Under the pieces are notes generated by a model that ran no database searches, was not told the origin of the DNA, and saw only the letters and a list, made by a program, of their open reading frames with translations. From Actinernus sp. WN-2022 (taxonomy: Eukaryota > Cnidaria > Anthozoa > Actiniaria > Actinernidae), in contig JAOWCC010001608.1 in the NCBI GenBank assembly GCA_030867875.1, positions 1 through 64,000 of the forward strand: a DNA stretch of 64,000 nt. Reading direction: 5' to 3'. The position numbers and the translations under genes are program-made. Positions 1 through 64,000 of this stretch are shown here, one piece after another. Positions within the stretch are counted from its first letter, which is position 1, and every line of letters begins with the position of its first letter.

Positions 1-1718
1 GCCCACGCGTTTATCAGTACTTCGTACTGTCAAGTGTCACCCTCGTTAAATAAAGTTTATTGTATTGGGGACAAAACGAAAATAAATCGTGACAACTTTT
101 GAGAAAACACACCACAGCTCAAACAGACTTCAGTCTAGACTTGCTCCAAGGCGAACTCGCTGAGTCACTGGGTAAGCAATTACTGGTCAAAAATCGAGCG
201 CGAGAACCGAAGCGAGAGGCGAGTTCGACTTGTTTCACTTGCAGGAAATTGAATCGGAGGATTATGTATTGGCGCGAAAACACGTTTCAGGGGCGGAGCT
301 TACGTTTAGCGCCTTTGACAAACTCTTTCTGAGTACAATCAAATTGTAAATACCACATCCACGGTCGACTGACTTGACACGTCAACATACAATGCCTGAA
401 GAATTGACGCTTTGTGATTGGGCAAATATTAGGACGTCATAAGCCACGCCTCCGGTTTGAAATTCAACCGGTAAATTTGGCGTGCTGCAAGTGGAAAAGT
501 CTTCGTGCGGGGGGCTAAGAAGGACTTTGAGAAAGTCTAACTTCAGTCGCACGATAGCCCCAAAACTACAAAATATATTCATCTAACACCTTGGCGTGAT
601 CAGTAAATGTATTTTCCGCTAGTATGACAAGTAACGAGTGTGTATTGTGCTGGTTCACGAGATCTGATACGCCCACTGGGGGCATTATTGTTATTGTTAC
701 CAAACGGTATAAGTAAGAATGCGTATACGCATTCTTCTTCTCTCTCACGCTAGCGGTTCCTATCAGTGCTGTAACAGTATACAGAGGAAATAGCACTTTA
801 GACGTAGTGCTGGATATATTACAGAAATTCAAAAGATTCCCTGAAGAAGCTCCTACTCCCTGTCTTCCGTAGATATCTGGTTTTCTAGAAGCTATCGCTA
901 TTAGCCTAATTCGACTCGATGAAAAGAAAATCCGTAAGTAATCAAAACCTCCTCAAAAAGTTGGCGAAAATGTCAAAGAGCTCGTTCACGAAAGTCAGGA
1001 GCTGTTAACGTTAGCAGATGACTATAGAACAAGGAGGACTGGTCGAGTGCGGAGTCCGACAGATTGGCGTCGAATCAGAGGGTGAGAAACAAATCAAGAA
1101 GGCCAGAAAGCTTCAAGCACCAAACGAAGACGACAACACTTAACAGCCAAAAGAGGGCGAGAAGAAAGCCAAGGGCAACATGCATGGATGCTGCTTACAA
1201 GCTTTCCGCGGTAAGAGTAAAAACTGATTCTCGTAGTTGAATCCGCAAACCGTGAATCCGTGAACTCTATACAGAACTCCGCTACCTCCCCATGCATACA
1301 ACGTTATAAGTAGTTGTGTACTGCAGATTGTTCTCTTACTTTTTCAGGTTCTGAAGGCAGTAATGGTGAACAAACCAAAGTTTCAGACGCAACAAACCGA
1401 GAGTTGGGCTAAGTATTGCAGAGCCACATGGTTAGGAAATACCCTGTTCTCAGTTACAACCGTCAACCGGGACATTTTACAACAAAGCTATAGAAAGCAA
1501 AGGACATTCAGCACCAATCAGCGAAGTTCTAGCACAGTAGAAGAATAGGTGAAACAGGCAGCCACTCCCGTAAATAATTTAAGTTGTAGAACTTAATGAA
1601 TGTTAAGTTATTTCAGATATTGATTAATATTATATGAGAGCAATTATTGAGGCAACAAATAAGTCTTGTGGAATACAATCAGATTGTAATTTGAGTTTTT
1701 AGCTATAGACGGAGCTCA
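1..1718. other. no recognisable gene
   Basis: Only short, unconserved reading frames are present on both strands. I see no domain, splice-bounded exon or clear inverted repeat here. The sequence is moderately AT-rich with scattered direct repeats. Confidence 0.5.
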
Positions 1719-2022
1719 GGGACCGGACATTATTTATGGCGGTAGGGGGGGGGGGGGGGGGGGGGGAAGGGGGCTACTAGATTTGCATTGTGGCTTGGCC
1801 AAAAAATTGTGACCCTGAAATTCTCTGGTCTCACATAATGATAATGACGCTCCCCTTAGATAAGCCTATAAATATATATAACCTTTAAAAGAGGAGCATA
1901 TAAAAATGTGACCCCCTAAATGGGAACATAAAAAATCGTGACCCCCCCTACAACTCTAGTAACCCCCCCCCCCCCCCCCCCCCCCTTCCCCCACCCCAAC
2001 CGCTAAATAATGCCCGGTCTCT
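1719..2022. mobile_element. MITE with poly-G / poly-C arms
   Basis: The ends form an inverted repeat: GGGACCGGACATTATTTA on the left against GAGACCGGGCATTATTTA read from the right. Just inside lies a run of more than 20 G (about 1745-1767) and, on the opposite side, a matching run of C (about 1962-1985), so the whole unit can fold into a hairpin. The middle carries repeated 'gtgacccc' phrases. A target duplication could not be read with confidence, so the superfamily is unassigned. Confidence 0.6.
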
Positions 2023-3829
2023 TATTACGATCATGTCGAATCAGGATGTATTATCCAAATACAGGTTTGACTGTAACCGCCGCTAATAGTCCTATCCCGG
2101 TGATCGATAGTGTTTTGTATAGACCGTTGGTAAGAACTTAGAGATCTATTCTAGATCTGAATTTACCAATATGGCTCGTCGATGAAGCGGCCAACTGCAC
2201 CGGATGTAATGCAAAGAATAGAATAAAAGTGAAGTCAGTAAAGGTGGCATACCTCGTATAGAAATGAAAAGAGATGGAGGTAGCATGCGACACTGATCGG
2301 TAGCATACCTTGTTAAGAACTGAAATTAAAAGAGATTTAGAGTCCGGTAGCATAGCTTGCAAAGAACTGGAGGTAACATGCGCGGCACTGGGCGGCAGGA
2401 CACTTTAAAGAAATTGGAAGGCTAAAATAGCGAGTGCCACTGGCTGTAAATACCGAAACCTGTTGGAGACTAGAATAATTGTAGTGGAAGTAAATGGCAC
2501 TGGCTAGCTTACCGATATCGGCAATTAAGGGATAATGAGTTTTCGTAATACGTGGTTTACAAGATAAAAGATTTATCAGCCCTTATGCTGTAATTATTTA
2601 ACTCGACATTGACTTAATTGTTGTGGTTTTTGGATCTTACAGTTTCTATACAAACCACTTATTGATAAATTCACTCGCACCGGAAAATTCATCCCTGTAG
2701 TGTTTTACTTATTTAATGGACTAGCTTACCGGTGTAAATTATTCAGTGCCAATTATTTCCAGTTATTTTACCATGTTATATTATACCTTCGTAATGCACT
2801 CTTAATATTTCTATTGAATTGTCCAAATAAAACGTAGGTTTAGTGCTTTTCACCTCCACTGAAGCTTTGCTGCAGCATGGGTTGGAGTACACGTTCCATA
2901 ATTTTTTTCCAATGTTTTTTCCCCATGGTTTTCGTGTCTGGCTCAGCAATAAGGTACATCGTTTGTTTGGTACACCGTTTTGATATATATGTTTGTCATA
3001 TTCTAGTATACCAGTATTTTTATTAGATAAAATTGGGTGATATGAAGCAAATCTAAGATGGATATCTACTGGGGAGAATTATATTATAATACCTTCCAGC
3101 ATGTAAGATACACCAAGGCAGCATTTATAGATCAATATAATCTTGGCAAGGGGGCACTTCACAGTCTTACTTAAATGTTATAACTATTATTAAGAACACA
3201 AGGAGAAATAAACTGCAATGGATCCGGTGAAATCGTATAAATAGTACGAAGTTTGGGTTCCCTGTGGTGAATGGGCGTGGGTCACGTGATACATTCTTGT
3301 AGAGTTGCTTTGCATGTCTCGAGTTTCTCCTCCCTCTGGCTTTGGAATTGCTTTCTTCATCTCGAATACTATTTCCTTCTATACGAAGGTAAGCTGAAGC
3401 TTGTTCCTTTGATAATTTATATCTGTCGTTTGTTTTGAAGCTTAACTTCTGGTTTCAGCTAACTCGAGTTTGTTGGCGCTGAGTCTCAAATATCACATGG
3501 CGGGGAAGGCGGGCTTTTCGGTGGTTTGGCTCGGCAAGCAAGAAAAAACAACTTGTAACATTGGAAGAGGGCCTTGACAAAGAAAAAGGGACCGAGAAAT
3601 GTGCAGATTAAACGTTCTCGAAAACGTTTGAGTGTTCTACAAGTCAATGGCTTTGTTTGCGCCTCTATCGTCGGTATGTACATGTAATGATGTATGCTGA
3701 CTATGTTTGTATACATAAACTAATGTCATCCTCTGTTTTACCCATTTCAACTTTCCGCCCTCCACTCAAAAGATCACTTGAAAACTGGACCTTCAACCAC
3801 TTCCAGCTGGGACTCAGCTGTTTTTCTTA
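2023..3829. other. no recognisable gene; degenerate repeats near 2170-2400
   Basis: Around 2170-2400 a loose unit containing 'ggtagcat' and 'aagaactg' recurs at irregular spacing, suggesting a decayed tandem repeat. The remainder up to 3829 shows no coding signature that I can support. Confidence 0.35.
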
Positions 3830-4289
3830 TGCACCTATCAGCGGCTTCCCCGAGGGGTCGACCGCCGGGCTAACCACGGAGATATGTGGGGGAATGCAGG
3901 AGAATTGAATGCAAACATTGCCCCTGGGGTCGGGTAAATGCTCAACTTTGTTTTAGGGTTGGAAAACTGGGGTGGGGGATTTGTTCAAATTGTTTTTGTC
4001 ATTAAACTAACCACGGAGATTGTTTTTCCTCCTTTAATACAAGAGTTAAAGCGTGAGATTTCGATGCCAAGTATTCTTGAAGTTTGGCATTTAAATGAAA
4101 TCATTACAGATAAGGCATAATAACTTTGTTATGTTTAGGTCATGTAGGTCATGTAAGACCTAACCAGGGGACTTTGAAAGGGATGATTCCCCTACCCCTG
4201 GGGGAAATCGTCAAGATTGTTTGTGTCTTTTTACAATTCCCCTGGTCAGCCTGGGGGTCGACCCCTCGGGGAAGCCGCTGATAGGTGCA
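3830..4289. mobile_element. Harbinger-like MITE with TTA target duplication
   Basis: The two ends are an inverted repeat of about 33 bp: TGCACCTATCAGCGGCTTCC at the left and its complement at the right. Both borders are flanked by TTA (3827-3829 and 4290-4292). A 3-bp TTA duplication is typical of PIF/Harbinger transposons. The interior is 460 bp with no transposase, so it is non-autonomous. Family assignment rests only on the duplication length and sequence. Confidence 0.7.
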
Positions 4290-4292
4290 TTA

Positions 4293-6004
4293 CTACTGTA
4301 CTGTACATATGCATGTCTAACTGACGAGCCACCAGGCCACACCAGATTCTTGAGACTATTGAGAACATTTTAGAATAAGAAAACTCAATGTGATTTTCCT
4401 ATCACCTGATGCATGCAAGTCTTTGAACTATCTTAATTCCCCCTTGTCATCAAGAGTGGTCGCCATCTTGGGTCCATTTTTATGAATTTTTGGGCCCAGC
4501 TGGGCGAAGTAATCACTTATCTAGTGACTCAGCGAGTTTGACTTGAGAAATTCTGCTAGGCCTTCTGGTTGACAGTTGGTGCCGTCACAACCATTACAAA
4601 CCACAGGGATCCCATTAACCCACACAGACAAAATATAGGGACTAGGCTGATACATCACTATATTCACATGAAGAGTACCTGGAGGTGAATATAACATACA
4701 AGGCATTTACCAAAATAACCACTCGCATATTTACCTATGTTTCTTGCAAAGAAATAAATAATATGAAATCCACCAAAGAAGCAACTAATAAGTATGGCCT
4801 AACTTGAAGCTTTTTACTCGCATATCCCTCGGTTGTTTAGATACAAGATCCATCCATCCTTTGACAACCACTTTTAACTACATCATACATGTAAGAAGTA
4901 ACATTCGGTAAAAAGGTGAAACAAAAAATGTATTTTTGTCAAGTCGTCTTTATGCGCAGAAGCAAAATTTGCATATACATGTAAGAGTACATGTCAATAA
5001 ATATATTATGGCATTGTAAATTGGGTAATTTACTTCTGGTAAAGAGTAAAGGATTTTACAGATAAAAAACACACCAAGGTATAATAACAGATCATCCATC
5101 TAGAGGGAAATACATTAATATCACTGCCACTTCTCCTATGGGAAAGTTTGTCTTGAAATGAACAAACCAAATGTCTGTAGTCTTCCATACCAACACAAGA
5201 AAATGCTTACTGCCGTTTTAGTTTTCAGGTGCACTGGATCTTTATGTATGTTCAATAAGTTTAAAGGGCAGGGGAAGATATTATTACATGTATCGACAAC
5301 TGCAAGATAAATGATCTATTTTGTTTCTTCCTGTGATTGGCACAAGCTATTGTTTTGTTATTTCAAATAAATACATTAGGCGAATGGAGCTGTGGGTGAA
5401 TTGACTTGGGGCGAAGCGAGTAAGGGCAAAATGACTGGTATTCATTACATGAGAATCAACTTTGCCGAGTATTAGCTTAGCGCAAGGAGTCTTGGAAAGT
5501 TCATTTAGAAGCATTTTTCCTTATGTGGTCAATGACTTTTATTGCATGTTATGGCTTCTAAAGGCGTTGTGCATTTGTCAAGAGCCTCAGTGACCTGACG
5601 CTAGTCCCGTGCGGGCGATGCTATCCGGAATAACCTTCAGGTGGCCAATATATCGTCTACATTTCCCTGCTATGACGGTGTCCCAGAATCAGTGGATACC
5701 GACCAGTAGCTCCTTGTTCATCGGCTTGACAACGTGGCAGATAAAGCTCTTCAGTTCCACAGCATCTCAATGTGATTGGGACGTGGGCTCTGGGTGGGGC
5801 TGGGCCAGAACTGGATCTAGTTCTCACAGCCAATAGAAAAGCTAACCAAACACAAAACCAAAGCAGTCCCTTATTATTTTCAACACTCAGCCGAAAACCG
5901 CTCTATGCGAAAGTGCATGGTAAACAAACTGTTGCCGTGGTACACAAAGTGATGACGGAGAAAGCTGTTACACTGAATTATTTGAATTATTCTAGTTCAC
6001 AAAA
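4293..6004. other. no recognisable gene
   Basis: AT-rich DNA with several copies of TACATGTA-type palindromes. No reading frame in this stretch shows a domain or splice structure that I recognise. Confidence 0.45.
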
Positions 6005-6341
6005 TAACTTCAAAGATACATGTATATTGTTTGAAAGCTTTCAGTTTACAGTTTAACATTTAAAATAAGTTTACATTGCGTTTTTGACAAGAGCTACGAA
6101 AATCAAAGAAAACTGCAGCGCTTTGACAACTTGAGTTGTTATGATGCCGAAAGCGTGACTTGATAATTTTTCGCTTCACAAATTATTTCACTCTATTTCA
6201 AAGATATAGCATTTGAAAGCTTTGAATTTACAGATTAACGTAAAGTTTGTGTTTTTGAGGAGCTATGAAAATCAAAGAAAACTTCAGTGCTTCAACAACC
6301 CGAGTTATTACGCCGAAAGCGTGACAATATAATTTTTCATG
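6005..6341. repeat. two diverged tandem copies of a ~185-bp unit
   Basis: Copy one (about 6005-6180) and copy two (about 6193-6341) share phrases in the same order: 'caaagata', 'tttgaaagcttt', 'aaaatcaaagaaaact' and 'gccgaaagcgtgac'. The second is shortened by small deletions. This is a local duplication rather than a multi-copy satellite; function unknown. Confidence 0.6.
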
Positions 6342-7640
6342 GACATTTAGTATAGAGACCTAGAGATTGCTATTTCGTTGTCACGTATTACTGTGCTGTA
6401 GTTTCCACACAGCTTTAGCCTGTTCTGAACTCTTGGTTCATTTGGTTTTGTGTTTCTTGTAGTCTACAACACATTAATTTGCGTGATGGCGTGATGGCTT
6501 GATTTCATAGCTTGAAGAAGTGTTGATTGACGAAGTCATGACTAGCGAGATGAACGTCAAGAGTTGTCCCGCGATCAACTGCGAACATAGAAACTCATCG
6601 TGATCATTGTGCAAAATTTTCTCGAGCAATTTTTGCCAATTTGCCCGCGAAAAATGTACATACATGTATGTTTATGGGCGGTACTGTATCTCTAATTACA
6701 TCAGTGAATGTGCCATGTTTAGCAGTAAAACCGAACTTAAAAGCATGTTTGCAAAAGCGATCAATACAGCTAAGGTATTTATCTTTGTATGCGCTAGATC
6801 TACTTCAATGGCGTAAAAAAAATAGTGACATAATTAGACTATCAAAAAGTGCAGTAAGTTGATCTTTGGGTTAACCATAATATTTACATACTCTAATGAT
6901 GTATAAGCGACTGTTAGCTTTATGCAAGAGGTAGTCTATTTGAAGATCCCAGTTACATAGATTTTCTTGAAGAGTAACTCCTAATAGCTTAATTATTTAG
7001 TCAGCTTTTGCGCTCTATTCCAGCAACAGGATCAGGGAGAGATTTAGTTGTTTTGCCTCTTACCACCATCTCCCAAGTCTTAGTAAAATTTAATGTCATT
7101 TGATTAATTAAGGACCAATCCTTAATATTATTAACTTCTATAATATGCTTGATACAATCCAAACAGAAACACAAACCCTTAACCCTTTATAGCCCAAGGT
7201 TTTAATTTTTTTTTTGCTATTTCTACACTGAATTGAACCCTACTCCCCCCTAAAAAAACTGTAGTCATTGTTATCATGGAATTTTTAACTGACCTACATT
7301 GTATAATATTGGGGGCTCAAAGTTCTCAATCTGCCATTTTGAATGCATTGTCGTTGTATTACTACGAAGTTGGCAGGAAGTTTGTGATGGGTATGAGGTC
7401 TATGAACCAATTAGAAACAAGAACTCGTAGGTGTGCCTTTTCCTGATGCTCGTAGCAGTTTCCTGGGCCATTCCACAGTATTTGGGACATGGAACTCTGA
7501 ATTCTTAATTACTGAAAACTTTCAAGATCATTGCATTTTGCCATTATTGAATAACTAAAGTATACTAAAATATGACTTTGAAATGTCGGCACACTCTTAT
7601 CTTGTCATAAATTATCATAATTAACTGAAATACAAAATTG
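6342..7640. other. no recognisable gene
   Basis: Several short reading frames overlap around 6470-6860 but none has recognisable protein similarity. The rest is AT-rich DNA. Confidence 0.4.
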
Positions 7641-8892
7641 CCTGTCACGGAGGGGAAAACCGCAAAAAACCTATGAGCTACTTGCTTTATGTCAAAAATA
7701 AATATAAAAATATCAGGACACAGTTCTTCACACACACTAATAGAGAAACAAAAAAATATTTCAGTTGCTGTTAAGGGGGTGTTGCTATACAATGGATTTC
7801 TCTTGTAATGGACAATGAATGTATGAATTGGCAGTGGAAAGGGAAATATTTTCCTATGTGGACGAGAGGGCCTGGGAGCCAGTATTATGGTAATTAGGGT
7901 TATATAACTGTCGAGGGACAAAGTCAGTTTCATTGTGGTTCTGGCTCATGAACAGTGACAATTAAATTTATGATAATTACTTATGATTAACTGCCAGGCA
8001 AGTCAAGGTTATATACATGTATATTCAAGCATATTAATTCATTTCATGTGTATTACACATCAGTTTTTACATTATATATATACATATATATATATTACTT
8101 TATATACTTTACATGTATATTGGATGTTCTGGGCTTAGTCCCTTACATACATGTAGGTACTTCAAGTAAGTACTTAAATCAAGTGTGTAATAATTATTAT
8201 TTATAAGATGGTGGCAATAATAATAATTATTGGAGGTTGTGGGCCTGGACCCGTCACCGCAAAATGTTGCTGTGGTATATTATTCAGGGACTCAAGGGAA
8301 TAATAGGAATGTAACTTTCCCCTCCATGACAAAATTAGGTATAAAAGTTTTGATATTTCCAAAACAGTCAAAACAAATTCACAATATTTTATAAACTTCT
8401 GAGTTCAAGTTCAATACAACTATATGAATGAAATAAAATTCTGAACTGCAAGTTTTCTTTGTTCTATTTCAATAATAAGTGTCATGGAGGGGAATTAAAA
8501 CTTAAAAAGCTGTTTAAATTACTTAGAAATTGCATAAAATGTATCATTTTCATACATTCAACACAATATGTTTGTACCCAAATCAGATAAATGTAACCTG
8601 AGCATGCTCATAGCAGCAATGCATTGTGGGCAAAAGTTCATTTGAGCATGCTCATAGCAGCAATGCATTATGGGCAACCTTTGCCATGTGCTCCATGTAA
8701 ATGTCACTAGTAATAAGTTTGATTGCTCATAGATTGACATTTACAGCCTTGTTTATGTTCCCAGGATGATTACATATTGTTATATAAGTTAAATAAATAT
8801 TCCAGTGGGATTAATTAAGACAAAATTGGTATGGTATTGTTATGCCAGGACAAAACTTTCCCCTCCGTGACTTCCCCTCCATGACACTGGTC
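7641..8892. repeat. cluster of TGTCAYGGAGGGGAA motifs in both orientations
   Basis: The motif TGTCAYGGAGGGGAA or its complement occurs five times: near 7644 and 8479 in one orientation; near 8320, 8866 and 8878 in the other. The outermost copies face each other as inverted ends of a unit of about 1.25 kb. The 8320 and 8479 copies form a nested inverted pair. This looks like the terminal and subterminal repeats of a non-autonomous DNA transposon, but no target duplication was found. The reading frame inside (7565-7933, minus) has no known similarity. Confidence 0.4.
8600..8680. repeat. 44-bp tandem duplication
   Basis: The phrase GAGCATGCTCATAGCAGCAA followed by 'tgcattRtgggcaa' occurs twice back to back (8600 and 8644). 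The unit begins with the palindrome GAGCATGCTC. Confidence 0.75.
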
Positions 8893-8975
8893 CTTTTGAC
8901 TTACCTCCTACATGTAGCTGGAGAAGTTAGAGAAATATTTAATGTCATTTGTTAGTTGATGAACTAAATGTTTAA

Positions 8976-9265
8976 AGTGCCTCTTACCCTTCTTGACATT
9001 TTTCTATGTATGAACCTGTGAAAGGTTTTGAGTACTTCTGTTAAATTTTTGGTTTACAGATAATACTCTATGTTCTACATTTGTTTGAAATGATGAAAAA
9101 CTGACCTTTCCTGACCCAGGACAGCGTAAGTAAAAGCCTGGGTCGATTTCCCAGGGTGACGGGAACATAGAATATTGTCAGTTAACCAATAATTTCTTTG
9201 CAGAAGTACTCAAAACCTTTCACAGGTTCATAAGTAGAAAAATGTCAAGAAGGGTTAGAGGCACT
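8976..9265. mobile_element. TTAA-flanked MITE, family A (short copy)
   Basis: The inverted ends begin AGTGCCTCTTACCC and are flanked on both sides by TTAA (8972-8975, 9266-9269). Nearly all of the 290 bp is two long arms, with 'gagtacttctg' and 'tatgttct' in both. It shares its arms with the element at 35767-36326. TTAA duplication points to piggyBac or Kolobok transposases. Confidence 0.75.
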
Positions 9266-9539
9266 TTAACCCTTTCCCTACTGGACATGTTTGGCTCAGT
9301 TGGTGAAATCCTGAGTGCTAACTCAACCCTCCCCCCTCAGTTCAAGTTTGGCCAGCCCGGGTCAGTTAAATACTGCTGACTTTTTAAGCCGAGGGCTCAA
9401 ACTTTTCCCACAATGCCATTTGGGAGAATTCTGTTCACTCGTTGACGGTAGGTATGGCTGCTTCGGTAGGGTTTCTAATGAAATGAGCTCTAATTTTGGA
9501 TAAATATGCCACTGTCAGAGAGCTTGAAGACATCATTAA

Positions 9540-11045
9540 GGTTACCGGATACCTTCAAAACGAAAAAGATGGGAAAATATTTTTTACGCACAGAAATGTA
9601 GTTTTAGTAGTAGTGTCTCATATACCAAAAACTCCGTTCAAAAAAAATATATATTGACGGAGAAATACCAAAAGGAAGTTTTTAACCGGAAGTGAAAGTT
9701 CTTTTTGATTGACAGCAGATCAATAAACACATGACAAGTACTCACTCGCCCGTAACGACCGTGAGGGGAATAGCACATATTAAATTCATTTCATATACCA
9801 ATGTTTACGTTTATTGAGAAACGTTTTTCCACACACGATTCCACTATTCCATCGGTTGTTGGCCTTATATCTTACAAAAAGCAAGCAGGATGCCCTTAGC
9901 TTGAAAAACAAAGAAAAATGAAAAGCAAAACGAGGCCAAACAATGCATACGACTATAAAGCCAAATACGAGTCCTCGCAAAACCCGACAAGCGTTCGTAT
10001 TTTCACTTTCAGACGGAGTGCCGAGTGGTCCACATCTGAACATATAAAAGGGAATAAAAGAAGAATTGATAAGAGTCAGCCGAGAGAATATTTGTTTCCA
10101 AGAAAGCTTAGATGGAAACGTAGTCTGACGGTGACCCTGAATCGGTTGAACCACGATCTCGCCGTGGTGTTTCAGACGCCTGCAAATCGCTGACTCTACT
10201 AACTATGCTGGCATTCAAGGCGTCCCTATAGGTGTTCACCTTGGCTTTGCCCCTCGAGGTCTTTTTGTCTTTCCCATTTTTCTAGCCTGGGAAACCAGCC
10301 GACTCTTATCGCTACCATTTTTCAAGTCACACAAAAAAGAACAAACATTTTCTCGATGCGGCGCGTAGCTTTGATCGGAAATCAACATTGGCGGGAAATC
10401 TTGACAGATAGTTGAACTGTGATGAGAAATGATTGGCCAAGAGCTCGCTAATTGTTGGAGAGGCGGGGCTTCAGATTCACGCACGACAGACGGGTATATT
10501 TTTTGAAGTGCTATTTTCTTGCTTTCGATTTTCAATCAAAATAGAGTTTTAAAAAAGTTCCCACTCAAGAGAAATTTATTCGATTTGTGCGAAATTTTCA
10601 CAAAATGTCAATTGATATCGCAGCTGCAAAACCGTGTCGGGGAATTGGGAAATTCTAAAAATAGAGCTCTTGACGACGTTTCCCGAATATCTACTCGGAT
10701 TATTTTTCGCCTTTTCACGGAAAGCATGATAACTTTTGAACTAAATCGAATTTTGAAATTCCCCAACACGGTTTTGTAATACGATTCCTCTGAAATACAA
10801 CAAAGCAAACAGATTTTTCAACTTTAAAATATTTACGGAGTCGGAGCTTCTGAAAGCCATCTCACTAGATCGGAGAAACGGGATGGCGGAAAATTCGAGA
10901 TTTTCAAAGAACTCAAAACTTTTTATGTATTCGTGTAGCCAATTTTATAAGCTTTAAAATGATACATGGATGATTTATCTACGATGTTTCCTCGAGGCGC
11001 TACATAATTTAGACTGGAAACGCACCCTGAAGGTATCCGGTAACC
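9540..11045. mobile_element. 1.5-kb TTAA-flanked non-autonomous element
   Basis: The ends GGTTACCGGATACCTTCA and TGAAGGTATCCGGTAACC form an inverted repeat, and each is bordered by TTAA (9536-9539, 11046-11049). A second internal inverted pair containing 'caaaaccgtgt' plus 'ggggaatt' lies near 10625 and 10765. No transposase is visible in its reading frames. TTAA duplications are made by piggyBac and Kolobok transposases; which one is unknown. Confidence 0.65.
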
Positions 11046-11049
11046 TTAA

Positions 11050-13112
11050 GTCTGAGGATGGCTGAAAAGTACTTGGTTTGCTTCTAGTAGGCTTTGCGAG
11101 GGGATTTCACAGGGTTTTTCCGTTGTGTTTGTGCTTTCAGATACCGGAAAAAATTCTTCACTGAAATCCTTGGAATCCTGCAGTTGGCAGTCTTTTACCC
11201 CTGCTCAACCTATTAGGATGTGTTTTTGTCACTTTAAAGCAACGGCTTGAGTCCAAATCACCGCTCTTGGTTGTAGGGGTAAAAGACTTATAAAAAAACC
11301 CTACCAGAGTCCCAGAGGGGGGAACCCCTTGTGGAATTTTTGTCCATTACCCAGCATGCAATTGGAGGTGGGAGCAGGTAAATGTGGTCGAGTGAAATGC
11401 AGTGTAAACATCGGCGTGGATCAGAGTCGTTTGGTGCATTTTGTGCAAACAAACCTGCTGGTTGGAAAGATTAAAAATGGTACTGTAACGACTGAGTGGT
11501 GATTTTGTATTTGCTTTTGATTTCAAGTGCGAATGGGAAGGTTTTTTTGAGCCGATTTTCAGCTCCTCAAAATTCGCGAAAATCGAAGAAACGAACAACG
11601 ATGTCCAAAACAAATGCGTTTTTCTCCAAAGTGGGAGAGTCAAGCGATCCCTGTTATAGCTCTGACTTTGAAGTCATTCATTCCTTGAAATAATATCACA
11701 ACATCGTATTTCCAGCATGTCTAGGTTTGATGCAATAATTTTCTCCAGGTACATGCTTCATATTGGGCGGTTACGGGCGGCACAGGAGGGAAAGGGTTAA
11801 GAAACCACGAGATGACACGGCATACAACAATAGCCTTAATTTCAAAATACAATAACTACACGTGAAAATACAGACAGTTGCGTACTTTCAACCGTTGTCT
11901 GCAAAAACACAATGTGAAAACCATACGCTTTACATTCCATAGAGAACGTGAACGCCAAAAGGTAAATGTCTTTTGTTCTGCATGAAGGGAACTTTATGCT
12001 TAATATCATATTTTTAGAAAATAAATTTGGATGTGAAAAATAATTAAAGGCCTATAAAAGAAAAAGGAAAAAAGAAATTTCGGGAGAAAACACTTTTCTG
12101 TGTCCCGTTGTCACTGCCGTCGCCGTCCTGGTTTCTTCAAGTCCCTATTGTCTGTACATGTACACTTCAGTTTATATGTACTATACAGTTACCAGAGGTT
12201 TTCCCTTCTCTCTCCTAATACATTGTTGTCTTACATCAATGTTACCTGGTGCTCCTTGCAACCTATCAGATCAAAATGTTGCATAAATCACATACATTTG
12301 TAATGGCTGCCTGATGGCCGTTTCTCCCAAGCATCTTTCTCCTGTTTTGAAACAGGGTAGCTAACATGAGTTTTTGTATTCTGTGCCATTATTTTATACA
12401 ATTGAAGAATTTTGTTAGTGTATTGTCAAGGTTTTCAGCCTAATACAGCTAAAAAAAACTAGGCTAAAGCCCATTCTTTTTACAGTGTTCCTTATTAGGT
12501 TCTTGAAATTCTTAAAGCTGAATTTGTGGAAATCTCTATTTTCCCCAAAAAATCAGAGCAATGCAAAAACTAATATTGTATTTAAATGTTCTGAATTTTC
12601 ACATGAAACTAATTTGGGATATAAAAAAGTAGTAAATCATTGGTAAATTTACATGTACAATGTACATTGTAGGTTCCAGATGAACACCAATCTTCATACT
12701 GTGTTTAATGTTAAGTTGATGATTCAATTACATTTACTTTTCAGAAAGTGAGTTTGGTACAAGTGGTGTGCAGGATACCAAAATTATCATTTTGCAAGAT
12801 TAGGTATGTGGCCTACATATACATGTAAGTCAAAGAGCTGTGTTTTTAGTTTTTGTTAGGACTTTGTTTAATTCATGTTCCCATAATGTTTTAGCTAAGT
12901 CTGTTTGTGGCTCTTTTGGGTGGTTTTTCACTTATTCCGATTGGGCTGCCTGTGGCACATGGACAAAATGGGATGAGGAGAAAAGGAAAGGGGAGAGTTC
13001 GTCGGAATACTTAAACATGAGCCTCTGGCTTGGGAGACCTGGTAACGGCTTCCTGTATCTTCGACGTAAAATAAACAATTTTTATTATTATTAGAGAAGG
13101 GAAGTAGAGCCT
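11050..13112. other. no recognisable gene; possible retroposon tail at the end
   Basis: No convincing coding sequence. The segment about 12840-13093 ends in 'ataaacaatttttattattatta', which resembles the simple-repeat tail of a LINE or SINE inserted on the plus strand, but no body could be recognised. Confidence 0.35.
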
Positions 13113-13120
13113 GCATGGAA

Positions 13121-13554
13121 GGTAGTATCGTCGTGTACCGTTTAACCAACTGCGTCATAAAATTCCCTTTGTTACCCACGTTCGCTATGAATAATTTGAG
13201 AGTCAGAAATTTTATACGAACATCCGAATCGACACTTAGAAATTTTAGAACGATTATATGTTATCCTCACTATAAAAAAAATTACCGCCTAAACTGGGAT
13301 TCGAACTCGGGCCGGTTAAGAATCAATGCAATGGCTTACCCACCACCAACCCAAACCCTAACCATTAGACCACGAGAGAATTTGCTGATTGCTGTCATTT
13401 TTTTTAACAGATTTACAATGTATATCAACTTCATTAGCATGTTCATAAAATATTCTATCATAGTATAATATATACTATAATAGCGGTACGACAACCCTCC
13501 GAGTTCACGAGGTGTGATTCCCCACGGATCTCAATGGTACACGACAATACTACC
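13121..13554. mobile_element. hAT-like MITE with 8-bp duplication and internal tRNA-like segment
   Basis: Ends GGTAGTATCGTCGTGTACC and GGTACACGACAATACTACC are an inverted repeat with one mismatch. They are flanked by a perfect 8-bp direct repeat GCATGGAA (13113-13120, 13555-13562), the size made by hAT transposases. Inside, on the minus strand about 13296-13372, there is an A-box-like TGGTCTAATGG and a B-box-like GTTCGAATCCC. They are separated by more than in a normal tRNA, as in a tRNA-derived SINE head or a decayed tRNA. Confidence 0.7.
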
Positions 13555-13973
13555 GCATGGAAGGCATTCAATTAAGACTTGCACAGGTGGTGAAATGAAA
13601 GGTCATGATGCATCAGTGACACATCAACTGTTAGACAATCAACCAATAGTGGTAATGTTAAATGTAAATAAATAGGACTGATCACAATTTTGGGCTAATT
13701 TTTGCACCATCAATATCGTAAGAACACTTTTACATCTATTGAGCAAAATAAAGAGTAGAAAGAAAAGTCTTGAGGCCAAACAATTGCACTGCAAACTATT
13801 TTTGGTACCTGTGTAAGTCCTGCTTGAAGTTCAAGTATGGTACAAGTATATAATTCTAGCCATCCTTTGACAGAAAATTTATTTAAAGCATTGAAATTGG
13901 ACTGTCTTTTGTAATCCTTGTTGAAACTTTATCATTTGTATGAGCTGTTTCTAAATGTATGAAACTTGCTGCC

Positions 13974-14036
13974 AACAACAACAAAAAGCTTTATTTGTAC
14001 ATTGAAAAAATTATAGATTACAAATAATTATCATAG
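13974..14036 (-). repeat. LINE 3'-end remnant
   Basis: On the minus strand the stretch reads '...caataaagc tttttgttgttgtt', an AATAAAG-type signal followed by a TTG simple-repeat tail. This is the 3' end pattern of the CR1/L2-like LINEs elsewhere in this window (compare 30360-30380). The body is truncated. Confidence 0.35.
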
Positions 14037-14096
14037 AGATAACAGATTTTTGAACTCATGGTGGCTGATGAGTTTAATAAATGTTGATGTGAAAAT

Positions 14097-14452
14097 ATGT
14101 GGTAAAGGCTGATTTTGAAAAGGCTTTTGACTCTTGACGAACTTCTGTATTTGCAGTTTTAAAGCATTTCGGATTTGGGGTGGGATTTATCAATTGGATT
14201 AAGATGCTACTAAAGGATAGCTTTTCTAGTGTAATGAATAATGGGATAGCCACAAATTACTTTCCTCTGTGTAGAGGAATGAAACAAGGTCACTCACAGA
14301 TCCGATTTCACCCTATCTTTTTATTCTGGTGATAGAAATAATGGCAACAATGATTCGGAACAGTGAGGATATTGAGGGAATCTGGTTTGCACAAAAGCAC
14401 AGGAAAATAGTATCATTTGCCAATGACACTACTTTACAATACAATACATTAA
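14097..14452 (+). pseudogene. L1-like LINE reverse transcriptase fragment
   Basis: The plus strand encodes in order a diverged RT block KADFEKAFDS, a stop, then 'FGFGVGFINWIKML', 'CRGMKQG' and 'IVSFANDTT', the last corresponding to the Y/F-A-D-D catalytic box with the first Asp changed to Asn. This order matches the RT palm of L1/Tx1-type non-LTR retrotransposons. It is broken by a stop and a frameshift and is cut by the TTAA element that begins at 14453. Clearly dead. Confidence 0.6.
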
Positions 14453-14915
14453 GTAATGGTCCAGATAAGAACTGTAGTAGAGTCTATTGTTCTGCGGCAA
14501 TGAGCCTCTCCCACATACGATTTTGCTTGAATATGCCTTAAGTGCTTTAGGAGGTATCTACAGTCCAAACTACATCTCGAAAATACACAATTTTTTATGC
14601 CATTGGCTCTTTTTTCTGTGAAAACGCAGAGAAGCCACCATCCAGCCAATCGGATATAGAGAAAACAAAGGATTTTTCAATCGCAAAGTTGAGAACTTTC
14701 CCCACACACGATATTCTTTGAAATTAAACCATAGTTAGTTTGATCAAACATAAATTCAAACCACAAAAAATGTCGAATAAAAATGTATTATTTCGATGGG
14801 TTTCTATTGAATTTATAAGTATCAACCAATGAAATTACGAGAAAGAATAATAGAAAATTAACACCTTTTAACATTCCTTGCCGTAGGACACTACAGTTCT
14901 TATCTGGACCATTAC
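14453..14915. mobile_element. TTAA-flanked MITE inserted in the L1-like RT
   Basis: Inverted ends GTAATGGTCCAGATAAGAAC and GTTCTTATCTGGACCATTAC are bordered on both sides by TTAA (14449-14452, 14916-14919). At 463 bp without a transposase it is non-autonomous. The left border lies just after the RT catalytic box, so it inserted into an existing LINE copy. Its ends are not related to those of the other TTAA elements in the window. Confidence 0.75.
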
Positions 14916-15059
14916 TTAACTTTTATTTAAACACAATAAAAGATTAAAGCATTACCGCTTGTGGGGGCGTATAATAATATAATAAACTAATTAACTGTAT
15001 ACAAATTTCACATTAAAATGCTAACTATATACATTGTATAATATTGTTAAAACTAACTA

Positions 15060-17186
15060 CAGTACAGCTCAAAAATAATGCACGCGCAATAACTTCTTTT
15101 TGCGGCCGCAAGAAGTTGACTTATTGCGCTTATAATTAATTATCAATTACAAGAAGTGTGACCCGCAAGAACTTCTTAAACGCAAGAAGTTATAACCGCA
15201 AGAAGTTCAACTTAATTCAAACGGGTTGAAACTCTCTTACTAATTAATGTAAAGTCGTCCCTTTGACTGGAAAGAAACAATTATGTTACATTTTGTTGAC
15301 TGAAGTTCTGTGGGAAACATTAAATTAAAGTACTAAAGAAATATATTAGGACAACAAACAAACTATGCAGCAAATTTATCACATTTTGGAAGTGAAATTT
15401 CACGTCTTACATTGGAATTCAAGTGCAACTTTTCGCTAATACTGCTGTTGAATAATAGCTAGGTTGATTATACGACAAATGGCCCTAATAAGAGTTGTGT
15501 TCTTTATTGAATCCCACCGCCACCCATGTGTTCAGCTGACTATTAAATAAGACAAACACTTCACAAATATGAAAAGTAAAAACTCTGAGACAGCAGTCCA
15601 AAACATTTTCGCCTTTCACACTTTATAATATTTATCACCACCGTTTGTGTACATGTATATCGGCGAAGGCACTTACCTCCTTGCTGCTTCACAGCTCACT
15701 TATAACGCATCCTCCCATATATTCTGATAACCTTACTGAAAATCGTTACTTAAAAATGTAATATGGAAGCCTGAGCTTTCGGCACAAAATAATAACAAAC
15801 AACGGCCGCTCGATCGCTTCAGTTCCCGTTATAAATACCGGTGTTGCGAGGCCAGCTTTATACATGTAGTTTGCCGTGCAAAGCATAACACCAAATAAAC
15901 TTTACCGTCTGTAGTTTCACATTTATGGCACATCCCTGTGTTGCTCAAGGTTTCGGCTCAAATCATTGCAAATGTTTGCGGTCCTAATATAAGGCATAAT
16001 TTCGAAATTAAAACCTCAAGTTCTTGGCATCTGAATTTCTCCACGTGCAATCAGTCAGGCGTGAACGTGTCAGTCTGAGTTTTCATCGCTGCACTTTCTG
16101 AAGCCAAGTTGGCAAATTAGCCGGTAACAAAACGAGCGGGGGACTGGAACCGAGTCAGTAAAACTAATTCAATTAATAACTAGTCAAACTGAGCATTATT
16201 TTCCAAAAGAACAGATCAAACTTAGCTAGTCTGGAAAGTTTGGTGAACTTTGGCTCAATATTGACGATGCTAGAAGGCATCAAATATGTCAATTTTCCCA
16301 TACAAACTCTTATTTTTTAACGTTGTCCCTCCAAACCATACATTCATTGTAAAATTTTGGAGGGACAAAGAAATTTCGATTGCTTATAATTCAGACAAGA
16401 TTCACTTGAATCACGTCAAACTTGGCACACATGCTAATTTGAACATGCTCTATCGTTTTAGAATAAGAGTAATTCTAATAAACTCGGTCCCAATCCCCTG
16501 CTCGTTTTGTTACTGGCTAATGAAACCGTGTAAAACTATGCTCTTAGTCTTACCAGAAAACTTCTACTGGGAAAGTGGAATCCTTTTGAACTAAATGTGC
16601 TTTAATTCATTGAATAGTGAGTGACTGTCTTCCCAAAACTTTAAAGATAAAAAAGAAGTGGTAATTTGCATATTGCGATTGACTCAACAATAATCGCTAA
16701 ACGTGCAAATCAAAGAAGTTGGATCGAACTGCAAAACCAGGAAAACCTGGCAAAACGAAAGAAACAATTAATAAATACTACCATAAACGAAAGCAAATTA
16801 TTAAAAACATCTCTGTCTTTGAAAGTAAGTTTTTCAAAAATATTACCCAAAGTCTTTCTTAATAAATTTGCCACGACACACTTGTAAACAAACCACGATC
16901 TAGTGTGCATTGTACTCGTGTTTCGAAGTTTGGACTTGAAACTTTTTGTATTGTTTAACTTTGTGCGTGTTCTTGCAGATGAGCCGCAAAAAGCGGATTA
17001 TCCATTCTTTAATTCTTGCGCGTTCTTGTGGCTGAGCCGCAAAAAGCGGGCTATCAACTTCTTAAACTTCTTGCGTGTTCTTGCGGTTGAGCCGCAAAAA
17101 GCGGGTTATCAACTTCTTGCGGATTCTTGCGGCGCAAGAAGTTCTTGCGGGACTTCTTGCGGGTGCATAATTTTTTAGCTGCACTG
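15060..17186. mobile_element. 2.1-kb TA-flanked Tc1/mariner-like element with CGCAAGAAGTT repeats
   Basis: Ends CAGTACAGCTCAAAAATAAT and, from the right, CAGTGCAGCTAAAAAATTAT form an inverted repeat. Both are flanked by TA (15058-15059, 17187-17188). CAGT termini and TA duplication fit Tc1/mariner-type elements. Both ends then carry clusters of the unit CGCAAGAAGTT and its variants: about six near 15085-15210, more near 16968-17165, where a 46-52 bp unit containing GAGCCGCAAAAAGCGG is tandemly repeated. No transposase is visible in the interior, so it is non-autonomous. Confidence 0.7.
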
Positions 17187-17290
17187 TACATTGTATTTAA
17201 AATTAACACTGATATAGAAGTCAAAGTCAAATAAATATTGTGCTGTGTCCATATCATTGATATTAAGCATCTATATTTAAAATTAATAAT

Positions 17291-17846
17291 TCAGTAATAT
17301 ATGAAAGTATCATTAATGTGAGGTGCGGTTTGCTGTGATTCTGCACCAAAATCTAAATTATACAGGGTCTGTGATTTAATAGCCATACTAGTACATTTCT
17401 TGACATTAGAGGCCTCTGGTAAGTCAGGAGTGAGTTTGATACTATGTTTGACGCTCGAGCTAACAGAAAAAACGTACAAAGAAAGGCTGACATGAAAGTT
17501 ACTTCGATAGGGTTTGCGAAATCTACTCCATCTGCATTGGGATCTCAGGTGTGACTGGAGGTGCTCTAATGGGTACGTGTTGTGCTAAACGATCTAAACC
17601 TCTCAAGGTCACTGTTAATTTGTAACTCTTAAAGTGAGACACGTCATCCATTTAAGAGGTGTAACAGTTTAACACCGCTAAGATAGTTTCGTACCGATGC
17701 AGGGATAAGGCTACGACTAAGAAACTGACAATATAACGCTAATGTATCTAACGTCGCTGGCATAGGTGTCAGCTTGAAATAATTACAAAATAGAAAGAAT
17801 GCACGCCATTGCGTTTGGTGATTACTATGAGTTCCTCCAGCATATG
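17291..17846 (-). pseudogene. DIRS tyrosine recombinase fragment
   Basis: From 17846 downward the minus strand encodes AYAGGTHSNHQTQWRAFFLF and then PATLDTLALYCQFLSR and RNYLSGVK, the SAM-like N-terminal core-binding part of DIRS tyrosine recombinases. Further down (to 17291) a frame-shifted piece may be the start of the catalytic domain. The R-H-R-Y catalytic residues are not recognisable, so this part is probably truncated. It directly follows the RNase H region. Confidence 0.6.
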
Positions 17847-17884
17847 CAGCTCGCCGGGTGAATTGAAGCCCACAACGCAGTTCT

Positions 17885-19826
17885 CTAAGGTCTGTAATGA
17901 AACAAATTAGAGAAATTCACCAAATTGAAAATAATCAGCCGAGATTTGATCCTGCGTAGTCGCTTATCGGGTGACTTATCTTCAGTAAGCCATACGCGAT
18001 ATTTTTCTGATATATGCCATCGAGATAATAGATCTGCCGTGCGGTTCGCTTGCGAGGATAAGTGCACCGTTCGCAGTTCAAACTGCCCTTGCGCTGATTT
18101 TAATCATATTTCTCGCATACACTGCGCTAGGACCTTATCTTGCGTACGCCCACTGTTGATAACGGAAACAACCGCCTCGTTATCACAGAAGACCTGAATT
18201 CTAAGCCCAGTCCAATGCTGGCCCCACAAACGTACTGCAACCATAACAGTGAGAAGCTCGAGGTGATGAATAGCTGTGCAGACGTCATGTACGGCGCTTG
18301 GGAATACGGAATGAAAGTACGCTGTGGATGATATGCCTCTGCAGCCCGTGAGGCAGGCGTCTGTGGCAAATACCGCGTCCGGCGCTGACCAAACTGAACT
18401 CGGTATGACAGAAACTCTGTTATATGTGGGAAGAAAACGTATCCACTAATGAATGTCTTTCCTGAACTCCGCCATCAACCGTACATGATGGTTAGGTCCC
18501 TTTAGAGAGCGTAACAGTTCAAGATTTCGTGACACGAATATCCTGCTTTGACGCACACACTTTGAGACGAACATAAGCTTCCCTACTAGGGATTGTAGCT
18601 CTTTTTTTGTGCTTGACTTTTTATGGATCCAGAACTTTAGTAAGAGCGCGATCTCCTGCAGCCTCGACGGTGCAACTGACATAATCATACGGTTAGTATC
18701 GATCTCGATCCCTAAACATGTGACCACAGTAGATGGAGGTACGGCTTTGTTTTCAGATTCTGTGAGTCCCAATTGAGTTAACGTGTTATTTAGGAAACCG
18801 TACGCTTCCCATGCCTGTTCCTCTGGGGCAACTCCCATAAAGTCATCCAAGTAGTTTACGATGTGATGCCCAGCTTGCGAGCACATATAACTGACAGCCG
18901 TCGTAATCCGTTGGCACGCCATTGCCGAAGAACGGAGTCCCATGGGCAGCACTGTATCAAAATATATGTTTTGTTCCCAGGTATAACCCAATAAAGGGTA
19001 ATCTAAGGGGTCAACGGGGAATTGTCTATTGGCCCGACGAAAGTCACGCTTGAAGATATACACTGTAGCATCCTTTCCCATTAAGAACAACTAATTCTGC
19101 TATATTATCCACCGTAGGGTAACACAGATGGAAATGTTGACCATCATACTCATCGCATGCGATGCCATCATTAACGGAAGCTCCCTGTGGCCAACTTAAG
19201 TCGAGAATAATCCTACGCTCCGTTCCCTCCGACTTTGGTACCGAATTCAGTGGCGAAAACGCCATACGTCCTCCTCAAAATGGTACCTCTGAATATGGCC
19301 CGCTTACCGCCCCTCAAGATATTTCTTCCAGAATGTACGTTGAAACTGCGTAGGGATAACTCAACGCTCCTCTGTGCGTACGATTATCACTAATTAGGAA
19401 GTCGTACTTGGCATAATTATAATTCACCGGCCTTCCATACCGCAAATAGTCACAAACGATATCAGAATAATCAGTTAATTTTTCCTCCCATATGGCGAGA
19501 TTGAGGTTTGTTACTAATGGGATGCGCCTATGCCGATAATTTGACATACATGTACCCGTCATGGCTACCTGTTCGTGTAAGTTCACATAATAATTACTGC
19601 TGTCCAATATGTCAGTAAGTGCTTCCGGAGATTCACTGGCGAAATAATTACTTGTATCATTATTTTCAATGTTATCTGTTACGAGGAGGTCACGATTCGT
19701 TTCCTGAAGGACGCCACCATGTCTGTCCATTAACATTTGTTGAATTTCATAGTCACGATCTGAAATATCACGATCAACCTGAACTACAGAGTCACGATCC
19801 ATAGTGTTATAAGCTGGGTAAACCAT
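17885..19826 (-). pseudogene. DIRS reverse transcriptase and RNase H
   Basis: Minus-strand frames (19826-19314, 19265-19044, 19090-18446, then to about 17885) give a broken pol. The catalytic box YLDDFMG is at 18853-18833, preceded by FDTVLPMGLRS and LLGYTW, all typical of DIRS RT. Upstream, SVPKSEGTERRIILDLS fits the fingers region. RNase H follows: FATDACLTGCRG near 18380, HHLELL, FCDNEAVV and NRTADLLSRW near 18030. At least three frame changes separate the pieces, so it cannot make an intact enzyme. Confidence 0.8.
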
Positions 19827-20035
19827 AGAGTCACATCCATAGTGTTATGAACTGGAAAAATCATAGAGTCAAGATCCATAGTATTCCTAACTGAATAAAC
19901 CACAGAGTCACGATCCGTAGTGTTACAAACTTGATAAACTACCGCAGAGTCACGATTTATAGCGGTATGAACTGGATAAACTAAGGAGTAATCATCCATA
20001 TTGTTATGAACTGGATAAATTCACGACCCGTATCG
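19775..20035 (-). repeat. ~15-codon tandem repeat in the DIRS coding region
   Basis: Six or so degenerate copies of a 40-50 bp unit encode variants of VYPVHNTMDRDS on the minus strand. They lie between Gag and the RT domain, at the start of the RT frame. A protein-level tandem repeat here is not a standard DIRS feature and probably arose by local slippage. Confidence 0.65.
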
Positions 20036-20038
20036 TTA

Positions 20039-21265
20039 CTAACAGAATGATCCATAGAAGTGTCCACCTTGACGGGAGTTCTCAGTCATTTGTCCGAGGG
20101 CGTGAAGACTGTTTTTTTCTTCTGCCACGTTTTCCGACAAGGGGCATGTAAGAGAGAATTCTTGATGCCTTTCCACACTCTTCGACTGGATCCAACACTT
20201 TGCGCAAATGTGTTGCACCCATTTCCTCTCACCCCTAACGATGCCGAAATGATCCTTTGTGGACTTGCACTTGTTTCTCTGATAATCGCTGCAGAATAAC
20301 AATGCGGTCGATTGCACAGGTCTTGGTTTTGCTGTGCCCTTCGCTCTCTCGTGAAGAGAATGCCTTTCTAGATGCACGAACGAATCCCCCCACCTCAGTT
20401 GGGCCCGCTCTATTTCCAAGAGTATTGCTGCATGGAAACGCCGAACAGCGGCCCACTCGTGATGCATGGCTAGATACATGAGGTCATGTAAATGGGAGAT
20501 ACGGACGCTCTTTTCTTCTTCAGTTATTTTCTTGGATTTCAAAATAGCACAGAATCCAGCTGTGAACTCTTCTACTGAAAGTTTGTCGTACGTTATTTCT
20601 TTTAAGACGTGAGTCAGACTAAGCTCACTCACTATGCGGCCAGATCTGTGGAGAAACTATCCTTGAAGTGATCTTTGCTGTTTTGCCTGACTTTAACGTA
20701 CTACGGCTCTTATAATTACCTCGCACCCTGTTTCCTGACTTTTCTCCGAACTCCTCCTCGAACTCCTCCTCGCTACTCTCATTCTCATCCCCGTCTGAAG
20801 TCGAGGAGCTATCATCCTCCACCTCGCCGAAACCAACCCGTTTCAATCTCTTGTCCGCCTTACGCGAAATTACCTTCATGCGGCGGAGATCCTCCAGCAT
20901 TGTTGCTGACTCGCTCTTCGACTTTCCGGTTAGTCACATGTCTCCTTGGGCGTTTATTGCGGTTCGCGAACCGGACTTTTTATCGAACCTCATGTTCTGC
21001 AGCTCCTCTCTCATGCTTTCCAACTCTCGTCTCCGCTCTTGAATTAATTTCTCCCCTTTAACCATTTGCAATTCATTAACCAGTGCGGTTTTCTCTGCCT
21101 CTAAGGCCTCCAGTTCTCGATCTTCTGCCAACTGCTTTGCTACGATAGGCCCTCCGTTTCCAAACCTTTAACTACGGGCGTAACGGGTGAAAAACCCTCA
21201 GATCCAGCGTTCAAGACAGCATAGTTCACTTTTGACAATTTACGTAATGAACGCTGAATAGACAT
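20039..21265 (-). pseudogene. DIRS Gag-like protein
   Basis: The likely start is the ATG at 21265 (MSIQRSLRK). A charged, heptad-like coiled coil follows (21131-20934), then an acidic Ser/Glu-rich segment (about 20830-20750), a helical segment with HHEWAAVRRFHAAILLEIER and GDSFVHLE, and a zinc-binding cluster FCSDYQRNKC ... HICAKCW (about 20300-20180). This pattern matches Gag proteins of animal DIRS elements that I know from corals and sea urchins. Stops near 21140 and 20925 and a frame change near 20630 break it. Confidence 0.65.
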
Positions 21266-21539
21266 TATCAAATTCAAACTAATCAAATAAAACTAGTGGC
21301 TAACTTAAATATGTTTCGAGTACACGCTCAGGATAACGAATGAACTGATGTACATGTAGATAACTCGATCCTAATAACCGCACCCGGATTATGATATCAC
21401 ACTAATTAAAGCTACGTCCTGTCAAGATGGTAATGATAAATATTCGAATTAAAGGTCAGGTAAATTAAATATTTTGAGAAGATCCCAAAATGAGCCAATT
21501 GACACTGTGCTATTGAATCCTTCATGTAATAGCTATTGA

Positions 21540-22230
21540 AGCATGGCACTATAACTTAATCCTGTTGCGTAAATTGTGCGTTCTGTCATTCTTAACTAGA
21601 ATAGGATCCATAGAAGTGGGGGTGCATTGATAGAAAATTTTATATGCTAGTGTGGCTAACCTTACTTTGTTCATTGAGAATAAAGGGCCCCATTTTGCTT
21701 CATTGAGTATGTCTATGGAAGGCATATCTCGCTTAAGGCTGTATATTAGCCTAGCAGTTCTACAATGTAACGATTCAAAGGCATGGAAGCCATCCTTGTT
21801 GGTAAAACTACCCCAGATCGGCAATGTATACATGTACTATGTACATGTATATTACAGAAGGTAAAATTATCTTAGAATACAAATCCAAAAGCGTATGGCG
21901 TAGGTTGGTAGGTAAAAGTAATTAAAAGAGAAACATGCTCACTAAATCTCAAATGGGTAAATGTTTTTGGGTATTTACTTTTCTAAAAAATGAGAAATGG
22001 CATTATGATAACAATTTTATACGTACATGTATATTATCTAATTTTAAAACTACCCTATCAATTTGGCGGGCGCGTAGTTTAACCTTATATATACAGCAAA
22101 ACACAAGTGGTGCATTTGTTAGCACTATCCAAACTATACTACATGTACATGTATGTATGCTAAAAACACACGTCACAGATGAGTTCTTTAAAGACGTAGA
22201 ATGTATTACTAGAAGTAAGATTTCATAGAT
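21540..22230 (-). pseudogene. CR1/L2-like LINE, C-terminal RT region
   Basis: The open piece 21833-21549 encodes LPIWGS, ESLHCRTARLIYSLKRDM and VRLATLAYKIF, the conserved tail domain after the RT of CR1/L2-like LINEs (compare 'VWG...LERLQKRALRII'). Upstream to about 22230 other frames give LLDLYSKIILPSVIY, continuing the same domain. It is 5'-truncated and full of stops. Confidence 0.6.
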
Positions 22231-22349
22231 TATTAAAATGCGTTTGACATAATGTTTTTGGCTACCTGTGGTAAAACAAACTCAGTGTTCTGGACTACAC
22301 TATTGATATTAACGACTGACTGTTGTGGGTGTAAAGTTTTGAATGTTTT

Positions 22350-22745
22350 CACTAATAAGTTATACAACTTGTATAACAAGTGATGCAGCTCATCAAATTG
22401 CTGAGATAAAGGAATACATTTTGGGCTGTAACACCAACTGCATATGCTTGTTGTAGCTCGAGAACGGGGTTTTGGAAGTACATGTAATCATCAAGCCGCC
22501 GCATTACCACATACAAGTACATTGCTCCCTTCTTGGTTGTGTCAGTCCACTTCCCCATGTACAGTTCCCATTGAGAGACGTAACCAGAATTTCCCTCAGC
22601 AAGGACAAAAGCCTTGAGATGAAATGTGTGAGACTTCAAAGGGTTATATATATAGCAGCAGAGTGCCAGGTTATCATGCCATCCAATCCTACTTTCATTG
22701 AGACTCAGTTTTGTTCTCTCTGGTAGACTTCTCCAAACCTCTTTG
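22350..22745 (-). pseudogene. piggyBac transposase fragment (copy B)
   Basis: Minus-strand reading gives LSLNESRIGW, then FHLKAFVLAEGNSGYVSQWE and LYMGK. This matches the piggyBac pattern around the first catalytic Asp: 'SxDExM ... WGxKxWVLADSxTGYxxxxxxYTGK'. The catalytic Asp is replaced by Asn in 'LNES'. Only the central part of the protein is present. It lies 2 kb from a second piggyBac fragment on the same strand, but in the wrong order to be one copy. Confidence 0.55.
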
Positions 22746-23599
22746 AAATCGAATTGTGGGCAAATCTTGAATAACGGATCATACCCTGGTTATCCACATG
22801 CTAAATAGTTCGCATTATCATGAAAGTACAAACACTTCAAAATAATCAAGTTGGTCGCAACTTAACTCTTTAAAAATGGAGTGTTCAAGACTTCATCTGA
22901 TGACCAGTACTGTTAGATATCAAGCTTTGAGTGAGACCCATAGCAAAAACTACTCCAAGGAAATATTTGAGCTCAACAGTGGTAACTGGTGAAGAACAAC
23001 TGGAATTAAGTTGGGCGTTTTTTCATCAGGAAGATCACCTTTTATCATTGGATCTCCACGAAACTCAGGCTGTTCAGCAATGTAGTTGACAACAGTTGGA
23101 TCACTACTCCAAAGATACAGGAAGGAACCATGTCTTGCTTTACGTTTCTGCAGCCTCATATTTTTTTATTGAAATATCGTAACTTCACTGACAAAAAAGC
23201 CCTTAGCAACACCTTAACACAAACGGAAACTTTGGTTGCTGGTTAAATTTAAAAGAAGGGCATTTTCTTTTAGAAGGAGTAAGAATATCCCAACTGAAAA
23301 TAGTCCCAAGTAAAAATAAGAGATCCAGAAGGGATTAAAAAATATTATGTTCCAGAAATTTTAGTGCCTAGAGATTGTGTACACCATGCCTGAAATTATA
23401 TGAACAACTCCTGACCCAAAACATTGGTGTTGGAATTGTCAATACCTTCAGTGTCAATACACCAGTACACCAGTATTTATCATTTGAAAATGAGGTTTAG
23501 TTTTACCATACACAGTTCATTTGAAATTGAAAATTAATATTCTATATGAAATTTAAATTAAAGATTGGGTATTTTCTCTTGTAAATTGAGTTAATAATA
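22746..23599. other. unassigned stretch with one open frame
   Basis: A minus-strand frame at 23159-22950 (69 residues, begins MRLQKRKARHGSF) is open but not recognised. Its position upstream of piggyBac copy B makes an N-terminal transposase remnant possible. Nothing else is seen. Confidence 0.25.
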
Positions 23600-23990
23600 T
23601 CACAAATACAATACAATACTTTATTTAATGTGGAGGACATACTTACTATATGTTCCACAAATATATTCGAGAAAGAAACATAATATATAATTTAGATATA
23701 AAAAATATATATACAAGTTAAAAGATTAAAAAGGTTGTAATAAGTAGTATATATATGTAATATAATATGAAAATAGACTAAAATTGTAGTTTGCAAATGT
23801 ATCTCTGCATTAAATTTGTACCAGCCATGGCTCTGATCTCGTTTGGTAGTTTGTTCCATAGTTTAGCCGCAAAGGATCGCCATGATCTTAAGCCAAATTT
23901 TGTTGTCTTTACCTTTGGCAGAGTCAAACTATTATCGCCCCTAAGATTATAACTAGAAATCTTATTGAGACCAAGTCCTAAATACACAAT
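23600..23990 (-). pseudogene. LINE C-terminus and 3' tail
   Basis: The frame 23987-23778 encodes YNLRGDNSLTLPKVKTTKFG and SWRSFAAKLWNKLPNEIR, the signature near the C-terminus of CR1/L2-like LINE ORF2. Following it on the minus strand is an AT-rich 3' UTR that ends in 'aataaagtattgtattgta', an AATAAAG plus pentamer repeat tail. A 5'-truncated retroposed copy. Confidence 0.7.
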
Positions 23991-24829
23991 GGGGCTTTGT
24001 TGCTTAGACAGTTATTTATGGTTATCAGAACATGTCTTGCTATAACTGCACTTAGAAAAGCTTCAAAACTACTGGACGAATACTATCCAAACAACCTAAT
24101 ATATGCAGTACTCTTGGGTAGGATCAAGTTACATTTACGAATCGTATCACAACAATATTTGGTAAAATCACTGATGTAACAAATATAACATGGATCTGTA
24201 TAAAAGGTCTTATCTCTGCCAGCTTGTTGCCTCCTTTTATGTCACATCATTGGCGTATTCGAAATAGAGCTTTTAAAACTCATACATGTAGATGCAACAC
24301 TCAAATCACAAAATATTTTACTATTCACCTATTCCATTTGCGTAGAATCGATAATGATGATATAAAATTTGACCTTATACATGTAAGCATAATTAATTTA
24401 AGGCAATTTTGGGTTGCTTCCTTGAAAATAAATTATACGGAGGGCACATTTGGACTTTATGTCATATGCCATTTTTAAAGCTCATGCTCATAAAATGCAC
24501 TAAACAACAATGGTGAAAATTTGTTAATTTTGTTGTATTTCTGTCAGATGTCACATGATTTGTCACGTGATTTATATAAAGAAAGCAAAGAAAAACATTG
24601 AAAATTGGTCAACAGCCTCTTTAAATACCCTATGGAAGACTTCTGATGCTAACATTTAACAGTTCTATATCTCATGCTAATTCCCTGGAATTTGGTCTCG
24701 CTTCATTGAAGGTGGCCTCTGGTCACTATCACCTGCAAAGCAAATCCCGAGGATGTATGCAGTGATTATGTATACATTAAATATTACTTAAACAAAATGT
24801 TAACCTGAAACAATGACGGCTGTTTATTT
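23991..24829. other. no recognisable gene
   Basis: Two open frames on the plus strand (23997-24179, 24224-24478) have no recognisable similarity. Part of 24000-24200 may belong to the LINE downstream on the minus strand but is too decayed to read. Confidence 0.3.
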
Positions 24830-25790
24830 ATTTTTCAACTGAGTGCCACATTATCGTAGAAAATTCAACGCCGCTACTTGTCACACTCAGCTGTTTGTCC
24901 TTTAGAAGAACAGAGCAAAGTCTGCAGTTCTTTCTACCAGTTGTAGCCTTAGCTGCCTTGTTGTCATGGTGGTCAGTTGTCAGGGGCACTGGACAGTGCT
25001 CAGGTGGAGAGCCAGGCTTATGACCCTGTTTCTGTACCAAGTCACTCTTTTCTAGGAGCTCTTTTGCCAGTGCCTCGCTGAAACTCTTATGGGTCTTGCA
25101 GCAATATGAAGGATATGAAAAAATATAATTTTCCACCACTTTCTTGTCCTTCTGAGCATTTGGTAGAACTGTAACAGCTGATCTGACAAGTCCACACCTC
25201 CCATCCCTTCATTATAGTTCTTTATGACAGGAGGAATCTGAATGGTAACTTTCTGAAACTTCCCATTTTCTTTCTTTCCACTGTGTGCTCTCCTGTTGCT
25301 GCATAGCATGTCGATGAATCATTTACATATTTAGTGACCCACCACAAGATTGCCCTTTTGAAACCATCTCTTGGGGCTTTTGTGGGCGTACCATTGTAAA
25401 AGCATTTGGCATCCCTTTCCTGTTTACTCAAACTGTTCCTGTTGTCAAACATCACTTGTAAAGGTCATTGAAGAGTAGTAGGCTACTTTAGAAATTGTTT
25501 ATAAAGAGATGATAGTCCTGCTGAAACAATCCGTCCATTTAGTGCATAACAACAACATATCCGAGTCCATTAGTTGACTTCCTGTGTTGATTTCAAATTT
25601 ATGTGTGTAGCCAGTGCGAGGACAGGCCAAAATCCAAATTTGAATCCGATATCACAGGCGTGTTTTGTATAAAGTGTTTCATACATAATCTTCCTTTGGA
25701 GACAACCATCCTCTCTTCAATCGAAACCTTCTGTCCTGGAACATAGTGTGACATGACACTTTGAGCTCTTCAAGCAAAGGTTTAATAATA
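24830..25790 (-). pseudogene. piggyBac transposase fragment (copy A)
   Basis: Minus-strand pieces in order: PGQKVSIEERMVVSKGR near 25750 (region of the first catalytic residue), MMFDNRN and DGFKRAILWWVTKYVN near 25430-25320, then PPVIKNYNEGMGGVDLSDQ near 25240, the hallmark with the last catalytic Asp, and a C-terminal Cys-rich part with CRLCSVLL near 24920. Three or more frame changes separate them. Order and spacing fit one decayed PGBD-type copy lacking its N-terminus. Confidence 0.8.
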
Positions 25791-25890
25791 ATAATATATT
25801 AAAGCTTATATAGCACTTATAACAAATAGATCTAAGCGCTTTACATTGGTCATTAAAAATTTACATATAAATCACAAAATCGATGACAGC
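25785..25890 (-). repeat. LINE 3'-end remnant
   Basis: Contains 'aaagcttatatagcac' and 'taagcgctttac' next to an (AAT)n tract. A similar 3' end (with 'ggcgcttcac' and AAT tract) closes the LINE at 53630-54390. Probably a short 5'-truncated insertion on the minus strand. Confidence 0.4.
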
Positions 25891-28182
25891 TTAATTTTTT
25901 TAAGACCACAACAGCAAAACAGTTTTCACGAGTGAGGTGAAATGTTCGTCAGCATTTTGCAATTGCTTTTTGCTGTTTTTGGTAAAAGTGATTTGTGTTT
26001 CGTCAGGCAGCGATTTGAGGGCTGAAAGGTGATTACCAAAGTCTTGCATGACAATGCCGATACAGTAAGCTAAGCTATTGCGCTGAAGAAACAACCTTCA
26101 TATTCTTTTCCACAGTTAGTTCGTTCCATTTTCCATTCCCCTGTAATTCTGCAGTTTCTGGACCTCCCAAAGAGTGATATTTTGATCAATGGCTTCTCAT
26201 TGCAAACATTTCTTACACACTCTAAATTCACCACTCTTTCATTCGGTGATATGTTTGGAGGTATTGATCCTCTAAATCCAAGTATTGTGGGGACGTTTTC
26301 CATATTAAGTATTTAATTATTGCTCATCCTCTTACATGTACATAGTCAGTGATTTTGTTACAAATTGCATTGAATGAGTCCCTGGGACTCGTTTCATAAA
26401 AAAGCACAAGAGTCCCAGCACAAGTATCAAAATAAATTTTATTGCTTTATTTTTAGCTAATGGCCATTATTTATAATGGAGGAGGAAAGAGGTAGGAGGA
26501 GAAGTTGTTTCTTTCTATGGTGGAAATCTCAAAGACACTGCAGTATGGGAAGTCATTTTTTAGCTACCTCCCTCGAGTATCTAAGATCATACTCATAATA
26601 TTTAAATGCCCCATGGGAACCTCTTTCAAGTTCCCCATTTTTCCCTAAGTTACATGTATAATCATTAATGACTGGTCTCTTTAAGTACAAAATATTGTTT
26701 GCAGGTGTATTTTTTTTACAGTAACATCATAATCTTTGCAACTGCACAGTATTCCTCAACTGAAATGGAAATTTATGTTACATGTACATGTATGTGAATC
26801 TACACTGAGGTTGCCTCAAATTTAATGATTTCTATTTCTGAAAATGAAAGCATCTCTCAGGATTCTCAGGACAAACCATGCTACATGTATGTTCAAAATG
26901 GAAGCATGTCTCTGATTTACTTAGAAGGAGATTTATGATTTACTTAATAAATCCTCTCTTTCTTGGCCTTCCAACTCTGTAATGACAATGGAAAGTTGAA
27001 GTTCAAGTTGCACCCTCATCAGCTTGTATTGGGTCACTTCTAGCAGCCGTTCCTAGCTGGTGTTAGTGTTATCTTGGAATGAGAATCCTCTTTCACACCC
27101 TACTGCATGGACATCAAGTCTGAAATAACGCTACCTCAATCATCTGAAGATAACCATCACCATGAAACCATTTGATAAGCTTCCATTTTTGTTGACATGT
27201 GACTGGATCTGTAAGAGGAGGTGAAGTGGTTTTCTTTCTCTTTCCTCCAGCCAAGCTATGTGACTTGGGTTGACCATAGTATTGGCAGAGGAGATAAGAT
27301 TCTTTGTATCCATAATTCAAAAGTTCATCTTGAGGCAGGAAACTGATTGGCTCATTGCTAATGCACTGAATGCATAAAGGAGATCCTGATCATTTTCCAA
27401 TGCATCAATACATTGTTCTCCCACTTTTTCACATGAAAATGCAACACTGTTGTGGTGGCCTTTGAATTCCGATCCATTCAGGTTGTGTTTCATTTTACAC
27501 TGTTTTACCTGAAACACAAAAGGTTTTTAGTTCTTGCAGTTAATTTACTTGTTTAATTATTTTATGCCAAGTAATTGGTATTTCAACTCTTGCAATTCCT
27601 TTTAATTACTGTTTTGTCATGCATCTACCTTAATTTATGCGATTTTCAGTATGAAAGAAACTCGCTGAGCACCGTTGTTGTCCCCATGGACTCCAATATC
27701 AAGTAGCTTATGGAGAAGAACTGTCTGTGGCAATTGTAAATATCAAGAAATAATCAGTATAAACTTTAAATAAGGTTGCTCTACATGAATGAGTATAATT
27801 GTAGGATCAATAGCCTTTGACCTTTCTCTTCAGGCCCATTGCTTTTGGATCACTGGGGCTAACTTTAGATAGATAGGTCGGCAAGCTGTTTGGGGTTCAT
27901 AGAGCGTGATGAGAGCACTTTAATGTGACATCAGTACTAGTTCATCGGTACCATCTGACATCAGTACTAGTTCTTCCTCAAACTTGCTCAAGAAACCGTT
28001 GATGAACGAGTGCTACATCCTGGTATTTAGCACATGGCAAAAGCATTCAGTGATTCGATTGGTTCAATTAACGACTAAGCAAACACCTGGGTATTGCTTT
28101 TCAGCACAATGTTGTATGGTGACAACATCGCAGATTTCGTTCGTCAACTTCAAGGCAAAAAAATTGAAAGACTATCCAAGTT
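25891..28182. other. mostly no recognisable gene; one broken unknown frame
   Basis: On the minus strand the frames 27517-27317 and 27320-27114 may form one protein split by a frame change near 27345 (pieces KMKHNLNGSEFKGHHNSVAF and LNYGYKESYLLCQYYGQPKS). I do not recognise it. The frame at 26303-26070 is also unknown. The phrase 'acatcagtactagttc' is repeated at 27926 and 27957. Confidence 0.3.
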
Positions 28183-28273
28183 TAATAGCGTTCCGCCCAG
28201 ATTCTAAAAATAGAAAACTCGTAATTGGCGTGCAGCATCATGGGATTGAAATGCGTACAAACATTCGAGAACA

Positions 28274-29869
28274 ATGCAGGAAGCTACGAAAAAAGCAGGT
28301 GCTACGAAGCACTGTTCTTGGGGTATTTGTTCATCCGATTCACGATATCCTGATAAATTACCGCCAGAAACCTTCTTTATAAGGTTTGCTAAGCCTGGGA
28401 AAGTCAAAGAATCCATGACTGATTGGGAAAAGCAGCAAGAAATGCAAAAAACGCTCAAAGCAAAACGGTGGATTCACGCTTGTGGTCGAAAGGATTTTTC
28501 CACCGAATATATAAAAAAGGACACTTACATTTGTTCCTTGCATTTCGTTGGGGGAAAAGGACCGACTGACGAACTTCCTGACCCATTACTGGCACATCTC
28601 ACTGACGAAGAACAGGCCACGAGATTGAAGAAAAGGAAATGTCCAACACCAAGAGTTGCGTTGCCGCCAAAACGTAAACGAACCGAGGTGGTAAACCCCG
28701 AGTTAGAGCTGGCTACATGAGAGCCTTCTGCAGTATGTGAAACGTCTCTTTGTGAGTCGAATTTGACTAGTGATCAAGCTGTTGATGTTGAAACTTGTTC
28801 AAATCAAGTTAATAAAGAAACGCAGACAGTTTACGATAAATACATTCTTGGAGCAAAGATCGAGTCAATTTTGGTTAAAAATAGCAAGGCCTTGACTGAG
28901 AGTCCTCTTGATCCATCGCCATCCCAAAGTGGAAACACTATGAGTCCAGATGTTATACTTGCTGATGAGAAGAAGTCCAAATACTTTATTGGTTTATATC
29001 CCCAGCAATTTGATATGTTATACGAATTCCTTGGGAAGGCAAAATTTAATTTGGTCTACTGGAGGGGCCCGAAGACAACACCCAAAGTATCGAAGGCCAG
29101 CTCATCTACTGACGATAAATCGAAACTTACCTTAAAGGAGCAGTTGTTTATCACATTGCTTAGATTGCGTAGGGGGTTTAACATTTTTACCATTGCACAT
29201 TTTTACAGAGTTACTGGAAAGTATGTGCGGGAATTTTTTTTAACCTGGGTTATGTATATGTACCAACACTTTAAAGATCACAAATATTTTATGTTTCCAG
29301 AAAGGCAGGTATTTTGGAAACACCTTCCAAAAGTTTTCAGACGATTTAAGAATGTCCGATGCTCTGTAGATTGCACTGAATTTTTTTGTCAAATGCCCAC
29401 AGATTATGCACGGCAAGGAAACACATATTCGTCGGATAAGCATCATACCACTATGAAATGCCTAATTGCAGTCAATCCTAATGGGGCGGCCTGTTATGTA
29501 TCCGATTTATACGAAGGTAGCATAGATGATGTTGAAATATTTAAGCAGTGTGGTATACTCGAGCATATCAATCCTAATGATCTCCTCTTGGTTGACAAAG
29601 GGTTTACAGTTCAACACTTATTGTTGGCAAAGCAAGCTACAATAGAAATACCAGCATTTCTTGGAAAGCGAGACAAATTTACAAAGGAAGAAATTCTGGC
29701 AACTAAACGAATTTCAAAGGCTCGGATACATGTGGAACGATTCAATGAAAGGCTAAAGAAATTTAGACTGTTAGATAGAACTATTCCACTGAACCTGAGC
29801 CATGTTGCATCTCAACTTGTTTATGTTGCATCCTGTTTGGTTAACTTCCAGGAATGTCTATGCAGATGA
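28274..29869 (+). pseudogene. THAP-domain DDE transposase (DDE_Tnp_4 type), one stop codon
   Basis: A single frame runs from the ATG at 28274 to the stop at 29867-29869 with only one in-frame TGA at 28718-28720. The N-terminus has a C2CH THAP zinc finger (HCSWGICSS, a Trp in KRWIHAC, and YICSLHF) that would bind the element ends. The C-terminal part carries the DDE_Tnp_4 catalytic triad: Asp in SVDCTEF (about 29370), Asp in LLLVDKGF (about 29595) and Glu in RIHVERFNERLK (about 29735). Length and domain order are those of a full transposase. It could be restored by a single base difference, so the copy is young or is read through. It converges on the nuclease gene at 31084-32966. Confidence 0.85.
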
Positions 29870-29879
29870 ATTCCAATAC

Positions 29880-30382
29880 CAACAAAGATAATTGTTGGCA
29901 TGTTGGCATGAAAACCAATTTGGATTTAGAGCTAAGCATAGTACAGATCATGCAGTTCTCTGCATAATTGATAAAATACAAAAAGCAATCGATGACCGAA
30001 ACTATTCCTGTGGTATATTCCTTGATTTTAGCAAAGCATTTGATACCGTCAATCATAAAATTTTGATTAAGAAATTAGAGTATTATGGTATTCGAGGCAT
30101 TGCCAAAGACTGGTTTGTCTAATACCTTATTAGTCTACTGATAGTTAGTTAGCTTAACTTTATTTTTTTCCTATTTATGTCTGTGTGTGTGTGTGTATCT
30201 GTGTCTTTATTTGTTTGTGTCCAGACCTGAACATGTAAAATATATTTTCTAGTAACTGGCTGCCTGGCATTTTTAACTGTAAGGTTATTTCGGGTAGCCA
30301 GTACCCCTATTATTTTTAGTCAAATTTGTAAATATGTATTGTATCTCTGGGGTAAATAAAGTTTGTTGTTGTTGTTGTAGGA
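29880..30382 (+). mobile_element. 5'-truncated CR1/L2-like LINE inside ISL2EU copy 1
   Basis: The plus strand encodes ENQFGFRAKHSTDHAVL and FLDFSKAFDTVNH, conserved RT blocks of Jockey/CR1-type LINEs, then jumps directly to an untranslated 3' end with a TG repeat (30180-30197), 'aataaag' and a TTG tail at 30361-30380. The RT core with the catalytic YADD box is missing, so an internal deletion has joined the early RT to the 3' end. It separates the two genes of the ISL2EU element. Confidence 0.7.
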
Positions 30383-30385
30383 AAC

Positions 30386-31083
30386 TAGATCATGCCAATT
30401 GATCCAGTGGACTTGTCAGAAATTAACAGAGGAGGGGATAATGGAATAAAAAGGTCCAAATAGTGTAACTCTCCCTTAGTGATAGACAAAAAAGACCCCC
30501 CTGTTTCAAATGACCTTTTTTAATACTCACGTCTGACTAGCAATAAATTAGTACTACTAATTCTGCTGCAAAAATGTCTGAATTATGAGCCTTTTAAAAA
30601 CCTTAATTTATTTCTATAGAGTAAATGCATGGATTGGATTGGACAGCAGAAAAAAACTTACTTTGACACAAACCTTTTTAACACCCACCCTTGAGACAAA
30701 ATGCCCCCCCTCTAAGATGGTGGCCATTTACCAGCCCTTCCTAACCATAATGACTCTAAGTTGCATTTTAACTAAGGAATGTGTGTGTACTAAACATCTC
30801 CCCCCCCCTCTGTTTTACTACATTTGATACGATATTATAACATATTGGACACAATTTTCTTAATGTATGTCCATATTCTGATGGTACATGAGTGAAAGGT
30901 TGGGATAACGACAGATGGCTTTCACAAGTGTACCCGATCAAGCTATATGGAACGATTACAGAAAATTGAGTCCTATTTGCTTATAAATATACTTCCGGTG
31001 AACCCATGCAGAAGGAAGCTCTAATCCACTCAATATGAATGTAAAAATTATAACAATCCTAAGAATGTCATATTGTATGGATG
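30386..31083. other. non-coding space between the two ISL2EU genes
   Basis: AT-rich spacer with no recognised frame. A phrase 'ttgggataacga' followed by 'atggc' and 'cacaagtgt' near 30900 recurs at about 45930 next to ISL2EU copy 3. Confidence 0.35.
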
Positions 31084-32966
31084 TTAATCGAGCACAACAG
31101 GAAGAAGTCTGCGAGGGATTTTCATCAGGAAATACTCAGGGATAAGAACTTTGCTCCAAACTATCTTCGTAAATTCCACAATCTTGTCTTGCGTTTCTTT
31201 ATCATGATAAAAACGTTCCACGTGTGGCTCACCCTTTGGAGTATGGAGAACGAAGTCACAGTAGTCTGCCTCGGTTACCAATAACAGCATTTGGTAGTAG
31301 TAGGCATGTCCTTTTTTCAGAACCAATTTCCCATTTACAATTGAAAAGCACTGCCTGTTCAAAACTTTGTTTGGTTTGCCAATGTCAACAGAATTTATTA
31401 ATTCTGTAACTGTTTGGTTCCTCAGTACTTTCAAGCATTTGATTTCAACAATCCCAAACGTATCTTTGGATTTTACGATACCATCAGGACTTGCACCCAA
31501 ATGTGGGTATTTTGTGTTTACCCAAATACCAGTTTCTGTCACATTATTTCCAGTTTTGTCAGTATATGCTTTTCTGGCAGAAGGCTCTTCTTCGATACTA
31601 TATTGCATGTCAAATGTTGTAATATTGTCAGGATACCATAACTTGTTCCTCAACCAATTATAACACCTCTGTAGAGAAACTGTATTACTCTGCACTTGCT
31701 CTCCCATGCCAACAACAACTTTGCATATAGAAGCTGTTATACGACACCAACGTGCTTGACACCATTCCTCACTCTTACTCTGACTTTCAGTGTTTGGTAT
31801 TTGACCCACAGTAAATTTGTCAGATATTGAGGACAAACTGTCAGCCAATGCTGTTTCAAATTCTGTCACAAGGGATTTGTAGTGAACTACGTCTGCATCG
31901 TCAAGCTTGAAATCCTGGTAATTTATTTGAAGCAGAGTTTCCCACATGGATAAAGTTCCTTGAGTAGCACTGTATGCTTGTAAATTTTGCAGGAAGGTAT
32001 GAACACCATCCTGGTCAACTTTATTTTGGAATTCCACAGGTAGAGGATCCCAATTAAACAGTGCGCTAGAGCTACTCTTTTTACTTGACTTGTATGATGA
32101 CTTGTGGAGGGCTTTGGGATCTTTCGTCCTCTTTTTCCCTTTATTCCATTATTCCATTTACAAGGCTGCGAGGTCGATGGCTCCACCACAACATGCCCAT
32201 TGTCTGACACGTAGTCCGAAAGCATCAATAATACCGCTGCAACATGACAGCAACGGTTTAATTCTCGAGCTTTACAAGTACATGATACTTGTTGGATAAA
32301 GCCACTAACCTTTCCAATACGAACAAAGACTTGCAGAGGTAAGTCTGATTTCATTGAATGATGGACATGGCATCTTAAAAAATAACTCTCATCATTGTCA
32401 TTGTCATGGCAGTTCTCAACAAAACCGCTTTTCAAAAGACCTCTTCCTTTCTTAAGTGGTTTCGCTGTTACGGTATCCCCAACGTCAACTGCTTCATCGT
32501 CCTCATTGTTGTCGTCGGGTAATAGATCCACAACTGATTCGACGTGGTGGTAAACATATCCGTAATTAAACATCACTGGGATGTTTCTTGACGGAAAATT
32601 TCCCCAGCCCGATTCAGGGAACTTCGTAGAGCTTTCCGTGTCGGTACTAGTAGATGATTTGGCCTTAATATTGTACCATTTACCTCCATCAACCTTCGGG
32701 TCAACCTTGATTTTTAGAGAAATGCATCCGTTTACACGGTCGACTAATTCTTGTTTTTCCCCACTTTTTTTCTCACCGTGGCACTCTAACCAACGTTTCA
32801 GCTCTAGAACATTGCAATCACCCGGTGGTTTGGTTAATTTGGCGCCTGGGACTTCATCTTCTGTGAGTAAAACTCGACAATTATCCACAACACGTACAGG
32901 AATCGCAGAAACTGGTGTTTCCGAGGCAGCAATTTTGAAATATTTGTCCGCATTTCGATCCCACAA
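31084..32966 (-). pseudogene. SAP-SWIM-YqaJ nuclease of ISL2EU-like element
   Basis: Two overlapping minus-strand frames (32966-31923 and 32037-31084) form one protein split by a frame change near 32065, in or beside a run of A residues. Domains in order: a SAP-like helix pair (residues about 52-80 of the first frame, LELKRWLECHG), a SWIM zinc motif (about 229-241, CTCKARELNRCCH), then a YqaJ/lambda-exonuclease fold: EEWCQARWCRITAS, GASPDGI (metal-binding Asp), VEIKCLK (the E-x-K pair) and YYYQMLLLVTE (the Gln helix). YqaJ proteins are DNA exonucleases or recombinases. It likely aids element movement, which is inference. It converges on the transposase gene. Confidence 0.85.
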
Positions 32967-33029
32967 TGCAATGCTGCCAAATATGTAAATATTTTATGAC
33001 GTCACCTGGGCGGAACGCTATTACCTAGG

Positions 33030-34622
33030 TGTTATACTTGTATGGAAAGAACATACTGACATTATTCGCTCTAAAGTAAATAAGTGCTTGGGCCTGTTAT
33101 CACGCATACGATCTTGCCTTACCTTAAAGCAGCACAGTGCATTTATCTTAGTGTTGTTTTTGTTGTTTTAGCTATACGGATACTGCCTGGGGAGAACTGT
33201 CTGCCGGCTGTAGCAACAACTTGCAGCAGTTACAAAACCGAGCTGCCCGGATTATTCTCAGGCGTGATTCTTCTAGTTACATTGGGCTAACTTAGAAACA
33301 ACAAATCGTAAAATACACAAATGTGTTCTTGTTTTTAAATGTTTACATAACCAAATTCCACCACAACCTCGTGACCAGGGTCTTCTCGGTCAGATCCAAG
33401 ATGGCGGCTACTCCGAGAGAAGACCCTGGTAAACCCTGAACTGTCACGTATTCTTATTAGCTCTTCGATTATGACACAAGGATTGTTCTAACGATGCTTT
33501 TTATTGGCCAAACGGACTGAGTCCAGAGGGATGAATTTGTATATAGATTCGATTGCTCAAATTTTATCAATAAAATGATTTTAAATAACCTTAACACGTT
33601 GTGTAGGTAGATCAATAGATGAAGTGCATTACTGGGTAGTTTTCTGTTAAGTTTCATCAGTGAGAAAGCCAGGAGAAGCCGTTAAATCTGAACATGTGCT
33701 ATCAATCTCTTCGCTTCAACGCTAACAGAAAATGAACGGCTTTTTAGGATTCTCTTCTAGCTTAGATACATCCTGGTAGCTTTGTGATACTCTTCCACTG
33801 TTTCTTTATCCAAGTAAACTCCATTTCGAACTGTTTAGTAGACCTGTTTTCACTTCGTCGTTCGCCGCGTGGAAAAACCGTTAATCGCATATCGCTCACT
33901 CCAGATTGGGATACCTATGGTTTGTAGGCACGTGTTAACATTTCCATATTTAGCTTGGCCGCCATATTGGATGCCCACATCACGTGATTAAAATCTCCAG
34001 GATTTCTGGATATTTTTGGTCACGTGATTCAGCGTTTACCAGGGTCTTCTCTCGGAGTAGCCGCCATCTTGAATCTGACCGAGAAGACCCTGGTCACGAG
34101 GTTGATTCCACCATAGACCCATTCGAAAAATGGCATCCAATTTAATTAACTATTTTGTAGGACTGACTAGCCTCGCTTACACGTTCAAAAGCTTTTGTGT
34201 GGAATGACTAGCCTCGTGTTCACGTTACCAGGACAATAGCTTTTTCAAGTTGATAATTGTTTCACTAGAAATTCCGTCTTTTATACCTACGATACAAGAA
34301 AAAATCTGACCTTCATCTACCTACACCGAAACTTAGCCTTGGAAAACGTACGTTTAGATTTTCTGGATCAATACTTTTAAACTCACTTCCTGTTAATATT
34401 AAACATACTGAACCACTTTCTTCTTTCAAAAGTTCTGCTAAAGCCCACTTTTTTTAGTACTTAATTATGATATTGTAGTTTTTTTAGGATATTTGTATTG
34501 TACATAGTTTTTAGGGTATTTGTATTGTATGTATATTTTATTGATACAGGGCCCCTTTGGACACCAGCCACGTTGCTGAATGGGCCACCCTGTTAAAATA
34601 AAGTTCATCTATCTATCTAACA
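33030..34622 (+). pseudogene. CR1/L2-like LINE, C-terminal part and 3' tail, split by a MITE
   Basis: Before the insertion: WKEHTDIIRSKVNKCLGLLS and LQQLQNRAARIILRRDSS, the post-RT domain. After it: HLPTPKLSLGKRTFRFSGSI and LNSLPVNIKHTEPLSSFK, the C-terminal domain ending in a stop near 34457. The 3' end reads 'aataaagttcatctatctatcta' at 34599-34619, an ATCT repeat tail like that of the LINE ending at 40076. The coding region is frame-shifted and 5'-truncated. It begins immediately after ISL2EU copy 1. Confidence 0.7.
33364..34104. mobile_element. Mutator-like MITE with hairpin ends and 9-bp duplication
   Basis: Ends beginning CAACCTCGTGACCAGGGTCT form a 70-bp inverted repeat with one mismatch. 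Each arm is itself a hairpin: AGGGTCTTCTC pairs with GAGAAGACCCT around a core containing AAGATGGCGGC. A perfect 9-bp direct repeat ATTCCACCA borders it (33355-33363, 34105-34113), the size typical of Mutator-like transposases. The target was the LINE at 33030-34622. No transposase inside. Confidence 0.85.
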
Positions 34623-34624
34623 TT

Positions 34625-35762
34625 CCTGGAAAATCTCAGGAATTCATGGGACATCCAGGGAACAAAGTTTACAGTTGTTCAGACTTCCGGGAATTCTTGG
34701 GATTTCTGGAGACATGATACCTATTTTTTTGATCAGTTCAATATCTTCCAACATTGAAGGAGGAGAGGGGGAAACGCCAAAGCTGTCTCAAGCAATAATG
34801 GCTGAAATGCCAAGTCAAACATTACATGTATCAATTTGTATGGGGTAATGTTTCTTGAGCAAGCGTGTGCAGAATAAGTAAAGAAACAGCGAAAAGATGC
34901 TGTTGAAGAGAGATAACAGACAGTCGTAAACACTCTAAAAGAGTGTGTGATTGTGATTAGAAAACAAGAAGGGGAATGTTCCTGTAAACGACTTATCCAG
35001 AATGCCGACTTATCCAAGTTTCTGTGAGAATGGTGAGATGTTACATTATTTAAACCAACAACGATATTTCCCTTTCAATCGAGAGAAAAAAGGGTTAGTC
35101 CCTAAAACATCTGAAGAAAAGAGTTATGTTTTGATATATCCCGAGTGTGGAGGGGACCACCTGGCCTTTTACTTGGAAGGTCCAGGTTTTGTGTATAAAT
35201 GAAACCCCATTGATCAGGGTCTGGCTACAAAGGGCCGCACATGGACGAAGAAATCAGAAGAGCTTTCTCATGGCTGTAGTTCGAAAAAGAGGAAATAAGG
35301 CAGAGGGGTAAGAACTTTAAAATTTGTACGTTTGCAAAGGCGGGCAAAGGAGTAAGTGTCACTGGATGGAGGAGGGAGATCCCTCTCAGAACTCTGCTAT
35401 TAAAATTGCAATCCTATGCACTAATGCAGAGTTATTAAAACTAGCTCCTCAGAGTCCAAACTTAAATCCTATTTAAGTTTGTGTTTATCTTGTCTCTGAG
35501 AAGTTAAAACAAGATGTAGGTATGCAGCAGACAGCAAAAGAGTCTGGTGAGGAATTTTAACAGAGAATATAAATACATTTGTTTTCTATTCCGATTGTAA
35601 CAACAATTTGATAGGTTTGATGAATGGAACCGGCTAAGATATTTAATACAATTGGACATTAAAGTTTATAATATCATTTCTAGTTTATTAAAATAGATTA
35701 CAGTTTATACTTGTTTTTAATCTAAGACAAATAAAGTACAGTACAATACAGCACCAGTTCTA
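34625..35762. other. no recognisable gene
   Basis: Frames at 35017-34733 (minus) and 35002-35202 (plus) show no recognisable similarity. The text contains repeated 'ggaattc'/'gggacatcc' phrases near 34625-34710 only. Confidence 0.35.
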
Positions 35763-35766
35763 TTAA

Positions 35767-36326
35767 AGTGCCTATAACCCTTTTGCAATTTTGATAGCTT
35801 TTGAACCTCAGAACAGTTTTGAGTACTTCTGTGAAGAAATGTTTGGTTTAAAGTGAATACTTTATGTTCTACGCTTGTTTGAAATCGTGTAAATGTGACC
35901 TTTTGTAACCTTTCCTGACCCATGACCGCGTAAGTAAAAGCCTGGGTCGAAACCTGTATATACGTCACCTCATTAATGCATTATTCTCCATAGCGCCATT
36001 CCATCACAACAACATCGATGCATAGAAAATATACACAGTTTGTGAGTTGTTAGTAAAGAGAAAAGTCATTTTAGTGAACATGTTAAGTATTTCTTAAAAT
36101 GATTGCAAAGCCGAATTAATTATATGACGTCAAGATGACGTACATACAGGTATCGACCCAGGTTTTTGCTTACGCGGTCATGGATCAGGGAAGGTCACAT
36201 TTACACGATTTCAAACAAGCGTAGAACATAGAGTATTCACTCAAAACCAAAACTTTCTTCACAGAAGTACTCAAAACTCTTCGAAGGTTTGTAAGCAATA
36301 CAAATTGCAAAAGGGTTATAGGCACT
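35767..36326. mobile_element. TTAA-flanked MITE, family A (long copy)
   Basis: Inverted arms of about 210 bp begin AGTGCCTATAACCCTTTTGC and are flanked by TTAA on both sides (35763-35766, 36327-36330). Arms share 'gagtacttctgtgaagaaa', 'gttctacgcttgtttgaaat' and 'tgaccgcgtaag' with each other. The same arms, shorter, occur at 8976-9265, so this is one family. The TTAA duplication implies mobilisation by a piggyBac or Kolobok transposase; piggyBac remains lie at 22-26 kb. Confidence 0.8.
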
Positions 36327-36850
36327 TTAAGTACCGTACACATTTCACAGCGAATTGATTGCTGACAGGTCATGTCTTTCCACCATTAATTTTTTTTATC
36401 ACCTAAACGGGAAGAGGTTGGCTGTGTTTCAAACGTGGCACACCAAACGATTCACAGGTTTGCGAATTCAAAACTTTCCTTTTTCAACCTCTCTAGTACA
36501 GTGGAACCTCGATATAACGATACCCGATGTAACGATAATCCCGATTTAACGATCAACATTTTTCAGCCCGGCAAACGTTACAGTAAATGTATGTGACATT
36601 CACCCGATTTAACGATATCGGATATAACGATATTCTCGATATAACGATCATAATCTAGCGGCCCAAACGTGAAAATGAACTCGATATAACGATAAAATCA
36701 ATTATGGTGCTACTAAAATGGAATGCCAAGCATTTCAACGGATGTGATACTGTATTCACTTAATCCAGTTTAGTTTCATTGTTTTCCAAGACTGTTATGT
36801 TTCTGTCAACAGTTTACATGACTGGTAGGGATTACATGACTGGTATTGAT

Positions 36851-37364
36851 CTATACAGTCGTTTTGTCCTCTTTATCTTTTATCAGCTCAGTTAACTTCC
36901 TTATTTTGGACGGTTTCTTGTGATGAAAAATATACGTAGCAGGGATTTCTAAGCCAATGCCTTTGTTCCTTCGCTTTCCAGTCGCTCTCACTGAGATCTT
37001 CCCTCCATGCTTCAAGAATAAATGAAATACTCGTGACAAAGTCAAAGGCACATGCCCCACGATCTGTTGCATTCTTTTCTTCCCTTGCTCACGTTTAACT
37101 GCAACTGCATGCGTATCGTGTGGATTTTCAGGTTCGTGCTACGATAAATAATAAGAGACGAAGTGTTACACACAACATACTTTCGCATAAGCCCAAGCCG
37201 ATATCACTCTTGAATCTGGCCAGTAGATCGCCCTAGGATGTCTCACGAAAAACAGCAGAACCTACCTCACAGTCAAGAACTTCACCAATAGCTGCATCCC
37301 ATATTTCCTTGTAAGCGTGATACCCTCGAAGACACGATCGGAAGGAATATGTAGTTGTATCCAT
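36851..37364 (-). CDS. two-exon HIRAN-like small protein
   Basis: Minus strand: exon 1 runs from the ATG at 37364 to 37266, ending GAG before a donor gtaggt; exon 2 starts at 37138 after an acceptor 'tcgtag' and ends at the stop near 36851. The join is in frame and predicts about 128 residues. Exon 1 has SFRSCLRGYHAYKEIWDAAI; exon 2 has PENPHDTHAVAVKR, VGHVPLTLSRVFHLFLKHGG and GLEIPATYIF. This resembles a HIRAN-like family (ss-DNA-binding fold) that I know as multicopy in corals: 'NPxDxxAVAV ... VGHVPRxxSRxxxxFLxRGG ... GLEIPCxYxF'. It sits inside the Tigger inverted repeats, opposite to the transposase remnant. Whether it is expressed is unknown. Confidence 0.65.
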
Positions 37365-37609
37365 GACTCGAAGTAACAGCAGAAAACTAGAAAACATGTC
37401 TGTAATGTACTAACGGGATAAGCTGAGAGTAGGCCAATCGGATATCTACAAAAGGCCCACCCTAGACTGAGCGGTGCCAAATGTCAATCAGATGTCAATC
37501 ATTTGGGCAATTAATCCCTTTAATCCTATGGTCTCAAAGGAAGGTGAATTTCAGATCGATCACTATTTACACGTGCTTTGCGTTCTGTATTCTGTAACAT
37601 GTAATCTTC

Positions 37610-38000
37610 GATATTCAACCGCTGGAAGTTTATTGAGAGTGATGGCAAGCCAAGACAGCGCAGCCATTTCGCAACAGTAGATCAGTATCTTAACACCGTA
37701 TATCGGCCAACTGAAGCTGATGCGACCAGAGAAGCTCTAGAGGCAGTTCAACAAAAGGATGGCGACGAAGTAGAAAAATCAGATTCAGACGACGATTGTG
37801 TAGAACTAGAGCCAATGCCTCTAACTCCCCTCGAAGCCAATGAAGCGGTGCAGGCTTTGCGCAATTTCGTTATGACATTTAACGAATCAGGAGCAAGGGA
37901 AAGAGAATTTCTGCGCGCTCTCTCTACAATGGAGGACACCTTTGTAAGAGTTCGATGCAATGGACAGAGGCAGTCAAACCTTGATGAGTACTTCAAGTGA
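37610..38000 (+). pseudogene. Tigger/CENP-B-like transposase, C-terminal remnant
   Basis: The plus strand from about 37650 reads through an acidic stretch (EKSDSDDD) and then EANEAVQALRNFVM, FLRALSTMED and QSNLDEYFK with a stop at 37998-38000. This matches the C-terminus of Tigger transposases, where a helix 'AxxALxxLxxFxE...LxxLExxl' precedes a short 'Q..I..FF' tail. The HTH and DDE parts are missing, apparently replaced by the HIRAN-like gene. Confidence 0.6.
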
Positions 38001-38345
38001 GAAAATGAACTCTAATTTTTCTGATTCTATATTTTTTTAGTTTTGTTGCGCATTAAACCGCCCTAGAACAAATGTACGAGGCCGTAATTTGCAGAACGTT
38101 TATCGAGTACATAATGAAACACTTGTACAGACAGTCAGTACTACTGTAGTAAGTAAATTAACAAATTGTATGGAAGTTGTTAGAATTGAACAAAATACAA
38201 TACGGACACTACTCCCGATATAACGATATTTTTTAGTTTTTCCTGCGTTATCGTTAAATCGAGACTTCGTTTATAACGATAATTCGATATAACGATACGA
38301 TTTGGCCGGTCCCTTGGTGTATCGTTATATCGAGGTTCCACTGTA

Positions 38346-38480
38346 TAGCGTTTATTTCTCCATGAAGTTTTGTTGGCCAAAGATTCATTTTCACCTGTCA
38401 GTATGTCACGTTTTGCTTGGAGTAACGAGTTCTCCATTTTCAGATCATTAAGCGTTTTTCTTTTCTTTTTCATTGATTGA
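38346..38480 (-). other. interrupted coiled-coil frame beside the Tigger element
   Basis: Minus-strand codons 38473-38346 give MKKKRKTLNDLKMENSLLQA, a charged helix that runs directly into the Tigger border. Across the element the reading continues for a few residues before a stop near 36477. The Tigger element therefore landed in an older reading frame; its identity is unknown. Confidence 0.3.
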
Positions 38481-38769
38481 ACTGTGTAGCACTGGATTGG
38501 CTATTTTGAACTTTTACTAGGGTCGTTTCCCTGCCTCAGTTCTGTCAGCATTGGGAAAGGCAAGCTCGTGTCCCTAGCTGCTGTAGTTGAGTTTGAAGGT
38601 GGAATGTGGTCGAAGGCGTTGTCATAATCGGCAGGCTGCTTGCTTTGCATGGTCTGTATTCCTTAATTGAACTTGCCTATCTCCAACTACAGCTTTGAAT
38701 TTTCGTTTTTAAGTTCTTCAACTTAGGTTTTAACACTCCTTATAAAAACTATCCCACATTTTGTTACCA

Positions 38770-40076
38770 CCACTTGTCAGTTCTAGTTCGACCACGCTAT
38801 CTTGGCTAATAAACTAGGGACGTTGGACCTCCCACATGGAATCGTGCGTTGGATTATTGATTTCTTAAAGTGCCGTAAGCAGAGAGTCAAACTAGAGCGT
38901 GACTGTAAATCAGAATGGAAAGACATCCCTGCAGGCGTCCCACAGAGAACCAAGCTAGGGCCGTGGCTCTTTGTACTTATGATCGACGATATAGGAGTCA
39001 CCAACACCGACTTATGGAAATATGTAGATGACACGACTATCGCTGAACCTGTCCATAAGAACGAAATAAGTAACATCCAGAATGCTGTATCAGAACTGGC
39101 CACAAAGTCGCACCAGAATAAGTTTCAATTAAATCAAGCAAAATGCAAAGAGCTACGAATATCATTTGCTAAGAGTGCCCCCAACTTCGCCCCTGTCGTT
39201 GTGGATGCGAAACCTATTGAAGTAGTTTCCAACTTCAAACTACTTGGCCTGAACATTTCAGATAACCTAAAATGGAACGTTCATATCTCGGAAATCATAC
39301 GAAAGGTGTCTACCCGACTGTACTTCTTGAAGCAACTTAAAAGAGCAAACGTGTTAACAAAGGAACTCTTGACATTCTATGTTACATGCATACGCCCAAT
39401 AACCGAATACGCCTGTCCCGTGTTCCATAACGGGCTCCCGCAGTATTTGTCGGAGGATTTAGAAAGACTGCAGAAGCGTGCTTTAAGAATCATTTACCCA
39501 TTCACCACCTATCCTGAAGCTTTGGCAGCCAGTAACCTAACTCCACTCTACGATCGCAGAAATGCCCTAACAATCAATCTATTCAACGAGATCAGCTCCA
39601 ATGTGAACCATAAGTTGCACAACTTACTGCCTAAACCAAACACATGTAATGCTAATCTTAGAAGTAAGCGGAGTTTCAATGTGCCCATATGTAAGACCAA
39701 CAGACTGAAAAACAGTTTCATATATAGTAATAGCAATTAGAATATAACAATATAACAATAACCAGAATATATATAGCAATATTGAGTAGAACCTTCATGA
39801 TTATCAAGACACAGTTCTACATATAGTAAGATTATATCTAGCAACTATCAGTAGCAATATTGATTAGAATTTTAATTATCAAGTCCAACAGACTGAAGAG
39901 TTTTATACTTTATAGTATTATTAATTAGATTATAATTAGCAACTATATTTTATATCAGTAGCAACATTGATTAGAATTAATTTTAATTATCAGTATTTTC
40001 AAATTTAATGTAAAGTCTTACGCAATTCAGCTTTCCAGCTGCAACAGTTATTACTAATAAACCATCTATCTATCTA
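38770..40076 (+). pseudogene. CR1/L2-like LINE, RT second half and C-terminus
   Basis: Frame 38802-39740 is open for 312 residues: GIVRWIIDFLKCRKQRVKLE, AGVPQRTKLGPWLFVLMIDD, KYVDDTTI (the catalytic Y-x-D-D box), then FKLLGLNISDNLKWNVHI, YACPVFHNGLP, LQKRALRIIYP and RSKRSFNVPICKTNRLKNS at the C-terminus. This is the order of Jockey/CR1-group LINE ORF2. The 5' half, with endonuclease and early RT, is missing. The 3' UTR is AT-rich and ends 'ccatctatctatcta' near 40062-40076. The long open frame implies a fairly recent, 5'-truncated insertion. Confidence 0.85.
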
Positions 40077-41679
40077 GCCGCCATCTCGTTTATTGTGTCC
40101 AGCATGTGATGCCCTAGTGCCCATATGCACTCGTTTTGAATTATGGCGATGTACATGTATGTCTCTTAGTCTTTGGTAGTCTTGATGTACTCTAGAATCT
40201 GCATTTTTGGTTTCTTTTTTTTTTTAAAGAACATGTATACCTTGAAGCAACAAAATTGAAATACCATTGGTTGAACAACTCAAAGCTGATAACTATATTT
40301 CCTAATGTTAGACCTTGAACTTTGTGAACTGTACATGCCCATGTTAAAGTGAGAGGGAAATATGTACCCTTTGTATTTCTGGTGATGACGGCTTGCCTGT
40401 TAGTATTGGTACAATAGGCACAGCCTTATTTTGTCTGTAGTAAGTGTGTCTTTCGATTTGTTTATTAATATGTTAACAACGTTTTCAAAATTAAATTTAA
40501 TGTACACAATGCTTGGTTTGCAAGTTTTCTGATTAACAACGATTCTAGTTTTTATGTCTTCAGTTTGTGAAGCTGTCGGGGAATCTTTGATCATCCTTTT
40601 GTCTCATTGTGTCACTCTCCACTCTCGAACTTTTCCATCAAAGGTCTGTGCACTTTTTGCGAGTTCATACATGTATACGTGAGTACATCTTTTCTGCTGA
40701 TACATTCTCTTTCTCCAAGCCAGTTTTAAAGTTATGTAGACCTCAGTCAGTAATCGTCACCACCCAATGGCTGGCAATCTTATTTGATGACGTCAGGCCG
40801 CCATGGAGCTTGGGCTGCCGTGAAGGTACTTCATAGTCAGCGAAATAATACACACCAACAGTGTCAAATATCATGCACTTCACAGTTCAGAGGAACCTCT
40901 GAACTTAATTTGTGAGGCAAACAAACTCAAACTCACTCAGTCAGTGTCAAAAGATAAATACCGTATTTACCCGAGCTGGCTTGTACTGCTCGAAACGAGC
41001 CACAGCATTGGCTTACCCAACAATACAAAAACCCTAACCTTTAGAACGTGCAGTACAAAAACAATGCAGCTACAGTATAATGGTGCAAACCGAATACAGG
41101 TTTCGACCGGTACTGTATTACCCATTTACCCATGTATAATACGTGCTTGTGTATAATGCGCACCCTACTTTATCAGGGAGATTTCGAAAAAAATGCAAAA
41201 TCATAAAATAGGGGAAAAAGAAAGAAAGGTCCGAAACTAAAAAGGTCTGATATACAAAAAGATGTGGAAGTTCGATATTGTTTTTAGTTGGTTAAAGCAT
41301 GAAAACTGTAATAGACAAAGCAGCACTGTGTTGTGTTATTGAATAAAATATTGTTGTTTTCCCGTGCGAGAAAAAGACAACACAGCACAAATTACATAAA
41401 AAAATACAATTCTTAGCTATAATTATAGTTTTACAATTTATTTACCAGATATCCATTAAAGTTCGCTTTAAAGTGTCTTTGTTCGTTGATTCTCACACAA
41501 TGCCCCGCAATGGCAAACAAATTAAAATCCTTTGAACTCCGATTCGTCACTGTCCGACTGGAATAGATTCCGAAGAAATGAATCGTCCAGCTTTGGTTCA
41601 CTGTCAGCAATCATTAAATGTGAAATCTTCCTCTGTTCCATTGATACTTCAAACTCCTTGTCACTACTGTTATTGTCAT
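40077..41679. other. no recognisable gene
   Basis: No supported coding sequence. The phrases 'aataccgtatttaccc' (40959) and 'ccatgtataatacgtgc'/'gtgtataatgcgcac' (41129-41163) resemble the ends of a small repeat family but are not a clear inverted pair. Confidence 0.35.
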
Positions 41680-42255
41680 CTACAATGTACCTTTATCACA
41701 GTGCAGGTAGAGGTATGTTCCCTTAGTTTTACAATTGGGATTGATGTGCTGCATTTTGGGGCACTTTGTAAGTGGCAACGAGGCAGTGATGGGCTGTACT
41801 GTTTTCTCCAAGGACAAGCAACTTTTCATGGGCCGTATGTATATCAGGGTGTTATTACCCACGGCATCCTTGATGTAGGGGATGCTGTACCATCGCTTGG
41901 CATTGCAATTAACGTTAGGGGTCCGCATGTCCCGCCTGTTCCAGCTCGCAGGAGCTCAAATCCTCCATCTTGGGATTTTAATTTTGGATAATCCTTTTCA
42001 AGTACGTCGTTCAAATTCACAAAGTTTCCATTTTTATTTGGAAGAACGACCTTTCGTTTCCCTAACTCCACTTCTTTAAGGACTGCCATATATTGCTGCA
42101 GAGTCTTGCTTTGTTCAGTGTTTGAGAGCAAGCAGAAATGGTGAGTCCAGGATTCTTTTGGTTGGATCATGATGAAGACTTTAGCTGATCGTTTCCCTTT
42201 CTTTGAAGGAGCTTGAAATCTATTTCCACTTCCTGAGAGTGAAGGAAAAGCCCGT
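41680..42255 (-). pseudogene. exon of an uncharacterised, repeated cnidarian protein family
   Basis: A splice acceptor 'tcattttgtttcag' precedes codon 1 at about 42255. The exon reads KVFIMIQPKESWTHHFCLLS, GKRKVVLPNKNGNFVNLNDV, KDYPKLKSQDGGFELLRAG, then after a frame change near 41905 YSIPYIKDAVGNNTLIYIRP and PLTKCPKMQ. I recall this order from multicopy coral proteins annotated as G2/M-phase E3 ligase-like, where a C-x2-C motif ('TKCPxC') follows; here the second Cys is lost. The upstream exon was not found. Function unknown. Confidence 0.55.
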
Positions 42256-44063
42256 CTGAAACAAAATGACAACAAAACTTTAATATATTATTACTAGCGA
42301 TTTCTAATAGAAAGTGAAGTGCTGCGAGTTTGTGGATTTCCTGTAAATGTGTGACAAAGGCAGACCACATTGAAGATCGTTTCAACAATGCTGAACACGC
42401 ATCATTGGTGTGCGTCGTAAGTTATAAAAGAGTTCTCAATTATAAAAACCTTTGTTATGAAAATCAAAATGTTATGAAAACGTCTTTTTTAAAATTATAA
42501 TAGCGGTTATTGTTAAACTAACATCGTAAACAGCAACAAACAGTCCCGCTCACGTCAAATGTGACATCTTTACGTTTTTCTTAGAATTGTTTTACTAAAT
42601 GCGTTTCATTTTACGATTAAAGAACCACATCATTTTGAAAACATTGTTGAGGTCTGCATATAATAATGAGTTTTTGATTATGTAAATGATAATAGATTAA
42701 GATTGTTTAAAAAAAGATGTTCCACACATGTATAACGGAATTTTTCATTCAAAAATGTCAAATATATCACACACTTTACCTGAGAGGAAAATGATAACGT
42801 ATTATGGCTAACTCTAACAGTTAAGAATGTATCAAATCTGTAATTGTTCTTGAAAGTTAAACAATGAAATAGAGAACCATTATAGGGTCTTATAGAATCT
42901 GTACAATAACTTTGTTGCCAAGTAGTAATTTGTCTGAGTATATCACTAGTTGATTTCAAGTTGAAAGAGGTAAATGCATACATATAGTATAGCTATTGCT
43001 CAATGACTGCAACGAGCTAAATATCAGCAAACCAAGTTATCTACTGTAACAGGTCAGGGCACAGTTGTTATAGTACATATGTATATTGCCTATCAGTAGC
43101 GGAAACGAGATAAACAAAATTAAGCACTTAATATTTTTGTTTGCGACCGCATTGGGCCGCTAGCTTGACATGTTGGCCACGCATTCGGTTTGTTCCTACG
43201 TTTTGCCAGTCATTTGTTTTGTTCTCAGTTGGCTTGGTGTGCACAGCAATTAGCTTATATTTAGTTATAATTTTCTTGTTTTAATATAAGCTTATAGTTT
43301 GCACGTGCGCATGTCACAAATCCTGATCATGTTTTGTTGATTGTTGTGTTGATTTGACGAACTTACTTCAAATCCTTTTCAACTGCATCCACAATCGATT
43401 GCGATGATGTACATTGTGGAGGTTGAAGGCAGCTGTTGTTCAACATTTTACCAATCTTGGACATAGCTTCCCGTAAAAGAAAGACAACTTTGTTAACCTT
43501 CGTGATCGCCATTTTGCTTTTGTCACGTGAATAACTTTGGCGGGAAGAGCAACGTCTTCTGGGTAATCGCCGCTATCTTGGATTACCCAGAAGACCCTGG
43601 GAACGAAGGTTGAGAGAAGAGATGAGTTACCGCTAACTAGTTCAGATCGTCGTCGACGACATGAAGAAGAACACGACGACACGAAGAAAGGAATTTGATG
43701 AAACAAAGAACACGAAGACGATGGAATCCAATATGACGGCACGAAGAAACGAATGCAATGACACACAGAAATGAAAATAACGCCACAAAGAATTGTTTTC
43801 GATGCGAGTAAGACCTCGACGCCACGAAACCTGGATGCCGATTTTGTCCCCAATCTGACGCCATAGTTTACATGGAGGTCATCTGGTGTTTGTGCACAGT
43901 CCGTGTGTATAGGGAGCTCATCTGGTGTTTGTGCACAGTCAGTTTGTTTAGGGCCCTCTCACAGTTGTTTTCACCATCTGATAGGATGAAAGGGTGTAGG
44001 CCCCTGGGTAGACGCATGTCAAATAATTCTGGGCCAATCACTCTAACCCAGAGTGCAGTGAGG
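42256..44063. other. no recognisable gene; hairpin and short duplication
   Basis: No coding sequence supported. Near 43541-43613 a hairpin CTTCTGGGTAATC...GATTACCCAGAAG with a core GCCGCTATCTTGG and the outer phrase CAACCTTCG/CCCAGGGTCTTCT belongs to the same design as the ends of the element at 33364-34104. At 43876-43955 a unit containing TCATCTGGTGTTTGTGCACA is tandemly duplicated (period about 45). Confidence 0.5.
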
Positions 44064-45850
44064 TCAGAGAGAATCTGTAATTACAGCATCATTCCTGAAT
44101 ATTATCTCAATTGAGACAGGACCTTCTTGTGCATAGAGGACAAAGTCACATAAGTGTATTTCTGTTATGAGAAGTTGCATTTGTATTTGGTAATAATAGC
44201 CATGTTTCAGCTTCAGTGTACACTTCCCATCTTTAATGCCGAAGCACTGTCTGTTCAAAACATCCTTTGTAATTGATGCCTGCTCTGATACAATATGGTC
44301 TATGGTATTATCGTTAAATAACTTCAAAGATATTATTTCAACCAACCCATCGTAATCAACAATACCATCTGAGGAACAGCCTAGAAATGGAAACTTGGGG
44401 TTGACCCATAGACCAGTTTGTCAAACTTTTGATTTAGTTTTGCTTCATATTTGAGCACTGCTTTGGGCTCACTTTCAATACCATATCTCATCCAGGTTGA
44501 CTGAAATGAGTTCTCCATTTTCCAAATACTGGAATAGATGAAATTATAAGCTCTAACCTCAGCATTTAGACTCTCTTCTTTGACTAGCTTACCAATTATG
44601 CAAGCAGTCAAGGCAATTGGAGGCTATCAAGCGCCAAAATTTTTGCTTGAAGCTTGAACCATTCCTCACTGGCACTTTGGTCTCGGGTATTTGGAATTTC
44701 GGTCAGGAATTCTGATTTGAGATTTTAAGTCAAAGTTTGTGTGCTTTCTTTAAGAGTTTGTTCACATTCTAAATCAATATCATAACTATTATAAGTCATT
44801 TCCAGTTGGGTTTCCCACATAGAGAGATCTTCATTATTGGTATTGAAGGATATATTCTGATGGTCTCTTATCAAACCATTCACATGAGTAGGGTTTACAT
44901 GTCTATTAGTCTTGGGTCTTGGATCAAAGTCTATTACTTTTATCTCACTTTTCTTCATCTTTGAAGGGTAGTCCGCAGAAGATAACCTTTGCGGGTTCTT
45001 ATTGTGTTTTTGCCCTTATTCCAAGAGCATGGCTGGCTTATACAGGGAACTGAAACAGTCTGACCATACTCTTGGACATGTTCAAGCAAATACAAGCAAA
45101 CTGCGACAACGTGGCTGCAGCGGCCTAGTGTGGAAACCTTACAAGGTTCACAGGATGCATGTATCACAGACCCACTAGTGTTTGACAAATATTATTACAA
45201 ATATTACAGTTGGTGTGATAACCATACGGTTTATTACCGACTAAATAACATGTAGATGTAGATAACCAGCACGTTGTGAGGTTCTTATTGATGGCCATAC
45301 GTGAGCTCTAGCAAAGTAATGTTCGTCGGATTTTGTGTCCATAATGTCATGAACAAACCCTGAGTCTATATATTTCCTGCCATTATGTAGCGGTTTATCA
45401 GTCATATGTCCAAGGCTCTGATCTTCCTCGTTGTTTTGTGTTTGATCACGAATGACAGTTTTAATCGATTCCAATGCATAGTAGTAAATATGCCCGTAGT
45501 TGAAAAGAGAAGGTAAATCCTGAGACTGAAAGGGATACCAACCAGCTAATGGGGCTATAGGAACATCCCTGCTGTTTTGAAATAGTCCACATTTGCCTGC
45601 TTCATTATTCTCCCTGATAACTTTTGAAGCAAACCACTTTCTTTCGTTGATACTAACGTCGAGCGTGTGGTGATTTCACTTGATAAATTCGCAACATTTG
45701 GCGTTTTGTTTTAGTCCTGCATTGAAGCCACCGTTTAAGTTGTTCCACAGTATAATTACTGGGTTCTTGTTCGAAGAAAGATCCCGGAACACAATCGCTT
45801 TCCGTAAGAATTGTCAAAAGCCGAGCTGAAGTACTAGTAAACAAAGCCAT
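44064..45850 (-). pseudogene. SAP-SWIM-YqaJ nuclease, ISL2EU-like copy 3
   Basis: Broken minus-strand pieces in order: LLTILTESDCVPGSFFE and YTVEQLKRWLQCR (SAP-like, about 45810-45700), a middle part with YFARAHVWPSI (about 45320), a SWIM-like CEPCKVSTLGRCSH (about 45145-45105), SMWETQLEMTYN (about 44825), then YqaJ: LGCSSDGIVDYDGLVEI (about 44385-44335) and LNRQCFG, YYYQIQMQLLITE (about 44190). The E-x-K pair reads E-I-I-S, so the catalytic Lys is gone. No transposase partner or inverted ends were found to the left. Heavily decayed. Confidence 0.75.
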
Positions 45851-45892
45851 CTTTAGTGTGATTGTATTTAAGATATAGAAAACATTTCATGT

Positions 45893-46131
45893 GTTTCTAT
45901 AGAGTTATAGAAACACGAGTGGGAGTTTGGGATAACGAGAAATGGCAGTGGGAACACTTCCACAAGTGTTTCTATAACTCTATAGAAACAAGGGGAAAAT
46001 GTTTTCTATTTCCTTTATAAAATAAACGAATAAAAGCACCGAAACGCTCGCTTAATTTGATAACCAAAACGTAAATTCTCACAACAAGCGCGCGCTCAAC
46101 TGTCTATGTTTCTATAGAGTTATATAAACAC
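45893..46131. repeat. three copies of a near-palindrome GTTTCTATAGAGTTATAGAAAC
   Basis: The phrase TTTCTATAGAGTTATAGAAA or its complement occurs at about 45893-45917, 45967-45991 and (degenerate) 46108-46131. Each is nearly self-complementary, and the first two flank a 50-bp spacer to make a larger hairpin. The cluster lies between ISL2EU copies 3 and 2 and may be the end of a further element. Confidence 0.65.
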
Positions 46132-46616
46132 TGCTTACAGCCAATCAGAGTGCGCGTACTATCGAAACTATTTTATAAAGAGAAATAATACGCACGTGTG
46201 CATTGTTTGTCTGAGTCTCACGGGGTTCCAAACATCGGGACGTCAACTGTGCAGAACGCTATTAAGAGGCCATCTTCAATTTGACAATTTAAGAGCTCCA
46301 CTTTGTATTCCCCTTTCCGAAGTTCAAAGGGAGACTGGTGCCGAGCTCGCGCCGCAAGGAGTTTTGGGGCTGATTTTAGGGACGCGGCAAATTCATTTCA
46401 ATCATATGTGAAAACACCGGGACTAAATTAAAAGCCATTCTTGTTTATAGGTTAAAAGTGTTTTTTCAAATCTAAGTCACCCTGTTGGATAGAGATTACG
46501 TAGAAGAAACTTCAAGTATCTAACTTAATTCCGAGAGCTAGTGCAAATCATTTTGTAAAGAACTATCCTGTCGGAGGGAAGAGGTACGATGTCTACGGTG
46601 GAGGAGTACAGAGGCG

Positions 46617-49024
46617 AGTACAGAGGTTTTAAAACTTGAAGAAAAGGATGTACCTGGTGCAACACTTCCAAAACCTGCCGAACAGTGCACAATGGCTGTT
46701 TTAAAGCGCTGGTTGTCATGTCGTGGTGCCAAAGTTACCGGAAAACGAGAGGTTCTCGTGACCAGGTTTGTTCAAGTGGGATTTTTTTTAAACATCAGTG
46801 CTGTCATCAGCAAGTGTGCTTATTATCCCTTCAACGAACTTAAAATGAATGTCCCGAGCAAAGAACTATTGGTGTTTAAACCAAATAAGATAACAGAGAA
46901 AACGTAATATCTAAAATAGCGAATGACAATCGCTAACTTTTTTCATTACAAACACCGTAAATGTATGCAAATTAGTGACTGTATGATGGTCAGAAATATT
47001 CAGAGATGGTGGTTGGAAAATTAAATTAAAAGGTCTAAAATAGCGTGGTCCTCCATAGAAAGAATAATTTTATCCCTCATCCTTTACGGTGTTTCAGCTT
47101 AATTTGATTATGACCTCTTTTTTGAGGCAAAAATATACCCCAATATGACCCTACCCTTTCTCCACCCTTCTGCTAATTTTTGAAGTGTCTTATATAAAAA
47201 TTCTGAAAACATTTCCAAACAGAAGTCCATCATTATTCAATCTTTTTTTTTATACCATGCCGGTAATTATAATAAAAGATAAAAACATGACAAAAATTAA
47301 AATAATTAGCTTTAATGGCTTTAAATGATTAGCCTCATGGTAACATTGAATTAGTTTCTTCCTATGTAGGCTCAATAACTATGTTGAAAATGGACTGGCA
47401 AATGACATTGTGCACCCAGATGGTGGTGCAAATATAGCAAAAAAGAGATTAGAGCTTGGACTAGCTAAGGAAGTGAATCCTGAGATGGTTGAAAACTTTC
47501 CTTCAACTGGGTTTAAATGTGGAACATCTGAACTTCCAAGACTATCTTACAGTAACATTTGGAAGTACTTGATAGATGATGTAGAACTCCAAAAGCAGCT
47601 ATCAACTGAAAAACCAATTGTTAAAGGCTATAATTTTTATAAATCTGGACATGTACTTCAGATATTTTCAAAAAAGGATGATAACAGACATTATGCTAAA
47701 AGTAAGGTAATCCCTTCAATGAAAAAGGGTAAAGTATACACAGTGAAGATTATCATGGAATCAGGTGGTGATATAACTAAGGCTGTGTGTGGCTGCCCAG
47801 CAGGTGTGGATGGCCGCTGCAACCATCTTGCAGCAACTTTGTTTGCAATAGAAGGGACTTTCAGGAAGGGGGATGACATGGCAGTTGAAAACGAAAACAT
47901 CAAAGCCCTGTGCATGGAATGTGCCTAGCAAGAAACATAAATTAGAACCTCAGCCAGTTCAGTCTGTTAAATTCCAAAAACATGAGTATGGTAGAACAGT
48001 CAAACATGTATCGAGGGAGTGCAATGATGTCCGAGCTCCCCATCAGAGAGCCACACCTACCAGTGAAGACCTTAAACATTTTTATGATAAGGTAAAAGAA
48101 CTTGAAAAACAGACTGGTAAAATCATGGCATTAAGTACAATATTGCCTCACAATCTCCCAGAGGACACTAGCTCATCTAATGATGGTACATTTGTACATG
48201 TACTGACCCAGGAGGTGAATCAGAAAACCCTGACCCTGACGAATCTAAGTGGAAACTAACTTCACCTGACAAGTTGTACCACCCAATGTCATTGATGGAA
48301 ATTGCAAGCAAGGCTGATAGAGTCAAGCAACGATTGTTTGATTCCACAAAATATTGTGTTGACATTGAAAAGAAAACCAGAGACCAGCATAATTCTATGT
48401 TATGGTACAATGTCCGTAAGCCGAGAATAACAGCCTCAAAGACAAAAATATGTCTTATGAAGGACACAACAAGTCCAACAAAGGCAATTTCTGAATTACT
48501 TATGTATAAGCCAATTGTACAAACGAGTTATATGAAGGAAGGGATTCAAATGGAACCCAAGATCATCGAGAAGTTCAGTGAGGAAACTGGGAATATTGTC
48601 AAGAAGTGTGGATTTTTCATATCAGAGAGTCACCCTTTCTTAGGAGCCAGTCCTGATTGGAATCACCAGTCCTGGTGGTAATTTGGTTGAAGTGAAAAAA
48701 GTAACTTCTAAAGAAGATGAATCAATGGAAGTTACTCTTTGCAGAACAGGGATTTACAAAAGGAATGGAGCTAACATTTACCTAAATAATAAGCACAAAT
48801 ACTACAGCCAAATTCAGCAGCAACTTTTTTGTAGTAATTACAGTAAGTGTCACTTCATTGTATCAAATGGTATATGGTTTCACACAGAGTTAGTGGCCTT
48901 TGATAAATCTTTCTGGGACAGTGTGTTAGAACAACTGCAGAAGTTTTACTTTGCAAACATCTTTCCAGAATTGGTGTACCCCAGAGAAACATACTCTACA
49001 ATGACTCTACAGACTCTACAATGA
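46617..49024 (+). pseudogene. SAP-SWIM-YqaJ nuclease, ISL2EU-like copy 2
   Basis: Exon 1 (about 46617-46764) encodes [15 protein letters not shown] and [20 protein letters not shown] (SAP-like) and ends at a donor 'accag|gtttgt'. Exon 2 starts after 'cctatgtag' at 47370 (LNNYVENGLAND) and carries the SWIM motif CGCPAGVDGRCNH near 47790-47830. Frame changes near 47900, 48260 and 48660 then break the YqaJ part: MLWYNVRKPRITASKTKI, FLGASPD (about 48640-48655), LVEVKKV (about 48685) and YYSQIQQQLFC (about 48800). The same domain order as in 31084-32966, but with an intron after the SAP segment. Confidence 0.8.
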
Positions 49025-49809
49025 ACCACGATGGAACAAGCTCACCTTTCCCAAGATTAAGTGAATGAGTAACTTTAACAATAAGTTCAAATTTGAGTGA
49101 TTTGATTTCACCTGCGAAATAAAACAAAAATATACTTTTTAAGTCACAACAATGACTTTATTTTACTTACTATGTCTTACTAACAGTGTTAAATAGCCTA
49201 AAACTATTTCCCAGGTTAACTCAAACCACTCAAATGATTGTGTTGTTTAAGCTGCTAATTATGGCAATAAATTGTGACAAATTGATGCAATTATTTAGTC
49301 ATACATGTATGACTGTCAGTGTAAATTTGCATAAATTTTGCAACTGGTGATCAAACTTTCTAAAGACAAAATATATAGCACAGGGGCAGATCAAGGATTT
49401 TTGAACATTAAGAAATACAGAAACAAGAACAAATAGCCAGTTGGGAGTTAATAATTTCAACCCCCCTGCATGAAACCTCCACCTGGAACTGCCACTGTGG
49501 TGCTACCAGATCTGTGTCAGTGATAACTTATTTCTACTTATGATGACTAGCATTCATGAAGTATTAGTATAAACAAGTCATTTGACAATATTATGATGAA
49601 GAGACATATCATCTATATGATATAAATTAAAAATTAAAGGACCGTTATGAATTCCTTAAATATAATTATTTGTGCTCTTTAACAAACTTGGTAATATACA
49701 CAATGTACCAGTATCTGTTGTCAAAATTATACATGTATATAGAATGTGTATATTCAAGGGAATAACTGCTACTATTAAAAAGTTTAATATTGTCACGAGG
49801 TGTTTACCT
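49025..49809. other. non-coding space between the two genes of ISL2EU copy 2
   Basis: AT-rich spacer, no supported frame. Confidence 0.5.
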
Positions 49810-51407
49810 TTAAGTGATCATTGGTGGCCAAAAATTTGACAAGCAAGCTATAACAATCCATGCATCAGATGCAATACTTGCAGTTGTAATTGGTATAACT
49901 CGATCGAACAACTGCCAATTTTTCAAACGTTCCATGTAACGCTCAACATGTATTCTTAAACTTGCAATTTTCTTGTTATGCTGAGTTTCCGTTTGTGTGA
50001 ACTGACCCTTATCACTCAAGAAATTGGGCATGACCAGACGAGCAGCAACAGCAGCCAGTTGGTCCCGGATTATGAACCCCTTGTCTGCCATAACTAGATC
50101 CCCTTTGTGTAGATAGCTTATGAATCCTGACTTCTCCACAATATCTGGGTCACTTATGGAACCACAATATAACTCACTCGCAAAGGAAACAGCACCATTT
50201 GGAGTTATTCCAAGAAGTGCCTTCATTGTGGTGTGTGACTTATAACTTGAATAACAGACAGACTGTTTGTCAAGACTTGAAGGGGATTCCATTCTGATTT
50301 CTGTACAATCAATTATTGAAACTAACTCACGATACAGTTCTCTAAAGACAGGGGGCATATAGAACTTAAGTTGCTCTTTGCTTGGCCATACAATACACAG
50401 GGGCTGTAATTCACACTTCATAAACTTTATCCACGTTCTACAAATATCTGAAATAGTTGACACAGAAACTCGATAACGTTCTGCCAGGTCCCTCTCTAGG
50501 AGGCCAAGTCTTAGTCTTAGCAGAACAAGTGTAAATTCTTGCCAAAGTGATAATTTCCTTTTGGTAGCTGATTTTCTAACATCAAAGTTAAGCCGTTGGT
50601 GACCTCAATAGCTGAGGTTAGCCGCCTTCACCTTCAGTATATCGTAGCACATAATTTGGAAAACCAGTAAAAAACGATATACATGTATCCTCATCGCAAT
50701 TTTTGTACACATCAATGTCAAACTTGAGGGCCACATGTTAGATAACTATGTAAGGTTAATGTGTCTTCCCTCTGTAAATAAAGAATATTGTATTGTATTG
50801 TATTGTATTGTTTGTACTTGAGTTTATCAAAATCCTTTTCCAAGGAGTTTAGCCTTTCTTTCAGAGAGACTGTTTCGTCTTCTTGTTCATTATAAAGACT
50901 TGACTTATCATTGCCATCTGTGGTCATAATGCGGGGTTGCACAACATCACTATCAAGGGCAGGATTCTCTGAACATGCTGAAAGTGAACCGGAGTTTGTT
51001 TTGGCTAGTTGGCTTTCAGTTTCAGACACACAGCCAAGTTCACTAACAGTAGCTTCTGGCACATTATCTGCACAGCAAACTGTAGAAGAGGGAGAGGACC
51101 TCTGCTCTGACGTTTTTGCTCTCTTCGGTAGATCGTATTTCATGATTTCACGGCGGTTTTTTTCGGGCTTAGGCCAAGGAAACAAAGTCGGAAGCTGCGC
51201 TTGAGACATCCTCTCTCCTCCAGGGAAGTGTGCACCACATATTTTCGTACTAGTGCTGAATTCCTTTAGATTGTCATTTCTGATCAGCCTTTTATACTCT
51301 ATACGTACTTTATGGTCTGCTGGCAGAGAGTGGAACTTCAGACCAGGTGAATTTCTCCAGTTGTTTGAACATTTTGGCACAACAATTATACTTCCCCATC
51401 GCATCAC
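49810..51407 (-). pseudogene. THAP-domain DDE transposase, ISL2EU-like copy 2
   Basis: Minus strand. The N-terminal frame 51407-50718 has a degenerate THAP domain: KCSNNWRNSPGLKFHSLPAD and ICGAHFPGG, with the first zinc Cys and the core Trp not found. A low-complexity linker leads into a short retroposon end at 50712-50816. Beyond that come broken pieces (FFTGFPNYVLRY near 50660) and then the open frame 50463-49810 with the DDE_Tnp_4 triad: Asp in SIIDCTEI, Asp in LVMADKGF and Glu in RIHVERYMERLK. Non-functional because of the insertion and frame changes. Confidence 0.85.
50712..50816 (-). repeat. retroposon 3' end inside the transposase
   Basis: On the plus strand the segment ends 'ccctctgtaaataaagaatattg' followed by a (TATTG)n run to about 50810. 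The AATAAAG signal plus pentamer tail is the 3' end of a LINE or SINE inserted in plus orientation. It splits the copy 2 transposase, so it postdates that copy. Confidence 0.6.
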
Positions 51408-51509
51408 TTATCTACATCTGCCATCTTGCGAACGCGTCCCTAAACTCAGCCCCATAACTCCTTGCGGCACGAACTCGGCACCAGTCTACCTTTGAACTTC
51501 GGAAAGGGG

Positions 51510-51780
51510 AATTACTAAGCATTCTTCGAAGTTTTACTGATAAAGCGACTGGTTGAGACAGCAAAACATTGAAAGCTTGAATAAAGCTTGAATAAAGCTT
51601 GCACTCAGTACCAATGTTGTACTTGACCCGTCTTAATTCCCCTAGGCTTGATTTAAGAGTCTTGTTCATTGACAGAAATTGCTCCTTGATACTTGGTCTC
51701 CTCACAGCATACTGTGCAATTGGGAATCTTTTCTTTGGCTGACTTCTCCTGTTCCTTTTGTTTGCCATGATGGCTAGCAA
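51510..51780 (-). pseudogene. unknown basic protein cut by ISL2EU copy 2
   Basis: A minus-strand frame begins at the ATG near 51765 (MANKRNRRSQPKKRFPIAQY) and continues through VALSVKLRRML to the element border at 51512. If the element and one TA are removed, the frame would continue from 46307 for about five codons and stop (TAA). The transposon thus seems to have landed a few codons before the end of an ORF of about 90 residues. The protein is Lys/Arg-rich at the start and not recognised. Confidence 0.35.
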
Positions 51781-52618
51781 AATCAGACCTTTAGCACCTG
51801 TTCGGTGCCTCTACAAAGCCCAGTCATAAAGTGTATTAATCTAGGGTTTGTTTCACGGGTTGAGTAAAACCACTATTTCATAATCAGTCTTTAAATACAT
51901 GTATATTATTCATCAACAAATGAGTCATTATTAGTAATTCAACCATGTATTGACTCAAGAAACAGATCAATTGATAATTTCAGTTTTTAATGTTGTATAT
52001 TTGTACACCAACATCCAATTCACAGGTGACTACTTTTGCTTGTGTACATACATGTAAGTTGATTTGCACCTCAAAACTGTGTTCCTAAAATTACATTGTA
52101 TGCACGAGCACACGCATGTATAGCGCAGATATGGTGCTACTTCATTATTGTATACACAACATACTTAGCATTTATTTAAACATTTCCACCTCAAAATGAA
52201 CTTGTTTTCTTAAAATGTTGTCCAAATAATTTGTAGAAATAATTTGTATAATAATTATTATTAAGAAACAGTCATACAGATTTGCAGTGTTGTATCCAGA
52301 TTTTCCAATTCTGAAATTTTGGGGTCCAAACTGGGATTTCAGGGGTCCAATAAATTAATGTTCATTTTCATACTTTATCAATGCAACAGTTATTTTTGTT
52401 TTTTTGCTCCTTGCTTTTTGAGTTTTGCACCTTGATTTTAAATTAAGGTTTGAATAATTTTGCTTCGCTTTTTTGGAATTTTAAGGCTCTCAAATTCTCC
52501 CAGATGATCTAAAATGGCTTAAGGATCTCTTTCTTTCTAGTTGTGAGCACTAACAGGCTACCAACTTGACAAAATGTACTGAAAACCTTGCATCCAAAAA
52601 GACATCTTTGCTTCTTTT
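51781..52618. other. no recognisable gene; no RAG2-like sequence
   Basis: AT-rich, several TACATGTA-like palindromes, no supported frame. In RAG-like transposons of other animals the RAG2-like gene lies tail-to-tail with RAG1-like, which would place it here on plus; no kelch repeats or PHD motif could be seen. Confidence 0.45.
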
Positions 52619-55600
52619 TTACCCGTCCAAAATGAAAATATTGCGTCCAGGATGCAATGATGCGCTCTGGATACAACAATCAATTTTGGAGGGACAGGTC
52701 ACAGAATTATGGCCAATTTTATTACATCTACTGCATTTATACTTGTTCCTGGAAACATGACTTAGTTGAATCAGTGCATGACTACAATAAAGCCAATGCA
52801 TTCGTAAAACATCTGTGACACTTTCAAAGGTGCCACTTTTTCTTGAGTGGTTCTTACGTAAATGCCTGAATATGTTATTGCCCGTCTCATTTCCCTCGCC
52901 TGAAAACCCACCCAAGGTGCCCTCTACTTCAATGACCTCTTTAACATGCTTTATTGTTTTATGCACATAATTAGACCAGCGTGCATACGAGTGATTTACT
53001 TTTAAGAGCTCACCAAACTCTTTTCCTACTGCCTTGTACTTAATCCACTCATTGGGGTATTTTTCTTTTGGGTTTCTACAACTAAATATTTTGTGCATAA
53101 ATCGTAACTAACATAATAATTTTGAAATATCGTCTTTTGTTTTTGCAGGCTTTAAAACGTGTTTTTAATTTTCTTTAGAAAATGAAATCCTAGCAAAATT
53201 GCCAGGCATCAAATTTTTGAAGTTGCAGTCCAACTTGCGAGTAGCATTTACAATTAAATGCTTTGCATCACGTGTCTCATCCACTGACTTCAGCAATCTC
53301 TCGAGCAAGCAGCTTGTATGTAAATTTCCCTAAATTTATTTTTGCATGAGTTGCATCCGCTTTATGATCAGAGTGTTCTATATTAAGTACTGGGTGGCTT
53401 TTAACTCCTTTTGCTAAAGCAGAAAGCTAAAGCTGTTTTGGTTAAGGTTTTCAAGGTTAAAATGAAGGAGGTTGGGAATAGCCTTTGTTTCATGGAGAGA
53501 GCGGCAAATGCTAATGGTTCCAAGTTCAGATTTAGCTGTTTGCTGTATAGCATAACATAATCCACACGTGTAAGTCGATCCTGCTCCCTGAAAACCACCA
53601 TCTGCACGAGTTCTATTTCCATCGACCATTAATAATAATTTCAATAGCGCCCTTTCCTAAAATATGTTCAAAGGCGCTTCACAATTATATAATAATTACA
53701 GAAAAAAAACTAATTACATATAAAATAACGTCTAAAGAATAATAGGAAAAAGAAAAGCCGATAAAACCCAATAAAGCTAATCTAAAATACAATAAAAATA
53801 CAAGAATGTCGTATGTTAAAAAAACGCAATCAATAAAACTCTTTCCGAAATAGATGTGTTTTAAGATTATTCTTAAAAATGTTCAAAGAGGCACTGCATT
53901 TGATTTGCAGTGGAAGTGCATTCCATAATAATGGCATAGAGAAAGCACGGTATCCATAAGACTTGAGATTATAGTTTGGTGCTTTAAGTAACATCTTAGA
54001 GCCAAATCTCAAGGAGCGCTGAGGGACATAAGGTTCGAGTAGATCATTGAGATACTTTGATGCTATACCATTAATTACTTTATACTTGAAAAGAAGAATT
54101 TTAAATGCGATATGCTGCTCAGCAGGCAAACAATGCAATTGGAGTAAGATAGGTGTAATATGCTGGGATTTGCGTGTTAATGTAACCAGCCTCGCATCGG
54201 TATTTTGTACATACTGCAGCCTCTGCAACTTCCTAATTTCCTAATGCATGACATGTTTCTGATTGAATAAAAAGCCGATTTACAAATCTGAGTTATATGT
54301 TTGTCCAACGATAAGGCATTGTCATAAATAACGCCGATGTTTCTTGCAAATCCAGAGGATGTAACAGAGACACTGGCCACTGCATCTAATAGAGTTGACA
54401 AATATCAATTTGCACTTCCTCCAGACCCCTTTCATTTCAATGCTCATGTAATTTTGAGTAACTTGTTACCGCTCCTTTTCAACTGGGTCAACACAAACCA
54501 CCATGGCAGCAGTTTGATTTTCATCACATACACTGTACTGCTTCAATTAGATTCCTGTTAGTGCGTATCGACCCGGGTAACCTTTCTTTCCATATTGTTT
54601 CTGTGCTTCCATCACACTGAAATTTAATGTTTAATATGCAAAACGACTATCTACAAGCTTTGTCAGCTAAAAAACGGTCATGTTTTTCTTTATATTGTGA
54701 AACATCACCAATGCCATCCCCAGTGTTTGAACCTCGAGTGTTTGATTGTCATCTATATTGTATTTGTCTAAACCTTCCTCGATGTCTGTGGCTAGTTGAG
54801 AGATAGCCTCTGCCACTGCATCAGTATAACTTCAGCATACTCCAACGACATTAGGTATAGGGAATTGAGGTAGTGCTAACCTAAAACCTGACGTAACATC
54901 AACAGGTTTGGAATTGCACTTGTTGTGGATTAATTGAATATCCTCATTATCAATTAGTTTGTAGCTCATCCAAGAAGGAAGGTAAGTGTTTTCTACATTG
55001 TCCACTTGATATGGAGGTTTAAAAACAATCTGTCTCCTTGACTTCAAAAAGTCATACTGCTGCTTATATTGTCTTTTGTTGTAAAAGATCAATCCTGCTT
55101 GCCAAGTATTAATCAGCAGTAATTGTCTTGTTGTTCCCACAAGTTATCAACTTTATCAGCAAGTTCCATTTTACCGTTTGCTCGTAGTTTTGTTGACAAC
55201 AAGGACAACAGAATATCCTCTTCATCTTCAATATTTAAATCACAAAATGACGACATGATGGGCAAATCCACTGCTACATTGAAGCCATCTTCTAATGCAG
55301 TATTCACAAAAAGCATGATGGCAGCCACTCGGTATTTGGTACATGCAAGCAAACAGCACATTGGAATACTTTGGCAAATTCTCTTGCTGTGAATCTGTCC
55401 AAAGGTATTCCAGGTAGAGGATGGATATCTTCTCAAATGGATCTACCCGTGACTGTTTCTATTCTGTATAAGTCATAAAGGATTTTGGTGATGTGTCCTT
55501 ACCAGATGCAGCACTTGTTGTTTCTGATGGGTGATGAAGACAACTGCAACCATTATTTTTAATTGTGCTTGGGATACTAGGTGGTGCATAAAATATTCTT

Positions 55601-56060
55601 AGTGCACAACTTCTTACTTCGCATTTGATCTCTATCAGTCAGTCCTCTCTTTCTTGAACTTTGTCTCTGGGTGTAGTAACGTACATGGCAGCTCCCTGTC
55701 ATTTGTAAATATTCTCCATGAGGACTAAACTCAAAACATTTTCATTTATCCAGGGGAAGTTTCCTTTGATTCTTGCTCTTCCCCTTCTTGTGTCTTTGAA
55801 TTTTAAGGACACAGCAGTTACACAAAAAGCTGGGATGCTGATCTTTGGTGTCGCCAGAAATATCTTAAGTTGTCAATTTACAACTAATTTGGGTTTGTGC
55901 CTAGTATTTCCACTTGCAACTGCAGGCGAGTGAAACGGCTTCCCACATCTTTGGCAAAACATGCCCAGTCTTTCTTGTGAAGTGTGACATACATGTAACG
56001 ACACATTCGCTTCAAAATCTGTGAGTTCAACGCAAAGTTTGGACGTGTGCACACGGTAGA
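52619..56060 (-). pseudogene. RAG1L: RAG1-like transposase/recombinase, near full-length, decayed
   Basis: Minus strand, pieces in RAG1 order. FCQRCGKPF (55959-55933) and HPSFLCNCC (55837-55811) match the N-terminal zinc motifs. A RING finger: CAVC (55360), CHHAFCEYCIRRWL, then CPSCR (55264). DILLSLLSTKLRANGKMELA and SWMSYKLID (55220-54950) fit the dimerisation/DNA-binding region. GDGIGDVS (catalytic Asp codon 54718-54716) and VCDEN (Asp 54525-54523) match the first two catalytic sites. After a LINE, GSTYTCGLC (about 53585) and DATHAKINLGKFTYKLLARE (about 53360) form the zinc region, then MPGNFAR. FSGEGNETGNNIFRHLRK holds the third site (Glu 52897-52895), followed by DVLRMHWLY. The end is a CCHC knuckle CSRCNKIGHNSVTCP (52735-52694), known from invertebrate RAG1-like tails. 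At least seven frame changes or stops: dead. The RING and N-terminal zinc motifs separate it from Transib. Confidence 0.88.
53630..54390 (-). mobile_element. 5'-truncated CR1/L2-like LINE inside the RAG1-like gene
   Basis: Minus-strand pieces: SGFARNIGVIYDNALSLDKH and KSAFYSIRNM (about 54360-54260), then VQNTDARLVTLTRKSQHITP, FKILLFKYKVINGIA and SYGYRAFSMPLLWNALPLQI to the stop at 53830. This is the post-RT and C-terminal region of CR1/L2-like ORF2. The 3' end has 'gcgcctttgaac' and finishes in an AAT tract beside 53630. On either side the RAG1-like reading resumes: KCKLIFVNS before and MVDGNRTRADGG after, so the LINE inserted into the coding region. Confidence 0.8.
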
Positions 56061-58018
56061 GAGTCCCCAATGTCTTGCAAGTAAACACTGAGTAGCTAGG
56101 CAAAAGCACCAATTTTAACCAGAGAAACCCGAAAATAAGTCTAACGACTTGGACTTTCGATTTTCGAAAATTACGATCAAGAAACAGTGTATAGCAAACA
56201 CAAATTAGCGTTTTCTCAACGAGGAATTGAATGGTGGACACTGCGCATGTGCACAATCAGTAGTTTTTCTTCCAGGCATTCCGCGCATCTGTGACCACAA
56301 AGACAAGGGAAGGGGGACTAGGATTATTCGAAAGAAAAAGTGGAACTAGTGACTAGTAAGTCACCTTGCTTGCTTGAATTCTATCCCACAAAACACACGG
56401 TGAATGGCCTTGTAGAAAATAATGCTCTTGTTCGTAGTTCAGGATGTGCTTCTTCCTTGATACTTTTCTGTTAGTGGACATGTACTTGTACCTTTCTGTT
56501 AGTGGATCCGTATTTGTGCAATTGGCACCAAATGAAAATTTTCTAGATCAATACGCGAAGAACCATCACCATCAGCCGCCAACTTGGAATTGACAGTGAG
56601 ATACATGCATCACTCTAAACATAGAATATACAATATTGTAACTGTAAAAAAGGTTTGCTGATACTTATAGTCTTTGTTCTACACTATGGTCACGTGACCA
56701 AGACGTCCAGGCTTATTTCATTAACTCTTGTTGCTCAGTCCCTGTCACAGAGAGCCCCGCAATGGCACAGTGCTGTGAATGGCAGCTCAGCACAGACGCA
56801 TTTACAGCGTCTAGCACATCCTCTCTCGTTCTTTCATCCACACTTCAGGTAATCTCGTACCCAGATCCCACTCCACGTTTTCCTATCCAAAGAAGTGGGA
56901 TCTGGTAAAGTTCGACACTACGTTTGCTCTCATTGGCTACAATGAAACACAATAGCCGCATTGTAACACTTGTTTTGATTGGTTGTCCTGTTTTGTAAGA
57001 TTTGCGATGGAGTGTGCTCTGAAGAGAAAAGAAGAATATAGCAGATAGTATCAGAACTACAAGTAAGGGCGCAAATGAGGAACTAAATGTCGTGAATACT
57101 TTCTACATTTCGGGAGATGAATACGTGGAAGATTTTGAGGTATTCTGATTTTGGAATAGCCGGAATACGTCCCAAAAGAATACGACAAGTGCCATTCTAT
57201 GGAGCGATTAAATTGCACAATGGATATTATATCACTGCATCAGTCTTTTTGTCCGATTCTGGGAATATGTGTGGGAGCATGTGTAATCCCATGGGAATTT
57301 TGTGAAGTAAGCAAGCCACTAGTTTAGATATCTTAATGGGACCCTAAATAACGCAAAAAAAATTGGTGGCACTTTTGCAACTTGCACCGAGGGCCTTAAT
57401 AGTTTTTTTAAAAAATGACGTATATTCTCCAGCATGGAAACGAGGCTACATCAGTTAATTGTTTATATCTTTTAACCATGTGAATAAAACCACACCAAAA
57501 TCACTAAGATGATGTGTTTCGATGTTTAATACTCTTCTTGGGGTTCTTACGTGGTAGGGGGTCACGTGACTGAGTTGCCATGGAAATGAGGCTAAGATCT
57601 AGGCTTGGTTTTTGATTTTATTACACGAGTAAACTCCGCCAAAATATAACTGACATGACCTTATTACTTAATTTATAGCTTACTTTACTAGTCATTTCGA
57701 TGCCTTCATAGAAACGAGGCTGCTGTTGTGATAGCCTAAAAAGCATCTCCAAAAACTGTTTCCTTATTGTTCAGTTTGATTTGTAATGCTGAACGTATTT
57801 TTCTTTCAAAAGAAAAGCTATTTTTGACTTATCTTCTTTCTTAATAGGTACTGCAATACAGTTACTCTCAAATGACTCATTGAAAAGCATTTAAGAATGT
57901 TCCTAAGACCTCGAGTGACACTACTCAAACATCATTAATCTCGATATCACCCTGACTAAATCAGATTATCAGTCACTAAATAGCTCTTGATCCACTGACT
58001 AGCTAACTATCTAGCTAG
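56061..58018. other. no confident gene; hairpin at 56862-56915
   Basis: The RAG1-like frame can be extended upstream to an ATG at 56256, but the extension has no recognised similarity, so the start is undetermined. At 56862-56915 CCCAGATCCCACT pairs with AGTGGGATCTGG, a small hairpin repeat. No recognised coding sequence to 58018. Confidence 0.4.
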
Positions 58019-58440
58019 CTAACTATCGCTCTCATCGCTGTCATACGCAGCATCCTGGTCTTCTTCAAACTCATCGTTTGCATTATGGCTGTTCTCGCAA
58101 AGGTCCCCACTATCAGAGCAGTTACATAAGTCGGTGCAGTTGAGATTAGCTTTACGACATTGGCATCTGTTGGTGGAACATCTGTCTTTCACACAGCCAC
58201 ACTTACCAACTGAATAACAGCTTTGGGCGCTGGTGGTAAAGTCGTCATCACTGGTAGCCATTCGTTGTCCTCCAACTTCCAGCCAAAGTTCTGTGGCAAT
58301 GGTAACTGGGGATCTGGCACTATGTCGTTATTCCAGACCATTGCTTGATAGTTGGCCCTCATGGCTTCTGTTGGCGGAAGTCTCTCTGACTGAGCCTGCT
58401 TGTTTCGAAAAAGCCACCATCGCAGATCTTTAACATTCGT
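58019..58440 (-). pseudogene. C-terminus of a repeated cnidarian protein with CXC-like cysteine cluster
   Basis: Minus strand. From about 58430: RLPPTEAMRANYQAMVWNND, LPLPQNFGWKLEDNEW, LPVMTTLPPAP, then after a frame change near 58205 a cysteine-rich segment KCGCVKDRCSTNRCQCRKA and LNCTDLCNCSDSGDLCEN, finishing in an acidic tail. The spacing of Cys resembles CXC (tesmin/TSO1-like) modules. I recall this tail (motif 'MVWxxD...P', then 'CxCxxxxCxTxRCxCRKxxLxCTxxC') from many coral and sea-anemone predicted proteins of unknown, probably transposon-related function. The body of the protein is not in the window. Confidence 0.5.
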
Positions 58441-58904
58441 GATCTAGGAGCTAGGCTTTTCCACAAGTTGCTCGAATTTCTGTTAAAAGTTTCCCCATAA
58501 ATCCTAAAAAGTTGCCTATAAGTTGCTTAATTTTTAAAAAAGTTGCTCAGAAGTTGCTCGTTTCTCTAACTCAAATAATTGAGTATAATATCTAAATTTC
58601 ACGTTTTTACTGTTCCAATAGATAATTTTGTAACATCTGACGTTTGCATAGTCATATAACGACCATATTCGTGATTAACAACAGGTGGTGGGAGTACACA
58701 CCCCATAAAGATACCATAATGTCTGTTTTCATTATTTACGAAACAAGTTCGAACTCTGAAACAAAACTGAATGCCTAAGTTCACTATTTACAAATTCAAG
58801 CACAATACTGGAAAAGCTGCAAATATCACAATGTGATGATCTTGATCTCGTGCTCAGAGTGTCAAACGCATTATTGTCCATTATATTTCAGACTGGGATC
58901 TTTT
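58441..58904. other. no recognisable gene
   Basis: AT-rich spacer with repeated 'aagttgct' phrases (58450-58560). A minus-strand frame at 58784-58599 has no recognised similarity. Confidence 0.35.
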
Positions 58905-59794
58905 TCCTCTGGTTGCCATTGTAACGCAACATAACAGATGCTTCTACGGTTTCCTCAAGTGCATTGTCCTGTTGATGGGTGACAAAATGCTTCATGAGGC
59001 TGAACTTGGCTGCACTAGGATCAACTTACGTACAGCAGCTGACCAATTAGGCAGAGTCCGTTCTTGCCTTCCCCACCACTGTACTTTCTCCTCTTCATCC
59101 ACTACATTTGTGCCATCAGCCACTGCTAAGTAACGGGGAAGCTCTGCAACAAGACCAGCGATGGTTGCGTTATCATCGAGGAAACTGAAGTTTCGGAGCT
59201 CTTCCACAGATGCAGCATTTGGGCGAAGCTGTTGGACCTGAACCGGGCAGCATAATCTTGCACTTCTAAATGCTCGAACAAGGCCATGGAACTCTTGGCT
59301 AAACTTCCTTTGAAAGAAACGAAGCCCAGGGGTTATGCATGCCTTTGTCCTGGTCACTAGCTGATTGCATAGTGGCAGGTTGCCATTGGCCTGACGGCGA
59401 GCCACTCCCTCGAGCTTTGGATACGCATCTAGTGTCACTGAGTGTGCCACAGTAGCTAGGCGCTCATAGCATGTGAATATAAGAGGCCCATCCCCTTCTA
59501 GATAGTAGGTGGCTGAAACAAAGGGTGCTCCTCCATCAACAAGTGCTGCTAACTCCAACTCAAGATCATTAGCATCATGTGGATCATCGAAAATATCCAA
59601 GAGCTGTCGTCTCGTAGCAGGAGCTAGATGGTCGTTATCCCTTAAAAAGGGTTCCACATCTCCAAAGTACTCCAATACTTGTTTCATCACTTCGAATTTG
59701 CTCCACCATCTAGTGGCACTGAATGTCCGCATAGCTGTCCCTGTTCTACCCTTCCATGCACTGTTATTTCCAGGGAGTTGTATAGACTCCAAAT
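58905..59794 (-). pseudogene. hAT-family transposase, C-terminal exon
   Basis: A pyrimidine run and 'actccag' acceptor precede the exon at 59794. It reads MRTFSATRWWSKFEVMKQVL and EPFLRDNDHLAPATRRQLLD, continues open to 58992, and ends with RTLPNWSAAVRKLILVQPSS, the conserved W/LP..S..A..ll...PSSA of hAT dimerisation domains. A frame change at about 58995 leads to FSLMKHFVTHQQDNALEETV and EASVMLRYN, completing the hAT C-terminus. The usual 'ERxFS' reads 'A-KFS'. The N-terminal BED finger and first catalytic region are not present. About 270 residues remain open, so decay is limited. Confidence 0.75.
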
Positions 59795-59795
59795 C

Positions 59796-60110
59796 TGGAG
59801 TAAAAAAAAAAAGGTTCAGGACCATCTCCTTACTGGAGTTATTTTAACTACAGTATGTTAACTCTTATTTTGGAGTAAAAACAGCCCCAGTTTGGAGTTA
59901 ATGTAACTCTAAAATTGGAGTAGAACTAACTCTAATGTGGGAGTATAAATCACTCTGAAAGTGGTGTACTAGGAAAAGGTTCAGGACCATCCCCTTACTA
60001 GAGTTATTTTAACTCTAATATTTTAACTTCAGTTTTGGAGTTTAATAACACTCCCAAATAAGAGTAAAGTTTACTCTCGTAGGAGTAAACAAATCTGATT
60101 GGAGAAAAAC
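59796..60110. repeat. GAGT/ACTC-rich repeat with ~160-bp duplication
   Basis: The phrase GGTTCAGGACCATCYCCTTA followed by CT-GAGTTATTTTAAC occurs at about 59813 and 59974. Between and after them, 'ttggagtta', 'gtaactcta', 'attggagta' and similar GAGT/ACTC words repeat in both orientations at 15-25 bp spacing. It lies directly upstream of the hAT exon, on its intron side. Confidence 0.6.
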
Positions 60111-60994
60111 TAACCCAACCATTTTTACCCCCAAATGAAATAAAAGTTAACATTAAAATCAAAGTCTGAACACAATAATGTCTAAGTACATATTTTAATA
60201 TAATAGATATGGGCAAATTTACAAGAATATATGTGTGTATAAAATAGAAATATTTACTTTAAAGCAACATGTATGCATTTCCCTTTGGATTACTTTGATG
60301 CAGAATGATATTTAACTCAAACAATATATATATATAAAAACTATACTCAAAATAAACTACTGATACAGATTTTCAGTACACACTGGTCTATAATAATTAT
60401 TGTTGTTCTCGTTAGAAAACACTTACTCATAGTGAGTGTCATCAAAATAACTTCAATTAACAAGGTTTTACAACCTATCAATCGTTTTCTTTTCCGGCTT
60501 CTATACTCTTGGTTACAAAGGTAAATATTATGTAAGGATGATAGGGAATAATGATAGAGAATATATTATTAACAACTACATGTATACTGTATTCTTACCC
60601 CACAAGCAATGTCTTCTTCGACTCCACGAAAAGCGAGAAAAAAGGAAGGCTCTGCAGTATATGTTGTTTTCTTATTGAGCATGCAGCAGCGATTTTATCT
60701 TGTGCCAGACTCACTCCATTGTGTCTGACACCTACATCCGTCATTGTTGCAGTGGGCCCAGGTTTGGTCCAGAATCAGCTTCAATCAAAAATTAGCCGCA
60801 CGGTGATCAACCGATTTTAACAGGCTTGTCAAGCCCAACATCTTAAGCAAAGAAAAACATGAATGCCTCACAGCCTTTTCTTTTCATGAAGTTGAAGAAG
60901 GCTCTGCTCACAGCATACTCTATTCTTTGCTTCATTTAGAACAGCTGCCTCACAAAATAAATAGACATTATTATAAGTAATTGCATGACATTTC
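60111..60994. other. no recognisable gene
   Basis: AT-rich DNA without a supported frame or clear repeat. Confidence 0.4.
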
Positions 60995-61110
60995 AGGAGA
61001 TCAGTGATTAAATTTCCCCGCAAGCCAATGGAGGTTTGTAAAGGTCCCTCTGCCTGTGGCTGTTACAAATCCTCCCAAAGCCCAAGGGGAAATTTAATAA
61101 CTAATCTCCT
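60995..61110. mobile_element. short hairpin MITE
   Basis: AGGAGATCAGTGATTAAATTTCCCC at the left pairs with GGGGAAATTTAATAACTAATCTCCT at the right, and the arms continue inward ('ggaggtttgtaa' against 'ttacaaatcctcc'). At 116 bp almost all of it is hairpin. No target duplication could be read. Confidence 0.55.
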
Positions 61111-61439
61111 AAATTTTAATGATTAGTTTGTAATACCATGAATAACCAAGGAACCGAACTAGCTCCGATAAGTACTTGTATAAACTACAAAACATTTCAG
61201 TTGGGTTACTTTCGAAAACTTTATGTGCTTGATTGAGGGCCATTGAATGAATTACCCTAGGGAAAAGTACATTCTTTATGAGAAGAATAACAGTAAAATA
61301 CAATGCACATGTGGTTGACTAAATATTTAAGGAGCATGCATGGAGTTTTATAATTAAGTTACATATTTTGGTTTTAAGTACCATATCCCACATGGAAGCA
61401 ACATGAAGAAGCCATATAATGGGAAGGGTACAGGGTAAC

Positions 61440-62080
61440 TAGCCTGTGTCGCATCCGAACTAAACCCAGGTTAAGTCTGCAAACCAGCGACGGAAAGCTT
61501 GTACTAGACCCCCAGCAGCATACCATAATTTGAGTATGTGTTCCGATTGGCTTTTAAAAATGCTTTTTGTTACATGTTCAACTGTCACCAGTTAATCTCC
61601 CCAGAATCCAAGAACCACTTGCACCAGAACACTCGTCTGGCAGGAAATGTTAGTGGAAATACAGAGGCTAAACTTCAAAAATATGGATGTAGAATCGGTT
61701 CAAACAGCTTCGTATATATTCTGTTCTTAGCTTTTATCAAGAAATAAGAAATATTTTGGAAGAACTCATCTATTTTGAGGCTGAACTAGTGAGCTCGTAT
61801 AAAATGCCGACAAAAGCGAGTCGTTGCTAATTTAATTTTACATGTATACTGTAATTGGTCTAGACAAATGGGGAATGGAATGTTGTGCTGATGTAAGCAG
61901 CTGTTGGAGCTATCGCATGGCGTAACGATCTAGTCATTTCAAAATAGAAAAAGCATTTTTAAAAGCCAATCAGAACGTGTACTCAAATCACGGTACGCTG
62001 CTGGGGGTCTAGAACAAGCTCTCTGTTGCTGGTTTGCAGATGGACTTAACCAGGGTTCAGTTCAGATACAATGCAGGCTA
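61440..62080. mobile_element. inverted-repeat element with ~120-bp arms and near 9-bp duplication
   Basis: The left arm begins TAGCCTGTGTCGCATCCGAA and includes 'ctgcaaaccagc', 'ctagacccccagcagc' and 'gattggcttttaaaaatgc'. The right arm is its diverged complement. Borders carry CAGGGTAAC (61431-61439) and CAGGGTAAT (62081-62089), a 9-bp duplication with one difference, suggesting Mutator-like transposition. The interior has no transposase. Its termini TAGCCTG match those of the next element at 62121. Confidence 0.7.
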
Positions 62081-62310
62081 CAGGGTAATGAGCATTGTGC
62101 CCTCCTAGGGGCCATAAATTTAGCCTGATTTTCAGATGGTCGAGGACATCCGCTCACTTCCTCCCACCTCCCCATCTGATGGACTTTGACAGAAACCAGT
62201 GTTCTGGTCATTGTTTCATTTCGACCAATCAGAGCGAAGGTTTCATTCTTAGAGAACTGAGGTATGCATGGAATGTCTCTTGAGTGCAGCCTGCATGAAT
62301 GTGAAGCCAA

Positions 62311-62468
62311 ATGGTGGACGATGCAAACGGACTTGATATGGCTTTGGAGAAAGCGTGCGAAACTTTCGACATTTCTGAATTATTTCCCAAACAGAGAAAG
62401 GCATTATCATACTTTGTTTCCTGGAAGGACCTTTGCTACCACAGCTGCATCTATAAGGCGACGACCAG
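62311..62468 (+). pseudogene. RecQ-like helicase first exon, left arm copy
   Basis: From the ATG at 62311 it reads LDMALEKACETFDISELFPK and QRKALSYFVSWKDL, then diverges, with a possible donor after CAG at 62468. The pattern 'F-x-I-x-x-L-x-P-x-Q-x-x-A-I/V...K-D' is the motif-0 region of RecQ/BLM-type helicases; the Walker A exon that should follow is absent. It is the inverted partner of the copy at 63289-63445. Assignment is by short similarity and is not certain. Confidence 0.5.
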
Positions 62469-63288
62469 GTCGAGAACTGAGAAGAGAGAAATGATAGTCT
62501 TCTACAACTTCTACAGATTGTCAGAATCACGGCTCTTTCATGCACTGCAGAATATGTTCTACAGCTTCAAACTTATAGAAACAGAATGTGGAGAAACAAG
62601 TTGTCCTCAGACGTGTACCAGGAAAATCTGATAGGAAGCGCTATCGATATCATGATGTTTATCAATCTACTAGCTACGAGCTTTTGAAAATCATTAATCT
62701 TCCTTGACCGCTTTGTATGCCGTATTAAAATGTAATGTCTCCTAGAATGTTGGCAATTAGAAGACCAAATATTTCATGAAATGTAATGATTTTTTTACAG
62801 CAGTGAACACACATACGGAGTATGTCATGGTAATAGTTTCACGACATTTGGGCAATTATTTATGTTTGCAAAATTTTTAACACTTTATTTTGACAATTTT
62901 GCTGTCCTAAAAGCTGAAATATCTTAGCTTTTTCGCCTTAAGAAGACTAAATCTTGGTTGACTAAATCTAAGTTGGATTACATTTGCCTAAATATTTATG
63001 TTATCAGAATTTTGAACAGTCTTGATTTTGACAAATTGTAAAGTACAACAAATCCGGTAGTTAGATCAGTGTTGTGACCATGAGCTTGAAATACTGTACA
63101 AAAAATCCTATTTAAAAAGTTCCTGCTGCCCAAAAAAACAGAGCAACTCACACAGGATAGGGTTAGTTCTGAGAAATCGACATAAGTTTGAAGCTGTAAA
63201 ACATAAGAATTCTGCAGTACAGGAAAGTGCGTGATTCTGGCGAGCTGTACTAGAAGGCTAAATAATTTCTCCTCTCTCGATTCTGTAC

Positions 63289-63445
63289 CTGGTCGTCGCC
63301 TATAGATGCAGCTGTGATGGCCAAGGTCCTTTCGGGAAACAAGGGGTAATACTGCCTTTTGCTGTTCGGGAAATAATTCAGAAATGCCGAAAGTTTCGCA
63401 CGCTTTCTCCAAAGCCATTTCAAGTCCGTTTGTATCGTCCGCCAT
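63289..63445 (-). pseudogene. RecQ-like helicase first exon, right arm copy
   Basis: From the ATG at 63445: MADDTNGLEMALEKACETFG, ISELFPEQQKAVLPLVSRKD, then a divergent tail and a canonical donor CAG|gtacag at 63289. The sequence keeps the conserved Gln of motif 0 (PEQQKAV). The exon looks intact here, while the left copy shows changes. No downstream helicase exon exists within the window. Confidence 0.5.
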
Positions 63446-63630
63446 TTGGGTTGTCCTTCATGCAGGCTCCACTGGACATTCCACGCATACCTCAGTTCTC
63501 TAAAAATAAAACCTTCACTCTGATTGGTCGAAATTACATGACGTCAGGAACACGGTTTCTGCCAAAGTCCATCAGACGGGGAGGTGGGAGGAAGTGAGTG
63601 GATGACCTCGACCGTCTGAAAATCAGGCTA

Positions 63631-64000
63631 CCATGACCTGGGTGTGCCAGGGGACATTCCAATGTTCCCTCATCAGAGTGCCCCTCTAATTTTCTCTCAT
63701 GCTTATTATGCATGTACCATATACCTTCAGGGTACAGACTACAGTAATGGTTGTATACTGAATAGAATAAGGGCTGTACATGGGCAACCTGATCACTGAT
63801 AAATTAGTGTTGACTGTACTAATTTGTTAGGTGTTTACAAAGTACACGTAACAGTCTTCAAAAGTGTGTGCACAAATTTTGATATTTTGCTTTAAACAAA
63901 TTTCATGGTCATTTGAACTTTGAAGGTGAATATCAGTGGAAGGCAATGCAAAGTGAATAAAAAATGCCATAGCATTTGCTTAAAGCAAAATTCACACACA
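63631..64000. other. no recognisable gene
   Basis: AT-rich end of the window with no supported feature. Confidence 0.5.

Follow-up and report, generated by a model that had tools for sequence, protein, structure and literature searches.

Has a true RAG1-like transposon lineage existed in the genome of a sea anemone, and does it bear on how early the ancestor of the V(D)J recombinase arose? The question is raised by a locus in a stretch of 64,000 nucleotides of an Actinernus sp. contig (hereafter the window), in which an earlier note had recognised a RAG1-like pseudogene on the minus strand and had concluded that such a lineage was once present. RAG-like (RAGL) transposons have already been published for Cnidaria: pairs of RAG1-like (RAG1L) and RAG2-like (RAG2L) genes are described from Porites rus, Orbicella faveolata and Aurelia by Martin (2020; PMC7204232), and complete, probably active elements are known from the corals Fungia costulata and F. 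tenuis (Tao, 2022; PMC9435367). The window RAGL is therefore an addition to the known cnidarian ones, and of the bearing on V(D)J the lineage itself holds good, but its implication had been drawn for Cnidaria before. The word 'RAG' is absent from the main text of the Actinernus sp. genome paper (PMC10598428). We are nearly certain that the window copy is the remnant of a dead RAGL transposon in a hexacoral, with complete relatives that are TIR-bounded cut-and-paste elements; the parts of this explanation that are directly evidenced are the gene pair, the domains, the TIRs, the TSDs, the near-identical copies and the decay of the window copy.

The RAG1-like nature of the pseudogene is confirmed by the Pfam RAG1 profile, which matches positions 52619-53107 at 5.5e-22 (78 bits, with a cut-off of 25 bits) and recovers the locus independently in a search of the whole genome (5.4e-22). 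The interval first proposed, 52619..56060, does lie within the decayed RAG1L gene, but the DNA match to a family B element of the same genome (see below) is wider and runs from 56350 to 51815 on the minus strand. In blastn, three main blocks are 82-89% identical with gaps and two small downstream blocks 69-72%, and the K2P distance over 3289 aligned sites is 0.092 (substitutions only). P0009, an open family B RAG1L protein of the same genome, aligns piecewise and in order from 55977 to 52685 (tblastn), with the FCQRCGKPF motif at its N-terminal end and a zinc knuckle at its C-terminal end. The motifs listed in the earlier note are present as claimed, namely FCQRCGKPF, HPSFLCNCC, GDGIGDVS (read from the DNA), the CDENQTAAMVV block, CGLC, GEGNETGN and HWLY. 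The C3HC4 RING that it had reported is incomplete: the first six ligands are left, split over two frames (tblastn), but a deletion near 55250 of 242-262 bp (two scorings; about residues 265-356 of P0009) took the last CxxC together with the next zinc finger and the NBD. The catalytic D, D and E positions are kept (GDGIGD, MVDGN and GEGNE). VCDEN had been taken for the block with the second catalytic Asp; it aligns with LADES of RAG1 instead, and the Asp of RAG1 GYDEKL, which we take to be D708, aligns with the D of NSMxDEKR (window version MVDGNRTRADGG), so VCDEN does not hold this residue, and the second catalytic Asp of the window copy is, by alignment, the D of MVDGN. The CTT motif Cx2Cx3GHx4C reads CSRCNKIGHNSVTC in the window.

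Stops, frameshifts and an insert add to the decay of the copy, which is without its first 40 bp (the 5' TIR) and without the RAG2L coding part; in the family B element the RAG2L ORF occupies positions 6044-7612, and the window copy stops short of this region. No RAG2L was found downstream of the window RAG1L by blastn or tblastn. A loose scan found no TIR beside the copy, its sole match in the window being one with 10 mismatches at 23504, which we judged to be chance; a TSD is consequently not definable for this copy. A RAG2L fragment abuts the 5' end of the RAG1L gene in the same orientation, the opposite of the usual arrangement, and belongs to a different, more diverged lineage. The insert looks like the tail of a non-LTR retrotransposon, with an ORF resembling the C-terminal part of a reverse transcriptase and an ATT-repeat end; this ORF (53830-54240) has no Pfam match, so that the LINE label is one of by-eye recognition. 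A second version of the locus lies on scaffold C1676; the two are 97.7% identical over 2493 bp, and both contain the insert. Rfam and tRNA scans of the window found nothing. The features are collected in the table.

Table. Features of the RAGL locus in the window, with the evidence for each.
Feature	Position	Strand	Evidence
RAG1L 5' non-coding part, N-terminal CxxC and HP..C..C zinc motifs, six RING ligands	55243..56350	-	blastn 82.5-82.6% (gaps included), family B 1822-3040; tblastn P0009
RAG1L DDBD to RNase H, first catalytic Asp (GDGIGDVS), CDENQ block	54389..55250	-	blastn 88.9%, family B 3298-4172; tblastn
Insert dividing the RAG1L gene	53631..54388	-	no family B match; family B continuous over 4170-4172
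RAG1L part with MVDGN (second catalytic Asp), CGLC zinc region, GEGNETGN (catalytic Glu), HWLY, CCHC knuckle of the CTT	52684..53630	-	Pfam RAG1 5.5e-22; blastn 87.4%, family B 4170-5149; tblastn 8.8e-139
Remnants of the stretch between RAG1L and RAG2L	51815..52284	-	blastn, family B 5165-5286 and 5575-5945
RAG2L N-terminal fragment	56371..56594	-	tblastn 63-66% to RAG2L of families A and B, best E 6.5e-17; blastn 67-69%

Complete copies remain elsewhere, which bears out the claim of a true RAG1-like transposon lineage. The genome carries three RAGL families (A, B and C), each with RAG1L and a convergent RAG2L (kelch and PHD) between CACTAYG TIRs. In this assembly of 1.39 Gb and 1772 contigs, the RAG1 profile lists 30 matches, every one above the cut-off, and the first 12 of them contain no internal stop. 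The Pfam RAG2 profile did not reach its 21-bit cut-off, scoring 18.4 bits over the genome and 20.5 and 15.7 bits on the ORFs of families A and B; RAG2L of the genome itself therefore had to serve as the query, and it found 44 matching pieces genome-wide. Seven elements were read with their flanks, three of family A (on C942, C685 (52.4 Mb) and C635 (133 Mb)), three of family B (on C635 (18.6 Mb), C888 and C1615) and one of family C (on C734), and RAG2L is present in all seven. In four of them (L002, L004, L006 and L007, i.e., all three of family A and family B on C635) the stop-to-stop RAG1L frame measures 957-976 aa and is accompanied by a convergent open RAG2L frame of 523-564 aa. Three elements of families A and B combine both open frames with both TIRs (C942, C685 (52.4 Mb) and C635 (18.6 Mb)); these are the intact copies for which the earlier note had suggested to search. 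The others are damaged: the family A element on C635 (133 Mb) has a truncated 3' TIR, in family B on C888 the end of RAG1L is shifted and the 3' end of the element is missing, and RAG1L lies in two frames in family B on C1615 and in the sole family C element read. The three copies of family A are about 99% identical. Both TIRs were read in six elements, including one on C685 (108.2 Mb) and excluding the two with truncated 3' ends, and five of these six are flanked by perfect 5-bp TSDs (CGGCT, CTGTC, CATGC, TTAGA and CTAGG); the element on C685 (52.4 Mb) has no TSD, with both ends read. Family D (C1207, 1.26 Mb), meant as an independent test of the TIR spacing, yielded no RAG2L and no recognisable TIR within the 10 kb examined, and no TIR was found in a stretch on C235.

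The RAG1L protein retains the N-terminal zinc motifs, the RING, an NBD-like region, a core with the catalytic D, D and E aligned to those of RAG1, as in RAGL, and the CTT knuckle, which reads CSKCNQLGHNCISC in P0001. It thereby resembles jawed-vertebrate RAG1 in domain order from the N-terminal zinc motifs to the CTD; in contrast to RAG1 and RAG2, the genes here form a transposon with TIRs and TSDs, and the CTT knuckle is present. At the equivalents of E649 and R848, which we take to be the residues that distinguish domesticated RAG1 from transposases, the alignment has V and M, the same as in lancelet RAG1L. RAG2L has its best PDB match in lancelet RAG2L (5e-25), with PHD fingers next, and contains kelch (1.6e-24) and PHD domains in Pfam; by eye, it has no acidic hinge, which also sets it apart from the vertebrate protein. 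The lancelet element ProtoRAG shares with the elements described here the CACTATG heptamer, the convergent gene pair, the 5-bp TSD and the CTT knuckle, and the Cx2Cx3GHx4C motif is described for RAGL by Martin (2020; PMC7204232). The RAG2L found here keeps the PHD, which is absent from lancelet RAG2L according to the same paper. Compared with the RAGL of the stony corals Fungia, Porites and Orbicella and of Aurelia, which are likewise RAG1L-RAG2L pairs in Cnidaria, the present case differs in its sea anemone host, its three co-resident families and its TSD-flanked copies, the TIR spacing in corals being outside this comparison. We infer that both proteins of the complete elements are probably made and active. 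RAG1L and RAG2L would be produced from the convergent single-exon genes and would assemble on both TIRs, the DDE RNase H site of RAG1L would cut beside CACTAYG, and the element would then be pasted into a new site, giving rise to the 5-bp target duplication.

Two other origins of the window copy have to be weighed. Transib elements have a DDE core, a CAC terminus and a 5-bp TSD, all of which are also found in the RAGL described here, and the copy might be a Transib (or other RAG1-core) transposase that gained its RING by chance; Chapaev elements of the Transib superfamily with a Chapa domain, some of them bearing a RING, do occur in sea anemone and lancelet, as stated by Kapitonov and Koonin (2015). 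We consider this origin very unlikely, since RAG1L is far closer to lancelet RAG1L and vertebrate RAG1 than to Transib, in its core as well as at its N-terminus. The match to lancelet RAG1L (6b40_A), a comparison that the earlier note had proposed, reaches 4.7e-149, and that to the full-length RAG1 9jpu_A (1040 aa), presumably the mouse protein, spans residues 101-1005 (1.2e-77), whereas 6pqn_A, which we take to be HzTransib, can be aligned over 70 residues only (1.3e-4). Moreover, a Transib has a single transposase gene without RAG2L, and RAG2L is paired with RAG1L within TIR-bounded units in the elements read. Contamination by deuterostome DNA, e.g., from prey or an epibiont, had been named in the earlier note as what would speak against its claim, and it gains some plausibility from the location of the window on an unplaced 231-kb scaffold. 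It is less likely still, because the same RAGL families also occur on large scaffolds (26-150 Mb), the mitogenome is hexacoral in type, and the RAGL proteins form a 100/100 clade with the coral Porites, apart from the RAG1L of acorn worm and brittle star. The Porites evermanni protein shares 76% of 488 aligned positions with family A, as against 35-44% for the Amphiura and Ptychodera rows. The mitogenome is found on contig C144, where it repeats every 15,968 bp; TGA codons occur within genes, nad5 is interrupted by nad1 and nad3 (gene names assigned by eye), and tRNA-Trp(TCA) and tRNA-Met were the only tRNAs found. AGR codons stand at COX1 positions that we take to be Arg, and we take the mitogenome to be that of a hexacoral with a gene order of the sea-anemone type.

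How the families reached hexacorals is a separate matter, for which RAG1L protein searches (six matches each, including Porites evermanni, two of Ptychodera flava and Amphiura filiformis) and a midpoint-rooted tree of 12 of the 15 assembled rows were used, the partial rows P0013 and P0014 and the N-terminal piece of family C having been dropped. Family A groups with Porites (100/98), family B with two proteins, P0002 and P0003 (100/100), and family C with P0012 (93/90, on few shared columns; P0012 is 75% identical over 291 residues to the other piece of family C). These seven rows make up the 100/100 clade, and the deeper forks are weak (39/56). This assembly does not encode P0002 or P0012; the best matches to them that it contains are 77% and 74%, respectively. 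The RAG1L proteins of the three families are only 53-70% identical to each other, and family A stands closer to Porites than to family B of its own genome (65%). This pattern, and the unusual persistence that would be asked of a self-mobile element lasting across the split of anemones and corals, could point to horizontal transfer rather than descent, and Martin (2020; PMC7204232) does not exclude transfer. We nevertheless regard transfer as doubtful: all families fall into the one clade, each has its partner outside this assembly, as ancient co-resident families would, and the sister identities of 75-77% are short of near-identity. The RAGL families thus seem to predate the split of at least some of their hosts, or to have moved between hosts.

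The TIRs of the complete elements show a geometry of their own. In families A, B and C, a second block, AAATTTCA, has its first letter at base 21 in the 5' TIR and at base 32 in the 3' TIR, and in seven of seven elements with both ends exactly matched it ends at base 28 on the RAG1L side and at base 39 on the RAG2L side, i.e., at the lengths of the vertebrate 12-RSS and 23-RSS. With the preceding A or T the block becomes the AT-rich 9-mer WAAATTTCA at 20-28 and 31-39, lying 12 and 23 bp after the heptamer, with borders that can be adjusted by one or two bases. It differs from the RSS nonamer ACAAAAACC, with which WAAATTTCA agrees at 3-4 of nine positions (by eye). When the genome was scanned for an exact CACTAYGAAA with an exact AAATTTCA 2-32 bases further on, a pattern that changed ends would escape, 43 matches were obtained, against four for a reversed control pattern: ten are 28 bp long (nine RAGL 5' ends and one elsewhere), nine are 39 bp long (all RAGL-type 3' ends), ten stem from a single unrelated repeat of 46 bp, and the remaining 14 differ from these in length. 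A 3' TIR on C789 that resembles that of family C carries the block at the same position, with one mismatch. The columns invariant in all six TIRs are CACTA.GAAA, T...AAATTTCA at offset 11, and CT.GT..C at offset 3.

This geometry suggests, as a tentative reading, that the 12/23 signal layout predates V(D)J, with cnidarian RAGL already pairing an end as long as a 12-RSS with one as long as a 23-RSS, which would be read by the NBD of RAG1L, predicted to contact the second block, such that only unlike ends would synapse. The block positions are identical in the three families despite their divergent RAG1L and diverged 3' spacers, and the short end is consistently the one at RAG1L. We give even chances, however, to the spacing being coincidence or shared descent without function. 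The match at offset 11 is only moderately unlikely in a single family, being reached by 18 of 2000 shuffles in family A and 174 of 2000 in family B, and family C matches itself best at offset 3, with the third block (CTMGTNYC; 93 of 2000). Since the families are related and their 5' TIRs near-identical up to base 31, the 5' spacing is hardly independent and the three families do not amount to three independent trials. In one degenerate duplicated copy (L026/L027) the block lies 4 bp nearer. The second block of ProtoRAG (TR5) is placed elsewhere, after spacers of 27 and 31 bp, and when these were cut to 12 or 23 bp recombination was nearly lost or much lower (PMC8289069); Aureococcus RAGL has spacers of 4 and 13 bp between longer blocks (Tao, 2022; PMC9435367). 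In the literature text, the TIRs of corals being published as figures, nothing was found that ascribes 12/23 spacing to RAGL TIRs. A hypothesis paper of 2021 (PMC8355894) holds that no TIR flanking invertebrate RAG1/2L pairs follows 12/23, and takes this as an argument that the first antigen-receptor gene was split by a Transib and not by a RAG transposon. Martin (2020; PMC7204232) proposes that for invertebrate RAGL the terminal 15-17 bp count most, and that asymmetry makes relatively little difference to them.

The window feature itself appears to be an ordinary dead member of a known and important kind of transposon in a new host group. It adds a sea anemone to the hosts of cnidarian RAGL, with three families that each have a closer relative outside this assembly, and fits a long residence of RAGL in hexacorals and the presence of RING-bearing RAG1L outside Bilateria. 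The novel part is the 28/39 geometry of the TIRs, with a putative function; if it is functional, the statement on invertebrate TIRs and the proposal of insensitivity to asymmetry would need revision for Cnidaria. The live-looking relatives of the window copy and their TIR spacing deserve the attention of specialists, and the spacing, if real, matters more than the added host; these elements make the origin of the 12/23 rule, and the choice between Transib and a RAG transposon as the seed, testable. If the 12/23 reading is true, the asymmetry of the split antigen-receptor gene would be a direct legacy of a RAG transposon.

The window RAG1L copy has a twin elsewhere in the assembly, at locus L018 on scaffold C1676, which matches window positions 52255-54734 with 97.7% identity across 2493 bp and shares the insert nested within the decayed gene. 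This twin stems either from a segmental duplication or from the alternative haplotype. The junction between the 5' end of the window copy and the RAG2L fragment joined to it lies near an ACTAGT repeat, and a search for a terminal inverted repeat (TIR) at that fragment (56594-56371) found none.

RAG-like elements, degenerate RAG1L copies and other transposon or probable transposon genes in the assembly (G000) and the window
Feature	Location	Strand	Match value	Remarks
Family A element	C685:108214882-108224438			loci L008, L010, L011, L066, L067; TIRs present; target duplication CTAGG
TIR pair enclosing RAG1L and RAG2L	C1315:217727-243103			ends 25 kb apart
Degenerate RAG1L copies L026 and L027	C1706, 5.21 and 5.72 Mb	opposite		
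RAG2L N-terminal fragment	window 56594-56371			joined to 5' end of RAG1L copy
DDE_Tnp_4 transposase, first	window 28721-29869	+	1.2e-42	
DDE_Tnp_4 transposase, second, and THAP-domain ORF	window 49810-50604, 50718-51407	both -	9.1e-41; THAP 4.2e-7	
YqaJ exonuclease-like and SAP-domain ORFs	window 31084-32993	-	1e-16; SAP 6.6e-4	side by side; SAP weak, below cut-off
Reverse transcriptase ORF	window 18446-19090	-	2.3e-7	
Reverse transcriptase ORF	window 38787-39740	+	3.2e-8	

In the window, the second DDE_Tnp_4 transposase adjoins the THAP-domain ORF, the same pairing as in THAP-bearing DNA transposons. The YqaJ exonuclease-like and SAP-domain ORFs are probably part of another DNA transposon. 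Both reverse transcriptase ORFs are retrotransposon remnants. Window positions 19782-20019 are a tandem repeat array in which periods of 39, 81, and 120 bases nest within one another.

Elsewhere in the genome, the RAG1L pieces of the family A element on C685 form three repeats with a step of about 2.2 kb and are truncated at the C-terminus, and the TIR pair on C1315 probably delimits a family A element carrying a large insertion. The two degenerate copies on C1706, which have equal match scores and lie 0.5 Mb apart, probably represent a duplicated segment. A fourth RAG1L lineage (L014, L023, L029, L083, and L084; C1207, 1.26 Mb) stands at 54-62% to families A, B, and C and contains a few stops and frame breaks; neither RAG2L nor a TIR was found in the 10 kb searched at this site, and the C1207 gene is a solitary RAG1L.
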